Virus record (IMG/VR): IMGVR_UViG_3300027365_000010
Span: 1 to 64,000 of that record
Length of the DNA: 64,000 bases
From: a virus
Reading direction: 5' to 3' (one strand)
In this document: piece after piece, positions 1 through 64,000 of the stretch
How the letters are laid out: the number at the start of each line of letters is the position of its first letter
Position numbering within the stretch: the stretch's first letter is position 1
Program-made: the position numbers and the translations under genes
The notes under the pieces: model-generated
Seen by the model: the letters and a program-made list of their open reading frames with translations, nothing else
The model's database searches: none
What the model was told of the DNA's origin: nothing

Positions 1-2
1 CA

Positions 3-302
3 GAAGGATGTGCTTTTCAACACGACATATTGTATATCGATGGTCTCAATATTTCTTGGGGGTTCTCACCAATAGGGGAGCCTTCACCACGTGGCTTTCG
101 AGGCACACCTACTTTTGACGGTATCGATCTGACTTTTGTTTTAGAGTATACAATCAAATCTCGTATTAAGAAAAATTTAATAAAAATTAAACACCCTAGA
201 CTAGTGAATGAGTTAGATAGTGAAGATTATATCGATAAAACATTGGGTTTGCCTTGGTGTAAATTTTACATATCGAAATGGATACAAGAAAAGTATAGGT
301 GA
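3..302 (+). CDS. 3' end of an unrecognised phage gene (cut by window edge)
   Basis: The frame is open from the first bases of the window (codons from base 3) to a TGA at 300-302, so this is the C-terminal part of a longer protein whose start lies outside. About 99 residues are visible. They begin with a Gly/Pro/Trp-rich stretch (WGFSPIGEPSPRGFRG) followed by a more charged tail. A TTG at 30 is available but there is no reason to think it is the start. The glycine/proline-rich stretch followed by a beta-like segment would fit a phage structural protein, but I do not recognise the family. Confidence 0.6.
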   Translation, partial: EGCAFQHDILYIDGLNISWGFSPIGEPSPRGFRGTPTFDGIDLTFVLEYTIKSRIKKNLIKIKHPRLVNELDSEDYIDKTLGLPWCKFYISKWIQEKYR

Positions 303-307
303 AGAAA

Positions 308-778
308 ATGACTGTTATTAGTGATACAATGCTACACCAATATGGCGTTGCTACCGATACACCTTATTCAGAAAGTGTAATTCATCGTCTCAAATCAGAA
401 TTGGATAAACAAATACCTGAGATTATAAGACAGGTGTTCGATAATACTGTTACAATGATGGAGTTATCGGATTATATCAAATTGATTTCAATACGATACG
501 ATATAAACTATACCAGCAACGTTGTTGATGACACAAACATCTTCACAAAAGTGTGGAAACGTGTATGTTCTATCACAACTAAGAAACCGCTAGATGTACT
601 TATAACGTCCAGCGTTTTTGAAATATCTTATTCTATAGATTTTGAGTTTAAAAACGAATATCTGTTGAAGTTGAAAGATTATGATAAATATACAGAGTTT
701 ACGGAAAACATTGATTCATATATTTTTATAGAATTAAACACTAAACTCGATAATCTTTTTTATGACTCATCTATCTAA
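308..778 (+). CDS. Hypothetical protein
   Basis: A 156-residue soluble protein of unknown function. I chose ATG 308 rather than the in-frame GTG at 299, because AGGTGA, which overlaps the upstream stop, sits five bases before the ATG. The close spacing suggests it is co-transcribed with the upstream partial gene. The protein is rich in Asp, Lys, Ile and Tyr and has no signal peptide, membrane segment or catalytic motif that I can see. Its last 12 bases overlap the end of the convergent gene on the other strand. Confidence 0.6.
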   Translation: MTVISDTMLHQYGVATDTPYSESVIHRLKSELDKQIPEIIRQVFDNTVTMMELSDYIKLISIRYDINYTSNVVDDTNIFTKVWKRVCSITTKKPLDVLITSSVFEISYSIDFEFKNEYLLKLKDYDKYTEFTENIDSYIFIELNTKLDNLFYDSSI

Positions 779-1555
779 AATAATATCCAATAAACTCACA
801 CTCACTGCTAGATATTCGTCATCAAACCACAGTTCATTATTTCCAGCCTGTAGGTCTGGGAGATTTGATATATCGAATACCTTAAATAAATCTGGGTCGA
901 TCATTTCATATAATCTTTTAGGTCCATCATTCAAAATTTCTTCTACAATTTTTTTGCTGGCAAATAATTCTAGCTCATACCTCAACTTAGACTGTGAGTC
1001 TTGATATATTTCTGAATCATTCTTTTTCTCTTTTTCAAAAACATCTTGTAGATGACGCAATTCTTCCAAAGTGTCAATATGATCGACGCCTAATTTGAGA
1101 GCCCAACGTTCAATCATATTGCCTATCGAAAAGAAACCAACCCGAGTACCTTTAAATTCTTCCGGTACTACATTCCAAATATCATTCGCCGGTACCATTG
1201 CAATCTTTGTACCGTTTTTAGGAAATAGTACCGCTAAGTTATCATCACTAGCTGAGTATACCATAGCAACATTACGACTAGTTGTTGCAATGACTGAACG
1301 TTTTGGAAGAGATTGAAATTTTGGATGTTCGTTCATAATAGCTGTGTATACATTGTTCGTATTCACGCTCTTACGTCCTCTCATTGGCTCTAGATGCATG
1401 AACGTGATCGTCATGTCTCCGAACCCACGATAAATGAGATTACCTTTAAGTGCTTGTCTATAAGCGTCTGAATACTCAGACTCCAATAACTTCCTGTACT
1501 CATCTAACTGAAGAATTGTCGATGATGATTCTGTGATAATTTCATTTACTTTCAT
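767..1555 (-). CDS. Putative internal head protein, ADP-ribosyltransferase-like
   Basis: 262 residues. The N-terminus MKVNEIITESS fits a capsid-targeting peptide with a T4-type prohead protease site (I-T-E, then Ser). The body has an ordered series of motifs, IYRGFGD, then RGRKSVNT, then RSVIATTSRNVAMVY, then LFPKNGTKIAM. Together these resemble the Arg / STS-like / Tyr core of phage mono-ADP-ribosyltransferase-like proteins. The C-terminal half is charged and helical, and I could not assign a catalytic Glu. The start overlaps the signals of the upstream amidoligase-like gene (AAGGATTAA, the stop inside the Shine-Dalgarno region), so the two are translationally coupled. T4 Alt is a precedent for a packaged ADP-ribosyltransferase; enzymatic activity here is inferred. 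Confidence 0.5.
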   Translation of the reverse strand: MKVNEIITESSSTILQLDEYRKLLESEYSDAYRQALKGNLIYRGFGDMTITFMHLEPMRGRKSVNTNNVYTAIMNEHPKFQSLPKRSVIATTSRNVAMVYSASDDNLAVLFPKNGTKIAMVPANDIWNVVPEEFKGTRVGFFSIGNMIERWALKLGVDHIDTLEELRHLQDVFEKEKKNDSEIYQDSQSKLRYELELFASKKIVEEILNDGPKRLYEMIDPDLFKVFDISNLPDLQAGNNELWFDDEYLAVSVSLLDIILDR

Positions 1556-1560
1556 AGGTA

Positions 1561-2928
1561 TTAATCCTTATCAATAAACATCGTTTTGTAGGCTTCCCAA
1601 TGGTCACTATTTTTAATCATTGCCTCGCCTTTAGGAAATCGATCATTAATCACATATAAAGCATATTTTAAGGCAGTATCACTTTCAGTTGCTATTGCAT
1701 CTTCGCCTAATGGAAAAGCCCCATGTAAAACATGTCTTGCATACATATAGCTACGGTTTGGATGTTCTGAAATGGCCTCTTCACCCTCTGGAAACGGTTC
1801 ACCAATTGTTCTAGCGTACTGTAAAGCGACTGCACCATCCTTAGCCATTTCAGCCTCACCCTTTTCGAACGGTTCTCTTCGAAACACCGCGTATATTAAA
1901 GATGATATTGGATCAGTGGCTATCATATCCTCACCTTTTGGAAAGTCTGCATTAAGTATGTTTTTTGCATAAGCAACTGATATTCTTGGATTTTGTATTA
2001 TAACATTCTCAAGTTTATCTAATAGATCCTTTGGCAACTTACCAGTTTTAAAAAAGTGTTTTGCGTTTTTTTCGATAAAACGATAAGCATCTCTTGAATT
2101 ACCAGACTTAATGATCTCATAGGCTTCTTTTCGCACACCACTTAGTTTTATATCCTGATTTAAGTATGAGGATAGTTCTTTATAATACACCTTGTCATAT
2201 AGATCAGTATAAGCAACCTCCATAAGAAGGAGTGATCTTAACAGTTGTATCTTAATATCATCATACATTTCATGATAGTCTTTACCGCCAATGAATCTGA
2301 GTTCAATTCTACCGTCACTAGTGAAATAATCTTTGACTGCCGCTGTGATATACTTTGAACCTTCAAGTTCAGTCATTATACGCCACTCAATATTTTCTAC
2401 ATCCTTTTTTGATCTCAACCGTTGGCTCGGTAGTTCAGAGAGCATTATTTCTATATATCGATTATAGTTTTTTACATGATCTCTTTCTGGGAATACTTTA
2501 TGGATATAGTCTGAATCCATCAATAGCAAGAACTTAACATGATTGAAATCATCAAGTTCATATTTATTAGTAGATATGGATATATGCATCCCGGCCATTT
2601 CAGGGACTGTAATATCTTCCTGTTCTATGAACGAAAACATAGATTTAATATGAGTCAACGCCTCACGCAAAAACATCTTCCCGGTAATGATTTCTATCAT
2701 GTCGTCATGCTCGGTAGTTACAGAATCAAAAGCAATTCCGTATTTGTTGAGCATTGTTATTACATCATCCATCGTCACATCTGGTTCAAATTTCATTTCA
2801 TATTCAACACCAACGTTGAAATCATTAGAACGTGATAGAATGTCATTAATTTCTTTTTCGCCGAAAGTGACGCCTTCGGATATTTGTCTTCTATATGATT
2901 TTTCAAGTATTAGAGGTAGGTTATGCAT
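1561..2928 (-). CDS. Putative internal head protein: amidoligase-like domain plus FPxGE repeats
   Basis: 455 residues, paralogous to the two large proteins at 56-60 kb. After a leader ending in QISEG comes the family signature GVTFGEKE, then VGVEYEM near residue 40, D-x-M-I-E-I-I-T, AGMHISIST near 112-120 and GRIELRFIGG. The order ExE, polar E-rich strand, GxHxxxS, then a Glu-Leu-Arg strand is that of amidoligase / glutamate-cysteine-ligase-like enzymes of the glutamine-synthetase fold; a ligase activity is inferred. Residues about 300-450 hold five imperfect repeats of roughly 25-33 residues with the core F-P-x-G-E and ending Y-A. SD AGGATTG lies six bases before the ATG, and a late-promoter motif is 26 bases upstream. 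Confidence 0.6.
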   Translation of the reverse strand: MHNLPLILEKSYRRQISEGVTFGEKEINDILSRSNDFNVGVEYEMKFEPDVTMDDVITMLNKYGIAFDSVTTEHDDMIEIITGKMFLREALTHIKSMFSFIEQEDITVPEMAGMHISISTNKYELDDFNHVKFLLLMDSDYIHKVFPERDHVKNYNRYIEIMLSELPSQRLRSKKDVENIEWRIMTELEGSKYITAAVKDYFTSDGRIELRFIGGKDYHEMYDDIKIQLLRSLLLMEVAYTDLYDKVYYKELSSYLNQDIKLSGVRKEAYEIIKSGNSRDAYRFIEKNAKHFFKTGKLPKDLLDKLENVIIQNPRISVAYAKNILNADFPKGEDMIATDPISSLIYAVFRREPFEKGEAEMAKDGAVALQYARTIGEPFPEGEEAISEHPNRSYMYARHVLHGAFPLGEDAIATESDTALKYALYVINDRFPKGEAMIKNSDHWEAYKTMFIDKD

Positions 2929-2953
2929 TTTTCAATCCTGTTGATTTTTATAG

Positions 2954-2961
2954 TATTTATT
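2954..2961 (-). promoter_or_regulatory. T4-type late promoter variant (AATAAATA)
   Basis: On the minus strand AATAAATA lies 26 bases before the start of the amidoligase-like gene, in the only intergenic gap upstream. It has one mismatch to the T4 late -10 box TATAAATA. Confidence 0.5.
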
Positions 2962-2982
2962 GTAATCAACAGGGTTGAAAAA

Positions 2983-3405
2983 TTACTTAAGAGAAAGTTC
3001 CATATTAGGGAATAGACTGTTGGTAGCGCAATATACCTCTGAACAAAAATAGCCTATTAAAATCAGAACTAAAAAAACAACATCAAGAGCCGTAGTAGTA
3101 GAAATCATAGTTATTAGTGTTATAAATAGAACAATGAACACAAATGTCGTCGCGAACGACGACATCTTCAATTCCATTAATTTGCTATTTGCATGTCGAG
3201 GGTTGTATTTAAAGACTTTATGGCTGATATACCACAGCTTAAAATTACATACAATATGACCTGTTACCGCAGTTAGTAACAACAGTGCATATGTTACGGG
3301 GATAGTGGTAGAGATCAACGCTGAAACAATCAACAACATATTTAACGCAAATGTACGTTCATAATATTTGTTGATATATGGGTATAAATCAGTAATTGTT
3401 TTCAT
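2983..3405 (-). CDS. Small four-helix membrane protein
   Basis: 140 residues with four hydrophobic segments, at about residues 20-36, 38-54, 85-104 and 108-128. A basic loop (KVFKYNPRHANSK) lies between helices 2 and 3. No family is recognised. It is the last gene of the leftward block and is separated by four bases from the upstream gene, so the two are probably one operon. Confidence 0.6.
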   Translation of the reverse strand: MKTITDLYPYINKYYERTFALNMLLIVSALISTTIPVTYALLLLTAVTGHIVCNFKLWYISHKVFKYNPRHANSKLMELKMSSFATTFVFIVLFITLITMISTTTALDVVFLVLILIGYFCSEVYCATNSLFPNMELSLK

Positions 3406-3409
3406 TAAA

Positions 3410-4525
3410 TCATTCCTCTTTGTTATCTAAAACATTTTTATAGATAGTGATTCTCCAAACACTTTCTAAAGTCTTCTGATCAGTTAGTTTAAGCCATCTA
3501 AGAAAACGCTCATCCATACCGTACTCACTCAGTATGCTTTTATCCCCAGTGTACTTATTTGTTTTTGACGTATCAGTGTATTCCCATATCAGTCCCGCTT
3601 TGAGAAGCTTATGAATAAGCTCCTTAGATGTGTTTAACGCATTAAACTTAACACTATATGCGTTCTTATTATAATATCCATCCTCATTAACTTCTATTTC
3701 AAATGGACTATCATCATAGGTACACAAAGTTTTGAAGATTGATTTATGCTTATTGAGTATTTGATTTGTTTTCTCTTCACATTGTGAACTATAGAACGGA
3801 ATATATGTAATATCCTTTGATGATAAGTATTCGACTACTTTATCTAAATCATTCATAGATTTCAGTAAGATGCACGTATTCGCTAGTTCAGGGTTTATAT
3901 TCGGTTCAGACGCGTCATCAATGAAAAAATGCTCTACATGTCCTTCTATATGTTCTATTAGTGTTGAAAGATCTTCATCAAAAATATACTCTATTTGATT
4001 GTCAGTATCTCTAATAAATGCATATCGATCCATAAATTCATACAAACCATCTGGATCATTATTAAACATTTCAGCTACGTCTTCTCGACGTAGTACATGA
4101 ACCTTATAGCTGTCGTCTGTCTCATATGGATGAATGTAATCTCTATCAATGCAATAAAAACCATAATCATTAAATTTAAAAGTATGCATTATGTCACTAT
4201 AACGGTATGTACCTGAATGAATTAAATTCTGCGGTACGTCCGATGAAGGAACGCCTTTACCATTTCTTGAAAAATACATACACTCTATCGTCGTATAACA
4301 TGATTTCGATGAGTTAATGAATGAAATATCCAATGGTCCTCTATGAAACAATAAACTATATATCACAGAGGCATTATTCTCTGTGAAGAATAAGCCACAT
4401 GGATAATTTTCGGCATCCACATCAACATACTTATAAATATCGTCAAGTGTATAGAGTGTGAGAAATCCAAGAGAACTATGTGTTTTCACAACTGGTAACA
4501 TTCTTAGATAATGATTTTCATTCAT
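3410..4525 (-). CDS. Hypothetical protein, third member of a tandem paralogue set
   Basis: About 371 residues from the ATG at 4525. Upstream in-frame codons would overlap the preceding gene, but AAGGAT lies at good distance from this ATG, which itself overlaps the preceding stop. The overall plan matches the two genes upstream: an N-terminal E/D-Y-P strand, a central D-x-Y-EFMD/EYIFDEDL region and a C-terminal FNALNTSKELIHKLLKAG segment. It is more diverged than they are to each other. No catalytic motif or membrane segment is visible and the function is unknown. Confidence 0.6.
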   Translation of the reverse strand: MNENHYLRMLPVVKTHSSLGFLTLYTLDDIYKYVDVDAENYPCGLFFTENNASVIYSLLFHRGPLDISFINSSKSCYTTIECMYFSRNGKGVPSSDVPQNLIHSGTYRYSDIMHTFKFNDYGFYCIDRDYIHPYETDDSYKVHVLRREDVAEMFNNDPDGLYEFMDRYAFIRDTDNQIEYIFDEDLSTLIEHIEGHVEHFFIDDASEPNINPELANTCILLKSMNDLDKVVEYLSSKDITYIPFYSSQCEEKTNQILNKHKSIFKTLCTYDDSPFEIEVNEDGYYNKNAYSVKFNALNTSKELIHKLLKAGLIWEYTDTSKTNKYTGDKSILSEYGMDERFLRWLKLTDQKTLESVWRITIYKNVLDNKEE

Positions 4526-5675
4526 TATAACAGCTATCCTTATTGATGACAATACCCTCGATACAATCCATCCAAATTGTTTTTAGTTTAATCTTCCCTA
4601 AAAATGAATTATTGTTGATAAAATAGCGACAATAATCATAGTTTTCATGAGTAACCGTTTGATTAAAATTGCATTCAGGTACTATACCACCTTCGTCAAT
4701 TTCTTTCAAAATAGTATCGATCATATCGTTTTCAATAACAGCGTCCCATGAAAATTCCACACATAGCTTATTGTTTTCTGGGAATAAATTGTCGTAGGTA
4801 ATTGGAATATTTTTTTGGGTATTTCTCAATTCTACTAGATAATTAGTCACAGGGTCGTCAACCGATGAATGTATAGCTATAGTCGAATCCATGTTGTGGT
4901 TATCATATAGATAATCACTGTAGAAAGCTAGAGTATCTATATCATTGCAAAGTAATACATGAGAAAAGAATGCCTTGCGAATATCAACATCATTGTAGGT
5001 CTCTATGGAATTAATTTCAGACACTTTCACCGATTCATTGGCAATATCTTTCTGAAGTTCTTTACTAAGATTAGCGTCGAACATGTAAGAAAATTGTTCA
5101 CGTGGATCAAATAGAATAGTGTTCTCATACTTATTTTCTAAATTATTCACAAACATATTATATGCCTGCGAGATATAATACTCGTTAAGCTTCAGAACAC
5201 CGCTCGGATACGATGTACACAAAAGATTATTACTATTAGTTTTATTCGAATGATTATCGATAGCCCTTAGTAACGAAAAGCTGTTTTCACATTTTGTAGA
5301 AACATTGTTTAGATCTACCTTAAACACGTCAGATACATCTTTCATCTTATTGAAGCCATCGTTCAAACTATCTAAAGTATTTTTACCAATCTCATCAACT
5401 GGAATTGAATCTGAACCATCTTGACGATGGAAACTTATGAGACAAAAATTAGTTGGGCTATTAGCATTGACATTATCAATATATCCATACGTCTCTTTTC
5501 TCAACATAGATGGATTTGATACAAAGTCTGCTGTTCTCGAACCTAATATATTAGGTATTAATACATAAGGATATTTTTTTGGATCAAAATCCGTGTGTTC
5601 GATAATATCAAATATTTCATCATGAGCGTACAACACATTTAGATCTTTAAGCTTGGACAATTTTAAAGCATTCAT
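4518..5675 (-). CDS. Hypothetical protein, second member of a tandem paralogue set
   Basis: About 385 residues starting at the ATG at 5675, which has AGGA eight bases upstream; an ATG at 5699 lacks a Shine-Dalgarno site. It shares with the next gene upstream DPKKYPYVLI/DPTEYPYIMV near the N-terminus, FDPxxxxxYMFD in the middle, AIHSSVDDPV/GMHSSVDDPV, and a C-terminal FxWxxVxxxDxxDxIxxEID. These shared blocks show tandem duplication. Function unknown. Confidence 0.65.
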   Translation of the reverse strand: MNALKLSKLKDLNVLYAHDEIFDIIEHTDFDPKKYPYVLIPNILGSRTADFVSNPSMLRKETYGYIDNVNANSPTNFCLISFHRQDGSDSIPVDEIGKNTLDSLNDGFNKMKDVSDVFKVDLNNVSTKCENSFSLLRAIDNHSNKTNSNNLLCTSYPSGVLKLNEYYISQAYNMFVNNLENKYENTILFDPREQFSYMFDANLSKELQKDIANESVKVSEINSIETYNDVDIRKAFFSHVLLCNDIDTLAFYSDYLYDNHNMDSTIAIHSSVDDPVTNYLVELRNTQKNIPITYDNLFPENNKLCVEFSWDAVIENDMIDTILKEIDEGGIVPECNFNQTVTHENYDYCRYFINNNSFLGKIKLKTIWMDCIEGIVINKDSCYNE

Positions 5676-5688
5676 TTTATTTTTCCTA

Positions 5689-6834
5689 TTATAGCTCATT
5701 ATTTACTATTAGTGTCTCAATACATTGTTTCCATTTTGTTTGCAACTTCATCTTATTGATAAACTTCTCTTCATCAATATAGATAGGTATAGACATCAGG
5801 CTTTCTACGTTCTTACCAATTTTTTTATCTGTGTAAAAAGTTCCCGCGTCAATCTCCCTAATAATGTCGTCAAACAAATCTTCAGACGCAACATATTCCC
5901 AATCAAATAGCACCTCATATGATTTAGATTTATTAGATACCGTACCCGTTTCGATATTAAGATCTTCTGTAAGCGACTTTAGGCGTCTTACACGGTTATT
6001 AACTGGATCGTCAACAGAAGAATGCATTCCAAAGTGGCAATCACGATTGCATTTTTTAGTAAAATAATAACCGTATTCTTCCATACTACTACGTTTTTTG
6101 AAAACCATAACATGTGCAAAAAACTTACGCGTTTTATATTTTGTTGCTGAATTCAAATCAGTATGATCGATATGTTGAAATACGTCAGTAACTCTAAGAA
6201 CATCATGCTTAATGTCCTTAAGAACACGTTTCTCAAATCGCTTATCAAACATATAATCATAATGATGATCTGGGTCAAAAACAATAACGCTATTGTTATC
6301 TAGATACCTTGCACCAACTGCCGTTGCACTCCCATCAAGACTACGAATACGATAGTTTTTGTCATCGAGATCAATACCATTAGCTCTGGGAGAATAAATA
6401 AACTTCTCTTTTCTCTCTATTCCTAGAGAATTGATATGTTCTCTTACAACATAGATATCTTTAGAAAGTAAAGTTACATCTTGAAAATTTAAATAAAAGG
6501 TGTCACAGACTTCATCACCACGCTTGAACGACGAATTAAGCTTTTTGAAAATCTTTGGATCAACCTCGTTCAATGGAATAATATCATGTTTAGATTTTTG
6601 TGATGTGATATTCATTAGACTAAATGTAGTTGGTGAAAAGTTGTGCGGTCTAAAATAAAAAGAATCTTCTTTTTTAACTTTCACCGGATTCACAACCATC
6701 TCGGTAGAATCAGCATCATGAGACGCAATAACCATAATATATGGATATTCTGTTGGATCAATACTTTGATCTGAAAGGTTTGGATACATTGCATCATAAC
6801 AATACATCATGTTAATTGAAGCCTTTTTCCTCAT
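5689..6834 (-). CDS. Hypothetical protein, first member of a tandem paralogue set
   Basis: 381 residues. It carries the same blocks as the following gene (EYPYIMV, DPDHHYDYMFD, HSSVDDPV, LFDDIIREID). The stop overlaps the next gene region by a few bases and the HNH gene lies only four bases upstream, so the genes form one leftward operon. No enzymatic motif is recognised. Confidence 0.65.
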   Translation of the reverse strand: MRKKASINMMYCYDAMYPNLSDQSIDPTEYPYIMVIASHDADSTEMVVNPVKVKKEDSFYFRPHNFSPTTFSLMNITSQKSKHDIIPLNEVDPKIFKKLNSSFKRGDEVCDTFYLNFQDVTLLSKDIYVVREHINSLGIERKEKFIYSPRANGIDLDDKNYRIRSLDGSATAVGARYLDNNSVIVFDPDHHYDYMFDKRFEKRVLKDIKHDVLRVTDVFQHIDHTDLNSATKYKTRKFFAHVMVFKKRSSMEEYGYYFTKKCNRDCHFGMHSSVDDPVNNRVRRLKSLTEDLNIETGTVSNKSKSYEVLFDWEYVASEDLFDDIIREIDAGTFYTDKKIGKNVESLMSIPIYIDEEKFINKMKLQTKWKQCIETLIVNNEL

Positions 6835-6837
6835 CGT

Positions 6838-7311
6838 TCACGTATCCTCTTTGAACTTCATGTTTGGAAATCGATTCTTAATCCACGATACATCCACTGT
6901 CCATTGCTCCTGAGAACGCCTGTGATGCTCCTGAAAGCATTTAACAATATAGTCTTCAGCTTCCTTAGCACTAATGTTATTTTTCCTACAGAAGTGAGTC
7001 AGGAGCTTTGGAACACGTTTAGACCTAGTTCTCATGTGGAATCCAATATGTTTGCATGCATGGCAATCAGGACACAAAGCAATTGTTCTAACTAGCTTCT
7101 GAATATTGTTGACATCATCATACTCCCAAACTTCGTGACATTCTACAGGCCACTTAGGGCCTGTACCGCCACAGATTTCACATTTGTATCCTGCATGCTT
7201 GAACGTCATAGACTTTATAATATCCCAATCCTTACGACTCACCATGTCTCGAATATTATTAAACCATGATGTTGAAGGTACTAACTCGATAGTAAGTTTA
7301 TAGTTCGACAT
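6838..7311 (-). CDS. HNH endonuclease-like protein
   Basis: 157 residues with an HNH/zinc-finger arrangement: CEICG, then ECHEVWEYDD, then LCPDCHACKHIGFH. Two CxxC pairs would hold a structural zinc and the ECHEVW histidine is the likely catalytic residue. It is short, with no DNA-recognition extension typical of T4 segment-type homing enzymes. It could be a free-standing HNH homing enzyme, an anti-host nuclease or a zinc-binding protein that has lost nuclease function. It overlaps the upstream gene by 14 bases. Confidence 0.65.
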   Translation of the reverse strand: MSNYKLTIELVPSTSWFNNIRDMVSRKDWDIIKSMTFKHAGYKCEICGGTGPKWPVECHEVWEYDDVNNIQKLVRTIALCPDCHACKHIGFHMRTRSKRVPKLLTHFCRKNNISAKEAEDYIVKCFQEHHRRSQEQWTVDVSWIKNRFPNMKFKEDT

Positions 7312-7894
7312 AACTCACCATCGAACGAACTGTTTTGCGAACAAATTTATAATTGGGGTACTTCTCTTTCTTTTTACGCAGATGATATGAAAAGTCTTCT
7401 TCATCCTCAAACTCAATACTATAGAAGAGTTCACCATTCAGCTTATAGATTTCCAGCACCAACGTTGTTTCAACGGTATCACTGAAGATTTCAGGTGAAC
7501 CTTTATATTGAGTTTCATTCATAAGGTCATTAATAGATTCGACCCTTTCACCTTTACCATTGTTTAAATCATTGATCGATTTCTGTGTGGTTTTATTGGG
7601 AATTTTTGGTCGTTCTTGTTTAGGCTTAGGCGCGGGTTGTTGTTTTTTGCTACGAGGTTCTTTCATAGTATTCACATCTTTTTTACGGTAGTTCAATTGT
7701 TTCTGACTGAAATATTGTTTAAACATGGAAGTAGGTGCAACAGGATCATATGAATGAATGAGTTCACCAATTTCATGAATTTTAAATTCTTTACCATCAC
7801 TTTTGATGGCACTGACGATTTTTCCATTAACAATCGTCAACCATTTCAGATCGGTTTTATGACCCAATCGCTTCGCTGTAACTAACTCTTTCAT
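7298..7894 (-). CDS. Hypothetical protein with a low-complexity linker
   Basis: 198 residues. An N-terminal beta-rich part (about 1-65) is followed by a Lys/Pro/Gln-rich, probably disordered linker (about 75-110) and a C-terminal charged domain (about 140-198). The split looks like two small modules on a flexible tether. Function not recognised. Confidence 0.6.
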   Translation of the reverse strand: MKELVTAKRLGHKTDLKWLTIVNGKIVSAIKSDGKEFKIHEIGELIHSYDPVAPTSMFKQYFSQKQLNYRKKDVNTMKEPRSKKQQPAPKPKQERPKIPNKTTQKSINDLNNGKGERVESINDLMNETQYKGSPEIFSDTVETTLVLEIYKLNGELFYSIEFEDEEDFSYHLRKKKEKYPNYKFVRKTVRSMVSYVEL

Positions 7895-7914
7895 TATTCA
7901 ACTCCATACTATTC

Positions 7915-8403
7915 TCACATAGTACCACAATAATCATTTTCTTCAACATTCAAGACATCAATGTATTCGACTTCTGGATATTCTTTCTCAATTTCTTCAA
8001 ACAATCGACGGACACGTTGTTGACCTTTTTCGGTATAAGATGATTGTTCAATCTTATCAATCCCTTCTTTCTTACATACTTTGAACATTTCATGAATAAG
8101 AGGACGAGACAATTTACGACCGAGATATTCATCCGCAACACCAATACTATTGATCCAGCACTTTGCACCTGTATTATTCAGGGTTTCTTTAGAACTGTTG
8201 GTAATTACAACAGCACCAGCGATTTTATTCTTAAACTCATCAACGGCAAGAATAAGAAAACTTTCATCACCAATGGCACAATTGAATCCTTGTGAGAGAT
8301 ATGGAACGTCATCAAGACCTTCGTATTCATATTCAAACAGGATATCATTACTAAACTCGTAATGTTCACTCAGGCTATTTGTAGTGAAGACCTTAATATG
8401 CAT
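7915..8403 (-). CDS. GNAT-family N-acetyltransferase
   Basis: 162 residues. A central strand (KIAGAVVITNSS) is followed by WINSIGVADEYLGRKLSRPLIHEM, which is the GNAT motif A: a strand, then a loop that binds the acetyl-CoA pyrophosphate (usually Q/RxxGxG/A, here xEYLGRKL), then a helix. The substrate is unknown; phages use such enzymes to modify host proteins or small molecules. It is the first gene after a strong promoter. Confidence 0.6.
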   Translation of the reverse strand: MHIKVFTTNSLSEHYEFSNDILFEYEYEGLDDVPYLSQGFNCAIGDESFLILAVDEFKNKIAGAVVITNSSKETLNNTGAKCWINSIGVADEYLGRKLSRPLIHEMFKVCKKEGIDKIEQSSYTEKGQQRVRRLFEEIEKEYPEVEYIDVLNVEENDYCGTM

Positions 8404-8427
8404 AACATATCTCCCATGATTTAATTC

Positions 8428-8456
8428 ATTTTAAATCATTTTGACGCCCGAGTCAA
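8428..8456 (-). promoter_or_regulatory. Sigma-70 type promoter for the 3-8.4 kb leftward genes
   Basis: Minus strand TTGACT, 17-base spacer, TAAAAT, about 25 bases before the acetyltransferase start. It resembles a host-polymerase early promoter. Confidence 0.65.
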
Positions 8457-9184
8457 CAAATCTTACTCAAAGCTTTAAATACAGAGCCTGCATAGACTTT
8501 GTACTGGTTGATCTCAAGGTCACTCGCTCTTGAAACCAGAAGCTTTTTAGAATGATCCTTACAAACCAATTTACAAAATCTAATATCTTTGGCTAACTGT
8601 TCATAGTCGCTGTCATCATAGTATTGGGCTCCATGAGATAAGCGAATTATTTGTTTATACTTCGTAAATTCCATTTTACGTTTTGTACGACTACTACGAA
8701 AATAATATTGTGTACCAGCATACAAAGCATCATCGTGATAAGAGCGCCCAACAGAAAACCGCTTAGTAATTGAACTTGGTACTTCTGGTAAATTAACAGG
8801 CATTGTCAGCATGAACTTATAATCGTAAGCCAAATGATTTCCTTGAGGGTTATATCCATCATCATATTCAACCATATTACCAAAAAAGTGTTTGATACAT
8901 GACTTCATTGGTGGTATATCTACGATTATTTGATAATTATGTGAATCATCATAGTTATCGATTTCTTTTTTGATATTTTCTTCTGAGGGTAAGTACTCTT
9001 TTTTAAAAATATCATATTGATAACCATAGTCTAAAGCAGGTACACGCTTGCCGATTCTATAATTGCATTTGTTTTTTGATACTCCGTTGAAAAAATGTTT
9101 AGGCGTCAATGAGCTTTTTTCATTTAGTTCAACACGATAATTGAAAAGAAGGTGAATAAAATCATCAAGTGTTATTTTCCCCAT
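8453..9184 (-). CDS. Hypothetical protein, paralogue of the gene at 11 kb
   Basis: 243 residues starting ITLDDFIHLL. The C-terminal half is similar to the protein encoded at 10994-11797: both have a YHD-x-x-L-x-x-G-T-x-x-Y segment and a Y-x-x-I-I-x-L/D tail leading to (D)SxYExL. No known domain. GGAG sits eight bases before the ATG. Confidence 0.6.
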   Translation of the reverse strand: MGKITLDDFIHLLFNYRVELNEKSSLTPKHFFNGVSKNKCNYRIGKRVPALDYGYQYDIFKKEYLPSEENIKKEIDNYDDSHNYQIIVDIPPMKSCIKHFFGNMVEYDDGYNPQGNHLAYDYKFMLTMPVNLPEVPSSITKRFSVGRSYHDDALYAGTQYYFRSSRTKRKMEFTKYKQIIRLSHGAQYYDDSDYEQLAKDIRFCKLVCKDHSKKLLVSRASDLEINQYKVYAGSVFKALSKIC

Positions 9185-9843
9185 AATAGTTCTCCGATAT
9201 TAATAAAGCTCATGAGTTTTGTCCGGTTTGTGTTGATTGGAATTTGAACGTAGTTCGCACGTTTATATAAACATAGTTGTCTAAGCGCACTAAGCTGTTC
9301 GGGTGTTAATTCAACCACATCGCTTTTTCTATGAACACCATCAGTGCTGAGTATACAGTAGTCACGGTATTCCTCTAAGTCGGTGATACCAAAGTTGTCT
9401 TGCAACAATCTTCTGAGGGTTGAACGATATGCTGGTTTAAATGTCCTTCCGTCTGCTTGTGTTGCACTACTGACAAAGTTGTCATCAAATGTTTTCTTCT
9501 GCTTAACCATAGTTAGGATATTGTAGTCGTAATCATTACGAACACGACATACGGTATTCTCATCTGAGAATTCTTCAATGATGGTTTGTAGAATCATACT
9601 GATTGACTTGGGAAGGTAAACCTTAACCATTGTGTTTGGGTTTTGATCCATGTATTTCTTCAAGTCATCCCGGTACATTGACATGTATTCGGTTTTCGCC
9701 TTTGATTTTGGATTCTTGTAGTCGTGTTTAACAATGGTCTTTATGTTGTTCCAGTCTACATCCAAGGAGGCAATTGCCTTGCCCTGAAGTACGCGGATTC
9801 TTGGGTGCGAATACATGTACTTTAAGTCCTGAAATGTGTACAT
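9172..9843 (-). CDS. Hypothetical protein, paralogue of the next gene upstream
   Basis: 223 residues from the ATG at 9843, which has GAGGGA six bases upstream; earlier in-frame starts lack a ribosome site. It shares with the gene at 9904-10584 the blocks Y-x-HPRIR-x-L, DY-x-x-P and K-x-YLP-x-x-x-S. Function unknown. It overlaps the following gene by 13 bases. Confidence 0.6.
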   Translation of the reverse strand: MYTFQDLKYMYSHPRIRVLQGKAIASLDVDWNNIKTIVKHDYKNPKSKAKTEYMSMYRDDLKKYMDQNPNTMVKVYLPKSISMILQTIIEEFSDENTVCRVRNDYDYNILTMVKQKKTFDDNFVSSATQADGRTFKPAYRSTLRRLLQDNFGITDLEEYRDYCILSTDGVHRKSDVVELTPEQLSALRQLCLYKRANYVQIPINTNRTKLMSFINIGELLWGK

Positions 9844-9903
9844 AATTCCCTCGTTTTTATTACAATTTGTTTTAGTGTGTGTATCCAATGAGATGTTTTG
9901 CAT

Positions 9904-10584
9904 TCAAGTAAGCATGCATTCTAACATTTCAATAAACTTTAATGTTTTATTACGTTTAACCATACCAAACGGTATAGTAAAACAAAGTGAGTGCTTATAT
10001 AACGGCAATGACTTTAGAGTAGTCATAAGACTATCGTCAGGTATTTCATTTTCCCAACCCTCATGCATGGTGTCTATTATTTTATATAATCTCATTCCAT
10101 TTTCGGGTGGCGGGGTGTCATACTTTTCTTCATACCCACCAGCAAGCAATTTTATACTGCGTCCTTTATAATTGTCAATCATACGTGAGGGTAATTTGCT
10201 CTTCAATGCTTTCTTATCCTTACATAATAAATAGATTGAAAAATCGGTGTAATTAACAATGTTCACAGTGGCATCGTTCATATGATTTTTTATGACATAT
10301 GAAAGAAGATGTGATACTGGTAAAGGTAGATATATTTTAATCGATATAGTCTCGTTTTTTAGAATTTCTTCTAGATCTCTCTTAAAGATGGAAAGCTTTT
10401 CTTTTTTAATGACTCGGCGCGGCTTATCGTAATCATATACTACAAACCCATCTAGATTTGTCCATTCATTCGTTGCTTTTTTGAGCTTAGATGAAAGTAA
10501 TCTTATACGAGGGTGTTTGTATAAGAACGATAAGTCATCTAAAGAAAAGTCATTTTCATTCTTCACTTTAAGCCTTTCATTCAC
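9904..10584 (-). CDS. Hypothetical protein, paralogue of the next gene downstream
   Basis: 226 residues with YKHPRIRLL near residue 22, VVYDYDKP near 53 and IKIYLPLPVS near 100. All three blocks match the downstream neighbour. The start overlaps the stop of the preceding gene (GTGAATGA), so translation is coupled. No catalytic motif seen. Confidence 0.6.
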   Translation of the reverse strand: MNERLKVKNENDFSLDDLSFLYKHPRIRLLSSKLKKATNEWTNLDGFVVYDYDKPRRVIKKEKLSIFKRDLEEILKNETISIKIYLPLPVSHLLSYVIKNHMNDATVNIVNYTDFSIYLLCKDKKALKSKLPSRMIDNYKGRSIKLLAGGYEEKYDTPPPENGMRLYKIIDTMHEGWENEIPDDSLMTTLKSLPLYKHSLCFTIPFGMVKRNKTLKFIEMLECMLT

Positions 10585-10990
10585 AATGTATTTCCGTATT
10601 ATGATTTACCGGACTCTGTATCTTAATGGGAAGATTATATCGTTTCAAATCTTCTTGTCTGTAAAAATTTGCTTGTTTATTATAAACAGCTACCAACTTG
10701 TTGGCATCTTCTAGTGTCTCATCATATCGTCTGCTTATGCTGTTCTTTTTGGAATCACTCATATTCTCACGATGTTTTTCAGCGAGGTATTGCACACGTT
10801 TATATAAGTAAGCCTGTTGAATATTCATATCTACTACTTTACAAGCAACTGTTAAAACTTCGCGTGATTCTTCACCAAGCGATAATTTTTGTGAAGTATC
10901 GCTATTACCGATAGATGAGAAATATACCACAAATAATGTGGCTAGAAAAAATGTGACTAATAATGTTTTAATATAATTACTATTTTTCAT
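10577..10990 (-). CDS. Membrane-anchored small protein
   Basis: 137 residues. A basic start (MKNSNYIK) leads into one hydrophobic helix (about 8-26), and the rest is a charged, helical domain that would lie in the periplasm. The helix has no obvious signal peptidase site, so an anchor is more likely than secretion. Function unknown. Confidence 0.6.
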   Translation of the reverse strand: MKNSNYIKTLLVTFFLATLFVVYFSSIGNSDTSQKLSLGEESREVLTVACKVVDMNIQQAYLYKRVQYLAEKHRENMSDSKKNSISRRYDETLEDANKLVAVYNKQANFYRQEDLKRYNLPIKIQSPVNHNTEIHCE

Positions 10991-10993
10991 ATA

Positions 10994-11797
10994 TTATTCC
11001 TTTTTAAAACGTTCGAGAAGATCATTTACATTTTGGAGTACGTTTTTCTTTGTGAATGCCTCCAAGTATTGATTTTTGACATTAAGATCAACCTTCATAC
11101 CGACATAATTAGCTTCGAATTCCTCGTCGCCATGATACAATTTACTAAGTCGCATAAGACTTTCATATTGTGTTACACTTAAAAAATCATCTTTAATTAT
11201 CAAATAGTAACGTCGTGGTGGCATTGTCCCGGCCACCCACGTATTAAAATCGAGGTAGACTGTTGTGTAACCTAGTGCAAGCTCGCCGTCATGATACTTA
11301 CGTAAATAGTCAATGCCTTTTGCCGCTAAACTCTTAGGTATGTTAATAAAAAATCTACCATCGATGTTACCAAAGTCGCTTTCTGGTAACAATGTTATAT
11401 AACTAGGCGAATTGAATTCAATATTTGGAAAGAATGCCTTTAATAACTCATCGAAGCCCGGTATGGATATTGTATATACAACATTCTCGCCATCTTCATC
11501 GATTAAATAATTTACATTTTCTTTATGTATTTTTGCGTAATACTCGTTCTCACAATAATCACCGTTTTTAGTCTTCCCTTTTAGGCAGATCAAGTCGATA
11601 GCTGTCCTTCTGTTTGGATCTATGAACGTCACATCCCTGTATTTTTCATACACCCATTTTGGAAATGTCCAGACAATAGGGGAGTCTGATGTGTCGTCAT
11701 CCAATAAAGCTTTACTGATTATATGTTTCTGTGTGTTTAAAACAATTTTCTTTGAGTTCGATAATTTAATAAAATCATCAAAGTCTAAATTACTCAT
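10994..11797 (-). CDS. Hypothetical protein, paralogue of the gene at 8.5 kb
   Basis: 267 residues from the ATG at 11797, which follows a GGGA at normal spacing; an in-frame ATG at 11821 would overlap the previous gene. N-terminal LDFDDFIKL corresponds to LDDFIHL of the 8.5 kb protein, and RKYHDGELALGYTTVY corresponds to its YHD-x-ALYAGTQYY. Function unknown. Confidence 0.6.
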   Translation of the reverse strand: MSNLDFDDFIKLSNSKKIVLNTQKHIISKALLDDDTSDSPIVWTFPKWVYEKYRDVTFIDPNRRTAIDLICLKGKTKNGDYCENEYYAKIHKENVNYLIDEDGENVVYTISIPGFDELLKAFFPNIEFNSPSYITLLPESDFGNIDGRFFINIPKSLAAKGIDYLRKYHDGELALGYTTVYLDFNTWVAGTMPPRRYYLIIKDDFLSVTQYESLMRLSKLYHGDEEFEANYVGMKVDLNVKNQYLEAFTKKNVLQNVNDLLERFKKE

Positions 11798-11807
11798 ACT
11801 ATTCCCG

Positions 11808-12182
11808 TTACAAATAGTCACTATACCACGAATCTTTAATACTAATCAACTCAATCTCATAATTCGTTTGATTACTTAGTTCATGTACATACTCATCACT
11901 ATCACCGCTTTCAATTAAAGGTGCGTGAAGTATTGGCACATGAATGATACTATGATCTTCGTAGGTAAACATTACATATCCACCTTTCCATCCATACTTT
12001 GGTGAAAGTTTTTCGATATAATCTAAGAAATCGTCAATGCCGTCGTCATCAGTATTGTCAGCAAGACCATAAATTTTCATTACGATATCAACGGATTTGA
12101 ACTCTGCTACGTGCAGTTTTTTACGCAATCTACGTTTCCGTTTGGGGTTATTTCTTTTTTCTATAGTATCTATTTTAACCAT
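11808..12182 (-). CDS. YggL-like (DUF469) protein
   Basis: 124 residues. The N-terminal block RKRRLRKKLHVAEFK closely resembles the start of E. coli YggL (RSRRLRKKMHIDEFQ), and it is followed by a D-x-x-DDFLDYIE segment and a GW-x-GGYVMF strand in the same order as YggL. YggL family proteins associate with the 50S ribosomal subunit, so a role at the host ribosome is plausible but inferred. The C-terminal third (about 90-124) is longer than in the bacterial protein. Confidence 0.6.
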   Translation of the reverse strand: MVKIDTIEKRNNPKRKRRLRKKLHVAEFKSVDIVMKIYGLADNTDDDGIDDFLDYIEKLSPKYGWKGGYVMFTYEDHSIIHVPILHAPLIESGDSDEYVHELSNQTNYEIELISIKDSWYSDYL

Positions 12183-12184
12183 AA

Positions 12185-12544
12185 CTAGTCTCTCAAATAT
12201 TCATCAACATCGCCGTTATTCCAGCGATTAACTACCGTCTGTTTATCTTCAGCATATACTTGCCTGCCACACCCACCATTATGTACCATGCACCCAAAGA
12301 CCCATTCGGTTCTTTCACGATTTTGAGGGTACAAGCTATCGATAAGTGTAGATTCGTCTGATACTACCTGACCACATGTACAGGGTTCGATAGACACTTC
12401 ATTATCTTTCTCTAAGCCTTGTTTAAGTTCTTCGACTTCATCTTGTAATTCAATCACACGTTTCGCCAAGCTATATTTACTATTACTATCAGCTAAGACA
12501 CGTGCCTCATAATCTAGTGAGAAATTGTCTCTTTTCTGTTTCAT
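12185..12544 (-). CDS. Lar-like zinc-ribbon protein
   Basis: 119 residues. A coiled-coil N-terminal half (about 25-48, VIELQDEVEELKQG) is joined to a C-terminal zinc ribbon: CTCGQ, then WVFGC, then GGCGRQVYAEDKQTVVNRWN. The terminal pattern (Cys pair, Cys near Gly-Cys-Gly, then a helix ending WN) is that of Lar-type restriction-alleviation proteins. Function by similarity only; the coiled coil is additional to the basic Lar unit. Confidence 0.55.
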   Translation of the reverse strand: MKQKRDNFSLDYEARVLADSNSKYSLAKRVIELQDEVEELKQGLEKDNEVSIEPCTCGQVVSDESTLIDSLYPQNRERTEWVFGCMVHNGGCGRQVYAEDKQTVVNRWNNGDVDEYLRD

Positions 12545-12954
12545 ACAACCACCTTATCTAACATTTCGTCAACGCCATTAATAGTAAGCTTTTCAATAGA
12601 ATCACGCAATAAGTTAAGATCACGAATAAATCTATGTCGGGTAGAGTTATCAATGATACTAGAGTTGAGAATGTTATCAACATTTGTAAGTGTATCATGC
12701 AACATAGGAAAAAAGTTCGCACTGAGAAGATTATTTTTAACTGAAAGTTTGTTTATATGATGAATATCTTCATCATCAAAATACATATTGCTCAAACAGT
12801 CAATACTTTTAGAATGATTACACAATCTAAAAAACCTATATGATGCATACATATCAGTAAGATCTTGTAAATTACTGAACAATATTTCAAGCTCTTCAAT
12901 TAATTCGTTATACTGTTGTGCGAAAATTTTATTATTTTGTAATCTTACAGTATT
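12541..12954 (-). CDS. Downstream part of a frameshifted hypothetical gene
   Basis: Open frame of 137 codons (to a stop overlapping the next gene by four bases). It has no convincing start: the first usable codon is a TTG at 12882 without a Shine-Dalgarno site. The 24 codons before it read as a credible helical protein segment (KIFAQQYNELIEELEI). It therefore appears to be the +1-frame continuation of the small gene just upstream. The conceptual joined product is about 178 residues, helical and acidic, of unknown function. Confidence 0.5.
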   Translation of the reverse strand, partial: NTVRLQNNKIFAQQYNELIEELEILFSNLQDLTDMYASYRFFRLCNHSKSIDCLSNMYFDDEDIHHINKLSVKNNLLSANFFPMLHDTLTNVDNILNSSIIDNSTRHRFIRDLNLLRDSIEKLTINGVDEMLDKVVV

Positions 12955-13078
12955 AAAAAGATCTTCGTTTTACAGGGAATACGGGGGATATAAACTGTTC
13001 GCTGTTTATATCCCATTTATAACTGACTAATGTATTGACGATATTGTTTAATTGTTCAGTAAGAAGAAACCTGCTCAT
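12953..13078 (-). CDS. 41-codon upstream part of a frameshifted gene
   Basis: Starts with ATG at 13078, whose ATGA overlaps the stop of the HAD gene, a classical coupling signal. It reads MSRFLLTEQLNN... and ends ...KRRSF at a TAA. A T5 run followed by the TAA (TCT TTT TAA) would let a +1 slip continue straight into the 137-codon frame downstream. It also contains a hairpin-forming sequence. Either a truncating indel, a programmed +1 shift or a base error could explain this. Confidence 0.5.
   Translation of the reverse strand: MSRFLLTEQLNNIVNTLVSYKWDINSEQFISPVFPVKRRSF
12985..13014. repeat. 11-bp perfect inverted repeat (hairpin)
   Basis: GGGATATAAAC and GTTTATATCCC are separated by eight bases. 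The repeat lies inside the small upstream ORF, about 30 bases before the frameshift point, and has no T-run on either strand. It is therefore not an obvious terminator and could be an RNA structural element. Confidence 0.55.
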
Positions 13079-13554
13079 TCACAACTCCATAAATGATGAA
13101 TTTTTTCAATATCATTATCGCATAAACCAGTACTTCCATCAACATGTATTAACCTTGAATGATCCTCATACATTTGATCGCCTGAGTCGTCAATAATGAT
13201 ATAATCATCACTATTGATATTATATAGCTCACTATGCTCTATTACTTTTCGGCCTCTCATAAGGCCACCTCCTGTGCTTAGAGCATCACTATGATATGGA
13301 ACCTTTAAAAACCTACAAATATTCTCTGAATCACCATTGAAGGTAGCCCATGATGACACAATGACTACTTGTGCATTGTACTCACTGACAATACTCTGAA
13401 GACGCTTTAGCTTATCACTAACCACATAGTCACCGCGAGTAAAAAAATGTATATCTTCTGGTATCAATCCCGTTGTGCGTAAACTATTATGTAAACGTTC
13501 ATGGTCACTGTAGCAGTTAAGTACACCATCAATATCTAAATAAATTACCTTCAT
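13075..13554 (-). CDS. HAD-family phosphatase (Swiss-army-knife RNA-repair type HAD)
   Basis: 159 residues. Motif I is DIDGVLN near residues 7-13 (nucleophile Asp and acid/base Asp), motif II is VIVSSW, and motif IV is YIIIDDSGDQ. These are the conserved HAD catalytic elements, and the compact length with GVLN and SSW fits the small HAD domains associated with RNA repair. The substrate could be a nucleotide or RNA terminal phosphate. It overlaps both neighbours by four bases. Confidence 0.7.
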   Translation of the reverse strand: MKVIYLDIDGVLNCYSDHERLHNSLRTTGLIPEDIHFFTRGDYVVSDKLKRLQSIVSEYNAQVVIVSSWATFNGDSENICRFLKVPYHSDALSTGGGLMRGRKVIEHSELYNINSDDYIIIDDSGDQMYEDHSRLIHVDGSTGLCDNDIEKIHHLWSCE

Positions 13555-15242
13555 TTATGTCCTATGGTTTTATTAGTGAAATTTGTTGCTTGAATTTCAG
13601 AACTGCTGTTAGACATTATATCAAAGCTTACAGAATCTCCGTCACGTGTAAGAACAGTTTCTTTATTACCGTCCGCAGAAGTGAAGAAAATAACTCCACT
13701 GTACTCAGAATTGGTAATAGTAAAAGTGAGTATAAGGCGACTATCGACAGGCTGTACATAAGCCCTATCAATAACCCCATGAATATTAATTGTTTCAATA
13801 TCATTATTCAAATCACTACGTCCATTACTTGACAGGACTGACAAATAGCGTCGTAGTGCAATCTGATAGTTCTCACCATATGCAACCATAGACCGATTGT
13901 CATATGCAACTAAACCAACGCCCTGTGCGTTACCTCTTTCATCTTTAAGAACCGAAAGAAATGTTGTTGTACCACCAATATAATAGGGTACTGGATATGA
14001 AGCGTTGTATCCATATTCTTGCACACGGCCTTCAATAGTATCTTGGGCAACCATTTCAGTAATACCAGAACGGTGATAGTAAGAAGCAACACCTGTGCGG
14101 GTATCGATCAACATGAAGCCCATAGAGCTTTCGTCATTACCACTGTTAGATTGAAGTCCTGTATACCATGACGCAGAACTATCCTTTGAGAACACGATAG
14201 AAGATCCGTGCGTTGCTACTACAACATTATTACCTACGAATCCGTCCCACCATGAACCGGAATACTTACCCCAATAGGTGACCTGATCGCGTACTACACT
14301 TTGGGGATAGATACGGTCTACCCATTCAGGAGCATCTTCTACAGAATACTTTTCAATATCACCCGATTTAGCATCAACAATGATAATACCAAGAACTGTC
14401 TTACCGGAGAAACCAATTTGAGGTTCAACAATAGATCCTACCCAGTAGGGTTTGCCATTGTCATTGACTTCTAACGTATAGTCATCGACCAGTGTGGTAC
14501 TGTAACCGTTTTGGTATACATGACGGTCTACATCTGTAGAAAAATAGTATCCGTTCAAGCCATAAGAAATAGTAGCGTCATCTGTATTCAATTTAGAATC
14601 TGAATATTCATTAACACTAACAGATATGTAGCCGGGTGAGTTGCTGTCATCCATCCAACGGAAAAAAGAGGAATGTTTTAGCGGCGAGACCCAGCGAAGC
14701 TGTCCGTTGATATTTTGTACACGCATAGTATCAACATCGTACCGTGATGCCAAACCACGCTCTTTACCAAGAATTTCGTTTGCAGATCTCGAAGACAGGC
14801 TTTGATCAACAAAACGTGCCTGTGATTGATCGAGAAACACCTTTTCAGGGTCAAATTCGTTTTCACTCTTGACTGTTAGAAGATCGTGATAACGTTCATG
14901 GTGTAAGATTTTAGAACTACTCACAAACAGAACTACAACAAATAGACCCATCAATGAGAAAACGATCCATGATGGTAATTTACTATCGATTTCTGATTGT
15001 GAATATGCATGTGCTTGAAATGAAATTACTACAAATAGTGGAATAATATAATAAGCCCAGAATCCAAAATAAAAGAATCCGATCACAGGGGTAGTCAAGT
15101 ATGCGACTGCGGCACCTGTTAATAGGGATGTAATAAACCACAAGGAACACTTTGGTACACTAATATTTTTAATACCATAACTCAAACAATAGCCAAGCGT
15201 GATGATGATGGCCCATGTAAAGCCCAAGATCATGTAAATCAT
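13551..15242 (-). CDS. Large membrane protein with an extracytoplasmic beta-rich domain
   Basis: 563 residues. Four hydrophobic helices fill the first 110 residues (about 3-22, 33-50, 54-75, 90-108). The remaining roughly 450 residues are soluble and beta-rich, with many Trp/Tyr/Gly strands such as GYYFSTDV, KYSGSWWDGF and GVGLVAYDNRS. That layout suggests a membrane-anchored periplasmic domain. The family is not recognised; a role in the host envelope (for example exclusion or lysis timing) would be a guess. Confidence 0.6.
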   Translation of the reverse strand: MIYMILGFTWAIIITLGYCLSYGIKNISVPKCSLWFITSLLTGAAVAYLTTPVIGFFYFGFWAYYIIPLFVVISFQAHAYSQSEIDSKLPSWIVFSLMGLFVVVLFVSSSKILHHERYHDLLTVKSENEFDPEKVFLDQSQARFVDQSLSSRSANEILGKERGLASRYDVDTMRVQNINGQLRWVSPLKHSSFFRWMDDSNSPGYISVSVNEYSDSKLNTDDATISYGLNGYYFSTDVDRHVYQNGYSTTLVDDYTLEVNDNGKPYWVGSIVEPQIGFSGKTVLGIIIVDAKSGDIEKYSVEDAPEWVDRIYPQSVVRDQVTYWGKYSGSWWDGFVGNNVVVATHGSSIVFSKDSSASWYTGLQSNSGNDESSMGFMLIDTRTGVASYYHRSGITEMVAQDTIEGRVQEYGYNASYPVPYYIGGTTTFLSVLKDERGNAQGVGLVAYDNRSMVAYGENYQIALRRYLSVLSSNGRSDLNNDIETINIHGVIDRAYVQPVDSRLILTFTITNSEYSGVIFFTSADGNKETVLTRDGDSVSFDIMSNSSSEIQATNFTNKTIGHK

Positions 15243-15323
15243 AATTTACTCCAATATGTATGAATACACAATGATACTTTATTTCTAAGGGTTTGTCACC
15301 CCCATAGATAGCATTACTTTAAA

Positions 15324-15860
15324 TTAATATTTTACGTGCACGTGGAAAACGACATTTACTTCAGTACTAAATGTTTTATATTCCAATATTTCAGAAACAA
15401 TATTCCAATCACCACCGCCCAATCCGCAACCAATTTTAGGGATTATGACATTCAATGTGTTATTAAGTGAGTTGTTTGTGTCATAACACTTTTTGCGAAT
15501 GGCTTCGTTAATCGCAGACTCTAATGCTTCGATAAATGCTCCATAGTTAAAATATCGTCTCTCAGTACCATAATACAATTGTGTATAAAGATTGAATGCC
15601 ATTTTGTGGGGAGGTTTGCCTTCGTCTTCATAACTAACCATACTGAACTTACCAAGTTTTTTATTATGGTCACCACCAACTTCTAGATGATATTCAAGGT
15701 CTGCATGATAAAGTTCTGGAATGCGACTTTTTACATCACGAGCAATTCCACTGTTCATAGTCACCTGACAGTTTGCTCCATGCGCAAATATATGGTATTT
15801 GTTATTGGTCAAAAAGTGATGTACGGCATCACTTTTTTCATAATATAGTATTTTATTCAT
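15324..15860 (-). CDS. Macro-domain protein (ADP-ribose binding or hydrolase)
   Basis: 178 residues. It shows the macro-domain order: AHGANCQVTMNSGIARDVKSR (the N-rich ADP-ribose loop, then G-I-A), KLGKFSMV, FNLYTQ, YGAFIEALESA and IPKIGCGLGGGDW near the C-terminus (the second ADP-ribose-binding loop). Members bind ADP-ribose and often remove it or hydrolyse ADP-ribose-1''-phosphate. This would counter host ADP-ribosylation or recycle products of NAD or tRNA-splicing chemistry. It overlaps its upstream neighbour by eight bases. Confidence 0.8.
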   Translation of the reverse strand: MNKILYYEKSDAVHHFLTNNKYHIFAHGANCQVTMNSGIARDVKSRIPELYHADLEYHLEVGGDHNKKLGKFSMVSYEDEGKPPHKMAFNLYTQLYYGTERRYFNYGAFIEALESAINEAIRKKCYDTNNSLNNTLNVIIPKIGCGLGGGDWNIVSEILEYKTFSTEVNVVFHVHVKY

Positions 15861-16425
15861 TATCTCCCACCATTGAGTATTCTTCTATAAGGTTATCTTT
15901 AATTTTATTTTTTATTTCATAAATACTGATTTGCTTATCCACGTAAATCATTTTATGCGGTTGTGTAATAGTACATATGGCAGTTAAATACAATCTATCA
16001 AAGTCATTTAGATGAATACAAATACTATTTTTTTCAGGCTTCTTTTCTAACAATTCCTTTCCGCCATCTATAATATTCGACATAAAGTTTTTCATTTTAT
16101 TCACAAAATCATCATCGTATCTATCAAAGTAGCCATATACTTTACTATTGTTATTACAATCATTCTTAAGACCAGAGAATATACAGACAGTTCCGGTATG
16201 ACTCTTAATAGCAAAATATGTTGGAGTCTTATATAACTCCTGCTTCCCTGTGATATTAAAAACTCGAATCGAATTTTTAAAGGCTTTCAATTCCCATCCA
16301 CGCTTCTTAGAAAGATAGAAGCCTCGTGAGAACGTTTTAACAAGAATTTTCTCCGCATTCTCTTTATAATTGCGAAGAACCCTCCTAGCCTTTCTTTTTT
16401 CTTTAAGTTTTTTAAATATATTCAT
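15853..16425 (-). CDS. Hypothetical protein with a basic N-terminus
   Basis: 190 residues. The first 20 are strongly basic (KKLKEKRKARRVLRNYK). The rest alternates beta-like strands (TYFAIKSHTGTVCIF) and charged helices. No family is recognised. It lies two bases from the DHFR gene and is co-directional with it. Confidence 0.6.
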   Translation of the reverse strand: MNIFKKLKEKRKARRVLRNYKENAEKILVKTFSRGFYLSKKRGWELKAFKNSIRVFNITGKQELYKTPTYFAIKSHTGTVCIFSGLKNDCNNNSKVYGYFDRYDDDFVNKMKNFMSNIIDGGKELLEKKPEKNSICIHLNDFDRLYLTAICTITQPHKMIYVDKQISIYEIKNKIKDNLIEEYSMVGDNE

Positions 16426-16426
16426 A

Positions 16427-16978
16427 TCAATCTCTATAATATTCTGTTACAGTGATAGCAAAGCTTTCATTTTCATAAAAATATGGATCTTGGCGCTTAA
16501 ATAATGTGTCAAGATGGGTAATTAAAGTATTAGATATGGCTTGAGTATGGGGCAGTTGATTTTCTTTTGGATCAACTAGTGTGTGGAGAACTGCATCGAA
16601 ATTTTCCAGATTTTTGAGACAAGCCTCAACGATACCCGCGCCACCAATAACACAGTACTCAGTCTTTTGGTCAAGACCTTCTTCGCATTGTGAGAGGAAT
16701 TCAATAAATGATGTGAATTGAGACATATCCTCAACAATAAACTTTAGACCTTCGAAGTTGTGATAAGTATCGTCTTTTCGAGTAAAAACAACAAGGGTTT
16801 TATATTTTTCTCTGACTTTCTCAGGTAAAGACTTCCATGTTTTGTAGCCCATGATTAATACTTTACCAGCGCAAAATTTCACAAAATGGTTCATATCTTC
16901 TTTAATCGGAGTACCCCATGGTAATTCACCATTATATGAAAATTCCCCATTCATTCCAGTTGCAAATGCAAGTCTCAT
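16427..16978 (-). CDS. Dihydrofolate reductase
   Basis: 183 residues. LAFATGMNGEF and LPWG near the N-terminus match the DHFR start and the loop over the folate (xxLPWxxxxD, here with ED after PIK). KVLIMGYKTWKSLP is the NADPH-binding helix region, and YCVIGGAGIV is the conserved GG turn. The enzyme reduces dihydrofolate for thymidylate synthesis. Similar to phage frd-type DHFRs and somewhat longer than the bacterial enzyme. Confidence 0.85.
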   Translation of the reverse strand: MRLAFATGMNGEFSYNGELPWGTPIKEDMNHFVKFCAGKVLIMGYKTWKSLPEKVREKYKTLVVFTRKDDTYHNFEGLKFIVEDMSQFTSFIEFLSQCEEGLDQKTEYCVIGGAGIVEACLKNLENFDAVLHTLVDPKENQLPHTQAISNTLITHLDTLFKRQDPYFYENESFAITVTEYYRD

Positions 16979-17002
16979 AACTATCTCTCTTATATTTCTT
17001 TT

Positions 17003-17557
17003 TTAATTAATATCGTTTAAGTCTTCAAAATTCAACACAGAAATACTACCACCACTATAATTGTCATACACCATAGAGGATTTAACTGCCTTGATAGCTC
17101 TATTCTTATCTTTCACACTTAGCATATCTAACGCACCGCATGCAAATGTCCCGCCAGAACCTGTTGTGATGAACCCGCAATCATTTTCTTTATAAGAAGT
17201 ATATGACGAACTAGTATATGACCGCGATATCCATTCACGACCATTGTATGAAATAATGTTGACAGTTGAATTCTTTAAATATTTCCGAGGTAGCTTGTTT
17301 CTCAAATAAGCATTCATAAACTTTTCAATTTCCGAAACAATCCCACTCATACATACTATTTCCGTAAAACCGTTTCTTTTAATACGATATGCTTTCTTTT
17401 TATACTGATCGTCAAATGCAACGTTATATGACTTGATAAAAGGCAGTGCGATCTCTTTAGACATGAATGTGATTTTACGCTTAGATTCACTAATATATGT
17501 CAATCGTGTATCTGTCACTACCTTATGATGGCGAAGATCAATAACAACCGTAGTCAT
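17003..17557 (-). CDS. Proteasome/HslV-like Ntn hydrolase
   Basis: 184 residues. Thr2 follows Met1 (MTTVVIDLRHHKVVTDTR), as in HslV and proteasome beta subunits, where the exposed Thr is the nucleophile. The Asp of VVTDTR and a nearby Lys fit the catalytic Asp/Lys, and GFITTGSGGTFACGALDM is the conserved GSGG turn. It may be a self-compartmentalising peptidase or an Ntn amidohydrolase; no unfoldase partner is adjacent. A second, divergent member lies at 52.2 kb. Confidence 0.65.
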   Translation of the reverse strand: MTTVVIDLRHHKVVTDTRLTYISESKRKITFMSKEIALPFIKSYNVAFDDQYKKKAYRIKRNGFTEIVCMSGIVSEIEKFMNAYLRNKLPRKYLKNSTVNIISYNGREWISRSYTSSSYTSYKENDCGFITTGSGGTFACGALDMLSVKDKNRAIKAVKSSMVYDNYSGGSISVLNFEDLNDIN

Positions 17558-17564
17558 ACTATCC

Positions 17565-17933
17565 TCATCCTTTCTTCAAAAGTTCTTGCTGTGCGTTACG
17601 AAGCCATGTGTATACCTCGTTCCCCGACCACATCTTTCTAAGTTCTACAGGAAACAAACGGTGTAGGTTAGAAACGTCGTCATGGACACGTTTATAAAAC
17701 ATATATTCGTCATAGTCTACATCACTATCGTTCGTTTTTGATTTGTGTTGATCGACTTCACTTGCTAAGCTCTCACACTTTTTACGCAGACGTGTCACTT
17801 CATTCTCCAATTCACGACACCGTGTGATATAATAATGTGGATCATAACCATTACGTTGAATGCGCAATGATTTTTGATAATCTGCCCAGCTCTTTTTGAT
17901 ATATTTCTTAAACCGTTCCCATTTACTACTCAT
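17565..17933 (-). CDS. Hypothetical coiled-coil protein
   Basis: 122 residues, basic at the start (WERFKKYIKKSW) with a predicted coiled coil at about 40-68 (ELENEVTRLRKKCESLASEV). Function unknown. It is seven bases from each co-directional neighbour. Confidence 0.6.
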   Translation of the reverse strand: MSSKWERFKKYIKKSWADYQKSLRIQRNGYDPHYYITRCRELENEVTRLRKKCESLASEVDQHKSKTNDSDVDYDEYMFYKRVHDDVSNLHRLFPVELRKMWSGNEVYTWLRNAQQELLKKG

Positions 17934-17939
17934 ATAAAT

Positions 17940-18266
17940 CTAATCCTTATGATTAACAATTTTTTCAATGTCGTCACGGCTCAATACCGTATCTGATGTA
18001 TTATTTGGTAAGCGTTTGAAAAAACGCACACTATATTTTACAGTGTTTTCAGGATCAAACTTCTCTTCTATTACTGCATAGTGATAATTATCACTAGGCC
18101 ATCCTGAAAAGTTTTCACGTATCCATCTGACATGCTCTTCCATATACGCTTTATCTGAAATGTCGGAATCACTTTTCAATGACGACGCACTTGAATTATC
18201 GTCAATTTCATCTTCACGTTCTACACTATTCTTTCTGAATAAGTTTTTAAATAGTTTCCCAATCAT
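17940..18266 (-). CDS. Hypothetical protein
   Basis: 108 residues. Acidic/serine-rich residues 15-40 (EDEIDDNSSASSLKSDSD) look disordered, and the C-terminal part is a small beta-rich domain (YHYAVIEEKF, KYSVRFFKRL). Not recognised. Part of the leftward operon from the divergent promoter. Confidence 0.55.
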   Translation of the reverse strand: MIGKLFKNLFRKNSVEREDEIDDNSSASSLKSDSDISDKAYMEEHVRWIRENFSGWPSDNYHYAVIEEKFDPENTVKYSVRFFKRLPNNTSDTVLSRDDIEKIVNHKD

Positions 18267-18275
18267 GTATGATCC

Positions 18276-18665
18276 TTAAACAAAAATCACCCGAGGCTCA
18301 AATTCCACGTTATGTTGTTCATCCAACACATCATAGCCTCGTTCAGCAATCACTTTATTAGAGTCTACTGGTTTATAGCCGTTCGTCAAGGACCATGTGA
18401 TATGGTACACAGAACCATCAGGGCGCGTAGTCTCACCATCTACTGATACGACCAGTGCTTCAAGTCCATCACCGCTATTAACATATCCTACAACCTTGAT
18501 ACTTTTACCATCAGGAATGTCCTCAGCAGTGACATTACCAAATTGCACAGTAACATGATGAGCGACGACCCTCTGTGGATACGAAGGATTGAACAGCGAT
18601 AGGAGACGATCACGGCAATCTTTAGTTAGAACGTATGCGCTATAGAGTGGTTTTTTGCTTTTCAT
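18276..18665 (-). CDS. 2H phosphoesterase-like protein
   Basis: 129 residues. Two H-x-T motifs, HHVTVQFG near residue 40 and YHITWSL near 87, are separated by about 47 residues, the signature of 2H phosphoesterases that open cyclic phosphates or act on 2',5' or RNA ends. It is the first gene of an operon that also holds macro-domain and HAD proteins, which favours an RNA-end or nucleotide-repair role. Related 2H families also counter host cyclic nucleotide defence; specificity cannot be told from sequence. Confidence 0.65.
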   Translation of the reverse strand: MKSKKPLYSAYVLTKDCRDRLLSLFNPSYPQRVVAHHVTVQFGNVTAEDIPDGKSIKVVGYVNSGDGLEALVVSVDGETTRPDGSVYHITWSLTNGYKPVDSNKVIAERGYDVLDEQHNVEFEPRVIFV

Positions 18666-18691
18666 AAATACACCTTTTGATATTTCTATCT

Positions 18692-18720
18692 ATTGTACTG
18701 GGTTTAAAATCATTAGTCAA
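18692..18720 (-). promoter_or_regulatory. Leftward sigma-70 promoter of a divergent pair
   Basis: Minus strand TTGACT (18715-18720), 17-base spacer, TACAAT (18692-18697). It drives the 2H phosphoesterase operon and its -35 forms half of a 14-bp palindrome. Confidence 0.75.
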
Positions 18721-18728
18721 CGTTGACT
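18715..18728. promoter_or_regulatory. 14-bp palindrome joining two divergent -35 boxes
   Basis: AGTCAACGTTGACT is a perfect palindrome made of back-to-back TTGACT hexamers with two central bases. Two polymerases could not occupy both -35 boxes at once, so the promoters are probably mutually exclusive or share a dimeric regulator. Confidence 0.7.
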
Positions 18729-18751
18729 TCGCCTTTGAAAATAGGTAAGAT
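18723..18751 (+). promoter_or_regulatory. Rightward sigma-70 promoter of a divergent pair
   Basis: TTGACT (18723-18728), 17-base spacer, TAAGAT (18746-18751), followed by the gene at 18790. Confidence 0.7.
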
Positions 18752-18789
18752 ATCGTAATTCTAATCGCTTTTTATAGGTTAAGATTTTT

Positions 18790-19512
18790 ATGATCACTAA
18801 ACAGACCGAGAACTATATCACACTGGGATGTCTAAACGAATACGTTGACAGTCCTAAATTACTATTCAACACGTCTGCACGAAACTTTTTCATAAAACGC
18901 AATGAAGATAAGCGTTATAAGGTTCCTTTTAAGAATCAGCTTCGTGATGAGGAATTCATTCAGTACATCAACGACCCTGAAATCAAGCAAGTAAGTGTAG
19001 ATGTCACACCTCTTTATGACGAACAGCTGTTGAAGATTATCAACCGCCATTCTTATGAAAAGTATACTAGAGAAAAAACATCTAGGTATGGTAGTAACTT
19101 ACCATCCACGTTCAGTCTGTGGGAACGAATAATGTCCAATCATAGAGAGTATGGTATTGTTTGTGGCGTCACAGTTTCGGATGAACTAGAACGAAAAATT
19201 AGAAACACTAATAGTAGTATCCATCTCACTAAAATTCTACATTCGAGTTTAAGGGATCATATCGAAGGGCATAGTCATATTTGTTCACCTACTACCATTA
19301 GCACTACTTCACCTATTCGGAATTTTGTAAATGAACTGAATCGTTATAAATTGATGGGACTATATGCGTCAACCTTGTATTCCATATTCAATCATCGTGG
19401 ATTTGACCCTAACAAAACACGTTCGATTATTAAAACTATAAATGATCTTGACGAAGGGTTTGGGGCTATGACTTTCGATGATATTTACAAGATTAAGGAC
19501 GTTGGACAATGA
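18790..19512 (+). CDS. Hypothetical protein
   Basis: 240 residues, first gene behind the rightward early promoter. It has no obvious domain, signal peptide or membrane segment. It is moderately basic, with a C-terminal helix (RSIIKTINDLDEGF). Its stop overlaps the next start by four bases (ATGA). The early promoter suggests a host-takeover role, an inference from position only. Confidence 0.6.
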   Translation: MITKQTENYITLGCLNEYVDSPKLLFNTSARNFFIKRNEDKRYKVPFKNQLRDEEFIQYINDPEIKQVSVDVTPLYDEQLLKIINRHSYEKYTREKTSRYGSNLPSTFSLWERIMSNHREYGIVCGVTVSDELERKIRNTNSSIHLTKILHSSLRDHIEGHSHICSPTTISTTSPIRNFVNELNRYKLMGLYASTLYSIFNHRGFDPNKTRSIIKTINDLDEGFGAMTFDDIYKIKDVGQ

Positions 19513-19730
19513 AAGTGAATGTGATTGGAGAGAAAAAACTAACAATTATGATTAGTGACTTTTGGGAACAATCTGTAAAAGGTTTCGGAAGCTATTCAAA
19601 AGAGATTTCCAAGTCTGTATATTACAAACATATAGAAAATAATAGTAAGTATATTGATGACAAAAACTATGAAGTCAACTTCGAAGCCATCGGTTCTTCA
19701 TTTTTTGTCTTTATAACGGATAAGTCCTAA
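19509..19730 (+). CDS. Small hypothetical protein
   Basis: 73 residues with two beta-like ends (VNVIGEKKLTIMI and FFVFITDKS). It is coupled to the preceding gene through an ATGA overlap. No family recognised. Confidence 0.55.
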   Translation: MKVNVIGEKKLTIMISDFWEQSVKGFGSYSKEISKSVYYKHIENNSKYIDDKNYEVNFEAIGSSFFVFITDKS

Positions 19731-19800
19731 TAACCTCTTGACATCTATAAGCAATTACTGTTATTCTAGTGTCTCATTCATTAGGGTACGAATTTCTTAT

Positions 19801-20118
19801 ATGTTTAAAAATGAAAGATTACGCGCTTTGATGCAGAAATATTTTTCAGAGTATACAGCGCAAGCTCGATACCATAATAAACGGGTTCTTGTTGATATGG
19901 ACAAAATCAACAACTATCATATCTTCAGAGAAAAGTTTGCGGTATATCACGGTCACACAATCTATGAAAACATCCAAAACGATGTGATTTTCAACATTTA
20001 TGTATCACCAATCAATGATATGACGGCAACCCTATCAGTTCTGGTCAAGGTCACATCAGATAACTTTGACAAAGTTTCATCAAGTCTACATATTTCTGAT
20101 AATAAAAAAGAGCCTTAA
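19801..20118 (+). CDS. Hypothetical protein
   Basis: 105 residues from ATG 19801. An in-frame start at 19738 would add a hydrophobic, less protein-like leader. The body has an alpha/beta pattern (ALMQKYFSEY, then VIFNIYVSP, then TLSVLVKV). Its TAA stop lies in the loop of the terminator hairpin that follows. Confidence 0.55.
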   Translation: MFKNERLRALMQKYFSEYTAQARYHNKRVLVDMDKINNYHIFREKFAVYHGHTIYENIQNDVIFNIYVSPINDMTATLSVLVKVTSDNFDKVSSSLHISDNKKEP

Positions 20119-20129
20119 GGCTCTTTTTT
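20104..20129. terminator. Bidirectional terminator
   Basis: An 11-bp stem (AAAAAAGAGCC / GGCTCTTTTTT) with a TTAA loop and T-runs on both strands separates convergent genes. Confidence 0.85.
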
Positions 20130-20289
20130 ATTCACTGTCTTTTTCACCATCATCTTGTGAATCATTTTCAGAAACTGTTTCACCATTCTTTTTCTTTTTT
20201 CCAAAAATGCTTTCCCAATTTTTTCGGTATGCGTCAGTGTTTGAGCGCGATACTAAACTATCGCCTGTAACATCATTATGTGATGCCAT
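20128..20289 (-). CDS. 53-residue charged small protein
   Basis: Begins at the ATG at 20289 with AGGAG six bases upstream and ends at a TAA inside the terminator. The product (MASHNDVTGDSLVSR..., then GKKKKNGET, then an acidic tail DSQDDGEKDSE) has a basic patch followed by an acidic tail and looks largely disordered. Function unknown. It directly follows the membrane-anchored gene at 20293 and is probably co-transcribed with it. Confidence 0.6.
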   Translation of the reverse strand: MASHNDVTGDSLVSRSNTDAYRKNWESIFGKKKKNGETVSENDSQDDGEKDSE

Positions 20290-20292
20290 TGT

Positions 20293-20784
20293 TTACTCCT
20301 GTATTATGCTAATTTTTTTAGGGAATCCAGTAAGCTGTAAATAAAATCCAGAAACTGGTCTCTGTAATTCTTTTCTGTAGTCATTGACATACTTCTCTAT
20401 CTTATCACTATTCTGCAAAAAGTAAAGTCGTTTCTTCTTCATATAGTTAGAAAACAGCTCTTGTTCTTTATATGATAATGGAATTCGATAGTTTCTCACT
20501 ACACGCGTTATCGTACTGTCTACATCATTCTCATTTTCAGAATACAACATCTTCCTAATATTTCTCTCAATCAACTCTTCTGGGAGAGTTAAATCTAATT
20601 TTGCTTTAACCAGTTCAGTTGTTCGTTGGACAATGGTTTCATTTTCTTCAATCAAAACAGTGATTAGATTTTCTGCCGATTCTGCACTGGCCTTATACAT
20701 CAGTGCTGGCATGAAGAGTGTAACTACTGCCATAAACATAATAAATATACATACTTTTCTTATATCACCATACGGTATTTTCAT
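20293..20784 (-). CDS. Membrane-anchored protein under a late promoter
   Basis: 163 residues. An N-terminal hydrophobic helix (about 11-31, CIFIMFMAVVTLFMPALMY, then KASAES) could be a signal peptide or anchor. The rest is helical and charged. Late expression plus export suggests a role in virion release or the envelope, an inference only. Confidence 0.6.
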   Translation of the reverse strand: MKIPYGDIRKVCIFIMFMAVVTLFMPALMYKASAESAENLITVLIEENETIVQRTTELVKAKLDLTLPEELIERNIRKMLYSENENDVDSTITRVVRNYRIPLSYKEQELFSNYMKKKRLYFLQNSDKIEKYVNDYRKELQRPVSGFYLQLTGFPKKISIIQE

Positions 20785-20803
20785 ACTATGTGCCTTTTTC
20801 TAT

Positions 20804-20811
20804 TATTTATA
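20804..20811 (-). promoter_or_regulatory. T4-type late promoter (TATAAATA)
   Basis: Exact late -10 octamer on the minus strand, 20 bases before the start of the membrane-anchored gene. Confidence 0.7.
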
Positions 20812-20851
20812 AACAATTTAACATTAGATGTTATTTACACGCATTTGATCA

Positions 20852-21208
20852 TTATGAATCTTTAATTCTTATTACATTTGCTTCTGGTATCTGTGTTAGA
20901 AGTTCAATAGCACCTGCATCTTCAAGTATTTCTTTAACACTACGTTTATCGTATGGGTGATTAGACATAAAGGTCTGTATGAGTATCTTGCCGTCTTCAG
21001 CAGTAATTTCTGAACTATCACCAGACTCTAGTAAACTCTGTTCTTTGTCTAGCTTATTTTTTATCTGATGTATCTCAGTATTATATCTTTGTTTAACGGC
21101 TATTTCATTTTTTACGTTCTCGATAAATTCGACTAAAGAAATATTAAAAGGAACGAAATAGTAATAATACTGATTGTCTTCTTCAAAAGCGATTAAGCGT
21201 TCAAACAT
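20852..21208 (-). CDS. Hypothetical protein
   Basis: 118 residues from the ATG at 21208, which has GGAG nine bases upstream. Longer in-frame starts would run through the divergent gene's promoter. It begins MFERLIAFEEDNQYYYYFVPF, has a central coiled coil (about 37-52) and ends in an alpha/beta segment. Not recognised. Confidence 0.55.
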   Translation of the reverse strand: MFERLIAFEEDNQYYYYFVPFNISLVEFIENVKNEIAVKQRYNTEIHQIKNKLDKEQSLLESGDSSEITAEDGKILIQTFMSNHPYDKRSVKEILEDAGAIELLTQIPEANVIRIKDS

Positions 21209-21244
21209 GGCGTTCACTCCATTATCCTGTGTATTTATGTTTAT

Positions 21245-21252
21245 GATAAATA
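21245..21252 (+). promoter_or_regulatory. Late promoter variant (GATAAATA)
   Basis: One mismatch to TATAAATA, 20 bases before the HExxH gene at 21273. Confidence 0.5.
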
Positions 21253-21272
21253 ATAATAAACGGAGATAATTA

Positions 21273-22190
21273 ATGAAACTGGTTAATCTTTTTGAGCGAA
21301 CAATCAAAGTACCTCAAGATCTCAAAGAAGACATACTAAGAATGGTAGTCTATGCTATCTATCACTACCATACACGGGGTGCTACTGAAAATGATACTAA
21401 GGAATTTGAAGAGGTTGTCGAAGACATTACCGGGTATACCGTAGATGCCCTTGAAATGGAATTCACGGGGCGTTTGAAGCGTAGTGTCAGTGGGAACCGT
21501 GATTATCTCGGTCTAAGCCTATTTCATCCAGAGGATGTCCCTTACTATCATAGCTCAAGGCTCGTTAGAAGTAATATGGACCAAATGGCACAAGATGGTG
21601 TACTACCCATTGATGTGTTAGTGATGATTCGTGAAAATGATTCATCAAGGTACAGTATTGTTAAAGGAACACCCAAGATATTAATAAATGCACATAGCCT
21701 TTCAGATGCGTTTTTAGACTCATGGTTCAATGACACGCGTGATAAAAAAGCAATGACTGAATTCAAAAAACTAAGAAGTGTTGTTGACCATGAACTGCAA
21801 CACTTAATACAAGACATTGGCTTGCATAAAGATCAATCTGCAATTAAGCCAAACTATGGTCATGGTGGTAGATCGGAAGAAGATGTGCATGATGACTATT
21901 ATTCGTCAGAGGCAGAGATTCGACCTCAACTGGCTAACCTAGAACAGGAATTCCGCAACTTTACTGAAGGTGATGAGTGGTGGAATATGTTTGACTCTGA
22001 ACAGAAAAAAGAATTCTTCAGAATGTTTGTAGGTTTGAGTTCCAGAGGATTTGACTTGGAGGTTGGAACCCAAACCCTAAAGGTTAAAATAGATACGCCA
22101 CGTTTTTTTGCTGCATTAAAAAAGGATGCACCTAAAAAATACATTAAAATTGTTAAAGATTTTTATGGGATGGTAGATGACCTACTTTAA
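21273..22190 (+). CDS. Putative internal head protein: HExxH metallopeptidase-like
   Basis: 305 residues. The N-terminus MKLVNLFERTIKVP contains an L-F-E prohead-protease-type site. The zinc-binding HELQH is at residues 173-177, and a downstream acidic SSEAEIRPQ segment could supply a third ligand. The tag and the region around the motif are shared with the gene at 22.7 kb. Zinc peptidase activity is inferred from the motif and its setting in a helix. It has CGGAG eight bases before the ATG and its own late promoter. Confidence 0.6.
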   Translation: MKLVNLFERTIKVPQDLKEDILRMVVYAIYHYHTRGATENDTKEFEEVVEDITGYTVDALEMEFTGRLKRSVSGNRDYLGLSLFHPEDVPYYHSSRLVRSNMDQMAQDGVLPIDVLVMIRENDSSRYSIVKGTPKILINAHSLSDAFLDSWFNDTRDKKAMTEFKKLRSVVDHELQHLIQDIGLHKDQSAIKPNYGHGGRSEEDVHDDYYSSEAEIRPQLANLEQEFRNFTEGDEWWNMFDSEQKKEFFRMFVGLSSRGFDLEVGTQTLKVKIDTPRFFAALKKDAPKKYIKIVKDFYGMVDDLL

Positions 22191-22216
22191 TACTTGGGAC
22201 TACATGTCCCAAGTAT
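22190..22216. terminator. Convergent hairpin terminator
   Basis: An 11-bp perfect stem (ATACTTGGGAC / GTCCCAAGTAT) with a five-base loop lies between two convergent genes. Flanking T-runs are short, so its efficiency is uncertain. Confidence 0.65.
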
Positions 22217-22604
22217 ATACACTATCTACACAATCAACTTCGATCATGTCTTCTGTCACATTATCAGGATTGTAAAAATATACCCACGCTTCGACACCAA
22301 CATCTAGCATAACTTCCTTACGCTCATAATGATCAGGGTAGCCTTCGAGCATATCAATCAACTCTAGTGTTTTATCATCTACGGCATAAAGTTCGCCAGC
22401 AACAATCTTACCGTTTGGATCAAAGGCGATTGCTGGGAAAGAGCCCATGTCATACATTTTAAAACGATCAATGGTATTGACTTTACCTAGATAGTCGTAA
22501 CCTTTGTTTTTACTATGAGTATCATAGTCGTAGGAAATGATTTCATGATTATGGAATCCTTGCTTCAATGTACCATATACCATCACAAAATTTTCGTTAC
22601 TCAT
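22200..22604 (-). CDS. Gamma-glutamylcyclotransferase-like protein
   Basis: 134 residues. VYGTLKQG near residue 9 is the family's signature glycine loop (YGTLxxG), and LEGYPDHYERKEV holds the usual catalytic-Glu region. Family members release 5-oxoproline from gamma-glutamyl amines, peptides or glutathione. The substrate here is unknown; a link to glutathione or to gamma-glutamyl products of the amidoligase-like proteins is conceivable but speculative. Confidence 0.75.
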   Translation of the reverse strand: MSNENFVMVYGTLKQGFHNHEIISYDYDTHSKNKGYDYLGKVNTIDRFKMYDMGSFPAIAFDPNGKIVAGELYAVDDKTLELIDMLEGYPDHYERKEVMLDVGVEAWVYFYNPDNVTEDMIEVDCVDSVYTWDM

Positions 22605-22627
22605 CTTTATTCCTTACCTCAGTTAAT

Positions 22628-22657
22628 GTTATAGAAATGATAACATAGAGATTTCAA
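22628..22657 (-). promoter_or_regulatory. Sigma-70 type promoter
   Basis: Minus strand TTGAAA, 18-base spacer, TATAAC, ahead of the cyclotransferase-like gene. Confidence 0.45.
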
Positions 22658-22682
22658 TAAAGCAAATAAAAAAATGATAATG

Positions 22683-22690
22683 CATAAATA
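22683..22690 (+). promoter_or_regulatory. Late promoter variant (CATAAATA)
   Basis: One mismatch to the octamer, 34 bases before the HExxH gene at 22725. Confidence 0.5.
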
Positions 22691-22724
22691 ATACATATAT
22701 CATTGCAATATAAGGATTTTTAGA

Positions 22725-23561
22725 ATGCGCCTACACCAACTATTTGAATCAATGATTCGTCTTCCTGAAAACCTAACAGGTGATGTCATGGAATTCGTGT
22801 ATGCTTACGTAATTGATTTCTTAAATACTAAGAATAATGATTTAGACAGCGGCATTGAGCTTCTACAGTCACTCAATATCAATCCAAAGTATCCAGAGCT
22901 GAATAAAAGATTGCGCTTTACACATACATCTAATGTCATTATGAATGCTAAAATTGGTTTGGGCTCCTATAAATTCAAGTATAATATTGAAGAGGCCGAT
23001 AAATCATTAACTATTCGTCTCGTAGATTCATCTGAGCATTACTATGGTGGATACGACCCTGACACCAATGTTTTAACATTAAATATGCATAACCTTAAAC
23101 TCATGCTTGCACATGAACAACCTAAAAAGTCGTTTATAGATTACACGCTACATGAATTCGAAAACACTATAGAACATGAGCTGATGCATTTTGTACAGTA
23201 TAAATCATTCGGGAAAGTAGATCCTCGTCAGATTCAAAATTATCAAGCCAAAGATAATTCCCCAGAAGAATACGTGAAATATGCCACATCAGCGGTTGAG
23301 TTGTTACCATCATTAAAGTCTGAATTCAATACTTTCAAAAACAAAGTAAAGTTCCTATCCAAAACAATACCTATAACAGATAATGATCGTATGCAACTGA
23401 TGCGTTATTTTATGGGTGATGAAAATGCGAAAGTTGAAAAATATTCAGAATTCTTGGATGATTTCAGATCAATACTATTCCAGCGCCTGAAAGACGAAAA
23501 TGAAGAGTTATGGAAGAAGTCGGTGAAAGTGATGATACAACAGTACCGGGAGACATTTTAA
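22725..23561 (+). CDS. Putative internal head protein: HExxH metallopeptidase-like
   Basis: 278 residues. The tag MRLHQLFESMIRLPENL parallels MKLVNLFERTIKVPQDL of the 21 kb gene. HELMH is at residues 151-155, followed by FVQY and, further on, SAVELLPSL, which aligns with SEAEIRPQL of the paralogue. This indicates duplication and divergence of a whole protein. Predicted zinc hydrolase; its target is unknown. Confidence 0.6.
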   Translation: MRLHQLFESMIRLPENLTGDVMEFVYAYVIDFLNTKNNDLDSGIELLQSLNINPKYPELNKRLRFTHTSNVIMNAKIGLGSYKFKYNIEEADKSLTIRLVDSSEHYYGGYDPDTNVLTLNMHNLKLMLAHEQPKKSFIDYTLHEFENTIEHELMHFVQYKSFGKVDPRQIQNYQAKDNSPEEYVKYATSAVELLPSLKSEFNTFKNKVKFLSKTIPITDNDRMQLMRYFMGDENAKVEKYSEFLDDFRSILFQRLKDENEELWKKSVKVMIQQYRETF

Positions 23562-23562
23562 G

Positions 23563-23952
23563 TTATTCGTCTTCTTCGTACAGTATTCTAGAGCTTTCCA
23601 AATAGTAATTATATAGTTCAGGATGCATAATCTTAAAACGATTAAAGTTGTTTCTACCATCTAATTTAATAGACACAAAAACAGTATTTGGTACATCATC
23701 TTTTTCTATATCAATCATTGTCAGTGCAGTGTCCATATCTACTAAGCGAACAATTTTACTCACCCCGGCCTTTTTTAACTCTCCGGTCATATCTTCTAAG
23801 AGATTGTTGAGGAATTCTTGTTTCGTGCCCACATACAGATGACTATGATTTTCGTAGAACTCTTTAAAGTCTAACGTGGCTATGAACTCATATACGTATC
23901 TTTTGTCATGGTGTATCAAGAAATGTGACTTTGTGTATTTTGTGTAATCCAT
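23563..23952 (-). CDS. Hypothetical protein
   Basis: 129 residues from the ATG at 23952, where AAGGTGA gives proper spacing. Alternating strands and helices (YVYEFIATLDFKEFY, then SKIVRLVDMD) and an acidic C-terminus. No family recognised. A late promoter precedes it. Confidence 0.55.
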   Translation of the reverse strand: MDYTKYTKSHFLIHHDKRYVYEFIATLDFKEFYENHSHLYVGTKQEFLNNLLEDMTGELKKAGVSKIVRLVDMDTALTMIDIEKDDVPNTVFVSIKLDGRNNFNRFKIMHPELYNYYLESSRILYEEDE

Positions 23953-23981
23953 CGAATCACCTTTATAATGGAATATATTAA

Positions 23982-23989
23982 TATTTATA
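23982..23989 (-). promoter_or_regulatory. T4-type late promoter (TATAAATA)
   Basis: Exact octamer on the minus strand 30 bases before the gene at 23563-23952. Confidence 0.65.
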
Positions 23990-24048
23990 TCTTGAACATT
24001 CCGTGAAATTCTAGTACCATGTATATACACATTGACGGAGATTTAACT

Positions 24049-24279
24049 ATGAAAGGTAACGATCAGGAAGTAGACAAGTATACTTTTAACGAACGTAAGT
24101 TTGTGGACTCTTCTGGTGAAGCTGTGGAATACTTCGTTTATAAACGTCAAGAAGATAGCGAGCTTTTCCTTTCTATCAAACACGGATGTTATGAAAAAGA
24201 AACTATTGAAGAACTGTTCGATTTCCTCTATGACATGAATCTCCCCGTACCCGTTGAAAACAGCAACTGGGTTGAATAA
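24049..24279 (+). CDS. Small hypothetical protein
   Basis: 76 residues from ATG 24049 with CGGAG eight bases upstream. Acidic, with a beta-hairpin-like start (VDKYTFNERKFVDSSGE). It ends where the next gene begins (TAATG overlap), so the two are coupled. Confidence 0.6.
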   Translation: MKGNDQEVDKYTFNERKFVDSSGEAVEYFVYKRQEDSELFLSIKHGCYEKETIEELFDFLYDMNLPVPVENSNWVE

Positions 24280-24866
24280 TGAATATCTTTTTTACTAATA
24301 ATGACGCGATTATTTGTGCAGACGAACACTGTATTACACATACCAATAAAATGATCACTGAGTATGCACAAATGCTTTCAACGGCTCATCGCGTTTTAGA
24401 TGGAGAGCCATACCGCGATGAGAAAAATATACTTCGTCATCGGTTACGCGATTGGCGCGAAACGGTACTTTATAAATCTACACATGTGAACCATCCATGT
24501 AATAAATGGGTACGTTCTAACGTTACTAACTACAATTGGTTGCTGGTTGTACTGATGCGTCTATGTGAAAACTATCGTCTCATGAAAGGTAAGGCACAAA
24601 AAGTAGAATTGGCTGTCCTTGACAGTCTAATGAATCCACCTGAAAGCATGTCTGAAGGCGAGTTTTCCACACCCCCATTCTCAGCACCAGATGATATGAA
24701 GGCCAAAATCAATCTCAATCAAGATGTTACTGCTTGTTATAAAGAGTTCATTATACAAAAAATATTACTTTGGGAGAAGTACCCAGAAATGGGCAAAAGG
24801 GAAGTTAATACTGAATTCTACCAAGAACCAGTATGGTATAGGGAAATACGTCAAAGGGTAGAATAA
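24279..24866 (+). CDS. Conserved phage protein, function unknown
   Basis: 195 residues. The opening MNIFFTNNDAIICADEHC followed by THTNKMITEYAQMLSTAHRVLDG, and later HPCNKWVRSNVTNYNWLL, is a pattern I recognise from conserved phage proteins of unassigned function. The conserved polar residues (H, K, E, Q, H, W, N) suggest an enzyme active site. Confidence 0.6.
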   Translation: MNIFFTNNDAIICADEHCITHTNKMITEYAQMLSTAHRVLDGEPYRDEKNILRHRLRDWRETVLYKSTHVNHPCNKWVRSNVTNYNWLLVVLMRLCENYRLMKGKAQKVELAVLDSLMNPPESMSEGEFSTPPFSAPDDMKAKINLNQDVTACYKEFIIQKILLWEKYPEMGKREVNTEFYQEPVWYREIRQRVE

Positions 24867-24875
24867 CTACCCTTT
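24853..24875. terminator. Convergent terminator
   Basis: AAAGGGTAG / CTACCCTTT with a five-base loop, followed by TCTTT, between convergent genes. Confidence 0.75.
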
Positions 24876-25196
24876 CTTTGTATGCAAGTATGAATTTATT
24901 TTACGAGTATTTAATAAAACCTTTTCTAAACGTATACGTTTATCTCTCTTTATCTTTTTAGATATTTCTTCTAAAACACCCATATCCTTTTTTGACACCG
25001 TAAAGAAGACTTCATTGTCGTTGGAACAATATATACATGATCCATTTACCCTTTTGAGCAAACAATCACGAACAATGTTGTACAATTCATTAACCCCATT
25101 GGACACAATGAAAGTCACATCTTTACTACAGTCATTAGATGACTCGATATATGTATTACGCTTAAAAAGAGTCTTTATATACTTATCGTCGTCCAT
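24867..25196 (-). CDS. Hypothetical protein
   Basis: 109 residues, rich in Lys and Asp with a basic C-terminal third (KKIKRDKRIRLEKVLL). It overlaps the metallophosphoesterase gene by 14 bases. Not recognised. Confidence 0.55.
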   Translation of the reverse strand: MDDDKYIKTLFKRNTYIESSNDCSKDVTFIVSNGVNELYNIVRDCLLKRVNGSCIYCSNDNEVFFTVSKKDMGVLEEISKKIKRDKRIRLEKVLLNTRKINSYLHTKKG

Positions 25197-25728
25197 TCTT
25201 TTTCTTCTCGCGTTCTAACATAAGCTCTTGGAAGCGTTTATGATTCTCAAGGAGCTTGTGTCTAGCAATTGGTCTATAGTTAGTATGTTCGACACATACG
25301 TTGATATAATGATCATCTGGCACGGTTTGAAAGTGCATATGACCATGAATATTTATACACCCACGCAATTCTTTTTCATGGATTGGTGCATGCGATAACC
25401 AAGACCCTTTATATTTAACCAATCCATGGATTTCATTAAATACTTCAGTAAGATCACTCATAGAAATTCGACGCTTTTTCTCGGTATCGTGATTTCCTAG
25501 AATAAGCTTTTTATTACCGGGTAGATATTTGACAACATCAAGATAATATGGGTCAAAAATAATATCCCCATGGAAAAACACAACATCGTTTTTACCAATC
25601 ATTTCTTTGTAGTTATTAATGATAGTCCATGAGCTTTGTGCCTCACTCTTAAAATTATGTTTTTCTCTGAACTTGGCAATGTTTTTATGTCCCAAATGCC
25701 AGTCAGAGGTATGGTAAACAAGACTCAC
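25183..25728 (-). CDS. Calcineurin-like metallophosphoesterase
   Basis: 181 residues. The full set of metal motifs is present: SDWHLGH, FFHGDII, GNHD, SHAPIH and HGHMH. The enzyme would hydrolyse phosphodiesters or phosphomonoesters with two metal ions; the compact size suits the phage/bacterial YfcE-like or nucleotide-phosphatase subset. Substrate unknown. Confidence 0.8.
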   Translation of the reverse strand: MSLVYHTSDWHLGHKNIAKFREKHNFKSEAQSSWTIINNYKEMIGKNDVVFFHGDIIFDPYYLDVVKYLPGNKKLILGNHDTEKKRRISMSDLTEVFNEIHGLVKYKGSWLSHAPIHEKELRGCINIHGHMHFQTVPDDHYINVCVEHTNYRPIARHKLLENHKRFQELMLEREKKKNGRR

Positions 25729-25731
25729 TCT

Positions 25732-26154
25732 TCACTCCATGTCTGAATATTTTCGTTTTTCGAGATATTGCAATACGGATATATCTCGCAATTCTTTATC
25801 ATTCCAGTTATAGCTGTCTGGAATACTCAAAATGTAAACAACCGTCCCAAACGCTTTCGCTCGTTCTAGTTCATCAACGGCATCTTCTGATGATTTTAGA
25901 TCCTCATATGATGAAAAATCCATAAACACTATCTCATCAGCCCACCGTATTAGTGCAGAAGAAATGGGAACTAGGGCATGAGTATCCAATACCCCACATG
26001 ATCTAGTATTATACCCATAATTTTTATGTAGCTCATTCGCCAATGTTGGTGAACGTAACATACCAACTGAACATACGCATAGAACCCGAGGCGCGTTTGA
26101 TTGATACGGATTATGTTGAGCCAAGTTTTCTGCAAACGATGGTGATGTGATCAT
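25732..26154 (-). CDS. Low-molecular-weight protein tyrosine phosphatase-like
   Basis: 140 residues from the ATG at 26154 with AAGGA upstream (a TTG two codons earlier is also in frame). VLCVCSVGMLRSPT holds the C-x5-R-S phosphate loop near residue 33, but within a C-S-V-G-M-L-R variant. The general-acid D-P pair of classic LMW-PTPs is not clear. It could be a phosphatase, an arsenate reductase-like protein or a catalytically altered member. Confidence 0.55.
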   Translation of the reverse strand: MITSPSFAENLAQHNPYQSNAPRVLCVCSVGMLRSPTLANELHKNYGYNTRSCGVLDTHALVPISSALIRWADEIVFMDFSSYEDLKSSEDAVDELERAKAFGTVVYILSIPDSYNWNDKELRDISVLQYLEKRKYSDME

Positions 26155-26163
26155 GTACAATCC

Positions 26164-26961
26164 TTAATATTCGATACCATTTTCTAGAGCATCATACAGT
26201 TGCTCTATGCAAAAATCTTCCTCAACATCATACCATAGCTTTTTATTAGTTTCAATAACATACTCGTCAATTTCATGAAGCTTCTTAGGTTCCATGTAAC
26301 GGCATCTATCACGTTGATTACTATTGAAACTTTCACTAACTCGCTTTCTAAGTTCGTCTATGGCTTCCTTATAGTATTGGATCTCTTGTGACATTTCGAA
26401 TTTAGTAAAATTATGGTTACCCAACTTCAATGCACGAAGATAGTCATATACCGTATTATCATAGATGCGATAATCATTTGTATAAAAGTTATCTTCAAAA
26501 ATCATTTTTGCAGCGTAGTAACAGCGTACTGCATGAGCAAAACGCTTTCCATTACCTTTGGAGTGTTTAATGTCTCGCCTAGCATAACCAAGAAACGAAC
26601 GTATGGTTGTGAAATTATAGAACCATGTCCTTCTATGCGACAAGAATTCAAGAACTGTTCCGTTACATTGATTTGTGTGAAGGGTTTCAAAATACGCAGT
26701 TGAATCACCAGTCATTAGATTCCTGACCAGCAACTGTAAAGTAGTAAAAATCGTGTCTCGTTCTTCAGTTGCATTCTGCAATGTATGATGTTGCCATAGG
26801 TAGGTATTGGCAAAGAAATCGTTTTGCATAACCACTGCAATATCATCGATGTCGGATTCATTTGTATCAAGAGCATAAATCTTCGAACCAAATTCAAAAC
26901 GATCAATGATACTGTCGTTTAAGACATTTATAATTTTTTCATCATTAATGTGTATATTCAT
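26164..26961 (-). CDS. Nucleotidyltransferase (RlaP/Pol-beta superfamily)
   Basis: 265 residues. FEFGSKIYALDTNESDIDDIAVV is the nucleotidyltransferase GS...S-D-x-D motif near residues 22-43, with both metal-binding Asp. A helical C-terminal domain contains H-A-V-R-C-Y-Y-A-A-K-M-I. RlaP-type members have been linked to RNA repair. A second, divergent member is at 31.4 kb. Confidence 0.7.
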   Translation of the reverse strand: MNIHINDEKIINVLNDSIIDRFEFGSKIYALDTNESDIDDIAVVMQNDFFANTYLWQHHTLQNATEERDTIFTTLQLLVRNLMTGDSTAYFETLHTNQCNGTVLEFLSHRRTWFYNFTTIRSFLGYARRDIKHSKGNGKRFAHAVRCYYAAKMIFEDNFYTNDYRIYDNTVYDYLRALKLGNHNFTKFEMSQEIQYYKEAIDELRKRVSESFNSNQRDRCRYMEPKKLHEIDEYVIETNKKLWYDVEEDFCIEQLYDALENGIEY

Positions 26962-27027
26962 ACATTTCCGTGTTTTTTCCTTTAATGTTTCGATCAGTAT
27001 AGCATAGTTTATGACAAATCTATACCC

Positions 27028-27056
27028 TTTAGACTATATTGAATGTATGGTATAAT
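27028..27056 (+). promoter_or_regulatory. Strong sigma-70 promoter with extended -10
   Basis: TTTAGA, 17-base spacer, TATAAT preceded by TG-G, 47 bases before the CheW-like gene. Confidence 0.7.
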
Positions 27057-27102
27057 AGATCTCACTCTAAATATAGAAGGTTTCTAGGAGGCAATACACA
27101 GA

Positions 27103-27519
27103 ATGCAACATCTTTCTTTCAAACTCAATGATATTCGCTTAACAGTGCCTCTCATGGATGTTAAGGAAATTATTACGTACAGAGAACCTACACGCTTCTT
27201 CTCGACTAATAGTTCAGTCGATGGAATGATTTATCTACGGGATACTGTTATTACAGTAATCAATCCCAAAGTCATTTTTAATATTTTTGATGATAAAATA
27301 CCGACACACATCATCATCTTAGAACTTGGACATGATACCTATTTGGGACTTGAGATTGATGAAATTACAGATATTATCAATGTTGAAGAATCAGAAAAAA
27401 CCGACACTGATGTTGTTTTAGGTAAAGGAGTTGAGTATATAGATTATGTCATTAACAAAGGTGAGGTAATCTACAATAACCTTTCAATGAAAAAATTAAG
27501 AGAAGACTTTTATGCCTAA
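27103..27519 (+). CDS. CheW-like chemotaxis coupling protein
   Basis: 138 residues spanning one CheW domain. The ordered features are MQHLSFKLNDIRLTVPLMDVKEII (opening strands and the V-x-E-I helix), DGMIYLRDTVITVINPK (the G-x-x-x-LR-x-x-x-x-x-x-x-NP motif common to CheW), IIILELGHDTYLGLEIDEI, and GVEYIDYVINKGEVIYNNLSMKKL. In bacteria CheW bridges chemoreceptors and the CheA kinase. A phage copy could bind receptors or CheA and alter motility or signalling; that is inference. AGGAGG precedes the ATG and the promoter is early type. Confidence 0.75.
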   Translation: MQHLSFKLNDIRLTVPLMDVKEIITYREPTRFFSTNSSVDGMIYLRDTVITVINPKVIFNIFDDKIPTHIIILELGHDTYLGLEIDEITDIINVEESEKTDTDVVLGKGVEYIDYVINKGEVIYNNLSMKKLREDFYA

Positions 27520-27979
27520 AAAGAATGTAAAGGTGGTTTATACGATAACCGATCATATTAATGGTCGTCTCGAAGCTATTAAACCTAGTAAAGGCTTTAT
27601 GACTGATGCTGAAAAACTCAAAATAGTTCGGGAATCACTTTGTTGTATTGTGATGAACCGATTTAACCGTGCATTAGCGAACGATACACATATTACAGTA
27701 GGAAGTGTTAAAATACTAAAGTTATATGCGGTTGATATCTACAGCTATCGCGATTGTGAGATTGTATCTGACAATCATAACAATAATACTTTATTTGGAT
27801 CTAATAGATTACAAATACATTCTGACAGTTTCTGTGTGAGCTTAGAATTCGACTCCGAAAAGTCTTACGGCCTTTTTAAGATTAAAAACGGGTTTGAAAA
27901 ATTGAAAAATAATTTAGGAACGCCATTTACAGGTCTTGGTATAGATAATACATGCACTGTCGAAGAATATAGAGAGTGA
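27512..27979 (+). CDS. Hypothetical protein, co-transcribed with the CheW-like gene
   Basis: 155 residues, overlapping the CheW-like gene by eight bases. A basic N-terminus (MPKKNVKVVYTITDHINGRLE) is followed by mixed alpha/beta sequence; no family recognised. The coupling suggests its function may be linked to the CheW-like protein. Confidence 0.55.
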   Translation: MPKKNVKVVYTITDHINGRLEAIKPSKGFMTDAEKLKIVRESLCCIVMNRFNRALANDTHITVGSVKILKLYAVDIYSYRDCEIVSDNHNNNTLFGSNRLQIHSDSFCVSLEFDSEKSYGLFKIKNGFEKLKNNLGTPFTGLGIDNTCTVEEYRE

Positions 27980-27993
27980 TATTCACTCTCTAT
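27969..27993. terminator. Convergent terminator
   Basis: ATAGAGAGTGA / TCACTCTCTAT, 11-bp stem with a three-base loop, followed by ATTTTTT, ends the CheW-like operon and the opposing gene. Confidence 0.8.
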
Positions 27994-28738
27994 TAATTTT
28001 TTCTAGATACGTTTTATATAATTGATATAAACGCTTCTTGAAAGCTTTATCATACTTTCCTTTCAAATCTGATAACATCTCCCCGCCATGCGTTTCCACT
28101 CTTATTAAAGATATAAAGTTATCAAACGAAGGATTTTTCGAAAATATGGACATTACACTTGGATCTTCAAAGACATGTTCAATCTCATGCATTATCTGGA
28201 TATAAAAGGCATTGTATTCATGTGGTGTGTCTATATACTTACCAGATTGTCTCAGCTTACGCTTTGTATCGATATACATTTCTTCATTATCACTATCAAC
28301 TGAATCCATAAAATGCACATATTCATGGACGAACACCTTTTTATACATATTGGTGAACATTTTATAAAAATCATTTATACTTATTAGATCTTCATCGTTA
28401 TTTTCATTGATGTATAAATGGATCTCATACTTAAATGTTGTCGTGTAACCATCGTTGATGCTGGTTGTGATCAATTTCCCTATTGTGTTTTTGGTAAGCT
28501 GATTTCGTGGAAGGACTCGGACACCGAGTGGATTATCTTTATAGGTAAGCTTGAATGTATACTTATACAGCTTTCTCAAAATATCCAAGTATGATTTCTC
28601 AAAATAATCAAATTCATCTAGACCAAGTAATTCTATATGGCCTTTGAATTCAATCATAAAATTATCAAATGCTTCACGGGCATTTGATAATTTCTTTTGA
28701 TCAGAGTCTATATCTTCAAAAAGTTGTTGTAATCTCAT
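27983..28738 (-). CDS. Putative internal head protein: HExxH metallopeptidase-like
   Basis: 251 residues. Tag MRLQQLFEDI. HEYVH lies at residues 138-142 in a helix (KVFVHEYVHFMDSV). A later HEYNAFYIQIMHEIEH segment offers further Glu/His ligands. Outside the tag and motif it differs from the 21 and 22.7 kb proteins, so the tag is conserved better than the enzyme. Zinc peptidase activity inferred. Confidence 0.6.
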   Translation of the reverse strand: MRLQQLFEDIDSDQKKLSNAREAFDNFMIEFKGHIELLGLDEFDYFEKSYLDILRKLYKYTFKLTYKDNPLGVRVLPRNQLTKNTIGKLITTSINDGYTTTFKYEIHLYINENNDEDLISINDFYKMFTNMYKKVFVHEYVHFMDSVDSDNEEMYIDTKRKLRQSGKYIDTPHEYNAFYIQIMHEIEHVFEDPSVMSIFSKNPSFDNFISLIRVETHGGEMLSDLKGKYDKAFKKRLYQLYKTYLEKINRE

Positions 28739-28760
28739 AAGTTTATAACCTGTATAAACT

Positions 28761-28768
28761 TATTTATC
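28761..28768 (-). promoter_or_regulatory. Late promoter variant (GATAAATA)
   Basis: Minus strand, one mismatch to the octamer, 23 bases before the HExxH gene. Confidence 0.5.
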
Positions 28769-28773
28769 CATTT

Positions 28774-29247
28774 CTAACATTTTGATTTACAGACTGCTTC
28801 CCAGATTTTACGACAATCGTCAAGTGCATCATGTGAACGCTTTTGATGCATCATGATTGTTATCATCGCTTCGAGTTGTGCATGTGTCTCACACAGAGTG
28901 TGTACACCATGAACATTCACATTGACATGAGGCTCAAGCTCAACGGTTTCGAATAAGCGAGATAACCAGAATCCATCAAATTCAGGCGCATCTGAATAGA
29001 CAATTATATCATCACCAAGTTTATTCAAGATTCGTCTAACCGCTAAGTCAGCGGGGATACCTTCTTGGTATAGGCGTTCTCGTGGGATTTTATGAATTTC
29101 TTCTGCATTTTCATCCCAATACGTCCATTCGTCTTCCGGCGTGATATAGAACGAGTCTTCCTCACCTGTCTTAGGATTCAACCATGCAACCTGAATAGGA
29201 TAAGAATCATCATGCAAACCACTTGCTTCGATATCTAGAATAACCAT
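28774..29247 (-). CDS. DnaQ-like DEDDh 3'-5' exonuclease
   Basis: 157 residues from the ATG at 29247 with AGGAG six bases upstream. ExoI is VILDIEASGL (D-x-E), ExoII is SDAPEFDGFW, and ExoIII is SHDALDDCRKI (H-x4-D): the complete DEDDh set. It could trim DNA or RNA ends; the size suits a stand-alone nuclease. Confidence 0.8.
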   Translation of the reverse strand: MVILDIEASGLHDDSYPIQVAWLNPKTGEEDSFYITPEDEWTYWDENAEEIHKIPRERLYQEGIPADLAVRRILNKLGDDIIVYSDAPEFDGFWLSRLFETVELEPHVNVNVHGVHTLCETHAQLEAMITIMMHQKRSHDALDDCRKIWEAVCKSKC

Positions 29248-29288
29248 GTATATCTCCTGTTGTAAGATGATGGTGTGTAAGCACACCA

Positions 29289-31190
29289 TCACTGCCCTGC
29301 CATAAAGTTATCAAATTGGACGGTTTGTTCAAGTACTGTGTAGACATCATCATACATAACACTACCATCATCGCTCATGAAAGACGCGGTAGTGATGATA
29401 TTTTTAATCTGTCTACCATTGATGTTATATTCAGATAGTGTCTCAATATCATCGTCAGTGATATTATGTGAAACATTATCCAATAGGTTCTTCCAAATTT
29501 TGAATTTCACTTTACTAACCGGCTTCGTATAATGAATGGCGAAAGTGATTCTAGATTTGAACGCTTCGTCAAACTCATTAGCACGATTGGAAGTCAAAAA
29601 CATTGTGCCTGAATAGTACTCAATGAGACGTAGAAATACTGCCACAATAGCATTACGCTCGATATTAGTGCTGTCTCGCTTTTCTAGTGCAACATCAGCT
29701 TCGTCTACTAATAGGGTCGCATTCCAACGCTCAGCGTATCTCAACGAAAGCTCCATTCCGTGTTCAAGTTCTTTCAAACTATCGAACTCACTTATATTGA
29801 TTTTATATAGAGGGCGTTCAAGAAGTTCTGAAATAGCTTCTGCTGTCAATGTTTTACCAGTCCCCGGTTCACCATGGAGAAGGAACACATTACCACCACC
29901 CTTAGAATCAATGAAGTCTATACTATTTTGATTATGTGATACACTGGATGAACAAATCTTACGAATAATATTCTTTTTAGTATTGTCCATCTGAAGCTTT
30001 TCAAAGGAGTCCTTTCGAAATTCAATTTTCTCGATATTATTTTTATCCCCAACGAACCACTTTTTCCTATTCAGATCGTAACATAGGATAGTATTCACCA
30101 AGCACAGCAAGTCGTCGTCAGAATAGTCACCGTTGGCTTCTGTTACTGACCTGAAATTCTTTGATTGGTTATTGCTGTTGCATATAACGTCGATGCCGTG
30201 AATTGCGTATAGATTATTAAACAGCTCCACGTCATTATAATACAGAGCTTGTGAGTCAACGATGACTCGGCCATTGACGAAAATATCACGAGGGGCCATA
30301 AGTCCGGCTTCCTGCGCTTCACCAACGTATTTAACATATCGTTCAGACGAACTGATATAGCTACGATTAGTATTAATACGTTCTTGAATATCACTATCAT
30401 TAACAGGCTTGAACGGTAGTGTAGAAACGTTATATCGCTCTTTTAGTGGAATAGCAGTATGGACCTTAGCCCTGTTCAATTTTCCATCCTTTTCTACGTT
30501 ACATGGCACAGTCAGTAGCAGATATGGAGACTGCGCAAAGGGGAGTACAACATCTACCTCAACAGTTGATGTCCCAAGCTTACCATTTGTGAAAATATCA
30601 CAGTCAGTAAGATAGAGTACGTCATCATTTGTTCTCAAACTTTGAAAATACGTATACAGATTTACTAAGGATACGGTATCCTTGTCAAAAATATCTTTCA
30701 CAATATCTGTATTATTGTTCGTATAAGTTTTCACGAAATCCACAACGTCTTGATCGTCACCATATTCAAATACGCTCATGGACATTACTTCGTCGAAATG
30801 CTCTTTAAGAAAGTCGCTATTTACCGCGACAATGGTATCATGTTCATCATGTCTATTAAAAATAAAATATGAGTCCTCGGACTGTTTCTTTTTAATAGTA
30901 GGAAGGCGCTTAGACATAGGTTTCGTAAATCCTTCATCAGTAAAACAATACCATGTCGTACTAATGTCTCCATGAGTAAAGTTTACCTTATCTACGAAAG
31001 GTACATAACCTTCACATGAATATCTATCCATCATAGATTCATCAAATTCTTCAGGGAGATCGACATCCAAAATAAGATTATTGAATATGTTATTCATTAC
31101 AGTTTTTTGTTCTGATGTACAAGTTTTTCTTTTTATTGATTTGGTCATAGATTTCGCTTCACATTTAACAGGTTCGATTTTGGGACTCAC
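29289..31190 (-). CDS. AAA+ ATPase with a large N-terminal domain
   Basis: 633 residues. Starts at GTG with AAGGAG eight bases before. About the first 420 residues are an unrecognised domain. Then come Walker A HGEPGTGKT near 439, Walker B TLLVDEAD near 496, sensor 1 LTSNR and an arginine-finger region (EAFKSRI). This is a classic AAA module, of the BCS1/FtsH-like type, as used to remodel proteins or complexes. The large N-terminal domain presumably selects the substrate. Confidence 0.7.
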   Translation of the reverse strand: MSPKIEPVKCEAKSMTKSIKRKTCTSEQKTVMNNIFNNLILDVDLPEEFDESMMDRYSCEGYVPFVDKVNFTHGDISTTWYCFTDEGFTKPMSKRLPTIKKKQSEDSYFIFNRHDEHDTIVAVNSDFLKEHFDEVMSMSVFEYGDDQDVVDFVKTYTNNNTDIVKDIFDKDTVSLVNLYTYFQSLRTNDDVLYLTDCDIFTNGKLGTSTVEVDVVLPFAQSPYLLLTVPCNVEKDGKLNRAKVHTAIPLKERYNVSTLPFKPVNDSDIQERINTNRSYISSSERYVKYVGEAQEAGLMAPRDIFVNGRVIVDSQALYYNDVELFNNLYAIHGIDVICNSNNQSKNFRSVTEANGDYSDDDLLCLVNTILCYDLNRKKWFVGDKNNIEKIEFRKDSFEKLQMDNTKKNIIRKICSSSVSHNQNSIDFIDSKGGGNVFLLHGEPGTGKTLTAEAISELLERPLYKINISEFDSLKELEHGMELSLRYAERWNATLLVDEADVALEKRDSTNIERNAIVAVFLRLIEYYSGTMFLTSNRANEFDEAFKSRITFAIHYTKPVSKVKFKIWKNLLDNVSHNITDDDIETLSEYNINGRQIKNIITTASFMSDDGSVMYDDVYTVLEQTVQFDNFMAGQ

Positions 31191-31201
31191 AATTATACTC
31201 C

Positions 31202-31429
31202 TTAATTAGATAGTTCTAGTTCAACAACATGGTAATCGCCTGATACATCATCAATTAGTACATATTTGCCTTGACTAACAACACTACTGACTAGCTTCTC
31301 AAGCGACGTGTTCGAATAGATAGGGAAGTTCATAGAGTAAACTTCATCTATCGTCCCATGATTCCTATACTTCCACTCAGTGGAAGCATTTGGATACCAT
31401 GAGTATACAACTGGAAGATGCTTATTCAT
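31202..31429 (-). CDS. Small hypothetical protein
   Basis: 75 residues, beta-rich (VYSWYPN, then KYVLIDDVSGDYHVVELEL). It overlaps the nucleotidyltransferase gene by four bases. Not recognised. Confidence 0.55.
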   Translation of the reverse strand: MNKHLPVVYSWYPNASTEWKYRNHGTIDEVYSMNFPIYSNTSLEKLVSSVVSQGKYVLIDDVSGDYHVVELELSN

Positions 31430-32313
31430 TTTATCACCCTATTGGTAATTTGTTTAATTTCTTGCAATGCCTGTTCGAACTTATCCACACTACGAACATC
31501 ATCAGCGCTTACAGTACCATAAAATTCTTCTAGACAATCCAATAGTAGTTGCTTGATTTTAGCCTCATCCGCTGTATGTTGTAAAGTCGATTTGGCATAA
31601 AGTTCGTCAAGAGTTTTTTCTTTTCGCTTGAAGAAATCCTCAATTTCTTCAATACTCCAATCACCGCGTCGTACAGACTTCAGCATTTCACGATGTGCCA
31701 TAGGATCGAAATCACCATGGACCAGAATATCTTCAACTTGGTTGATTAATCGAATGATATGATATCCAAATTTAACATCGTAGCCATATTTTTCAACCAG
31801 TTCTTTGCGCATACCTTTACTTTCTTTATGTCTTAGTTTTTTCATTTGCGCATATGCATAACCGCGATATCGATGCCATGCGCCTTTATGAAGGAACATG
31901 TGGCGGCTATCTTTAACCATATCACCAATTTTTGTACTATGTGTTACAGATTGTTGGCGAGTGAACAAAGAGTCTAACATGTTCGGGTTATTGTCCATAA
32001 GCAATGTAAAGTACGTCACAATACTGAAAATATTCAAGTCTATTTCTTTATCATATGCATTGATATGATGCTTTTGGTACTGCTTGAATGTTTCTGGACC
32101 TTTTTTACCAAAATTATAGATGTATCCTGCGGTATGTGGGAATACAATTCTCTTTGGTGGGATAGTAAACGCATAAATGTCTAGATCGGAATCGTCATTA
32201 GAAACACCATACGCTTGGCTTCCCATAATAGTTTCATATTGAACGTTTTCTAAAATATAAGGTTCAATATTCGTCACAATTTTGTCTCGATACAATCTCT
32301 GACTGTAATTCAT
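31426..32313 (-). CDS. Nucleotidyltransferase (RlaP/Pol-beta superfamily)
   Basis: 295 residues. MGSQAYGVSNDDSDLDIYAF near residues 30-49 is the GS...D-S-D-L-D catalytic motif, followed by HHINAYDKEIDLNIFSI (the third acidic position D-L-N). The helical domain RGYAYAQMKKL and GYHIIRLI then matches the RlaP type. It differs in sequence from the 26 kb protein but shares its layout. Probably attaches a nucleotide to an RNA or nucleotide substrate. Confidence 0.8.
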   Translation of the reverse strand: MNYSQRLYRDKIVTNIEPYILENVQYETIMGSQAYGVSNDDSDLDIYAFTIPPKRIVFPHTAGYIYNFGKKGPETFKQYQKHHINAYDKEIDLNIFSIVTYFTLLMDNNPNMLDSLFTRQQSVTHSTKIGDMVKDSRHMFLHKGAWHRYRGYAYAQMKKLRHKESKGMRKELVEKYGYDVKFGYHIIRLINQVEDILVHGDFDPMAHREMLKSVRRGDWSIEEIEDFFKRKEKTLDELYAKSTLQHTADEAKIKQLLLDCLEEFYGTVSADDVRSVDKFEQALQEIKQITNRVIK

Positions 32314-32315
32314 TA

Positions 32316-33215
32316 TTAAACTCCGTGCTTTAATTTCATTTTGTTTATGAAATCTGAAAATCTTCTGTCATTAAAAATTTCACTAGGTATATCCCAAGGT
32401 GTATAATACGCGCTATTACACTTACAAAACTTAACGTAATTATCCCCGGTTTCTAGGGACGCTTTAAAAACCCTAATTTGGCCATAGAATGTTTTTCCTC
32501 TAAGGTCTAATGCAATAGAATATGGAGATATGCCATTTTTCTTTACGAAAGTAACCATAACATCCACATCCTCATCTGTCCAACCTTTGGATTCAATTCT
32601 GTTTTTACCAAATAGAATATTGTACTTGGAATACAGTGACTGTATATTGCCATACCACACAGATTGCTCTGTGCGACTGGGGAAGTGATGAAAATATTCT
32701 CTCGGATTCCTTACATACGAGCTATTCCAAAAATGACGCTTCAGTTCTTGTCGGTCCTCTTTACTTACATTTTGAAAAAAATTAAACTTTTCAGCAAACG
32801 TCTCAAGCGCTATATCGGAGGTATTGTTAGTAACGATCCATGATATCAAACATTTGGTTGTCTCAATATCGTATGTTTCTAACATGGCTATTCTTACAGG
32901 ATATTCTATTCGACCAGTAGATAGAATGTAATTAAGTAGTGTCAAATCTTTGTTCTTAAAATAAAGATGAAAACACGGTTCATAATTAAATAGCTGAATT
33001 TTCATATGAAATGGCAGTGCATCAAGCTCTAATGAAAAATCATAAAATGCCTGTTGATACAATTCATTCATTATGTAAACAGTGGAATTTTCATTCACAC
33101 TCATTGGTATACTATACCTAAGAACCGATTCTGGTATAGACTGTAAATATTCGACTATGGCCTCATCACTAACAGGATACCCAAAGAGTGTTGCGTTGCT
33201 TCTATAATTTTCCAC
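32316..33215 (-). CDS. Hypothetical protein
   Basis: 299 residues, helical with many aromatic residues; a short C-terminal region (GKTFYGQIRVFKASLE) may be a small beta domain. No signal peptide or membrane segment. First gene of the operon ending at the AAA+ gene. Not recognised. Confidence 0.55.
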   Translation of the reverse strand: MENYRSNATLFGYPVSDEAIVEYLQSIPESVLRYSIPMSVNENSTVYIMNELYQQAFYDFSLELDALPFHMKIQLFNYEPCFHLYFKNKDLTLLNYILSTGRIEYPVRIAMLETYDIETTKCLISWIVTNNTSDIALETFAEKFNFFQNVSKEDRQELKRHFWNSSYVRNPREYFHHFPSRTEQSVWYGNIQSLYSKYNILFGKNRIESKGWTDEDVDVMVTFVKKNGISPYSIALDLRGKTFYGQIRVFKASLETGDNYVKFCKCNSAYYTPWDIPSEIFNDRRFSDFINKMKLKHGV

Positions 33216-33274
33216 TACTATACCTCCTGTGCTATATTCTAACGATGATGGAGGCTGTTGTCAACTAAGATAAT

Positions 33275-33296
33275 TAACGGCGCATACGCGCCGTTA
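33275..33296. terminator. Hairpin downstream of the ribonucleotide reductase gene
   Basis: TAACGGCGC / GCGCCGTTA, 9-bp GC-rich stem with a four-base loop, just past the stop of the reductase gene. The T-run is poor, so it may be a weak terminator. Confidence 0.6.
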
Positions 33297-33311
33297 GTCT
33301 AAGGTTCATGA

Positions 33312-35522
33312 TTAAAGCTCGCACTGTCTTCCCGAACATGCTTGCGCAGCCATTGTATCAACTTCGGTATATACCTGTGATTTTTTAGCGTTTATTAGAT
33401 CTGGGATTTTATCATTTTGTATGATAGTCATCCATCTGGAATTATTATAGCTATCTTTCAGATAATTACATATAGTTTTAAGACAACCATTGAAGTGACG
33501 GTCTGCTTGTTGTTTTATATTTTCAACACAGAGGTACTTTATGTATGAGATATTTTCTATATCCTCACCCCATCCTAGTACAGTATCACACGCTTTCCAT
33601 AAATCGTTGTCAAATACTCTAAGAGCAAAGTCAATCTGAGGCTTCATGAAATCAGGTTCATATCCGTAAAAGTCTAGAATATCCTGCGCTTCGAATACCT
33701 CAGTAAAAGGCGCTTGTGCGTATGCTTTGTCGCCCATCTCTGATAGTAATGAGACGCCTGTAAACCATTGTCTATTTTGGAATATAAACTCTTCCACTTC
33801 ATCCCAATCATCAACTGAGATAGTATTTGATACGTTATGACGTTGTGTGGGATCTACACACAACTCAACATTAGTACCCTCTTCTACCCAATAGCGCTGT
33901 GCTTCTAATACGTATTCGAGCTGCTTAACACCCATGACATCTTTTTTATAGATAGATCCTTCTGGGCTTATAATAGGGAAGCTTACAACCTTATCAGTCT
34001 TATTATTAGACCAAACGCTGTCTTGTACCATCTCTGGATTAGCATCAACAATTTCTTTCAAAATATCGCTTTGTTCATTCATTTGGACATTACGGAAATA
34101 CATAGGTGCATGTTCAGCATGTATTCCTGACGCACTACCTAGTATGGTACTCGTATTACCAGAAGGTTTAGTGCATGTGGTTCTTGATGCGACATTTATA
34201 CCAATAATTTCAGCAACAATTCTATTCCACTTTTTAACTTCATGCGCACCTTCAATCATATTGTCTTTATTGAAAAGTATATCAGGGTTATTCATCCACC
34301 CAGTTATTGAAACACCTAAAAGTGCTTCTCTTTCAACAATTCTCTTTGATTCTTCAGTCAAATATGTGAAGTCTGTATACCCAGCCTGTAGTGTTCCTAA
34401 AATACTTGCCGCTTTTGCCGCTTTCAATAAATCATCTTTTGAACGACATAACGCACCATTAATTTCAGTGAGATTACACATAGAAAAACCACTGTTCCCT
34501 GTAACTAAGTCATAAGAACGTAAGCCAATCTCACAACATGGGTTCATAAGCTGTTCATAGTCATCAACAAATACGAATCCGGGCTCACCAACCTGCTTCA
34601 CATTTTGGATAATTTCTTTCCACTCATATCTGGTGATCTCATCTCGTTTAATAACGACACTATTGTTTGATCGTCCACGTTGTGGGTTAGTCACAAACCA
34701 ATCGCCAGTCTTAGCAGTTAACATTTCCTCATCGTCTTTTGAAAATAAACAAATTGTAGCGCTTCTTCGTACACCACCTGAGAGTACTGCATCACTCATG
34801 TACATCACAAAATCATAAGCAACTATAGGTCTGATTTTAGTTATTAATTGCTTCGACAGTTCACCTTCCAAAAGGCTTTCACAATGCTCAATACTATTTT
34901 TAAGACCATCTGGTCCCGGTGCTTTAAATCCTCCTGATATAAATGCACCTTTAGGACGAATCTGACTATAATCAAATTCTACTTTATAACCAGAGTATTC
35001 AGGGAACGGTGCATCTTCCGTAACATATGACGATATCAGGACACCAAACGCATCACTCCAACCTTCAATGGAATCTGGTATAGTAAACGTCTTTGTTTTG
35101 TTGTGACGCTTTTTAATAGCCGGTAATTTACCTACATGATGCTTCTGTACAGAAAATCCGACACCCGCTCCACATAAAAGCATAAACATTGTCTCTTGAA
35201 AAAAACGTGGTCTATCACAATATGAAGCCGAACAGTTATACAGTCGAGTTGGATGTTTGATTAGTTGCTCCCCACCAAACTGCAACGCTCTCTGGGAACC
35301 AACTATCTTTTTATTTAAATAATAATCTTCAACAAAGTCTATCATTTTAGATAGCTTGTCTGTCATCTTATTTTTATAGTATTCACGATGCATGTCCATC
35401 ACACGATATACCGCGTCTTCCCATGTTTCGCTTCGGTCTTTATCATTTTGCCATCGTGAATAGTCCATATAGAATTTAGAGTCCGCCATTAATTTTTTGT
35501 AGTCTAAGTGCATGTTTTTCAT
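33312..35522 (-). CDS. nrdJ: Class II (adenosylcobalamin-dependent) ribonucleoside-triphosphate reductase
   Basis: 736 residues, matching the 739-residue monomeric L. leichmannii RTPR class. Cys97 (LYNCSAS) and a partner Cys form the redox pair, NPCCE at 327-331 supplies the thiyl Cys329 and Glu331, and CSGRQCEL at the C-terminus carries the CxxxxC shuttle (Cys729, Cys734). It reduces NTPs to dNTPs using B12 and no oxygen, so it needs no separate NrdB subunit. The gene is complete, with no intein. It is monocistronic and ends at a hairpin. Confidence 0.9.
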   Translation of the reverse strand: MKNMHLDYKKLMADSKFYMDYSRWQNDKDRSETWEDAVYRVMDMHREYYKNKMTDKLSKMIDFVEDYYLNKKIVGSQRALQFGGEQLIKHPTRLYNCSASYCDRPRFFQETMFMLLCGAGVGFSVQKHHVGKLPAIKKRHNKTKTFTIPDSIEGWSDAFGVLISSYVTEDAPFPEYSGYKVEFDYSQIRPKGAFISGGFKAPGPDGLKNSIEHCESLLEGELSKQLITKIRPIVAYDFVMYMSDAVLSGGVRRSATICLFSKDDEEMLTAKTGDWFVTNPQRGRSNNSVVIKRDEITRYEWKEIIQNVKQVGEPGFVFVDDYEQLMNPCCEIGLRSYDLVTGNSGFSMCNLTEINGALCRSKDDLLKAAKAASILGTLQAGYTDFTYLTEESKRIVEREALLGVSITGWMNNPDILFNKDNMIEGAHEVKKWNRIVAEIIGINVASRTTCTKPSGNTSTILGSASGIHAEHAPMYFRNVQMNEQSDILKEIVDANPEMVQDSVWSNNKTDKVVSFPIISPEGSIYKKDVMGVKQLEYVLEAQRYWVEEGTNVELCVDPTQRHNVSNTISVDDWDEVEEFIFQNRQWFTGVSLLSEMGDKAYAQAPFTEVFEAQDILDFYGYEPDFMKPQIDFALRVFDNDLWKACDTVLGWGEDIENISYIKYLCVENIKQQADRHFNGCLKTICNYLKDSYNNSRWMTIIQNDKIPDLINAKKSQVYTEVDTMAAQACSGRQCEL

Positions 35523-35677
35523 AGATATAGCCCTGTATTATTCATATGTAAATTGTGTATGTAGTTGTTTTTAAAAGAAAAATTATTCCCCATCTGTTTT
35601 GGTTATTCGAAAAAATACATTTATAAGGAATGTTCTGGATTAATATTTAGGAAGACTTGAGCTTGTTAATATGCACA

Positions 35678-35685
35678 TATAAATA
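35678..35685 (+). promoter_or_regulatory. T4-type late promoter (TATAAATA), distal
   Basis: Exact octamer; the first of two in tandem before the gp14-like gene. Confidence 0.7.
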
Positions 35686-35706
35686 ACTAGTTGATTTATC
35701 TATAAC

Positions 35707-35714
35707 TATAAATA
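35707..35714 (+). promoter_or_regulatory. T4-type late promoter (TATAAATA), proximal
   Basis: Exact octamer 29 bases after the first and 27 bases before the gp14-like start. Tandem late promoters suggest high expression. Confidence 0.75.
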
Positions 35715-35740
35715 AATACAAGAAAAGAAGGATGTTGGTA

Positions 35741-36757
35741 ATGCCGAAGATGAAATTATGGCGTAATAATAGAACAAATGATTTTAAATTTCAGGACAAC
35801 ATAATACGTGAGTTTTTTGAAATATCAGGTACCCAAGTTTACGTACATCGATACGTTGGCGTAATAGATGATGATGGGAATGTGAATGAGGATATAAAGA
35901 TCCAAGATCTGCTATTTATGGAATCACGTGACCGTAAATATGACAAAGACGTGATCGAAATGTGGGGCATATACCAAGTCTCTGATAATGACTTTGAACT
36001 TTCCCAGTTTGGCTTTTTTATGTCTGATACTCTATATCTAGACTTTCATCTCAATAGCATGGCATCTAAATTAGGACGCAAGCTTTCTGCTGGCGATGTG
36101 ATCGAACTCACACATCTACGTGACGATCTCGTAGAGGGCGAAGAGGGTGCAGTAAATGCGTTCTACGTCATTGAAGAAGGTCGTCGTTCGGCTGAAGGAT
36201 ATGGTCCCACATGGTTACCTCATGTATGGCGGGTAAGAATAAAGAAAATATTTGATAGCCGTGAATACAGTGATGTTCTAGAAAATATACAGGAAGAATC
36301 GGATAACGATGGTCTTTTAGATATTATTTCAAACCACAATCAAGCGACTAATGCAAACATATCTGCCGTTACAGAAGCCGAAGAAGAAGTTCCGTATAAC
36401 GACTATGTAGATGACTATATCTATCGTCCAGAATTAGACGGTGCTGAAGAAATGGATGATACCATTGATTTAGAAAGTGTTCCTAAACGAACATCATTTC
36501 CTGTAGATGCTGAAGAAGGCGACTATGTGATACGTATAGATTATAAACCGGCACAGATATTTGTGTTTCGTGAGGACCGCTGGGAACTAGTAGATCAGAA
36601 ATATTACCGCAATTGGTCTCCGGGTCATGAACATCATAAATCCTTTATTGAGAATGATAAAACATTTAATGATGGTGATCGTGGCGAGCGCCAAGAAGAA
36701 ACATACATTAGCAATCCAATTAATCCAATCGTAGACAATGATGATAACAATGAATAA
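35741..36757 (+). CDS. Neck protein (T4 gp14-like)
   Basis: 338 residues from ATG 35741, which has AAGGATG upstream at good spacing (an ATG at 35732 sits directly on the Shine-Dalgarno). The region IREFFEISGTQVYVHR, FGFFMSDTLYLDF, GRKLSAGDVIELT and NAFYVIEEG follows the plan of T4 gp14 (G-x-x-Y-x-x-R, S-K-F-G, D-E, G-R-K-P-K-E-G-D-L-I-Y). It seats at the head-tail junction. The C-terminal 130 residues are acidic and probably flexible. Confidence 0.65.
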   Translation: MPKMKLWRNNRTNDFKFQDNIIREFFEISGTQVYVHRYVGVIDDDGNVNEDIKIQDLLFMESRDRKYDKDVIEMWGIYQVSDNDFELSQFGFFMSDTLYLDFHLNSMASKLGRKLSAGDVIELTHLRDDLVEGEEGAVNAFYVIEEGRRSAEGYGPTWLPHVWRVRIKKIFDSREYSDVLENIQEESDNDGLLDIISNHNQATNANISAVTEAEEEVPYNDYVDDYIYRPELDGAEEMDDTIDLESVPKRTSFPVDAEEGDYVIRIDYKPAQIFVFREDRWELVDQKYYRNWSPGHEHHKSFIENDKTFNDGDRGERQEETYISNPINPIVDNDDNNE

Positions 36758-37565
36758 AACAATAAACGAGAAACTTATACAAACTCCACCAAAGACTCCT
36801 AATGAAGGTCAGGTAATTGTAATGGCTGGATCTGCGGGTTCTGGTAAAAACTTTTCAATTGATAATTTCACCGATATAGGTAATAAATTCAAAGTTTTGG
36901 ATATTGACGATTTACAACATCTTGTGGTAAAGAGCAAGGTTATATTCAAACGCTTCAGAGAATTTTTAGAAAAGATAGACTCGCCTTTCGCTGACTACAC
37001 TGACAGCGACTTACGTGATCCGAGTATTTTCCGCGATAGTGAATTTGTGGATACTATCTATGATTTTCTCACGGTGAATAATATACCAAGAAGTCGTTTA
37101 GACGTTTTCTTACGTACAAATAAAAAAAGTGAGAGATTACCAAATGTCGTTATCAATACAACTTTCGGTAACGTAGACAATGTAAAAAAGAAACTGCAAG
37201 TTTTGATGGATCATGGTTATAAGAAAGAAAATATAAACCTACTCTGGATATTAACTACCAAAGAAGAATCTATGATGCGAAACCTATCTAGAGAAAGAAC
37301 TGTTAAAGGGGATTATCTAGAAAAGAACTATGCCGAAACAGTACGTAATATGAAAGAGATTATTTCAAAACAGTCCGGTCTATTAAACACATATATCGAT
37401 GGTAAGATATGGGCCGTCTTTAATACGTCATTGTTAACAAGGTTTCACGATAATAGTAAGCTTGTTAAAGATTTCACTTATGTAACATTAAAAGACGAAA
37501 ACGGATGGAACAAAAGTGAAATCGAAAAGCTTAATCGTTGGATTTCAGGAATCGGACGGAGCTGA
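36750..37565 (+). CDS. P-loop kinase-like protein (zeta-toxin type)
   Basis: 271 residues from ATG 36750, overlapping the gp14-like stop. VIVMAGSAGSGKNFSID contains a Walker A loop (GSAGSGKN) near residue 27-35, and LPNVVINTTFGNVD resembles the Walker-B-like region of zeta-type kinases. Target unknown; a nucleotide-sugar or nucleotide kinase is possible. N-terminal MNKTINEKL also fits a capsid-tag (I-N-E), so packaging is a weak alternative. It overlaps the convergent thymidine kinase gene by 35 bases. Confidence 0.55.
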   Translation: MNKTINEKLIQTPPKTPNEGQVIVMAGSAGSGKNFSIDNFTDIGNKFKVLDIDDLQHLVVKSKVIFKRFREFLEKIDSPFADYTDSDLRDPSIFRDSEFVDTIYDFLTVNNIPRSRLDVFLRTNKKSERLPNVVINTTFGNVDNVKKKLQVLMDHGYKKENINLLWILTTKEESMMRNLSRERTVKGDYLEKNYAETVRNMKEIISKQSGLLNTYIDGKIWAVFNTSLLTRFHDNSKLVKDFTYVTLKDENGWNKSEIEKLNRWISGIGRS

Positions 37566-38133
37566 GTGTCTTCCAATGTCTCCGGCATACGGAGACATAC
37601 TTATCCTCAGATCCAATTTCAACCTGATTGCCATCCCTAACTACATTGTACTCAGAATCGTATCTTAAAATATGTGTCGCCTTAGACATACAGAAGCATA
37701 GTTGCTTAATTTCCTCTAATTTATCAGCATGTTGGAATAATTCACAACTACCTTCAAATAAGTTCCCAAAGCAATCAGTGCGTAACCCATAACATACTAC
37801 TGGGATATCCATAAAATCTACAATATCCGTAAGCTGTCTAATATTGTATTTGCTCAGAAACTGGGCTTCATCTACCACAATACATGAGGGTTCATACTCA
37901 ATGCTATTTAAAATATCCTGAATGGACTGGTCTTTAGCGTATGGTATCGCTTCTTGTTTAATACCCAATCGTGATTCTATGAAATACGAACCGTCCTCAT
38001 ATGAACGCATATCTAAACTCGATGTAAGCAAAAGCGTCTTATTATCGAATACACTGTAGTTATGCGCAAGTTGTAGTAGATGCGTACTCTTTCCTGCGTT
38101 CATTACTGAGTATACAAACTTTAGCTTTGCCAT
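37531..38133 (-). CDS. tdk: Thymidine kinase (type II)
   Basis: 200 residues. SVMNAGKSTHLLQ is the P-loop, SCIVVDEAQFL the Walker B / catalytic-Glu segment, CYGLRTDCFG the substrate loop, and Cys pairs LCFC...SVCRRHW would bind zinc. Phosphorylates thymidine (and deoxyuridine) to feed dTTP synthesis. It overlaps the dCMP deaminase gene by 13 bases. Confidence 0.85.
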   Translation of the reverse strand: MAKLKFVYSVMNAGKSTHLLQLAHNYSVFDNKTLLLTSSLDMRSYEDGSYFIESRLGIKQEAIPYAKDQSIQDILNSIEYEPSCIVVDEAQFLSKYNIRQLTDIVDFMDIPVVCYGLRTDCFGNLFEGSCELFQHADKLEEIKQLCFCMSKATHILRYDSEYNVVRDGNQVEIGSEDKYVSVCRRHWKTLSSVRFLKSND

Positions 38134-38606
38134 TGTTTTACTAAATCCATGAAAATTTCAATCTTATCATGATTGTTAAGAATATAGATTTCATAGTCCA
38201 TATTCAAACGCTTGATCTCATCCATGCTATCATCTAAGTTCCAACGCTTTTGAAATTCTTCATCATCACCCACAATAAACCGTACTTCTTTGATACCGTT
38301 CTGGCTTAATCTGTTGATACATGGAACACAAGGTGGATGTGTAATATATGCTACAGAACCTCGTACATTCTCAGTGCTGTTATAGATAGCATTTTCTTCA
38401 GCATGTATTGTCCTTGGATACTTTTTAGAACGGTCTTCTAGGAACTCTCTCGCATCGTCAGACTCTCTTGAAAAACCATTATATCCAAGTCCAACTGGGA
38501 CATTGAGATCATTAACCAGTACACAACCCACCTTTGTAGATGGGTCTTTTGAAAATGAGGAATAATATAATGCTAACCCTACAAACCTACGTTCCCATTG
38601 ATTCAT
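38121..38606 (-). CDS. dCMP deaminase
   Basis: 161 residues. HAEENAIYN (zinc ligand His and catalytic Glu) and HPPCVPCINRL (the CxxC zinc pair) are the deaminase core; GYNGFSRESDD matches the substrate-side loop of dCMP deaminases. Converts dCMP to dUMP for thymidylate synthesis. Part of an operon with thymidine kinase. Confidence 0.85.
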   Translation of the reverse strand: MNQWERRFVGLALYYSSFSKDPSTKVGCVLVNDLNVPVGLGYNGFSRESDDAREFLEDRSKKYPRTIHAEENAIYNSTENVRGSVAYITHPPCVPCINRLSQNGIKEVRFIVGDDEEFQKRWNLDDSMDEIKRLNMDYEIYILNNHDKIEIFMDLVKQWQS

Positions 38607-39466
38607 GTTTTATCCTTTAATTTAACTCGTTTCAAAATAGTTTGTTTAACATTATCATAGACCTGATGTTTGTCAATGGTTCCCGAAATAGTGACATCTT
38701 CGCCTTCGTCAAGGCTCCAAGTATTCCCTGAATAAAATGTCACAATGAGATTTCCGCCTTCATCAATAAACTTGTAGAGATATTTCAACCCAAACCGGCC
38801 ATCGATTGGGGTTTTACCCATAACATGAACCTTCGTAACCAGTTTATCCCCTACTATTCCTACATATTCAGAGTTATCATAAGGTGATTCTGGGTATCCA
38901 TTTTCTTGAACATAGTAATACAACGAGTTAATGCACATTAGGGTGATGTTAGTTGGGTACTGATATGGGCAATCAGGGTTTTTACTCAAAATATATTTAA
39001 TATACTGTGGATCAATTTCCATCACTTCTGAAAATTCTTTGGAATGATATTTTCCAAATGTGAATTTGTTACTTTGAAAATGATCTTCAAAAATAATTAC
39101 ATTTTCTTCGATGATCCGATTACGTTCTTCCTCTTGACGAATTTCAGCTTGTTTAGCTTCCTCTTCCCGCTTCGCTTTGTCTTGTGCAATTTCTTCAGCG
39201 TTACGACGCTCAATCTCATTAAGCAAAACATCTGCATTGGTAGTGGACACAAACTCAATGCCATGTTTGGATGCATAATCAACAGCCTTTTCGATAGCAG
39301 CTTCCTTATTAGTTGAAAGGTTTTTTACATAAAATGTATCCATATTGGTTTTCTGCATTCCATTTTTTGCAGTAACAACTTCTTTATGGATAACCCACAG
39401 GGTGTACATGGATTTCTTCTCACCATAGGAGATAAAAGCAGAACGTTCATTCATATCCATCAGCAT
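38603..39466 (-). CDS. Protein with a central exonuclease-X-C-like motif
   Basis: 287 residues from the ATG at 39466, spaced correctly from AAGGTGG. A coiled, Glu-rich helix (about 95-120) precedes KFTFGKYHSKEFSEVMEIDPQYIKYIL, which resembles the short FGK(Y/H)xGKxxxEVxxxDPxYLxW motif found at the C-terminus of ExoX-type nucleases and other DNA-repair proteins. The beta-rich C-terminal part could be an OB-like nucleic-acid domain. Possible single-stranded DNA processing factor; tentative. Confidence 0.55.
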   Translation of the reverse strand: MLMDMNERSAFISYGEKKSMYTLWVIHKEVVTAKNGMQKTNMDTFYVKNLSTNKEAAIEKAVDYASKHGIEFVSTTNADVLLNEIERRNAEEIAQDKAKREEEAKQAEIRQEEERNRIIEENVIIFEDHFQSNKFTFGKYHSKEFSEVMEIDPQYIKYILSKNPDCPYQYPTNITLMCINSLYYYVQENGYPESPYDNSEYVGIVGDKLVTKVHVMGKTPIDGRFGLKYLYKFIDEGGNLIVTFYSGNTWSLDEGEDVTISGTIDKHQVYDNVKQTILKRVKLKDKT

Positions 39467-39499
39467 AATATACCCCACCTTTCAATTTATGATGTTCAC

Positions 39500-39528
39500 A
39501 TTATAACAAATGATGGATTCAAATACAA
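39500..39528 (-). promoter_or_regulatory. Sigma-70 type promoter
   Basis: Minus strand TTGTAT, 17-base spacer, TATAAT, before the nucleotide-metabolism operon. Confidence 0.6.
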
Positions 39529-39557
39529 AAAAATCTCACCATATGGTGAGATTTTTT
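39528..39557. terminator. Bidirectional terminator
   Basis: A perfect 30-base palindrome (AAAAAATCTCACCAT and its complement) with T6 on both strands. It separates the leftward nucleotide operon from the genes at 39.6-40.7 kb. Confidence 0.85.
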
Positions 39558-39638
39558 CAAAGAGTAGTTTCAGTGTCGGTTTTGTTCAGCCAATTGAAGT
39601 ATTAGAAGGATGACACTACATAGCTCTTTTAAACTTAT

Positions 39639-40019
39639 TTATACCCGTGAGAATAGATACTTAAGCTTTAGACGTTTAATACGATGAAGGAACTCGTCAA
39701 TATCGTTACTATCGTTATCTTTATAACCAATCAGGAATACTTGATCCTTCATTTCATCTTCACTTTCAGCATTATGTTTGATGATATCAGACACACGTCG
39801 ATATCCACTAACATAGGTATCCCAGTCTTTTTCCATAGTCCCAAGTGTCTTTTTAGCGGCAATGGAAATTCTCTGTATGTGTTGTTTCGAATAGAACCGA
39901 ACTTCAATTACACCATCCCATCTATCACGGAACATCTTCTCTCGACTAAGACGCATTTTTACAACGTTGCCATCTTCGTCATATTCGATTTCATGTTCTA
40001 GATTTTTATCATCAGCCAT
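39639..40019 (-). CDS. Hypothetical protein
   Basis: 126 residues, acidic N-terminus and a basic C-terminus (RIKRLKLKYLFSRV). It begins eight bases inside the end of the exported-protein gene upstream. Not recognised. Confidence 0.55.
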   Translation of the reverse strand: MADDKNLEHEIEYDEDGNVVKMRLSREKMFRDRWDGVIEVRFYSKQHIQRISIAAKKTLGTMEKDWDTYVSGYRRVSDIIKHNAESEDEMKDQVFLIGYKDNDSNDIDEFLHRIKRLKLKYLFSRV

Positions 40020-40353
40020 TGTTCACCTCGTCATTAATCATAGTCATACATTCTTTAAAGAATATACCAGACTGTTTTTCAATACTCAAGTCTTTATTTG
40101 CGTATACACTACTTACCATTTTTTTATAAAAATCGTAAACTTCTTGAGTATTTGCATAGCTACCTACAAATGATAATACTTTACCTTTTGGATAGTAATG
40201 GCGCAATCTATGTATTTCTAGAAATATTTCATCTGAAATAAGAGTACAACTAATAAACTTTTTGTTAAACTCTTCCTTCCCAGCTTCTGGTATTTGCGAG
40301 GGATATGCATTAAAACTAAAGAAGAATAGTGCAGCTATTAAGAAATATTTCAT
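40012..40353 (-). CDS. Small exported protein
   Basis: 113 residues. MKYFLIAALFFFSFNAYPSQ is a signal peptide with a plausible cleavage after AYPS or nearby. The mature part is about 94 charged residues with two Cys that might pair in the periplasm. Unknown function; candidates are envelope interference or superinfection exclusion. Confidence 0.6.
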   Translation of the reverse strand: MKYFLIAALFFFSFNAYPSQIPEAGKEEFNKKFISCTLISDEIFLEIHRLRHYYPKGKVLSFVGSYANTQEVYDFYKKMVSSVYANKDLSIEKQSGIFFKECMTMINDEVNNG

Positions 40354-40361
40354 AATATTGA

Positions 40362-40382
40362 AACGGGGCGTATCACCCCGTT
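40362..40382. terminator. Hairpin after the basic RNA-binding-like gene
   Basis: AACGGGG / CCCCGTT with a seven-base loop, located just past the stop of the 40.4 kb gene, without a strong T-run. Confidence 0.5.
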
Positions 40383-40391
40383 CTCCCCTAT

Positions 40392-40700
40392 TTACTTACC
40401 TTGATTTTCAAGAGTTACGAGTTTGATTTGCATGAAATCTTCTGGGAAGAAATTGGTTGTATAGAAGATAGCATGCTTCTTTGTAACACTGTTGTACACG
40501 CCAAACGTTTCCAGTGTTCCAGTTTTCTTGCTCTTATGGAAGCATTTATAGACTCGACTGTTATCAGCATGGAGGTTGATAAAGTCCAGTGCTTCTAGGA
40601 CCAGCGAATCCAGCGGCATACGATTTTCGTTTTGTTGACGAAAGCCGCGCTGATTACGTGGGTTGCGTTGACGGTTACGATTTTGATTTTGTTGTGTCAT
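40392..40700 (-). CDS. Small protein with an Arg/Asn/Gln-rich N-terminus
   Basis: 102 residues. The first 28 residues are almost all Q, N, R, P and G (QQNQNRNRQRNPRNQRG), an RNA-binding-type disordered tail, followed by a compact alpha/beta domain (SRVYKCFHKSKKTGTLETFGV). The domain is not recognised. It has its own promoter. Confidence 0.55.
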   Translation of the reverse strand: MTQQNQNRNRQRNPRNQRGFRQQNENRMPLDSLVLEALDFINLHADNSRVYKCFHKSKKTGTLETFGVYNSVTKKHAIFYTTNFFPEDFMQIKLVTLENQGK

Positions 40701-40764
40701 AAAAAATCCTCAATAGGAGTTAGTTAGTTTTAGTTTACTTAGATCGCTCATCGATCTGTTACCT

Positions 40765-40792
40765 AGAATACCATTTTCAGAATCTTTGTCAA
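40765..40792 (-). promoter_or_regulatory. Sigma-70 type promoter
   Basis: Minus strand TTGACA, 16-base spacer, TATTCT, ahead of the 40.4 kb gene. Confidence 0.6.
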
Positions 40793-40808
40793 CACATCAA
40801 AATAAAAT

Positions 40809-41705
40809 TTATATTGGTTGAATATCAACAACTTTGAAGTACGTATTACCGATCAAAATTTCGTCACCATGTGTGATGTTTTCAATGGTTGTCTTTATAT
40901 CGTTCACTGTGAACATGTACGTCTCAGGAACATCAACATAATAATCGTCTTCAAAAATTACCCTAAGCATTGGCTGTTTTTTGAATTCTATAAACTCGTC
41001 GCCGTTAAGCTCGGTGTACAACGCTTCCAACGCAATGTCTTTTTCTTCTTTTGTTTCCTTGTCTCTAACACGGACCATAGTACCTGCATCTAAACAATAC
41101 AGTAGTGATATTGAAAGTCCACGACCAGTATTTTCAGTTGTAGTCTGTGCAACAATAGACGACTTATTGTCAAATACTATGCGTCCACTCGCATAGGTGG
41201 TAACACCACAACGAATGTGATCAGGGCATTCCTCATATGCATAGCGTATCCGATCCATGATTTCGGCAGCACCAGTGCCTTTATGAGCCGCTACAAGGAT
41301 GTTTGTATCTCTTACGAACATCGCATACCATAATAGATATAACGCTGCACAGGCGGTATTATGACTTACTATACCATTACTGTAGTACTGTTGTGAATGA
41401 TCATTGACTTGAATATCATACATAGTTTCTGAGTACCCTAAACTTTCGACTCTTGTCACAGACTCTAATCCATTATCGGTAAGAATGTGATCACCTACAC
41501 TTATGTTTTTCACGAACGTTTCAATGCAACCATCTTTGATCACTATGTGATCATCTGCACATTTTAAACTAAAATTTTCAGTACAGATCTCCCATACCTC
41601 AAACTCAATGGTCGTATGTAAGCTCATTATATCTTTATATCCATTGGGAGTTAACACTTCCCAATCATCAACGATGATTGAATCCGTTATTTTCTTCTCA
41701 CTCAT
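40809..41705 (-). CDS. Middle fragment of a large terminase (gp17) flanked by two split-intein halves
   Basis: 298 residues in three parts. Residues 1-116 are an intein C-part: it contains NG and VGDHIL-type blocks and ends QYYSNGIVSHN, with His-Asn at the splice site and Thr as the next residue. Residues 117-203 (87 residues) align with T4 gp17 between Walker A and Walker B: the helix after GKT, VAAHKGTGAAEIMDRI (T4 AHKGSMAAEVLDRT), FDNKSSI (T4 LDNGSSI), and RGLSISLLY, which in T4 is followed at once by the Walker B IDE. Residues 204-298 are an intein N-part starting CLDAGTMV. The N-part lacks the usual block B His (VPETYMF), while the C-part retains ADDH. The ATG at 41705 has its own AAAGG and a late promoter, so this is a free-standing gene, and its stop directly follows the intein part. 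Neither partner fragment is in the window. Confidence 0.9.
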   Translation of the reverse strand: MSEKKITDSIIVDDWEVLTPNGYKDIMSLHTTIEFEVWEICTENFSLKCADDHIVIKDGCIETFVKNISVGDHILTDNGLESVTRVESLGYSETMYDIQVNDHSQQYYSNGIVSHNTACAALYLLWYAMFVRDTNILVAAHKGTGAAEIMDRIRYAYEECPDHIRCGVTTYASGRIVFDNKSSIVAQTTTENTGRGLSISLLYCLDAGTMVRVRDKETKEEKDIALEALYTELNGDEFIEFKKQPMLRVIFEDDYYVDVPETYMFTVNDIKTTIENITHGDEILIGNTYFKVVDIQPI

Positions 41706-41727
41706 AATTTTACCTTTACTGTGTGAA

Positions 41728-41735
41728 TATTTATA
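41728..41735 (-). promoter_or_regulatory. T4-type late promoter (TATAAATA) of the terminase fragment
   Basis: Exact octamer on the minus strand, 23 bases before the ATG. Confidence 0.75.
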
Positions 41736-41755
41736 TCACAATACCTTACTACGTC

Positions 41756-41763
41756 AATAAATA
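41756..41763 (+). promoter_or_regulatory. Late promoter variant (AATAAATA)
   Basis: One mismatch to the octamer, 26 bases before the gp13-like start; back to back with the leftward late promoter. Confidence 0.5.
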
Positions 41764-41788
41764 CTATAAAACAACAAAGGATAATAAC

Positions 41789-42547
41789 ATGCCCGAATCA
41801 AAAACTATGAAACAAGCCGTACAAGAGGTTCGTTTAACACTTGGCGATGGATTGGTTGATCTAGAACTTAGTAAAGAGCATATCAATTATGCATTAGATT
41901 TTGCAATGAAGGTGTACCGCCAACGAGCTTCTAATGCTACTGCGGAAACAGGTACGATCTTTAAATATAAAAAATTCACACAACAATATGACTTGAGTGA
42001 TACTGATATCGTTGACATCAAAGAAATAAAAAGAAACACAATAGGGTCAAGTGCAGCAACTGATTACACTCAAGATCCATTCTTGATGATGTATATGAAC
42101 CAGATGATGCATGCTTTAAATCAAAATATGACATATGGAAGTATTGCCACGGTACATATACAACATAACTATATCAAAACACTGGAACAGATTGTGGCTG
42201 GTCGCATAGACTATGCTTGGAATCCAAGCACAAAAATATTACAGATATTCAATAAAATAGGACGTGATGAGGTATTTTTACTTGTTACTGAATCATATCG
42301 TAGCAATGATGAACTACTTAATGATGTTTATATTCGTCCATGGATTATCTCGTATGCCGCAGCAAAGTCGAAGATGATGTTAGGTGAAGGTCGTTCTAAA
42401 TTTCAGAACTTGGCAGGTCCGCAAGGTGGTGTTACACTCAATGGAAGCGAATTGAAACAAGAAGCTCAGACTGAATTGGAAAAGCTGGAAGAGCAGTTGA
42501 AAAATTCAGATACTGACGATGAAGGCTATAACATTTATTTTGGCTAA
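41789..42547 (+). CDS. Neck protein (T4 gp13-like)
   Basis: 252 residues from ATG 41789 with AAAGGA upstream. VRLTLGDGLVDLELSKEHINYALDFAMKVY is the pattern of the gp13 family (LGxxxVDVELxDxQIxxALxxA), and YIRPWIISYAAAKSKMMLGEGRSKF followed by GPQGGVTLNGSEL is its conserved C-terminal part. It joins the portal to the tail. The C-terminal coiled coil (TELEKLEEQLK) is usual for this family. Confidence 0.75.
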   Translation: MPESKTMKQAVQEVRLTLGDGLVDLELSKEHINYALDFAMKVYRQRASNATAETGTIFKYKKFTQQYDLSDTDIVDIKEIKRNTIGSSAATDYTQDPFLMMYMNQMMHALNQNMTYGSIATVHIQHNYIKTLEQIVAGRIDYAWNPSTKILQIFNKIGRDEVFLLVTESYRSNDELLNDVYIRPWIISYAAAKSKMMLGEGRSKFQNLAGPQGGVTLNGSELKQEAQTELEKLEEQLKNSDTDDEGYNIYFG

Positions 42548-42556
42548 GAAGGTACT

Positions 42557-42982
42557 ATGATCAAGTGTGTAGGTTGTCTTATATATGATAAAGATAAAGA
42601 TATGTTTCTTTTACAACAACGTTCCAAGAATTCATCCCATCCTTTAAAATGGGGATTTTGGGGCGGGAAACTTGAGAAAGGTGAGAACTTTGCTCAAGGG
42701 CTGAAACGTGAAATTAAGGAAGAGTTAGGAACCTACCCGGAGTTCGACAAACTATTCCCACTTGATGTTTTTCTTAGCGATGATACAAAATTCATATATT
42801 ACTCATTCGTCATGGTTGTAGACAAATTTGATGATTTCTGTATATCAAGTAAAGAAACAAACGACTTCATATGGTTGCCGTTAAACTGTATTGGTCGTAT
42901 AGATATACATGAAGGGTTACGAAAAACTCTTAAAAATAAATACCATATTCTAGAAGATATAATTGGGAGATATAAACAATAA
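42557..42982 (+). CDS. Nudix hydrolase
   Basis: 141 residues. GGKLEKGENFAQGLKREIKEELG satisfies the Nudix box GX5EX7REUXEEXGU near residues 37-59. The domain is otherwise minimal. It probably removes a diphosphate-linked nucleotide or sugar; specificity is unknown. It lies between the neck gene and a candidate internal protein. Confidence 0.85.
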   Translation: MIKCVGCLIYDKDKDMFLLQQRSKNSSHPLKWGFWGGKLEKGENFAQGLKREIKEELGTYPEFDKLFPLDVFLSDDTKFIYYSFVMVVDKFDDFCISSKETNDFIWLPLNCIGRIDIHEGLRKTLKNKYHILEDIIGRYKQ

Positions 42983-43773
42983 TGAAAATAAAAGACGTTC
43001 TAAATGAAGCGGTGGAAGTACATGGTAATGAACTAGTAGCTTACTGTATTGTAGTTGCGGAAGAATTTAAGAAACTACCATACCTTGACGAAGATGCATT
43101 ACCATTATGGCAAGCCGTGGCTGAACATAATAATAAAATGTTATCAAAAATTCTAAAAAAGGTTAGGATCGAATATACCAGTCGTGATCCATATAAAACA
43201 CAGAAAGATATGATGTACGATATCATCGTGAATAATCGTATGAAGATCTTTAAAACACCGTCGGACGAATCACATCCCGGTCTATCTGCTGTTGAAAATG
43301 ACATTCTCCGAACTGTGCATGATTTTATAGGTCATCATCTTCCTAACGAAAAAGAGTTTGCTAAATTCTTAGCAAAAAATAACTTTGAAAAGAATCCCAA
43401 CTATAAAACTTATCGCTTTAGTAAAAATAGCTTTACAGTACGAGGCGAAATGAATACCTATCTGACGCATACTAAATTACTTCCTAAAAAGCTAAAGCCC
43501 GTGTTATTCACTGAAATAGTAGGGCAAATATGTACATACTTCGTGACCAATGATTTCACTGATAACAAAGTAGCTGTAATGAAAGGTATCGACTTTGATA
43601 AAGTAGGTATGTTTACTGACAAGAATCTTACCATAAGGAAAGAGCGTTATCGAACTATGCTTGATGATGATTCTATAGAAAAGTTCAAGACTGAATTGGG
43701 CGATTATGATAAATCAACGATAAGATGGAATCTTTTAAGTCGTGGAGAAGGACAGGTAAGGAAGAGAGATTGA
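42982..43773 (+). CDS. Putative internal head protein with an HDxxGHH motif
   Basis: 263 residues. Tag MKIKDVLNEAVEV (L-N-E, then Ala). A conserved-looking core reads NDILRTVHDFIGHHLPNEKEF, then SFTVRGEMNTYLTHTKLLP and TEIVGQI. The H-D-x-x-G-H-H and G-E-x-x-x-x-x-x-H arrangement could bind a metal. The family is not named, but the setting (late region, capsid tag) resembles the other packaged proteins. It begins at the last base of the Nudix gene. Confidence 0.5.
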   Translation: MKIKDVLNEAVEVHGNELVAYCIVVAEEFKKLPYLDEDALPLWQAVAEHNNKMLSKILKKVRIEYTSRDPYKTQKDMMYDIIVNNRMKIFKTPSDESHPGLSAVENDILRTVHDFIGHHLPNEKEFAKFLAKNNFEKNPNYKTYRFSKNSFTVRGEMNTYLTHTKLLPKKLKPVLFTEIVGQICTYFVTNDFTDNKVAVMKGIDFDKVGMFTDKNLTIRKERYRTMLDDDSIEKFKTELGDYDKSTIRWNLLSRGEGQVRKRD

Positions 43774-43784
43774 CCCTCTTCCTT
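43758..43784. terminator. Terminator
   Basis: AAGGAAGAG / CTCTTCCTT, 9-bp stem with a nine-base loop, followed by ATTTTTTATT, ends the neck operon. Confidence 0.8.
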
Positions 43785-44037
43785 ATTTTTTATTAATATC
43801 CTTGTTGTAGATCTCTTCTGCAAGATCGTCTTTGATTTTGAATAGGCTAAGTACCGCGCTGATACTTTCCACCAAAACAACAAAAAGAACAAAGAATATA
43901 CAAAATGCAAAATATCCAAGACCCATATCTTTAGGCTCACCCAGTGCTGTGTTAAATCCTTGAGAATCAAGCTTACTTAACACCACAAACACTAGCAGAC
44001 CAGAAAGCATTAAAAATGTGAGTATTGGATATTCCAT
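43783..44037 (-). CDS. Small two-helix membrane protein
   Basis: 84 residues with hydrophobic segments at about 5-20 and 42-66. The C-terminus is charged. Unknown; the size is compatible with a holin-like or regulatory membrane protein, but nothing else supports that. Confidence 0.5.
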   Translation of the reverse strand: MEYPILTFLMLSGLLVFVVLSKLDSQGFNTALGEPKDMGLGYFAFCIFFVLFVVLVESISAVLSLFKIKDDLAEEIYNKDINKK

Positions 44038-44052
44038 GTTACACCTGTATCG

Positions 44053-44409
44053 TTATTGTACTTGTACAACCAGTGAATTAAAGATACTTTCGAGATAAGC
44101 ACGATGTGCTTTCGGGGCATCTTCACGATTCTTAACCATGTCAGTGATAATAGCAAAGTTGATATCACTAAAGGTAGAGCCTTCTTTGATGTCAACTACG
44201 TAGCTAACTTCACTTTCTCGTGCCACACGAATGCCTTCTTTTTTAATAAAGGTATCACGTGGTGAACAATACGATACTTTATATTCAACTTGTGTCTCAT
44301 TAAGTTTCTGAGAAACAATTGTGAAATTAACGTTTTTCCAGTGTTCCAGTGAATTTCCAACTACGACACCACGGACATGGCGAATTTTCTCTTGATACGG
44401 CTTACTCAT
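44053..44409 (-). CDS. Hypothetical protein
   Basis: 118 residues, mixed alpha/beta (VNFTIVSQKLNETQVEYKVSYCSP). First gene of a two-gene operon with the membrane protein behind a good sigma-70 promoter. Not recognised. Confidence 0.55.
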   Translation of the reverse strand: MSKPYQEKIRHVRGVVVGNSLEHWKNVNFTIVSQKLNETQVEYKVSYCSPRDTFIKKEGIRVARESEVSYVVDIKEGSTFSDINFAIITDMVKNREDAPKAHRAYLESIFNSLVVQVQ

Positions 44410-44439
44410 AAAACAATCTCCTAAGTGAATTCACTACAA

Positions 44440-44468
44440 ATTCTAAGTGATTCACGACCGTATGTCAA
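44440..44468 (-). promoter_or_regulatory. Sigma-70 type promoter
   Basis: Minus strand TTGACA, 17-base spacer, TAGAAT, before the 44.05 kb gene. Confidence 0.65.
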
Positions 44469-44471
44469 GAC

Positions 44472-45878
44472 TTATTTCATTTTGAATAGATGCCAGCCGT
44501 CGATATTGGGACGCCTTGCCTTGAGGTTCGCATAAATCATAGCGATATTTTTTAGAACATCGACAGTGATCTTTCGGGGCATTGGCACATAGAACAATTG
44601 ATTAAAATCATAATCCTTTTCGATCAGCTCATCGATCAATTGTACTGCTGGTGTAGGATTCGAGGCTAAGAACTCAACGAATTGATGAATGTAGATTTTA
44701 TCAAAGTTTCCAAAATAACTAAGCAATGGTATATTGAGATTATATTGTCTACCAAAGCGCTGAATGATTGGGTAGAACTCATCAACTACACTAACAACAT
44801 CATCATAGTGTTGGTCGAACAGTTTATACTCTCTTCGTTCACTATCCAGAAATATATCCCTATTGGTTGGTTTCCAGTCGTCATTGGGTACAACATGTGC
44901 CTTATACACATCGGCAATTTCATCTGATATCACATCAATATCCTGATCAACGTGAATGCGGTGAACTACAACGCCATATGGTGTATCAGCCTCTACAATA
45001 TAATAAACGTTATCGTGTGTTTCACTTTCTTCTTCTTTTCCGAACGCAACCGTTATTACTATTTCAATACCATCAACTGTCCAAAAATAATAATCAAGGA
45101 AAATACTATAACTTGGATCAGAATTCAAATGGGTACCCAGACCTTGAGCGATTTCGCTTGCAATTCCTCTCATATATTTCGCGTCTCTAAAATATAAATG
45201 AGAGTTATCACTAGGAGCATCTATTTTATCCTTTGGGGTTTGTTCCATTAGCTCATAACGATCATTGACTCTGAACGTGTCATTTATTATAGCAACGGTA
45301 CTGAAGTGTTTTGATATAAGGTTATTACCAGAATTCTCATTCTGTACTATTACCGATATACCCATTTTCTTCATTCTCTTCTGTATAGTAGATGTACTTA
45401 CTCGCGACAATTTCATCTCATTGTCCTTAATCTCTACGTCATTAAATAGTAGCTTGGAAAACATGTAACTTTCTATACTTGGATTGGAAGTTTTATAATT
45501 GTCGCTAAACTTACCTATCATGAAATCAAAGTCTTCCTTACCCAATCCTATTACTTTACTCAACTCTTTAACATGCGAAAGCTTTGTCTTCGAAAGATAA
45601 AATATAGACCCATTGATCTGAATAACATTAAGAAATTTATACTCAGCGTAGTCAGTATATGATGCTTGATCATTTAACACTGATTTAATTGGGAATGCTA
45701 CTGGAAGGTTGTTATTGGGATCAGTCTCTAAGTCACCGACCGATGAAATCTCTTCATTGGAAAATACCACAAAAAGGTTTCTTGAATAAATAAGATTATA
45801 GTCAGAAATAAAAGATTCAAATGTATCTGGGAATATATCAGACACCTTTGTTTCCACTAATAATTTTGATAGACGCAT
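44472..45878 (-). CDS. Putative internal head protein, unrecognised fold
   Basis: 468 residues. Tag MRLSKLLVETKV (L-V-E, then Thr). The body has several beta strands (LNVIQINGSIFYL, SIFLDYYFWTVDG, VYYIVEADTPYG) and a long helical end. No known catalytic motif was seen. The arrangement (late promoter, isolated, large, capsid-tag) matches the other candidate packaged proteins. Confidence 0.45.
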   Translation of the reverse strand: MRLSKLLVETKVSDIFPDTFESFISDYNLIYSRNLFVVFSNEEISSVGDLETDPNNNLPVAFPIKSVLNDQASYTDYAEYKFLNVIQINGSIFYLSKTKLSHVKELSKVIGLGKEDFDFMIGKFSDNYKTSNPSIESYMFSKLLFNDVEIKDNEMKLSRVSTSTIQKRMKKMGISVIVQNENSGNNLISKHFSTVAIINDTFRVNDRYELMEQTPKDKIDAPSDNSHLYFRDAKYMRGIASEIAQGLGTHLNSDPSYSIFLDYYFWTVDGIEIVITVAFGKEEESETHDNVYYIVEADTPYGVVVHRIHVDQDIDVISDEIADVYKAHVVPNDDWKPTNRDIFLDSERREYKLFDQHYDDVVSVVDEFYPIIQRFGRQYNLNIPLLSYFGNFDKIYIHQFVEFLASNPTPAVQLIDELIEKDYDFNQLFYVPMPRKITVDVLKNIAMIYANLKARRPNIDGWHLFKMK

Positions 45879-45898
45879 AGATTAATCTCCTTAACAAT

Positions 45899-45906
45899 TA
45901 TTTATA
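45899..45906 (-). promoter_or_regulatory. T4-type late promoter (TATAAATA)
   Basis: Exact octamer on the minus strand, 21 bases before the 44.5-45.9 kb gene. Confidence 0.7.
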
Positions 45907-45915
45907 GGTATGTAT

Positions 45916-46596
45916 ATGTTTGAAGACGATGAACCATTGATGGAAGAAAAAATACTGACAAATTGCGGTCCATATTTGAACTTACTCAAAGAATTATCAA
46001 GAAATGGTATTAAGAAGCCGTTGTTACGTGGCTCGGCAACACCATATGACAGTCTTACTAAATTAGCAGTCAAAGAACGTCCCAGTCCAATAAATACAGA
46101 ACTCATTGATCACGAGATTTCAAATCAATGGTTCAAAGACAATTTCGGTATAGAGGCACGTAGCAAAACTGTATTCGTAACTACTAATCGTGGTCTAGCC
46201 AGTAGATACGGAGAGATACACTACATATTCCCTATTGGAAAGTTCAGCATTATCAATAGTGAAAAGTATGCTGATTTATTTTTAAAATTTGGCTGGATGT
46301 CTAAAGTGAAAATCTTCAGAAGTATTTACGGTACACCAGAAGAATATCCTAACATTGAGACCTATGAAGAAGCCAAAAAGTTTCTTGATTCTCTTAAAGA
46401 AAAAGACCCTGAGAAATACGAAAAAATTATACATACAATACTTTCTAATGGGGAGTATAAGAAAAACAATTTTAAAGAAGCGTTTCGTAACGGAAACGAA
46501 ATCATGCTCAAATGTAAATCATTCTATATTATAAAAGAAGATGAGCGCATTAAAGACTTTATAAATGACTTTATTTGGGATGATATATTTATTTAA
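45916..46596 (+). CDS. ADP-ribosyltransferase-like phage protein
   Basis: 226 residues, from ATG 45916 (an ATG at 45910 is equally possible). PLLRGSATPYDSL, then a P-S-P-I-N-T segment, then TVFVTTNRGLASRYGEIHYIFPIGKFSII follow the same order as the 0.8-1.6 kb protein (RGFGD, SVNTNN, VIATTSRNVAMVY, LFPKNG). This is the arrangement of a phage protein group with a degenerate ART core. PLMEEK near the start could be an internal protease site (L-M-E), weakly supporting packaging. Activity inferred. Confidence 0.5.
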   Translation: MFEDDEPLMEEKILTNCGPYLNLLKELSRNGIKKPLLRGSATPYDSLTKLAVKERPSPINTELIDHEISNQWFKDNFGIEARSKTVFVTTNRGLASRYGEIHYIFPIGKFSIINSEKYADLFLKFGWMSKVKIFRSIYGTPEEYPNIETYEEAKKFLDSLKEKDPEKYEKIIHTILSNGEYKKNNFKEAFRNGNEIMLKCKSFYIIKEDERIKDFINDFIWDDIFI

Positions 46597-46607
46597 GGCA
46601 CTAAGAC

Positions 46608-47147
46608 ATGTCATACGACAAAGATAAAGATTTACTTGATGAAATAAAAGACGAGCGCAACACCGAAAGCACTAAAGCAAGTCTTATTAGTTTGTTTGAA
46701 GGTGATAAAAATGCTGTATTTACACCAAGTACGGCAACTAGTGCTATTGGTGCGATAATTACAATTATCGTAGTTGGTACATTATGGTGGTCTAGTGTGA
46801 ATGGTCGTTTGGACAATCTGGAAAACACACAGCGGGAGCATACTGCCTTCTATGAAAATATAAGAGAGGAAGTCGATCTGAATAATAAAGCGATATACAA
46901 ACATATTCGTGAATTGGAAAAAGCTATACAGGATTTGGAAAATACATATGATACTGACAAAAGAATTGGCGATGCAGAACTACAGCAAAAGTTGTTGAAT
47001 ATAAACGTCCAGTTGAACGAGTTATCAAAAGACCTAAGTGAAGTATATCAAAATAGACAAGACTATGAACTATATAAGAAAGATATAAATTATAGTTTAA
47101 AGCGCATGGAAGATCGTCTCAAACGCTTAGAATCTGATATAAAATAA
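46608..47147 (+). CDS. Membrane-anchored coiled-coil protein
   Basis: 179 residues: an acidic N-terminal domain, one transmembrane helix (about 46-63) and a coiled coil of about 100 residues (NIREEVDLNNK... to KRMEDRLKRLE). It resembles a spanin- or tape-adjacent layout in overall shape but matches neither. It is two genes upstream of the tail-tube set. Function unknown. Confidence 0.55.
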   Translation: MSYDKDKDLLDEIKDERNTESTKASLISLFEGDKNAVFTPSTATSAIGAIITIIVVGTLWWSSVNGRLDNLENTQREHTAFYENIREEVDLNNKAIYKHIRELEKAIQDLENTYDTDKRIGDAELQQKLLNINVQLNELSKDLSEVYQNRQDYELYKKDINYSLKRMEDRLKRLESDIK

Positions 47148-47163
47148 AAATAAGCATTTGAAG

Positions 47164-47171
47164 CATAAATA
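47164..47171 (+). promoter_or_regulatory. Late promoter variant (CATAAATA)
   Basis: One mismatch to the octamer, 33 bases before the first tail-tube gene. Confidence 0.5.
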
Positions 47172-47204
47172 AGAATATAGATTACAAAATGGAGAGATTA
47201 ATAT

Positions 47205-47876
47205 ATGCCTAGTGTATTTGATAAATATGGCGTTCCTAATGATGACAGTCAGGTAGAAGCGCAAATTCAACCAAAACTACAATACCGTTTCAAAATCGAA
47301 TTTGATGGTATGGGCGGTGTAACCGATACATTTGCTGCTACTAAAAACGTAGTAGATGTCACAATTCCAACATTCGAACAAGAACCAGTACAGATTGATA
47401 GTTATGTATCTCGTTACTATGTAGCAGGGAAGCATACCCTTGGTACATTTAACGTAAACCTACGTAACGACGCAAATAACACTGTTGCTGGGTTGGTTCA
47501 AGCACAGCTTGATCGTCAACATAACCCATATCACCAAAGTCACGCACCCTCTGCTGGTGCTATAAAGTTCAACACAAAGATAATGATGTTGAACGGCTCT
47601 AATGGTGATGCAGAATGGCCGCAAGGCGGTGGTTCAGGTGCTGAAATAACCGAAGCTTGGTTCATCACCGGATGCTGGATAACCAACGTTGAATGGGGTT
47701 CGCTAAACTACAGTACTGGTGATCCTGTACAGATTTCACTAACTCTACGTCCTGATAACGTATTCCATATTACTAATGCAATGGGATCTAGTCAAGATGT
47801 GAACTTTAGTAACTCTACTGCATTAGAAAGCTTCGAATTCCAAGACACAGTTGATGGTAACAACTCTGCTGTTTAA
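47205..47876 (+). CDS. Tail tube protein (T4 gp19-like), paralogue 1
   Basis: 223 residues. Opens KYGVPNDDSQVEAQIQPKLQYRFKIEF, the common start shared by all three tandem genes. VTIPTFEQEPVQIDSY and TLGTFNVNLRNDANN then match the gp19 tube fold (conserved P-x-F-E and strand pairs with R-N-D). It would form the inner tube; as the shortest it is the best candidate for the major tube subunit. No signal peptide. Confidence 0.7.
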   Translation: MPSVFDKYGVPNDDSQVEAQIQPKLQYRFKIEFDGMGGVTDTFAATKNVVDVTIPTFEQEPVQIDSYVSRYYVAGKHTLGTFNVNLRNDANNTVAGLVQAQLDRQHNPYHQSHAPSAGAIKFNTKIMMLNGSNGDAEWPQGGGSGAEITEAWFITGCWITNVEWGSLNYSTGDPVQISLTLRPDNVFHITNAMGSSQDVNFSNSTALESFEFQDTVDGNNSAV

Positions 47877-47889
47877 CTAAGGGGTTAAT

Positions 47890-48651
47890 ATGGCTTTATA
47901 TGCTAAATATGGCATCCCAATAGATGGTCTGAGCCCACGGGATGTCGCGATTCAGCCTAAGCTTAAATTTAAATTTAGAGTTAGATTTGTAAACTTTGGG
48001 GGGCTGGAATCAGCCTCCTATTCGTTTGACTCTACTCAACAAGCAATCAGTGTTGGTAGACCAAAGGTGACCTTTGAGGCTACTGAACTAGGAACGTATG
48101 CTGGTTCAATAAAAGTTTTCAATAAACCTAAGTTTGAAAATATCACCGTAACATTTCGTGACGATATTGCCAACTCTTTAAGTGAGGCTGTTGCTTCTCA
48201 ATTGCAAAAGCAATACGACTTTAACGAAGGTAGGTATGCCTTAAGCGGCGGTGCATGTAAGTTCACAATGATAATAGAAACACTGGATGGTATTAATGAA
48301 ATGAGAGCAGTTGATGCTTTTAGACTGGAAGGTTGTTTTATCGAAAGTGTGGACTTTGGATCATTGAGCTACATGGAGGGTGGACTTAATGAAATTCCAT
48401 TGGTTATTTCATACGACTACTTAGGTGGTTATTATTCTGAAGTGAATGGTGTTGAATCTGCTAAACAATTATTCTGGTACGTAACTAGTAATGCGTCAGT
48501 AATGGCTACCCCTCCCGAGTCAAAGCTATCAAGCACTGGGGAAGGACAAGGAATGTTGGGCGAAGTTACTGATACAGTGACTAATAGCATCTCGTCAGGT
48601 GTAAATAGTGTTACTGATAGCGTAAGCGGATTTTTCAATAACGAGGAATAA
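47890..48651 (+). CDS. Tail tube protein (T4 gp19-like), paralogue 2
   Basis: 253 residues, YAKYGIPIDGLSPRDVAIQPKLKFKFRVRF aligning with paralogue 1. The tube core is intact (ISVGRPKVTFEATELGTYAG, TFRDDIANSLSEAVASQL), followed by a serine-rich C-terminal extension of about 50 residues. It is 13 bases after paralogue 1. Perhaps a specialised ring at one end of the tube. Confidence 0.65.
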   Translation: MALYAKYGIPIDGLSPRDVAIQPKLKFKFRVRFVNFGGLESASYSFDSTQQAISVGRPKVTFEATELGTYAGSIKVFNKPKFENITVTFRDDIANSLSEAVASQLQKQYDFNEGRYALSGGACKFTMIIETLDGINEMRAVDAFRLEGCFIESVDFGSLSYMEGGLNEIPLVISYDYLGGYYSEVNGVESAKQLFWYVTSNASVMATPPESKLSSTGEGQGMLGEVTDTVTNSISSGVNSVTDSVSGFFNNEE

Positions 48652-48653
48652 TA

Positions 48654-49559
48654 ATGAGTTTTGGTAAAATGGACAAGTATGGTGTCCCTATAGACACTGT
48701 TGAAGATAAACGTGCTGGACTTATACAGCCCAAATTCAACAGTAGATTTCGTGTGTTTCTATTAGATTTTGGAACACTTTCTACTACTGCCGCCGTCAAA
48801 GACGATGCAAACGTAGGAAGTGAACGATACGCAATCCAACCTAACTCTATTATAACTGCTATGGCCGAGTCATTCACGCGTCCTGCGCTAAATTTCAATA
48901 CTCAAGAAACAAATAGCTTTATTGGTAGAGCAAAATACTCAGGACGATTGAAGCATGAAAATTTCACTATGATACTACGTGACGATATTACAAACGCGGT
49001 AATATCTCAGATATATGCTCAAGCAAAAAAACAAACATATAAGTTTCATCCTATTACACAGGATAAGAAGAAATCACCGTACATGGGCATAGATACTAAA
49101 TTCAAATGTGTGCTACAAGTAATGGATGGTAGAACTAACCATAAGTCTTTGGAAACATGGACATTTTATGGATGTACAATTGACAGTATCGAAAATACAC
49201 CAAATTCATACGATGATGGGGTTGGTATATCAAAAATAACACTTAACTGTTCCTTTGACTATTTTGATATATCACAAGAACGTCGCATAATCCTTCACCC
49301 TAGTTTCGCATATGAAGATTCATCGAGAGGACAAGGCGCTCCGAATGGCGGGGACCGGGCTCAAGCTGAAGAAGAAGGAGGGTTTTTTGATAATATTTCC
49401 GATACTGCGAGTGGCGTATTGGACTCAGGACAGAACCTATTATCTAACGTCAAAGACCGTGTTTCGGGAGTCTTTACCACAGAAGATGACGTTCGATACA
49501 TAGACCCTAATGATCCAAGTGTAGGTAATTACGACGGTGATTTGTGGCCACCGGCCTAA
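48654..49559 (+). CDS. Tail tube protein (T4 gp19-like), paralogue 3
   Basis: 301 residues, DKYGVPIDTVEDKRAGLIQPKFNSRFRVFL at the start, then SFTRPALNFNTQETNSFIGRAKYSG and MILRDDITNAVISQIYAQAKKQ. The C-terminal 60 residues are an acidic, Gly/Asp-rich extension. It starts with no gap after paralogue 2. Longer than the other two; the role within the tube or at a tube end is unknown. Confidence 0.65.
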   Translation: MSFGKMDKYGVPIDTVEDKRAGLIQPKFNSRFRVFLLDFGTLSTTAAVKDDANVGSERYAIQPNSIITAMAESFTRPALNFNTQETNSFIGRAKYSGRLKHENFTMILRDDITNAVISQIYAQAKKQTYKFHPITQDKKKSPYMGIDTKFKCVLQVMDGRTNHKSLETWTFYGCTIDSIENTPNSYDDGVGISKITLNCSFDYFDISQERRIILHPSFAYEDSSRGQGAPNGGDRAQAEEEGGFFDNISDTASGVLDSGQNLLSNVKDRVSGVFTTEDDVRYIDPNDPSVGNYDGDLWPPA

Positions 49560-49573
49560 TTAAGGAGTAGAAG

Positions 49574-50785
49574 ATGTCATTTTTACAAGATGATGGCAAT
49601 CGTGATTTTTTATCACGTGTGAGTGAACGCAGTGGAAATATTTTCGGCGATATCCAAAAAGGAGCAACCGAAACTGCGACTCGTCGTGCAGAAGGTGCGC
49701 GTGAAGAAGCACTAGCTGCGGTAGGTATGGCTGGTGTAGGTGGCATTGTCGATTCTTTCCTTGGTACCGGCGAGCAAATAATTCCACCACAATACAATAG
49801 TGCTGCAAGTGAAGTGCGTGAAGAGAAGCTATTTCTTGATTCTTACGCATATGGTAACAATGAATTCTTCAATTCAGTAGTACAAGATGCTGAATTCAAG
49901 TACAACACTAGTCATCCTATGATGAAGAGTCTTTTCTTGGTTGACTTTGAATTCAACACCGCTATTGTTCCTAACAGCAAGCGTTTAAAATCAAAATACC
50001 CAAGAAGTACTTCGTTCTTACTTAAGAACATGACATTTCCAAGTGCCGAAATCGAGATGGAGGCTGTAAATCAGTACAACCATCATCGTAATGTACCTAA
50101 GAGACTTGTGTACACTCCAATAACTTGTCGTTTTGGTGATATTTACCAAACCTACAAAGACGACGACAGTAAAATAAGTATTTTAGATCTATATAAAGAA
50201 TATATGTCATATTACTTTAACGATTTTGAAGTAGATCAAACAGGTTATCACTTTGGTCATAACAGTGATCGTGACGATAAACAATTTATCAATGCAATTT
50301 CTATTTACTTTTTCTGGGCTGATGGTGCAAAAAAGATACGCGTAGTCAACCCCATGATCAAGTCATTCGTTTATGATGAACTTAGTTACGAGAGTGAAGA
50401 ACAGCTTGCCGCTACATGTAACATAGAATATGAATACATTGATATGTCAAATATCAATATGACCTATGATCAATTCCTGACTGAAGCAGACAATGTATTG
50501 ACGCATTTAACCAACGGTCTGCAAGATACTGAAGTATCTGATGTATATGCCAATTCCAATGAATTGCGTCCAAGTGTAGAGGTTGTTGATAACCAAAGAG
50601 ACCTCGCATTAGACAATCCAGTCGCACAAAGCATGATACGTTTGGCTGAAATTGAGGCTGTAGACGCCGCAGATGGTTTTCTGAATTCAGATAACCCACT
50701 TGAACGTGCTATAGGACAGCAAGGTGTGAATATCGCCACAGGAGCTACAGGCGGTGTTGGCGGATTCTTAGGAGGACTATTCTAA
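49574..50785 (+). CDS. Tail-tube initiator or terminator-like protein (gp54-like)
   Basis: 403 residues. N-terminal 60 residues are Ala/Gly-rich with a hydrophobic turn (AAVGMAGVGGIVDSFLG). A tube-like core (SLFLVDFEFNTA, LLKNMTFPSAEIEMEAVNQYNHH, LVYTPITCRFGDIYQ, IYFFWADGAKKIRVVNPMI) then follows. This is the fold order of gp19 and of the gp48/gp54 baseplate proteins that start the T4 tube. The C-terminus is Gly-rich. Position right after the tube genes supports a tube-end role. Confidence 0.55.
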   Translation: MSFLQDDGNRDFLSRVSERSGNIFGDIQKGATETATRRAEGAREEALAAVGMAGVGGIVDSFLGTGEQIIPPQYNSAASEVREEKLFLDSYAYGNNEFFNSVVQDAEFKYNTSHPMMKSLFLVDFEFNTAIVPNSKRLKSKYPRSTSFLLKNMTFPSAEIEMEAVNQYNHHRNVPKRLVYTPITCRFGDIYQTYKDDDSKISILDLYKEYMSYYFNDFEVDQTGYHFGHNSDRDDKQFINAISIYFFWADGAKKIRVVNPMIKSFVYDELSYESEEQLAATCNIEYEYIDMSNINMTYDQFLTEADNVLTHLTNGLQDTEVSDVYANSNELRPSVEVVDNQRDLALDNPVAQSMIRLAEIEAVDAADGFLNSDNPLERAIGQQGVNIATGATGGVGGFLGGLF

Positions 50786-51063
50786 TGGAAAACAAACAAT
50801 ATTTTGATCAAATAAAAGGTATCCTTTTGAAAGAGGGATACAACTCTTATGATATTGATAGCCGTGTTTCTGCTGTAATAAATTACTGTAATCGTAATAA
50901 CATAAATGCGATAGCATTTTTAGAAAATGGTATTGATGGTAAAGAAATAACTAAAGAGATGGTTGATATACTAAATACATATCGCCCAAACACTTCTTTT
51001 GTTACTAAACGTAGACACCAAGTTATACCAAATAAGTTTATTAGGAGATCGATAATTGGATAA
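50785..51063 (+). CDS. Small virion-associated protein
   Basis: 92 residues, starting at the base where the preceding stop ends (TAATG overlap). A helical first half (SRVSAVINYCNRNNINAIAF) is followed by a basic C-terminus (VTKRRHQVIPNKFIRRSI). Not recognised; location between the tube-initiator-like gene and the head nuclease suggests a structural or assembly role. Confidence 0.6.
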   Translation: MENKQYFDQIKGILLKEGYNSYDIDSRVSAVINYCNRNNINAIAFLENGIDGKEITKEMVDILNTYRPNTSFVTKRRHQVIPNKFIRRSIIG

Positions 51064-51538
51064 GCGCTGGCATCAGGGTCGATTTTACCCAAAAAACCGC
51101 GAAAAATACATTGGTGATAATATTAACAAAATCACATATCGTTCAAGTTGGGAGCTGAAGATGTGTGAAATGTGCGATGAGCATCCCAATATTGTTTTCT
51201 GGGCATCTGAGTCATTATCTATTAAATATAGACATCCTTTTACCAAAAAAATCTCAAACTATGTTCCCGATTTCTTTGTAATATATACTGATGTACGTGG
51301 ACGAAAGTACTCAGAACTAGTTGAAATTAAACCTATGGAGCAAGCAAATCCTAAGTACGCCAAAAGTAAAAAAGACAAGGAAGCGTTTGTTATAAATCAA
51401 GCCAAATGGGAAGCTGCTAAAATATTTTGTAAAAAAAGAGGAATACGGTTCAGAATTGTAACTGAAGCTGAGATATATCGTAATACTAAATATAGTAAAG
51501 GTATTAAGAAGAATCGACCTAAAACAAGACGAAGATAG
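51056..51538 (+). CDS. Head-completion nuclease (T4 gp4-like)
   Basis: 160 residues. TTG start at 51056 with AGGAG eight bases upstream, overlapping the preceding stop. ITYRSSWELKMCEMCDE, YVPDFFVIYTD and SELVEIKPMEQ give the E, D and E-x-K of a PD-(D/E)xK nuclease of the gp4 / TnsA-like type. T4 gp4 acts after packaging to trim or stabilise DNA at the head vertex. Adjacent to the small terminase. Confidence 0.8.
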   Translation: MDKRWHQGRFYPKNREKYIGDNINKITYRSSWELKMCEMCDEHPNIVFWASESLSIKYRHPFTKKISNYVPDFFVIYTDVRGRKYSELVEIKPMEQANPKYAKSKKDKEAFVINQAKWEAAKIFCKKRGIRFRIVTEAEIYRNTKYSKGIKKNRPKTRRR

Positions 51539-51545
51539 GTGTACA

Positions 51546-52169
51546 ATGTCAAATAAAACTCCGTTGGAAGAAACCTTTAATCTTCCTTCTATCGAAGATA
51601 TTAATAAAGAATTCAGTAATGAAAATATTGAAAACTCAAAAGACGATGATACTGATGAATTAGACGATATGAAGGATTATCTGGCTGAGCTTGAAGATTC
51701 TGATTGGGATGAAAATGAAATGGAAAATCCCGAAGATCTAAAAAAGCAAATAGCTGAAACACAAAAAAAGTTAAACGAACTTGAAGAACAGAAGCGTCAG
51801 CTAAAAAGTTTGAGAAAATACCATAGTGACGTTGATAATATTCACACCACTGCTATGAATAAGTTTGATGAAATTATGACAGTGGCGATGACTATGGAAG
51901 CCAATGCTGGTTCAAAATATTTAGCAAGTGCTACTAAGCTACTAGACATTGCCCTCAATGCTAAGAACTCTGCAATGGATCGTGAAATTGAAATGGCCAA
52001 GTTGCAGCTTAGAAAAGAAAAGCAAGACCATGATATGAATAAACCTAAAACAAAGGATGTTTATTATGAAGACGGCGATACGCCACCACAGGAAGGTTCC
52101 GAGGGGGCAGGTGAAGAATTTGATCGGAATCAACTATTAGGGGATTTCGAAAAGCCTACGAAAAAATAG
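51546..52169 (+). CDS. Terminase small subunit (T4 gp16-like)
   Basis: 207 residues. An acidic N-terminal third (ENSKDDDTDELDDMKDYLAELED) leads to a helical coiled coil (about 60-85) and the gp16 core DNIHTTAMNKFDEIM, SKYLASATKLLDIALNAKNSAMDREIEMAKLQL, which matches the T4 gp16 helix pair (ETAKNADSPRHMEVFATLM). It binds the DNA end and stimulates the large subunit. The large terminase is not next to it but split and located elsewhere. Confidence 0.65.
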   Translation: MSNKTPLEETFNLPSIEDINKEFSNENIENSKDDDTDELDDMKDYLAELEDSDWDENEMENPEDLKKQIAETQKKLNELEEQKRQLKSLRKYHSDVDNIHTTAMNKFDEIMTVAMTMEANAGSKYLASATKLLDIALNAKNSAMDREIEMAKLQLRKEKQDHDMNKPKTKDVYYEDGDTPPQEGSEGAGEEFDRNQLLGDFEKPTKK

Positions 52170-52190
52170 GACTCAGTGAGTCCTATTTTT
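52162..52190. terminator. Bidirectional terminator
   Basis: A 13-bp stem (AAAAATAGGACTC and its complement) with T5 ends the structural cluster and the opposing HslV-like gene. Confidence 0.85.
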
Positions 52191-52192
52191 GT

Positions 52193-52735
52193 TTAAATAA
52201 CAATAGTAGTACATGCACTTCCGACAGTAGGACAGAATGTTGAAACGGTTTCCATCGCTTTATGAATCAATGGTATTACCTCGTCGGTTGTCATATTTCG
52301 TATATCTCGATCTTTTAAGTAAGTGTGCATGGCACCTAGTGCATACTCATAACCACTACCAACCGCGTTAATCCCATTAACAGAACGAAGAATGGAAAAG
52401 TCTGATTGCAACTCCCATAGCTGACCTTGTACGCCAATCAGGCAATTACCGCCACCATTCAACTTACCTTTTTCCAGCTCATTTTGGCAGTGTGGTACAA
52501 ACTCTTTGACCAACCATGGATAAATTTGAGATTGTGTTGTTGGGACAAAATCTTTGGTCATAGAATGCTCAATAATTTGCCCAAAGCGATAACTTGAGGT
52601 ATATCCAAATCCCATGTCTCCATTTTTAAATACTTTTGGTTGTGTATGAACAATCTTATTATTTCGTCCAGAACCTTGGATGTCACCACCAATAACAACT
52701 TTATCTCCCACTTCAACACCAATAATACACGTCAT
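52193..52735 (-). CDS. HslV-like Ntn hydrolase
   Basis: 180 residues. MTCIIGVEVGDKVVIGGDIQG is the HslV start (Thr2 nucleophile position, VVIGGD), a Lys at KVF the likely catalytic base partner, and NAVGSGYEYALGAM the G-S-G turn. E. coli HslV is about 176 residues, so the length matches. It shares the order of these motifs with the 17 kb protein but differs in sequence. No HslU partner is adjacent; the AAA+ protein at 29-31 kb is a possible distant one. Confidence 0.75.
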   Translation of the reverse strand: MTCIIGVEVGDKVVIGGDIQGSGRNNKIVHTQPKVFKNGDMGFGYTSSYRFGQIIEHSMTKDFVPTTQSQIYPWLVKEFVPHCQNELEKGKLNGGGNCLIGVQGQLWELQSDFSILRSVNGINAVGSGYEYALGAMHTYLKDRDIRNMTTDEVIPLIHKAMETVSTFCPTVGSACTTIVI

Positions 52736-52740
52736 ATTTT

Positions 52741-53064
52741 TTACTCCTGTTTAAAATTTTCTATATTTGTTTTACCCCGTATCAATCTATCTTCTGTTAC
52801 AAAGTCAACGATGGTGTTTTTCACCTCATAAACAATAACAGTTTGACCAACTGGGATAGTATAGAGCTTGTCGTTGTCTTCATTTAATACGACAAACTCT
52901 TTTGTTACAATTAATTCTTCACGCAACTTCAAACTATCTTCGACCATACCTAAGCGGGTATCTATAGCTGACATGAAACGTCGAATTCGTCTCACTACCA
53001 ATATCACTGTGGATGTTATGGTTATCAAAGCTGCAATTATTCCCACAATAGCTATCAAATCCAT
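52741..53064 (-). CDS. Single-pass membrane protein
   Basis: 107 residues: a hydrophobic helix (about 3-25) then RRIRRFMS, a coiled-coil region and a beta-rich end. The positive-inside rule would place the soluble part in the cytoplasm. Function unknown. Confidence 0.6.
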   Translation of the reverse strand: MDLIAIVGIIAALITITSTVILVVRRIRRFMSAIDTRLGMVEDSLKLREELIVTKEFVVLNEDNDKLYTIPVGQTVIVYEVKNTIVDFVTEDRLIRGKTNIENFKQE

Positions 53065-53073
53065 GATGGTTCC

Positions 53074-54432
53074 TTATAGAATGATTTCCAAGCTTCGAAC
53101 AGAAGCTTCTTTTTGCTCTTTAACCCTTTCAAAACTATCAGCTTCATTCTTGTCTTTACGAATTTCTATAAAACGTGGGTTACTTAATGTGAAATATTCG
53201 TTCTCATCACTCTTGGATATATCACATGCCTTCACAGTTACAATTTTACCAACTATCTTAGATGGGTCTTTGTAAAATGCTTCGCGTTCAGAATCCTTAA
53301 AGCCGCCGCCAACATCTGTAACTAATAGTCCATCAGATGTTTTTGCAGTTATACGTCCTAGCATGTTTTCATATTTCTTACCTTTATCGCCTTCTAGAAC
53401 ATCGGTGACTACTAGATCTACTTCAAAGACAAGCTTTATTTTCACTTGATCAGTGCTAGTACCATCCTTCCAAACGCTGTCCTTGTTTTTAACCACACTT
53501 CCTTCGAGACCTTTACTAACATTCGATTTGAAATGCTCAACGATCTCGTCCACGGTTTCTACTTCGCGGGTATCAACGATACGGAACGAATAATTAAGGT
53601 TCGGAACTACTTTACACAACTTCTTATAGGTCTCAGAGTACGGCTGTGATGACTTACCTGCGGTCCATTCATCGATGGGTATCATATCCCATAAACTAAA
53701 TACGATGCGCGTAGGATCGACCTCATCACCGTTGAGATACCCGTTACCAGATTGCCTATCCATGATTTCACCATTTTCATCCTTAACTAGGGCTTCACCC
53801 ATAAGAACATGGCCATCGGCATTATGTTTTAATAAATTCTCATTTTCGTGATTATGCCAAGCAAAATATCCACCACTACGAGATCTGTATTCTACGACAC
53901 CATCATTCACAACAATATCAACATACATTCCATCTTCTTTAAGTTGAGAAATAGCAGGTAACTTAATCTTCTTCAGGTTTTTCTCAGTAAATGATGAACA
54001 ACGCCTATATGGATGTACGTATATAAGATCGTCCCAGATTTTATTAATAGTTTTATCGCTTACTCCACAACGCAGTGTACGATCAATCACACACTGCAAC
54101 ACATTTTGGTCTTCAGGGAGAAGTTTTCCAGAAATATCAAATAAAAGGTCTTTTGCTGCATTACCACGAATACCTTCATTCAAAAGCTTTTCTTCTAAAA
54201 TATCCAGAGCTTCGTTTAAACCAATGATCGTTCTATCATCTTCCTGTTCCATAAGCTCTTTCTTGTCATATTCAACAATATTAAAAACATGTCTTGGATC
54301 TAATGCTAAAAACGCAACCCGTTTGAAAATATCATTTAGATCTGACGCTTTTATTTCTTCCAATATTGCTTCTTTTTCTTTACGTTTTGTCGTTGAGCCT
54401 AGAGCCTGTAATGCTTCATTTACATTTTTCAT
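53074..54432 (-). CDS. ATP-dependent DNA ligase
   Basis: 452 residues. Motif I is LKEDGM near residues 164-169, with Lys165 as the AMP-accepting lysine (K-x-D-G). EGSVVKNKDSVWKDG (motif IV region) and QVKIKLVFEVDLVV (motif V) follow, and the end holds a typical OB domain (LGRITAKTSDGLLVTDVGGGF). T4 gp30 is 487 residues, so this is of similar size. It seals nicks during replication and repair. Confidence 0.85.
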   Translation of the reverse strand: MKNVNEALQALGSTTKRKEKEAILEEIKASDLNDIFKRVAFLALDPRHVFNIVEYDKKELMEQEDDRTIIGLNEALDILEEKLLNEGIRGNAAKDLLFDISGKLLPEDQNVLQCVIDRTLRCGVSDKTINKIWDDLIYVHPYRRCSSFTEKNLKKIKLPAISQLKEDGMYVDIVVNDGVVEYRSRSGGYFAWHNHENENLLKHNADGHVLMGEALVKDENGEIMDRQSGNGYLNGDEVDPTRIVFSLWDMIPIDEWTAGKSSQPYSETYKKLCKVVPNLNYSFRIVDTREVETVDEIVEHFKSNVSKGLEGSVVKNKDSVWKDGTSTDQVKIKLVFEVDLVVTDVLEGDKGKKYENMLGRITAKTSDGLLVTDVGGGFKDSEREAFYKDPSKIVGKIVTVKACDISKSDENEYFTLSNPRFIEIRKDKNEADSFERVKEQKEASVRSLEIIL

Positions 54433-54436
54433 TTAT

Positions 54437-54694
54437 TCACCAATTCATTTTATCTTCAGTAATATTAAATATTTCCACAATTCCAGCATTAGTCACATAG
54501 CTGACAATGAATCTTTTCATCTCCACTGTCCCATCTGGTTTTTTATCGCTTATGATATGAGCCTTTTTAAGCGCTCTTGTAGGGGAATAATGTTTTTCGA
54601 AATCATATACAATGTTCTCACCTTTGAATATTAACTCGGATATAGCATCCTTAAGAAAGTCAGGTACATTCTCTTCACATTCGGGTTTAATCAT
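54437..54694 (-). CDS. Small hypothetical protein
   Basis: 85 residues from the ATG at 54694, preceded by AGGA at normal spacing; the upstream in-frame starts lie inside the previous gene. Mixed alpha/beta, not recognised. Co-directional with the ligase, four bases away. Confidence 0.55.
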   Translation of the reverse strand: MIKPECEENVPDFLKDAISELIFKGENIVYDFEKHYSPTRALKKAHIISDKKPDGTVEMKRFIVSYVTNAGIVEIFNITEDKMNW

Positions 54695-55190
54695 GATCAT
54701 TCCTTTTGTCATCCTGTTCATTAAATATATCAAGGGGTGGAATTGAGCCAATTTCATTATTCGCGCTATCAGATAGTGATTCTTTCAAAGCATTAAAAAC
54801 CACACCGTCACCACGTTGTAACAACTCTTTATGTTCCTTGCGTATTTCAGCGAATGAAATATTTCCATCTTGATTCTTTGTGATTGGATAATCTTGGAGC
54901 AACTGCTTCTGTATATCAGTAACTTCAGTCAATGATTCATCAGGGTTTTCACTTTCAATAAGCGTTTTATGCATATCACTGTTAAGTCCGGTATCATACC
55001 AAGCCTCACAATACTCACCACGTTTACACGTGCCATTTTTACCCACACCATATATTGGTGTGTCCTTACATGGCGATACTACTACATCAGAATCGGTCTC
55101 GTATTCTGATTCATCGATAGGTCGGATAACCTTACCTTCAGAAATGATATACTTACCATCACTGTCTTCTCGTACTTTAGCCATAACCAT
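54687..55190 (-). CDS. Hypothetical Cys-containing protein
   Basis: 167 residues, acidic. A cluster with three Cys (SPCKDTPIYGVGKNGTCKRGEYCEAWYDTG) at about residues 39-65 might bind a metal or form disulfides. The rest is disordered and charged. First gene of the operon with the ligase. Confidence 0.55.
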   Translation of the reverse strand: MVMAKVREDSDGKYIISEGKVIRPIDESEYETDSDVVVSPCKDTPIYGVGKNGTCKRGEYCEAWYDTGLNSDMHKTLIESENPDESLTEVTDIQKQLLQDYPITKNQDGNISFAEIRKEHKELLQRGDGVVFNALKESLSDSANNEIGSIPPLDIFNEQDDKRNDHD

Positions 55191-55248
55191 AACCTCATTT
55201 CTTAAGTCGATATTACAACCAAACAGTTATCTGTCAAGTATCTATTCA

Positions 55249-55404
55249 CTATTTCTTAGAAAGGGTTTTTCTATACTTCCCAGTAACAACACTATGGTGG
55301 AACTTGCCCTTACGATTATCTCTATTCAACGACTTAATATTGTTTGTGTGATAGATAAACTTGACAATCATCATTAAAATAATTATCATAAAAATAAATA
55401 CCAT
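55249..55404 (-). CDS. Small membrane protein
   Basis: 51 residues from the ATG at 55404, which has GGAG six bases upstream; an ATG at 55416 has no ribosome site. A hydrophobic helix (VFIFMIIILMMIVKFIY) followed by a basic tail. Unknown. Confidence 0.5.
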   Translation of the reverse strand: MVFIFMIIILMMIVKFIYHTNNIKSLNRDNRKGKFHHSVVTGKYRKTLSKK

Positions 55405-55429
55405 ATTAAACTCCATAAAGGTAATTAGC

Positions 55430-55585
55430 ATGATTGTATGCATTTGTCAAAATGTAAATGATAAGACAGTAGAACAATACAAACAGGAAGGAAAAACATT
55501 AAAAGATTTAGCGTCTGACTACAACATCTGTAGCGGTTGTAGAAAGTGTCTTAGTCATTTTAAAGAAACTTTTTCCAAAGACTGA
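55430..55585 (+). CDS. Bacterioferritin-associated ferredoxin-like protein
   Basis: 51 residues from ATG 55430 with AAAGG upstream. MIVCICQNVNDKTVE starts with the C-x-C pair and ends in CSGCRKCLSHF with a further C-x-x-C pair (and one more Cys), the [2Fe-2S] arrangement of Bfd-like domains. E. coli Bfd is 64 residues. Bfd releases iron from bacterioferritin; a phage copy could mobilise iron or donate electrons. Tentative because the domain is so small. Confidence 0.7.
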   Translation: MIVCICQNVNDKTVEQYKQEGKTLKDLASDYNICSGCRKCLSHFKETFSKD

Positions 55586-55588
55586 CCA

Positions 55589-55798
55589 TCACGTTCTTTT
55601 CAAGAACATATACGTTTCCATATTTTTTTCATGGAAATAAAACACCACTGTATTAGCCATAGGCTCTACTAATGCAATACCACCTGCCAATGCTAATGAT
55701 CCCGTAAATAAGTACGCGATACTAAAACCAACCATAAAATGTATTACACAAAATGTTAACGTTTTTAACACACTTTCATACTTAATAACCATAACCAT
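55589..55798 (-). CDS. Two-helix membrane protein (DUF2061-like)
   Basis: 69 residues; the ATG at 55798 is at good distance from GGGAG. FCVIHFMVGFSIAYLFTGSLALAGGIALVE, then an F-Y-F-H-E motif, is the DUF2061 pattern (two helices, T-G-S-L-A-x-A-G, Y-F-x-H-E). Function of the family is unknown. Confidence 0.6.
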   Translation of the reverse strand: MVMVIKYESVLKTLTFCVIHFMVGFSIAYLFTGSLALAGGIALVEPMANTVVFYFHEKNMETYMFLKRT

Positions 55799-55816
55799 AA
55801 TCATCTCCCACTTTAG

Positions 55817-55824
55817 TATTTATT
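55817..55824 (-). promoter_or_regulatory. Late promoter variant (AATAAATA)
   Basis: One mismatch to the octamer, minus strand, 19 bases before the DUF2061-like gene. Confidence 0.4.
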
Positions 55825-55865
55825 ATAGTGAAACATAATTATAAGCAATAATCTAATAGTTATTA

Positions 55866-56111
55866 TCAATCAGCTTTATGTGTTTTGTTAACTAAGTGAT
55901 AACCGTTGATCCCAAAAAGAATGATATTAACTACTAGAATAGAAATAAATCCCATGACACTACCGGCATTCAACGTAAGCAATATACCGTATAAAACGAA
56001 TACAAAAGAGCCTATCATGTTTATCATTCGCACAGTCCGTATATTCCTAAAACAAAAACTAAGAACCACAAAAAAGGTAGCGATTATTCCAACTAATTCA
56101 ATAAAAAGCAT
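55866..56111 (-). CDS. Three-helix membrane protein (YgjV-like)
   Basis: 81 residues with helices at about 3-21, 27-50 and 53-73. ELVGIIATFFVVLSFCFRNIRTVRMINMIGSFVFVLYGILL matches the YgjV-like / SemiSWEET-like pattern (L-G-x-x-A-T-x-x-x-x-S-F, R-x-x-N-x-I-G, Y-G). Possible small transporter unit. Function in a phage is not known. Confidence 0.55.
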   Translation of the reverse strand: MLFIELVGIIATFFVVLSFCFRNIRTVRMINMIGSFVFVLYGILLTLNAGSVMGFISILVVNIILFGINGYHLVNKTHKAD

Positions 56112-56154
56112 ACTATACCTCCTGTGTATAGTATGCCATATTTTCTAACCATGT

Positions 56155-57912
56155 CTACCAGCTTTTTAATACTCTATGAAGGCTTTGGATAACATCTATG
56201 TATTTTTTCTTGAAATACCGCTCAAACAACTCCATAGAATCTTGATTAGGATTGCCTTCATCAAACTCTTCAAAGAATTCGCTCAAATCAATTCTTTTAG
56301 AAATTGCCTTAAGTGAACTATATAGATATGACATAGTAAAACCATACTTTTCTTTCACTACGCTATTGGCCATCTTGGACAACTTCTTGTAGTACTCTTT
56401 GTTGTACTCATCAGTATATGCAAAGTTTAGTAAATATAATGCCCTGAATAGATGCGTACCTATTTCACCATATCGCTCATGGTAATTCTCACCACCAAAG
56501 AATCGCAGTTCAATACGCCCACCAAGTATATCATAATCTTTGAAGTTAATAGTTTGAAATTTTTCTTTATTATTCGTATTCGAGATATACTGTTCTAAGT
56601 TCTTAACGACATCCACTAAGCTATCATTTTCTAAAACACTAGTTAGAATGTACTTATCGATTACCTTTTCTATTTCATATATTACAATTTCTTGCAAATC
56701 CAGTACATGACTTCTCTCAGGAAAAAATTCACTTATATAATCTATGTCCATAATAGTAATAAACTTCGCTATGTTAAAGTCATCATGATCATGAATACGT
56801 GACGATATAGATATATGCATACCAGCATAGCTTTCAACTCGGTGATTCTGCAAATACTTAAACATGGTCTCGATATTAAGCAATGCCTCATCAACATCCA
56901 TTTTCTCTGTAATCACTTCTATCATTTCGTCGTGTTCATCAACAATCTTATCGATATGAGGAATCTGATCTCTAATTTCATCTTCGTTCACTTCATAGTT
57001 CTGTATAATATCTTCTAAATTTTCTCTCGCAGTGTCCACGAGATGCCTAGTTATACCCAAAACATCATGATAATTCTCCACATACGATATATAATCAGGA
57101 AGCGTAAAATCACCATAACTGAAACCATCTGGCTCTACGGTATAAGAAAGATGTTCTATATCAAGTTCAGTTGTGATCAATGAAGAATTAGACAACATCT
57201 CAATTGCATCTGATACATCCACAATTTCATCTTTATCAATGGAATCTAAATATTCATCATTAGTTATTTCCGTAATGTTGAAAAATCGTTCATCAAATAA
57301 GGTATTGGACTGATAAAAGTTATAGAAATCTTTCATCATCTCACTATTGGCTCCGAAAAGATCACCATCAAAATATACATCTAATACAGTACATATATCA
57401 TACATCTCTCTAAGATTAATTTCATGGTTGTATACAATATCTTTTATGCTGTAAAGCTCTACTTCCCCTTCATCATTTACTGAGTCTTTCAAAACATCCC
57501 TATAAAGAATAACATAAGATGCTTTCTTATCATCGGGGAATAAATCTTGCGTCTCAGTATCAGAAGATTGAAACTCTCTTATTTTTTTAACTAATCGTGT
57601 TGTTAATGTAAGAAAGTCCATTACCTTTGACGGTACTGAACTATCCATGTCATGGACACTTTCAACATAATCAGCAATATATTCGGAATATTCAGGTTCT
57701 AGAAACATATCGTGGTTATCATAGAGTTTGTCTAAATCATGAAGTATTTCATCATCAGCCTGTGATATATCAATGACATCATCGAAGTTAACCTCTTCGC
57801 CTTCATAATTAAACTCATATTCGATACCAACAAAATATTCATCAGCATGATCTAAAATAAACTGTTTTTCTTTATTACCAAACTTAATCCCCTCAAATAA
57901 CTCTTTACTCAT
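56155..57912 (-). CDS. Putative internal head protein, amidoligase-like (paralogue 2)
   Basis: 585 residues. Tag MSKELFEGIKFGNKEK, then VGIEYEF near residue 29. A large acidic, helical insertion (about 60-330) precedes YAGMHISISSRI and GRIELRFFGGENYHERYGEIGTHLFRALYLLNFAYTDEYN. The signature blocks match the 1.6 kb and 57.9 kb proteins. It follows the latter with a four-base overlap and depends on its promoter. Ligase function inferred. Confidence 0.6.
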   Translation of the reverse strand: MSKELFEGIKFGNKEKQFILDHADEYFVGIEYEFNYEGEEVNFDDVIDISQADDEILHDLDKLYDNHDMFLEPEYSEYIADYVESVHDMDSSVPSKVMDFLTLTTRLVKKIREFQSSDTETQDLFPDDKKASYVILYRDVLKDSVNDEGEVELYSIKDIVYNHEINLREMYDICTVLDVYFDGDLFGANSEMMKDFYNFYQSNTLFDERFFNITEITNDEYLDSIDKDEIVDVSDAIEMLSNSSLITTELDIEHLSYTVEPDGFSYGDFTLPDYISYVENYHDVLGITRHLVDTARENLEDIIQNYEVNEDEIRDQIPHIDKIVDEHDEMIEVITEKMDVDEALLNIETMFKYLQNHRVESYAGMHISISSRIHDHDDFNIAKFITIMDIDYISEFFPERSHVLDLQEIVIYEIEKVIDKYILTSVLENDSLVDVVKNLEQYISNTNNKEKFQTINFKDYDILGGRIELRFFGGENYHERYGEIGTHLFRALYLLNFAYTDEYNKEYYKKLSKMANSVVKEKYGFTMSYLYSSLKAISKRIDLSEFFEEFDEGNPNQDSMELFERYFKKKYIDVIQSLHRVLKSW

Positions 57913-59633
57913 TCCAAACCCCTTAAAAAATCCAAATCTAGCATCCAGTCTTCACCAAACGCTTTTGACATATATCTATCGAACTGTTTAATGTCATCTA
58001 TCTGTTCTTGACCTATGGTCTTTTTAAACCAGTCATACATTTTTGCTATATCTTTAGGAAATATCTTGTTGGCTCGATTTATTACCGATACAATGTTACT
58101 TAATGAAGTATTATATTTTTCCTTAGCATTTTTATTAATTATCTTAACCATCTTCTTATAAAAAACATTATTATATGTGTCTGTATAAGCGAAGTTCAAA
58201 AGATATAGCGCCCTTAATAAGTGATGTTTGATCTCATCCTCGTATAAATGGTAATCTTCCCCACCAAAGAACCGTAGTTCTATACGCCCATCTAATACTT
58301 TATAATCACCAAATTTTATAGATTGTTCCTTGTGGTAAGAAATCATCACTTCAATTCTGTGTGTAAGTGTTTTAACAATTTCTGATGCTGACAATACTTT
58401 ATTATTACTATTGTATATATCCTCGATAACATCAGGCAACATATCCTTTGCTTCATAATCAATTATTTGTTCTAGATTTTCAACATATTGTCTCTCAGGG
58501 AACATATCTAATACATGATCTAGATCTAAAAGAGCCACGAATTTCATCAGGTTGAAGTCGTCAAGATTGTATTTATTAGTTGATATTGATATATGCATTC
58601 CTGAATAATTACTTGTTTCCGAATTACTGATCATAAAATTGAACATCTGGTCTATGTTCTTAAATGCCTCAATTACGTTCATCTTGGTGGTTATAACTTC
58701 AGCCTGTTCAGCATTGTCCCTTTTAATACCCGTGATTTTAGATATATCAACACCGTGTTCTTTTAAATCATCTTCATCAGGTAAGGAACCTTCTGAATGC
58801 ATCGGGATTTCAGACGAAATAGATTCAAATTGCTCTGAAAATTCTCTGAAAATTTCATTATCAATAGTAGGTATAGTAGCATGATCCTCACGATAAGTTG
58901 TATACTGATCAAAACTTATGCTTTGTTCATCAAACTCTGCAAACTCATAAGGTATATCTTCTTTACTCGGTATATCTAGTAATTCCGTATTAGCCATCGA
59001 ATCTATCAATCCATTTAAGTGCTTCTCATCACCATCGATTATCTTACTAATAATTACTAAATAATCACTGTATTGTGCGAAATTCTCGTCATTAAACATT
59101 TCACCCTCATAATACAGGTCGATAAAACGCATTATATCTTCTATATAACTTCGATTCCAAGAAGAGATACGCTTAACATTTGTCTTATCAATGTCACCGT
59201 TGTTTAAGATCTTCATGAAGGCATCATAAAACTGTCGTATGGTTTTCTCATCATCAACCATATTCATTTGAGTACCAAACTCGTGTTCATCATCTTCCTG
59301 TTCGTCAGACTTTACATTTTTCTTCACAAGTCGGTCAAAGTCATTAATATGATCAAACAGCTTGATTAGGATCATTCCATCTTTAACCATCTGTTGTATT
59401 TTACTACCTACTAGAACATCTTCAAATATTCGTTCAACCTCTACCGTCAGGTCATATGCATTTATCATGGATAAAAAATCATCCATGTCATTATCTAAGA
59501 AATCTCCGATCTTAAGATTTTCTTTATAATGCATTTCATATTCTATACCAACATTAAAATCTTTGGCATTCTTAAGTATTAGAGCTTTTTCTTTCTCTCC
59601 AAATTTAACGCCTTCAAAAATCTTTTTAGTCAT
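57909..59633 (-). CDS. Putative internal head protein, amidoligase-like (paralogue 3)
   Basis: 574 residues from the ATG at 59633, with AAGGAT eight bases upstream; the longer in-frame start lacks a ribosome site. Tag MTKKIFEGVKFGEKEK, VGIEYEMHY, a large acidic insertion, then SGMHISISTNKYNLDDFN and GRIELRFFGGEDYHLYEDEIKHHLLRALYLLNFAYTDTYN. It shows clear colinear similarity with its neighbour. Late promoter in front. Confidence 0.65.
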   Translation of the reverse strand: MTKKIFEGVKFGEKEKALILKNAKDFNVGIEYEMHYKENLKIGDFLDNDMDDFLSMINAYDLTVEVERIFEDVLVGSKIQQMVKDGMILIKLFDHINDFDRLVKKNVKSDEQEDDEHEFGTQMNMVDDEKTIRQFYDAFMKILNNGDIDKTNVKRISSWNRSYIEDIMRFIDLYYEGEMFNDENFAQYSDYLVIISKIIDGDEKHLNGLIDSMANTELLDIPSKEDIPYEFAEFDEQSISFDQYTTYREDHATIPTIDNEIFREFSEQFESISSEIPMHSEGSLPDEDDLKEHGVDISKITGIKRDNAEQAEVITTKMNVIEAFKNIDQMFNFMISNSETSNYSGMHISISTNKYNLDDFNLMKFVALLDLDHVLDMFPERQYVENLEQIIDYEAKDMLPDVIEDIYNSNNKVLSASEIVKTLTHRIEVMISYHKEQSIKFGDYKVLDGRIELRFFGGEDYHLYEDEIKHHLLRALYLLNFAYTDTYNNVFYKKMVKIINKNAKEKYNTSLSNIVSVINRANKIFPKDIAKMYDWFKKTIGQEQIDDIKQFDRYMSKAFGEDWMLDLDFLRGLE

Positions 59634-59659
59634 TATAATATCCTTTTTATCTTTAATAA

Positions 59660-59667
59660 TATTTATA
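59660..59667 (-). promoter_or_regulatory. T4-type late promoter (TATAAATA)
   Basis: Exact octamer on the minus strand, 27 bases before the amidoligase-like pair. Confidence 0.75.
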
Positions 59668-59675
59668 GATAAGAA

Positions 59676-59703
59676 AAAAGGGGGATACACTCATCCCCCT
59701 TTT
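59676..59703. terminator. Terminator
   Basis: AAAAGGGGGAT / ATCCCCCTTTT, 11-bp stem with a six-base loop; a T6 run on the minus strand closes the KTSC-gene transcript. Confidence 0.8.
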
Positions 59704-59781
59704 ATATACTAAGTCCACTATATTATTTAAATTTTACATTACTACCTTTTAGATTTTTAACAATCATAGTTCATACCCCCT

Positions 59782-60171
59782 CTATTTCTTTCTTTTCTTC
59801 TTCCATCGGACTATCTTACCAGTATTAGGATCAGTTTTAACTCTAGGCTTAATTAATGGATAACCTTTTACATCAACTCTGCGATAACTATAGTATCCAC
59901 GGATATTTTTCCACACGAACCGCCCAAATGATGGTGCTACCGTGAAGTATTTTACTACAGTATAAGGTACTTGATAATATTCATATTCAGCACCATTGTT
60001 AAATTCTATAGTTAATGTACCAATACCGTTCCCACTATCCTTAAACCAGAAGCTATGAACATTAGAACTACTCACGAATAAGCGCTCCAAATCTTCTTCG
60101 TTTAACTGTTGGATACTCTCATTAAGAGGAATATCACACATATCATAATCGTATTCAAATAAAATCATCAA
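59782..60171 (-). CDS. KTSC-domain protein
   Basis: 129 residues. SSNVHSFWFKDSGNGIGTLTIEFNNGAEYEYYQVPYTVVKYFTVAPSFGRFVWKNIRGYYSYRRV is the KTSC pattern (SSNV, GTLxVxFxNG, YxYxxVP, APSxGxxxxxxIRGxYxYRR) in residues about 34-98. The domain is found beside RNA-processing and toxin proteins but its biochemistry is poorly known. The tail is Lys-rich. Own late promoter. Confidence 0.75.
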   Translation of the reverse strand: MMILFEYDYDMCDIPLNESIQQLNEEDLERLFVSSSNVHSFWFKDSGNGIGTLTIEFNNGAEYEYYQVPYTVVKYFTVAPSFGRFVWKNIRGYYSYRRVDVKGYPLIKPRVKTDPNTGKIVRWKKKRKK

Positions 60172-60191
60172 TAGCCACCTTCGTTTACGTA

Positions 60192-60199
60192 TATTTATA
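60192..60199 (-). promoter_or_regulatory. T4-type late promoter (TATAAATA)
   Basis: Exact octamer on the minus strand 21 bases before the KTSC gene, overlapping the end of the MazG-like gene. Confidence 0.65.
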
Positions 60200-60935
60200 C
60201 AAGGTCATCAAGCACTGGCTCTTCAAAATATATACATTTCAGAAACTTATGAGCGCGATACATTTTACCGTTCACTACCTGTTCTTTTGAGGAATATACA
60301 ACATGAATCCAGTTACCTTGCACTTTAAAGTATTTAGAATAAACTTCTACACCATTATCGGTATATTTATCTATGGTTGCCTGACATTCTTCGAACGTAG
60401 AGCAGATTTTAGTCAAATTGCTTACAGTAATACGTGTCATCAAACGATCTTCATCAACACCATTTAATGAACACAATGTCTTTACAAGGCCCATAAGCTT
60501 CTCATATTCTTTCAGATAATCTTTACTATCTTTTAGATTCAAGGCATCGATAAGCTCATCAGTTTGATATTCAACAAGTTTGATCATTCGTTCATTAGTA
60601 ATGTCTGGACGATTCTCATAATAGTCATAGTTATAAACTACCTTACTATCTAATCCAAGTAGGTAGCCAATACCATATCCAAACGTCAGAAGATCACCAA
60701 TCGCGTCAATTATTTCTTTTCGATCATTCTTTTCTAAACCATCTTTTACGAACTCTTCTGCCTCATCGTACATATTTTCAGTTTGGGTAATCACCTTATT
60801 AGTTCTGTTATCCCCAAATGTATTACCAAAAATCTCATTAATGAAATAAACCTGTGATGCAGCATTCATATCATATACGCGTTCGATAAGTGGTTGTAAA
60901 TCTTTACGTTCTACTGTCATATTCTTTTTCTCCAT
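60195..60935 (-). CDS. MazG-like all-alpha NTP pyrophosphatase
   Basis: 246 residues. QTENMYDEAEEFVKDGL and KEIIDAIGDLLTFGYGIGY give the E-x-x-E...E-x-x-D metal-binding helices of the all-alpha NTP-pyrophosphatase superfamily (MazG, dUTPase-like) near residues 53-90. The C-terminal 100 residues are a separate small beta domain. It could remove dUTP or other non-canonical nucleotides, or lower (p)ppGpp-related signals; not determinable from sequence. Confidence 0.6.
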   Translation of the reverse strand: MEKKNMTVERKDLQPLIERVYDMNAASQVYFINEIFGNTFGDNRTNKVITQTENMYDEAEEFVKDGLEKNDRKEIIDAIGDLLTFGYGIGYLLGLDSKVVYNYDYYENRPDITNERMIKLVEYQTDELIDALNLKDSKDYLKEYEKLMGLVKTLCSLNGVDEDRLMTRITVSNLTKICSTFEECQATIDKYTDNGVEVYSKYFKVQGNWIHVVYSSKEQVVNGKMYRAHKFLKCIYFEEPVLDDLV

Positions 60936-61129
60936 TTTGTTATATCAATAACATAACACGAATAACAGATTTGTCTATATGTCCAGATATGAGAATTATT
61001 ATCAATAAAACTCTGACCTAAAAAGTCTAACCTATTTCTTATTATTTCTATATAAAGAAAAAGTAAGAGTTTTAGTTATAGATAGAGATATATTTAAGTA
61101 ATAGAAATATCATGATAATGATATTTCAT

Positions 61130-61158
61130 ATCTGTATGGAATGGAATGACATACAGAT
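61130..61158. repeat. 9-bp inverted repeat in the control region
   Basis: ATCTGTATG and CATACAGAT are separated by 11 bases; an operator or RNA hairpin is possible. Confidence 0.6.
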
Positions 61159-61179
61159 AATAACTATATAGTTAACTAC

Positions 61180-61187
61180 TATAAATA
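61180..61187 (+). promoter_or_regulatory. T4-type late promoter (TATAAATA)
   Basis: Exact octamer on the plus strand 125 bases before the wHTH-like gene; the long distance to the ATG makes the assignment uncertain. Confidence 0.45.
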
Positions 61188-61205
61188 TAATTTCTCTATG
61201 GGTAT

Positions 61206-61230
61206 TTGTGAGGCGTCAAGCACCTCACAA
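61206..61230. repeat. 8-bp perfect hairpin
   Basis: TTGTGAGG / CCTCACAA with a nine-base loop and no T-run; 20 bases before the sigma-70 promoter. Confidence 0.55.
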
Positions 61231-61250
61231 TGAATTCTTACGAATTCGAT

Positions 61251-61280
61251 TTGACATGGAGATGTACTACTTGCTATAAT
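61251..61280 (+). promoter_or_regulatory. Near-consensus sigma-70 promoter
   Basis: TTGACA, 18-base spacer, TATAAT, then a good SD (GGAGG) and ATG at 61313. Both hexamers are perfect; one of the strongest promoters in the window. Confidence 0.85.
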
Positions 61281-61312
61281 TTATTTTTAAATCAATTACG
61301 GAGGGAATTATT

Positions 61313-61636
61313 ATGCAACACGTACAATCATTTGCAGGTACTGTACTGAGCAAGAAAAATTTCAAAGAACTACGCGATCAAGTAACCGAACAAGTTCTGG
61401 TCGAAATTCTCTCCCCATCAAAAGGGAAATATTTCGTTACACCAGAACAATATGTGAAGCGCTTCAATGCACCTCATAAACAAGTGACACGTGTCCTTCA
61501 ATATTTGGTAAGAGATGGTATTCTCATGCCTGAATATCGAACACAACTGGAATCTGGTCGTGAACAGAGCTATTTCTATTTCAAAGCTTCTAAAATTGAG
61601 GCTGAGAGCTACGCACGAAAGTTTTTCAACATTTAA
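61313..61636 (+). CDS. Probable winged-helix DNA-binding regulator
   Basis: 107 residues. VTEQVLVEIL, KYFVTPEQYVKRFNAPHKQVTRVLQYLVRDGILMPEY reads as helix-turn-helix plus wing: a P-x-x-V-x-R-x-L-x-x-L-x-x-D-G-x-L tail is typical of winged-helix domains that choose one promoter state. Small, basic and behind a very strong early promoter beside an operator-like region, so an autoregulated repressor or activator is plausible. Confidence 0.6.
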   Translation: MQHVQSFAGTVLSKKNFKELRDQVTEQVLVEILSPSKGKYFVTPEQYVKRFNAPHKQVTRVLQYLVRDGILMPEYRTQLESGREQSYFYFKASKIEAESYARKFFNI

Positions 61637-61637
61637 A

Positions 61638-61657
61638 AAGAGGGCTTAAGCCCTCTT
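61638..61657. terminator. Bidirectional terminator
   Basis: AAGAGGGC / GCCCTCTT with a TTAA loop between convergent genes. Confidence 0.7.
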
Positions 61658-62801
61658 AAATAGATTTTGTTAATTTCAGATAGTTACGGTAGTTACCTAA
61701 AGACCTCATCACATCTTTGTCATAACCAAATTTTTTATCTAAATAAGCAATACAGTTATGAACTATGATAAAATTGTGACTAGATTCTTTATTGCTATTC
61801 CCATTCGTTTTAAATATGAATTTAATATAATCTTCAGTAAGCATTTCGGAGACATCTATTCCCATAACTTCATAATAATACACGATGGAAAGTCCAACAT
61901 GATATTGGCATGAAAATGTTTGGGCTTCCGTTGGTTTAGTAGTGGAACTTGAATCCATATGTTTTTGAATCATGAACATTGAATGGATATCAATAGCCGC
62001 GTACTCTTTTGTAATGAATTCATTGATTTCTTCAATCATATCGTTATATGATGTGGTTTTATGCGTCATTGCCTCGACGCAGTTTGGATTTACTATTGAA
62101 TAGTTGTCACATACATTCCTGTAATTGAATTTTTTCTGATACTTGCTTACATCTTCACCATTATCTTTTTGCTCGAACATGGAATGATGCACAGGTGCGT
62201 CCCCCCATGCTATAGGAATATTATCTAAAATATTCAAGAGATATGGAACGTTGTTATCAACCATATATTTCAAAGCATTATTCGTAAACACTTTAGCTTT
62301 GTTGATCAGTGTAAATCTTTCGGTTCTATCGATAGTTGTTATCGAAAATGCATTTTTTATATCAATAGTAAATCCTAGAATGGCATATGTCAGGTAGTTA
62401 ATGTTAACATGGTATTTTTGTAAGAAAATATATTGAACTTTAGAGGATATAATCTGACTATACCGCTTCGATATAGATATAAAAGCTTCAGTAGCTGCGT
62501 CTTGAATGTGCTGTTCAGTTATGTTTTTGGAAATGTCATCATCGCGAAGAGAAAGAACCAGAAGCAGAACGTAATACATTTCTGGTATACGATTACGAAA
62601 ATATGTCATATGATCTTGGATAAAATTTCTAACACTTGGATCTGCATCGGTACCAGATAACATTGCATCACTAATAGACGATAAGATTGCACGGTATTCA
62701 CGCGCAATAACCGAATGTCGGTTCATAGGATCGAGACATTGCACTAAGTTATCAATTCTCTGCGACAGTTTTGAATTAAATGTAGGTGTGATCTTACTCA
62801 T
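61656..62801 (-). CDS. Hypothetical helical protein
   Basis: 381 residues from the ATG at 62801, which overlaps the stop of the upstream gene (ATGA). Almost wholly helical with a conserved-looking HSMFEQKDNG segment. No signal peptide, membrane segment or known motif. Function unknown. Confidence 0.6.
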   Translation of the reverse strand: MSKITPTFNSKLSQRIDNLVQCLDPMNRHSVIAREYRAILSSISDAMLSGTDADPSVRNFIQDHMTYFRNRIPEMYYVLLLVLSLRDDDISKNITEQHIQDAATEAFISISKRYSQIISSKVQYIFLQKYHVNINYLTYAILGFTIDIKNAFSITTIDRTERFTLINKAKVFTNNALKYMVDNNVPYLLNILDNIPIAWGDAPVHHSMFEQKDNGEDVSKYQKKFNYRNVCDNYSIVNPNCVEAMTHKTTSYNDMIEEINEFITKEYAAIDIHSMFMIQKHMDSSSTTKPTEAQTFSCQYHVGLSIVYYYEVMGIDVSEMLTEDYIKFIFKTNGNSNKESSHNFIIVHNCIAYLDKKFGYDKDVMRSLGNYRNYLKLTKSI

Positions 62802-63354
62802 CGTCGTCCTCAACAACTTTAATTTCGGATACGAACCCTGCAAATTCAATACCGTCAGAAGACTTTGCTATAATGTATGGGCGCTCAAGACCTTGGAAAT
62901 CTCTACACACTTCGACTGTATAAACATACGGAACACGTTTAACATCAACTTCTGATACAATCCTCACAGCATCACCATTAAGTACATTATCGTATTCACT
63001 AAACAATTTATGGACAATGTTAGACGCAAGTGAGTTAACGTTGTCGAAGGAATTGCGCACGGTGATGAAGTCTTCATCGTTTTCGTTACGATAATATTCA
63101 ATATAACGTTCTGACTCTGGAATAGTGAAATTCATATAATCTTCCATTGTTCTCGGTCGTTCTTCTGGGATGAGAGTTTCTTTATACCGATCACTGCAAA
63201 GATTATAAAAGAGGTTTCGTGGCATTTTTACGGACTGCCCAAAATGTTCACAGAAGAATTCACAAATGTTGCTTACTATTGCACTGTCTTTCAGGTAGAT
63301 ATTAACTACTGAATTACCCGATTGGTTCTTTACAATAATATATCCCGGTGTCAT
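62794..63354 (-). CDS. Hypothetical protein
   Basis: 186 residues, alpha/beta (YIIVKNQSGNSVVNIYL, then FCEHFGQSVKMPRNLF), with a helical middle and an acidic end. Coupled to the following gene by overlap. Not recognised. Confidence 0.6.
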   Translation of the reverse strand: MTPGYIIVKNQSGNSVVNIYLKDSAIVSNICEFFCEHFGQSVKMPRNLFYNLCSDRYKETLIPEERPRTMEDYMNFTIPESERYIEYYRNENDEDFITVRNSFDNVNSLASNIVHKLFSEYDNVLNGDAVRIVSEVDVKRVPYVYTVEVCRDFQGLERPYIIAKSSDGIEFAGFVSEIKVVEDDDE

Positions 63355-63366
63355 GTGTTGTCTCCC

Positions 63367-63394
63367 TTGACGGATAATAGTTTTATGATAAAGT
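63367..63394 (+). promoter_or_regulatory. Possible sigma-70 promoter
   Basis: TTGACG, 16-base spacer, TAAAGT, 24 bases before the dNMP kinase start. One-sided agreement with the consensus. Confidence 0.35.
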
Positions 63395-63417
63395 TTTAAT
63401 TTTGGAGAATAACAACA

Positions 63418-64000
63418 ATGAATAACAAAAAAATTGTCGGCCTTATGGGCTTTAAAGGCAGCGGTAAAGACACTGTTGCTAATATCCTATCTGAATACGA
63501 TTACTCAATTCTATCATACGCTGAAACACTAAAGCAATGCCTATGTGTAATTTTTGGATGGGAAATGGAAATGATCAATGGTCATACGCCCGAGTCACGT
63601 AAATGGCGTGATGATGTAGATCACTGGTGGGCAGAGAAGTTAGGCATTCCTAATTTTACTCCCAGAATGGCTATGACTATGATTGGTACTGATTTATTCA
63701 GAAAACATTTTGATGAAAATATCTGGGTTTATTCCCTTGTAAACAAAATTAATAGTATCAAGGGTAATGTGGTCGTTACTGATATTCGATTCCCTAATGA
63801 ATATCACTACATAAATTCTATGCCCAACTCATCCATATTTCGCGTAAGACGATTCAGACCAGAATGGGAAAATACTGGTATTAAAGCGGCATACGGTGAC
63901 CAAGATGCAATTCAAACCCTGAACGCAATGAACATCCACGAATCCGAATGGGCATGGCTCTCGTGCGATTATAAATGTGAGATTAAGAATGTAGGTAGCT
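63418..64000 (+). CDS. Deoxynucleoside monophosphate kinase (T4 gp1-like), 3' end cut by window
   Basis: 194 residues are visible from the ATG at 63418, with TTGGAG upstream, and the frame is still open at base 64000. VGLMGFKGSGKDTVANILS is the Walker A loop (GFKGSGKDT), and AETLKQCLCVIFGWEMEMING resembles the LID/NMP-binding region. It would phosphorylate dTMP, dGMP or 5-hydroxymethyl-dCMP-type nucleotides. Confidence 0.75.
   Translation, partial: MNNKKIVGLMGFKGSGKDTVANILSEYDYSILSYAETLKQCLCVIFGWEMEMINGHTPESRKWRDDVDHWWAEKLGIPNFTPRMAMTMIGTDLFRKHFDENIWVYSLVNKINSIKGNVVVTDIRFPNEYHYINSMPNSSIFRVRRFRPEWENTGIKAAYGDQDAIQTLNAMNIHESEWAWLSCDYKCEIKNVGS

Follow-up and report, generated by a model that had tools for sequence, protein, structure and literature searches.

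The window analysed here, a 64,000-nucleotide stretch of a 92,453-b virus record, comes from a large tailed phage with at least four copies of a glutamine-synthetase-like enzyme. Three of these are encoded in the window as proteins of 455, 585 and 574 residues, here w455, w585 and w574 (Table 1). Their translations mark them as true paralogues: in within-contig comparison w455 matches w585 and w574 at E = 3e-40 and 2e-36, with 41-44% identity over ~200 aa, a likeness that on sequence exceeds chance by far. The motifs which the sequence-only reading ascribed to all three are present in 3/3, namely GVTFGEKE, GIKFGNKE and GVKFGEKE, respectively, followed by VGVEYE or VGIEYE, GMHISIS, and GRIELRFIGG or GRIELRFFGG. 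That reading had counted three members and given 1561-2928 as the place of the whole family; the three are indeed paralogues, but the interval spans w455 alone and more copies exist. A fourth, a 606-aa open frame, lies immediately beyond the left edge of the window, where it was read on a near-identical contig (L007). A 218-kb syntenic relative (G001) has five members, arranged in two tandem pairs plus a gene that stands alone, and Salicola phage SCTP-2 (440 kb) has two. The w585 and w574 genes overlap by 4 nt, and this type of tandem pair is also kept in G001 and in SCTP-2 (genes 125/124). The length of w574 is counted from ATG and would be 593 aa if an upstream GTG were used. Units of the form YA..VL...FPxGExxI are repeated at the C-terminus of w455 and its G001 orthologue and are absent from w585 and w574; in the AlphaFold2 model of w455 they are helical, with low confidence beyond residue 400.

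Table 1. Features of the window discussed in the text (↓, putative cleavage site)
Feature	Position	Strand	Basis or remark
w455, 455-aa amidoligase paralogue	1561..2928	-	Leader, GS-fold core, C-terminal helical repeats
w455 leader, residues 1-18	2875..2928	-	Ends ISE↓G (also ILE9↓K); [L/I]-x-E rule and AF2 pLDDT
w455 predicted GS-fold core, residues 23-258	2155..2862	-	E42xE44, E79, H115, K192, E209, R211; VIA-align and invariant columns
w455 C-terminal repeats, residues ~312-455	1564..1995	-	Translation
w585, 585-aa paralogue	56155..57912	-	Leader MSKELFE↓G; ~250-aa insertion between ExE strand and third Glu
w574, 574-aa paralogue	57909..59633	-	Leader MTKKIFE↓G; insertion as in w585
262-aa leader-bearing gene, possible ADP-ribosyltransferase	767..1555	-	Leader MKVNEIITE↓S; 5 nt downstream of w455
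228-aa relative of putative ART array	45910..46596	+	Matches to Atu_ph07 array and SCTP-2 gene 445
ORFs with M[KR][LI]xx[LV][LF]xE leader, candidate head cargo	21273-22190, 22725-23561, 27983-28738, 42982-43773, 44472-45878		Unrelated-looking
Gamma-glutamyl cyclotransferase (GGACT)	22200-22604		PF06094, E 1.3e-23; no leader
NUDIX gene	42557-42982		
Weak Macro match	15324-15860		
HAD_SAK_2 gene	13075-13554		
Weak proteasome-like (Ntn hydrolase) match	52193-52735		

The 262-aa product encoded next to w455 is related to a leader-bearing tandem array of Agrobacterium phage Atu_ph07, and its R43-G44, R86 and E241 are invariant in five relatives. Because Foldseek gave no significant match for it, and VIA-align reached a Z of only about 3 to the ART-fold proteins OspC3, CopC and PARP13, we leave its identity as an ADP-ribosyltransferase (ART) as a possibility; it and the 228-aa product may both be such enzymes. 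Packaged phage ARTs are an established theme (PMC9503650). The NUDIX gene and the Macro match would fit an NAD/ADP-ribose network, and the GGACT is a possible reverse partner for an amidoligase. The window also contains the HAD_SAK_2 gene and the proteasome-like match listed in Table 1.

Predicted fold, family and active site

The sequence-only reading took these proteins for amidoligases of the glutamine synthetase (GS) fold, and structure prediction bears this out, with glutamine synthetases, YbdK, GCS and phage amidoligases as the best matches of the w455 model (AlphaFold2, mean pLDDT 81.8). All 50 of the VIA-align matches listed are glutamine synthetases, and 7tf9 aligns within residues 23-258 with a Z of 12.6 and an rmsd of 4.0 over 194 residues. 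Foldseek against the PDB returned GS at E 8.5e-5 and YbdK at 7.1e-4, with GCS too among the top matches, and the BFVD yielded phage amidoligases at 1e-9 to 1e-8, including members from phage tf and Salinivibrio phage CW02. On these models the family is predicted to have the GS fold, and the assignment of the window paralogues to the GS-fold amidoligases is supported.

Sequence profiles lead to the same family by a longer route. All three window paralogues match PHROG 33777, which has no functional label, at 1e-38 to 1e-40. A direct Pfam search with them gave no significant match, so that their membership of PF12224 (Amidoligase_2) goes via intermediates. PF12224 is matched by 23 of the 39 aligned relatives (best 1.6e-8); the w455 orthologue in G001, 65% identical, scores 22.7 bits against a curated cut-off of 22, and gp196 of Atu_ph07 (AUZ94978.1) is likewise above that cut-off (E 5e-7). 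A protein of an uncultured jumbo phage bridges the family with VGWEIEF, ELITGP, CGIHYNVS and GYLEFRYLGG, and by searching IMG/VR with the core profile we confirmed 205 stretches. Against PDB sequences a profile search produced chance matches alone, hhalign runs on GlnA and YbdK as single sequences found no similarity, and one core-motif pattern run across genome contigs found no cellular relative. Pentapeptide repeats are matched in 11 of the 39 aligned relatives. The large outer clade of the family (L020-L089) has members of about 430-480 aa, mostly without leader, and in at least one of them Q replaces the motif His (CAFQFSLSF).

The catalytic residues are conserved in the alignments. E42, E44, E79, E209 and R211 (w455 numbering) are invariant across 39 relatives and H115 is invariant in nine aligned relatives, so the ExE and the His singled out by the sequence-only reading both hold. 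K192 is also invariant and may replace a substrate-binding Arg of GS. E. coli GlnA has the same order of residues, in GPEPEF (E129/E131), E220, GSGMHCHMS (H269) and RRIEVRF (E357/R359), and two pairs nearly match, GMHISIS with GMHCHMS and RIELRF with RIEVRF. The residues were mapped onto GlnA from the order of the motifs and without superposing coordinates, and since hhalign against the single sequences found nothing, the mapping rests on this order and on the structural matches. The second His of the GMHxH motif is Ser in the window family.

N-terminal leaders and the case for packaging

Ahead of the domain, 13/13 close relatives examined carry [L/I]-x-E, its middle residue varying, at the end of leaders that are 7-19 residues long; the 13 are from the window phage, G001, SCTP-2, L019 and Atu_ph07. 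In the w455 model pLDDT is below 50 for exactly residues 1-18, up to ISE18. T4 gp21 cleaves behind L/I-X-E and thereby shortens Alt by 7 residues (PMC9026906), so that by sequence the leader is of a conserved cleavage type. The motif is short and frequent by chance, and the E-G at the putative cleavage site could belong to the domain and not to a cleavage signal. In the outer clade [L/I]-x-E occurs in 6/37 distinct leaders (7/38 with L019, which was left out as one of the 13). Genome-wide, [LI]xE plus a small residue near N-termini was counted 17 times versus 6.5+/-2.3 and 32 times versus 19+/-3.8, in sequence terms a real, modest enrichment. Five unrelated-looking ORFs of the window have leaders of the form M[KR][LI]xx[LV][LF]xE, as do their G001 counterparts, and are candidates for more head cargo (Table 1).

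SCTP-2 encodes a gp21 homologue. With Pfam gp21 and SCTP-2 queries, no prohead protease gene was found in the fragments from the window phage and its relatives. The same fragments yielded no major capsid gene either; there the Pfam gp23 search is uninformative because it matched none of the controls. In G001, SCTP-2 queries found tail genes while capsid, portal and prohead protease genes were not found, so this 218-kb sequence is probably a piece of a larger genome.

In Atu_ph07, the PF12224 protein gp196 is linked to head and virion genes: it lies two genes from portal gp198, within the virion cluster CDS 170-215. This position was obtained by CDS counting, verified against gp70, gp125, gp132 and gp198 of the Atu_ph07 paper (PMC6102473). 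The leader of gp196 is MRWQDISSKKLTE, of the MRW...LTE type. Over the 162 kb scanned of that phage, the pattern M[RK]W...[LI]xE occurs in nine tandem-array genes at 39-50 kb, one ORF at 36.6 kb and gp196, and in no other. The array, gp53-gp63 (about 39-53 kb; L109 9485-23138), consists of leader-bearing putative ART genes and lies inside virion cluster CDS 31-76, for which mass spectrometry identified 29 proteins, a figure for the whole cluster and not specific to gp53-gp63 (PMC6102473). The first gene of the array codes for 778 aa, which include a kinase domain of the zeta-toxin type as well (PF06414, 1.5e-14).

The sequence-only reading had called the family packaged, to which the conserved T4-type leader and the Atu_ph07 gene setting now lend weight; packaging and injection themselves are what we infer from such features, and the family is probably packaged in the phage head. 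Since a GS-like bond-forming enzyme appears here with a head-loading-type tag on each copy, the phage may inject it into its host.

Proposed role and comparison with known systems

We propose, with a probability of roughly 0.6, that these proteins are ATP-dependent amide ligases which are made late, packaged in the head, matured by the prohead protease and ejected along with the DNA, and which most plausibly act on host protein. Each copy would be synthesised with an N-terminal propeptide of 7-19 residues directing it to the prohead core, and the prohead protease would cut this off behind [L/I]-x-E, just as happens to T4 Alt and the internal proteins. Once matured, the ligase would be kept in the head and leave together with the DNA. 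It would then convert a carboxylate to an acyl phosphate and couple it to the amine of a host molecule, for which a protein is our best guess. The wider idea, that jumbo phages inject diversified packaged peptide or amine ligases that covalently modify host proteins on entry, much as T4 Alt does by ADP-ribosylation, and so form an entry-effector class new to phages, we hold tentatively and would bet slightly against.

An identical leader would also bring into the prohead core a ligase that acts on the phage's own head, cross-linking or tagging capsid or core proteins in assembly, and gp196 of Atu_ph07 does lie near the portal. We consider such an enzyme unlikely, as several divergent copies per genome resemble diversified effectors more than one assembly enzyme, and loss of the leader with retention of the enzyme is the pattern of T4 Alt and the internal proteins (PMC9026906). 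Phage amidoligases have been placed by the literature in cassettes of the phiEco32/LUZ24 type (PMC5498523), and a cell-wall or small-molecule (gamma-glutamyl) amidoligase of this kind, working in the host cytoplasm during infection, would suit the presence of a GGACT gene in the window. However, that gene is distant from the amidoligase copies and without leader, the window genes scanned showed no recognisable glutamine amidotransferase or ATP-grasp gene next to the copies, and the leader pattern is present in all close relatives; to us this explanation is about as improbable as a head-acting enzyme.

A slightly smaller chance again goes to proteins that retain the GS fold yet cleave amide bonds, or that are catalytically dead and merely bind. 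Among GS-fold enzymes, Dop is a hydrolase and has a ligase, PafA, as its homologue (PMC7947786), and the serine in place of the second His of GMHxH would be in keeping with such a change, but the core metal-ligand positions that can be mapped are invariant even in distant relatives. The packaged amide ligase remains our preferred reading, and it can be tested quickly, since Atu_ph07, an isolated phage whose virion proteome has been published (PMC6102473), has a relative of the family.

With PF12224 proteins such as AUZ94978.1 the window family has in common the fold, the motif order, the ExE and the E-x-R. It differs in its [L/I]-x-E leader (also found in Atu_ph07 gp196), in its 4-5 copies per genome, in the big insertion of w585 and w574 and in the C-terminal repeats of w455. 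Its likeness to GS and YbdK lies in the fold and the order of catalytic residues, while sequence similarity was not found by PDB profile search or hhalign. PHROG 33777 is without functional label; the amidoligase label is supplied here, and this family would thereby gain a function.

The phage amidoligases known so far are interpreted as enzymes of the cell wall or of metabolism; among packaged effectors, ADP-ribosyltransferases and inhibitors are the best known. In the literature searched, mostly titles and the openings of abstracts, we saw no report of a packaged, leader-bearing amidoligase family. Phage amidoligases are already known from cell-wall cassettes (PMC5498523) and as auxiliary genes (PMC10580990). 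The peptidoglycan-modification cassettes of phiEco32, LUZ24 and PSA-HP1 also have phage amidoligases, but these adjoin glutamine amidotransferase and ATP-grasp genes (PMC5498523), neither of which was identified beside the window copies among the genes scanned; the window family differs too in its head-targeting-type leaders.

A close parallel for the leaders is T4, whose Alt and IPI-III have a short N-terminal propeptide ending in L/I-X-E and where there are likewise multiple cargo proteins per phage. The T4 cargo differs in its chemistry: Alt is an ADP-ribosyltransferase and the internal proteins are small (IPI inhibits a restriction enzyme), and none is an amidoligase. If our proposal is true, a multi-copy, leader-bearing amidoligase clade would add the forming of bonds to the chemistry that large phages inject.

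Follow-up and report, generated by a model that had tools for sequence, protein, structure and literature searches.

At positions 27103-27519 (+) of the window, the whole 64,000-nucleotide stretch of viral DNA analyzed here, an open reading frame starting with ATG encodes a protein of 138 amino acids. It is the only long frame across that stretch, and the reading frames of the opposite strand are blocked by stops. The product is a member of the CheW-domain family. Pfam CheW (PF01584) matches it with an E-value of 1.4e-15 and 57.5 bits (gathering cut-off 23.5), residues 2-124 of the 138 being aligned with profile positions 1-125. This coverage of nearly the whole profile bears out the complete CheW domain announced in the original prediction for this DNA. 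When the protein is compared with PDB sequences using phmmer, the only above-chance matches are CheW proteins. The AlphaFold2 model, computed from a six-row alignment (pLDDT 86, pTM 0.80), has ten main strands and a C-terminal helix, and it contains the two five-stranded SH3-like barrels that characterize the CheW family. In Foldseek the top PDB match of this model is Thermotoga CheW (2ch4; TM 0.84, E 2.3e-10). The non-CheW SH3-like family named beforehand as the competing assignment is rejected, because at E <= 0.001 there are 18 PDB structures, each of them a CheW, a CheA, or one of their complexes, and the next match lies at E 0.69. The phage protein is not an E. coli-type CheW, since it scores 25.4 bits against the NCBIfam equivalog model NF007903, whose cut-off is 260. 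Nor is it a CheV: it has a CheW domain as CheV does, and one clostridial CheV even has a similar “RE.MITVIN” stretch, but CheV bears a C-terminal receiver domain and the 138-residue phage protein has none.

A Shine-Dalgarno sequence, AGGAGG (27086-27091, +), precedes the ATG with an 11-nt spacer. It is real, as the original prediction held, and it is absent from the sibling phage, a 218-kb contig in which cheW is an internal operon gene. Further upstream is a candidate promoter, TTTAGA-17-TATAAT with a TG extension (27028-27056, +), recognized by consensus match only (10/12). It is plausible by position, but by number such sites are no better than chance, with 13 in the 2-kb region versus 11.8 expected from shuffles. 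The site can thus no longer be called a strong early promoter, and promoter strength is dropped as an argument for cheW. The end of cheW overlaps the start of a second gene (27512-27979, +), which encodes a partner of 155 amino acids with no assigned function. A hairpin resembling an intrinsic terminator, with a T run after it (27969-27993, +), ends this two-gene unit. On either side are conserved flanks: a phrog_388 nucleotidyltransferase (26164-26961, -), kept in the sibling, and a 251-aa protein without assigned function (27983-28738, -), 64% identical in the sibling. The sibling cheW lies between these same two genes, and there too the partner gene (L040 1023-1448, -) overlaps it. The two partners share 29% identity, with a local score (z 5.7) reached by 0 of 2000 shuffles. 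The overlap is kept in both phages, which suggests that cheW and its partner are translationally coupled and may act as a two-protein function. The partner matches no family in Pfam or PHROG, has no detectable homologue in the related Salicola phage SCTP-2, and searches for homologues outside the window phage and its sibling found nothing. Its structure prediction (pLDDT 52) gives no usable fold. The partner gene is fast-evolving, and a 146-aa gene upstream of the sibling cheW (L040 1856-2296, -) may be its paralogue, the resemblance being weak.

The window belongs to a viral record of 92,453 bases, of which it makes up the greater part. A virion protein encoded at 35732-36757 is 60% identical to that of SCTP-2 (440 kb) and 32-36% identical to those of Atu_ph07, Phosso, PA5oct, and 121Q. 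Dozens more window proteins match SCTP-2, including the tail tube, head-closure, head-tail adaptor, terminase, and ligase. From these protein matches, the window is assigned as a fragment of a jumbo myovirus allied to SCTP-2, and not of a T4 relative strictly speaking. The “T4-type” label of the original prediction was loose, as the relatives are jumbo phages grouped around SCTP-2 rather than T4 itself. ARAGORN finds no tRNA gene in the 64-kb window. Several other genes deserve mention. The HAD domain of “Swiss Army Knife” RNA-repair proteins (13075-13554, -), the two phrog_388 nucleotidyltransferases (26164-26961, - and 31426-32313, -), and a zeta-toxin-like kinase (36738-37565, +) form a scattered and possible nucleotide/RNA-repair set. 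The product of 52193-52735 (-) has a weak match to proteasome/HslV-type Ntn hydrolases (Pfam Proteasome 1.8e-4, just below cut-off) and 49% identity to a region of SCTP-2; it may be a phage proteasome-like protease. A small protein (55361-55585, +), 65% identical in the sibling, matches BFD-like [2Fe-2S] ferredoxins at 2e-5, just below cut-off, and another (15324-15860, -) has a weak macro-domain match (8e-4, below cut-off) and could be an ADP-ribose-handling protein. Finally, three large related proteins (1561-2928, 56155-57912, and 57909-59690, all -) have the motif “FG.KE...F.VGIEYE” in common with several SCTP-2 copies. The two that were tested have no Pfam match at 0.01, and they possibly represent an expanded enzyme family.

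A CheW gene in a viral record could be bacterial contamination, a chimaera, or a non-functional remnant, and contamination does account for the CheW genes of several “phage” records in the collection. Here, however, cheW is flanked on both sides by phage genes, and a second viral record carries the same DNA (99.985% identity over 20.4 kb). The sibling has cheW at the same locus, its product being 54% identical to the window CheW and matching Pfam CheW with 67.4 bits. The GC content of cheW (32%) is near the phage average (35%). Because synonymous sites are saturated between the window and sibling genes (pS 0.80) while pN is 0.26, the gene is, by this measure, under strong purifying selection. 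The complete SCTP-2 genome also has a copy: gp489 (ASV44504), 139 aa, annotated only as a “hypothetical protein,” is the sole CheW domain there (Pfam CheW 7.9e-18, 64.9 bits). All three phage proteins match phrog_18840 (“unknown function”). Contamination and chimaera are ruled out by this second record, the sibling synteny, selection, GC, and the SCTP-2 copy, and the likelihood that the gene is foreign to the phage or dead is negligible. Profile, fold, related-phage orthologues, and selection give strong support to its description as a CheW-like protein encoded by a phage.

Such genes are rare. A tblastn search of the window CheW against 50,697 phage records returned a single true phage relative, SCTP-2. 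The complete genomes of Atu_ph07, PA5oct, 121Q, and Phosso have no CheW domain. When 2.9 million viral contigs were scanned five times for CheW patterns, a method that misses divergent copies, nothing came up apart from the window phage and the sibling; the scans included ones with bacterial CheW patterns and with SCTP-2 gp489. A viral predicted-structure library holds one match only, a 139-aa protein of 26% identity that, judging by its length and identity, is presumably gp489. Phage records were also searched with SCTP-2 gp489, E. coli CheW, and clostridial CheW as queries. The candidate MT837366 was rejected because of its cheA-cheW-cheC-cheD-fliA operon, OQ572403 as a high-GC stretch resembling a bacterial chemosensory locus, and MT835701 and MT835753 as bacterial chromosome fragments. 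These four are public “phage” records with bacterial chromosomal genes, likely mislabelled contigs; the verdict concerns these four and not the short, unannotated records from Listeria and Salmonella or two further faecal contigs. No paper on a phage CheW was found in the open-access literature searched, an absence that is no proof, and a jumbo-phage survey names SCTP-2 with the words “CheW” and “chemotaxis” absent (PMC7824862). The phage CheW is thus genuine, rare, and conserved in one jumbo-phage lineage, with no prior description found.

The residues retained and lost were compared column by column between the three phage CheWs (window, sibling, and SCTP-2) and 37 bacterial sequences. The window protein keeps E22, G41, R46, F59, and G82, which correspond to E. 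coli E38, G57, R62, F75, and G99. Each of the three phage proteins has R46, E22, and G41; among the bacterial sequences, R62 and G57 are invariant (100%) and E38 is found in 95%. We take R62 and E38 of E. coli CheW to be residues with functional roles in chemotaxis coupling. G41 and R46 belong to a hairpin (codons 40-53, DGMIYLRDTVITVI, 27220-27261, +), where the model places strands at 39-45 and 48-53 and where the glycine after the conserved arginine has become aspartate. The bacterial stretch “LRGNVVTVID” reads “LRDTVITVIN” in the phage, and the “LRG” glycine is missing from all three phage proteins (RD, RD, and RQ, the last in SCTP-2). Sibling-versus-window conservation is not significantly concentrated around this CheA-facing hairpin. 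The VPxxP loop is lost in two of the three, replaced by RFFSTN or RFFSSN, and the FFSTN change is absent from SCTP-2. Near the C-terminus, codons 124-126 (27472-27480, +) encode “YNN” where the alignment shows a hydrophobic last strand (“LIL”) in bacterial CheWs. This strand reads YNN or YNV in the phages, so that Y124-N125 is common to all three. The “NP motif” that had been put forward as a CheW hallmark does not hold up: N54-P55 is neither conserved nor diagnostic, the equivalent site being DS in the sibling, NL in SCTP-2, and mostly DT or DL in bacterial CheWs. R117 and F122, interface-2 positions studied in E. coli CheW (PMC5181776), align with T100 and V105 of the phage protein, and bacterial CheWs are variable there too.

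Taken as a whole, the phage protein is like the bacterial CheWs (E. coli, T. maritima, and the gammaproteobacterial “RGNVVTVID” type) in its fold, in its stand-alone domain, and at the E38, G57, R62, and D103 positions. It is unlike them in being trimmed, with no termini past the domain, in lying outside any che operon, and in the changed RG, VPxxP, and last-strand positions; its identity to bacterial CheWs is 25-29%. With gp489 it shares the stand-alone domain in a related jumbo phage, the missing RG, and the YN pair, but the identity is only 26-28%, gp489 is not strictly syntenic, and SCTP-2 is without the partner. A further point of reference is FrzB of Myxococcus xanthus, in which 20 residues required for CheA, corresponding to strands 4-5 of subdomain 2, are absent (PMC6952110). 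Like the phage protein, FrzB is a divergent CheW-like protein beside a standard CheW, and altered coupling is a likely outcome in both cases. However, an FrzB-type identity is rejected for the phage CheW, since it keeps all ten predicted strands with no alignment gap and the deletion of about 20 residues is not seen.

These features bear on what the protein may do. It could be a functional substitute, an auxiliary gene product that would keep the arrays working or boost coupling during host shut-off, so that infected cells would continue to swim, spreading or feeding the infection. The complete fold, the kept R62/E38/G57 equivalents, the strands not lost as in FrzB, and the long-term purifying selection fit such a role. 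But conserved positions are altered in all phage copies (RG to RD or RQ, LIL to YNN or YNV), divergence is fast for a protein fitting a conserved ring, and a single extra coupler is an odd choice to maintain a whole pathway; we regard this role as improbable. The fold may also have been exapted as a scaffold that binds a phage protein, for instance the 155-aa partner, for a purpose unrelated to chemotaxis. In the window phage and the sibling alike, cheW is overlapped by the divergent partner gene, the two genes (54% and 29% identity) change faster than their flanks (64-75%), and the derived “YN” signature is found in all phage copies. Such a scaffold is nevertheless rather unlikely, given that SCTP-2 has no detectable partner, that positions typical of bacterial CheWs are kept, and that the partner is predicted with such a low pLDDT.

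When a profile made from the three phage proteins is run against 274 genomes (the class of a gammaproteobacterial MAG), the best matches, at up to 76 bits, are stand-alone “LRGNVVTVID” CheWs. In the tree, the three phage CheWs form one group (95/76) whose neighbors are gammaproteobacterial CheWs; 93% of the bootstrap trees contain the group. This placement is tentative because the phage branches are long and the bacterial sequences were picked by similarity to the phage profile. To judge from these comparisons, cheW was captured in the ancestry of the SCTP-2-like jumbo phages, most likely from a gammaproteobacterial host. Presumably, the stand-alone CheWs recovered here are of the type typical of flagellar chemotaxis. 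CheW domains serve non-flagellar chemosensory systems too, so the target might instead be a host CheA-type system that does not steer swimming, such as one for development, c-di-GMP, or type IV pili. The Frz system of M. xanthus is an example (PMC6952110). The nearest bacterial relatives found, these stand-alone gammaproteobacterial CheWs, speak against such a target, though with an identity too low to assign a system, and it is very unlikely.

No second CheW domain (a search that would also expose CheA-P5), MCP signaling domain, or receiver rises above cut-off in the window record, the sibling contig, or SCTP-2, and there is no CheA, receptor, or CheY near the phage cheW in any of them; both syntenic records are incomplete and may lack a partner gene lying farther away. 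A receptor-like gene at positions 70815-71024 of the record (MCPsignal 12.1 bits, below cut-off) encodes a small membrane and coiled-coil protein and was judged a chance match. Any CheW-type partners would therefore be the receptors and CheA of the host. Since the window virus, its sibling, and SCTP-2 each carry their own CheW copy, the virus probably tampers with host chemotaxis.

The reading that we favor, with moderate confidence, is that the phage CheW is directed at the host, as a decoy or modulator that would join receptor-CheA arrays and alter their assembly or kinase output. The SCTP-2-like jumbo phages keep the captured gene under selection. In this model, the small protein would be made in excess during infection, bind host receptor tips and/or CheA-P5, and compete with host CheW, or insert beside it, in the receptor-CheA-CheW rings. 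There it would act as a dominant non-native coupler, loosening the arrays or resetting CheA activity, and the swimming and tumbling of infected cells would shift to the phage's advantage, or a CheA-dependent output would be switched. The changed positions (RD/RQ for RG, VPxxP lost in two of three, “YNN” for “LIL”) would make it an incomplete coupler and not a full replacement. CheW overexpression reportedly reduces polar arrays (PMC4718596), and lesions in CheW interface 2 disperse the arrays and lower chemotactic sensitivity (PMC5181776), and therefore an altered phage CheW may be expected to behave as a dominant modulator. For a flagellum-dependent jumbo phage, infection did not require host che genes (PMC11797060), which fits a benefit in the field, not on the plate. 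Against the modulator model, the phage CheWs diverge fast (54% identity versus a median of 65% for proteins shared with the sibling, and 26-28% to SCTP-2), and for this reason CheW contact surfaces may have been lost; the lack of significant clustering of conserved residues around the CheA-facing hairpin also counts against it.

Few sensing machines in biology are understood as well as chemoreceptor arrays. A bolder version, which we hold tentatively, is that this jumbo-phage lineage encodes its own array subunit which, with a co-translated partner, would insert into the CheA-CheW baseplate and rewire chemotaxis. The role can be tested now, because SCTP-2, a cultured relative grown on Salicola, carries cheW. 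If true, the array subunit would represent a class of viral host-behavior effector of which no description was found. A virus with such a subunit suggests direct phage control of host navigation, beyond losing or blocking flagella, and the phage CheW would provide a natural variant for probing which surfaces of CheW are important.
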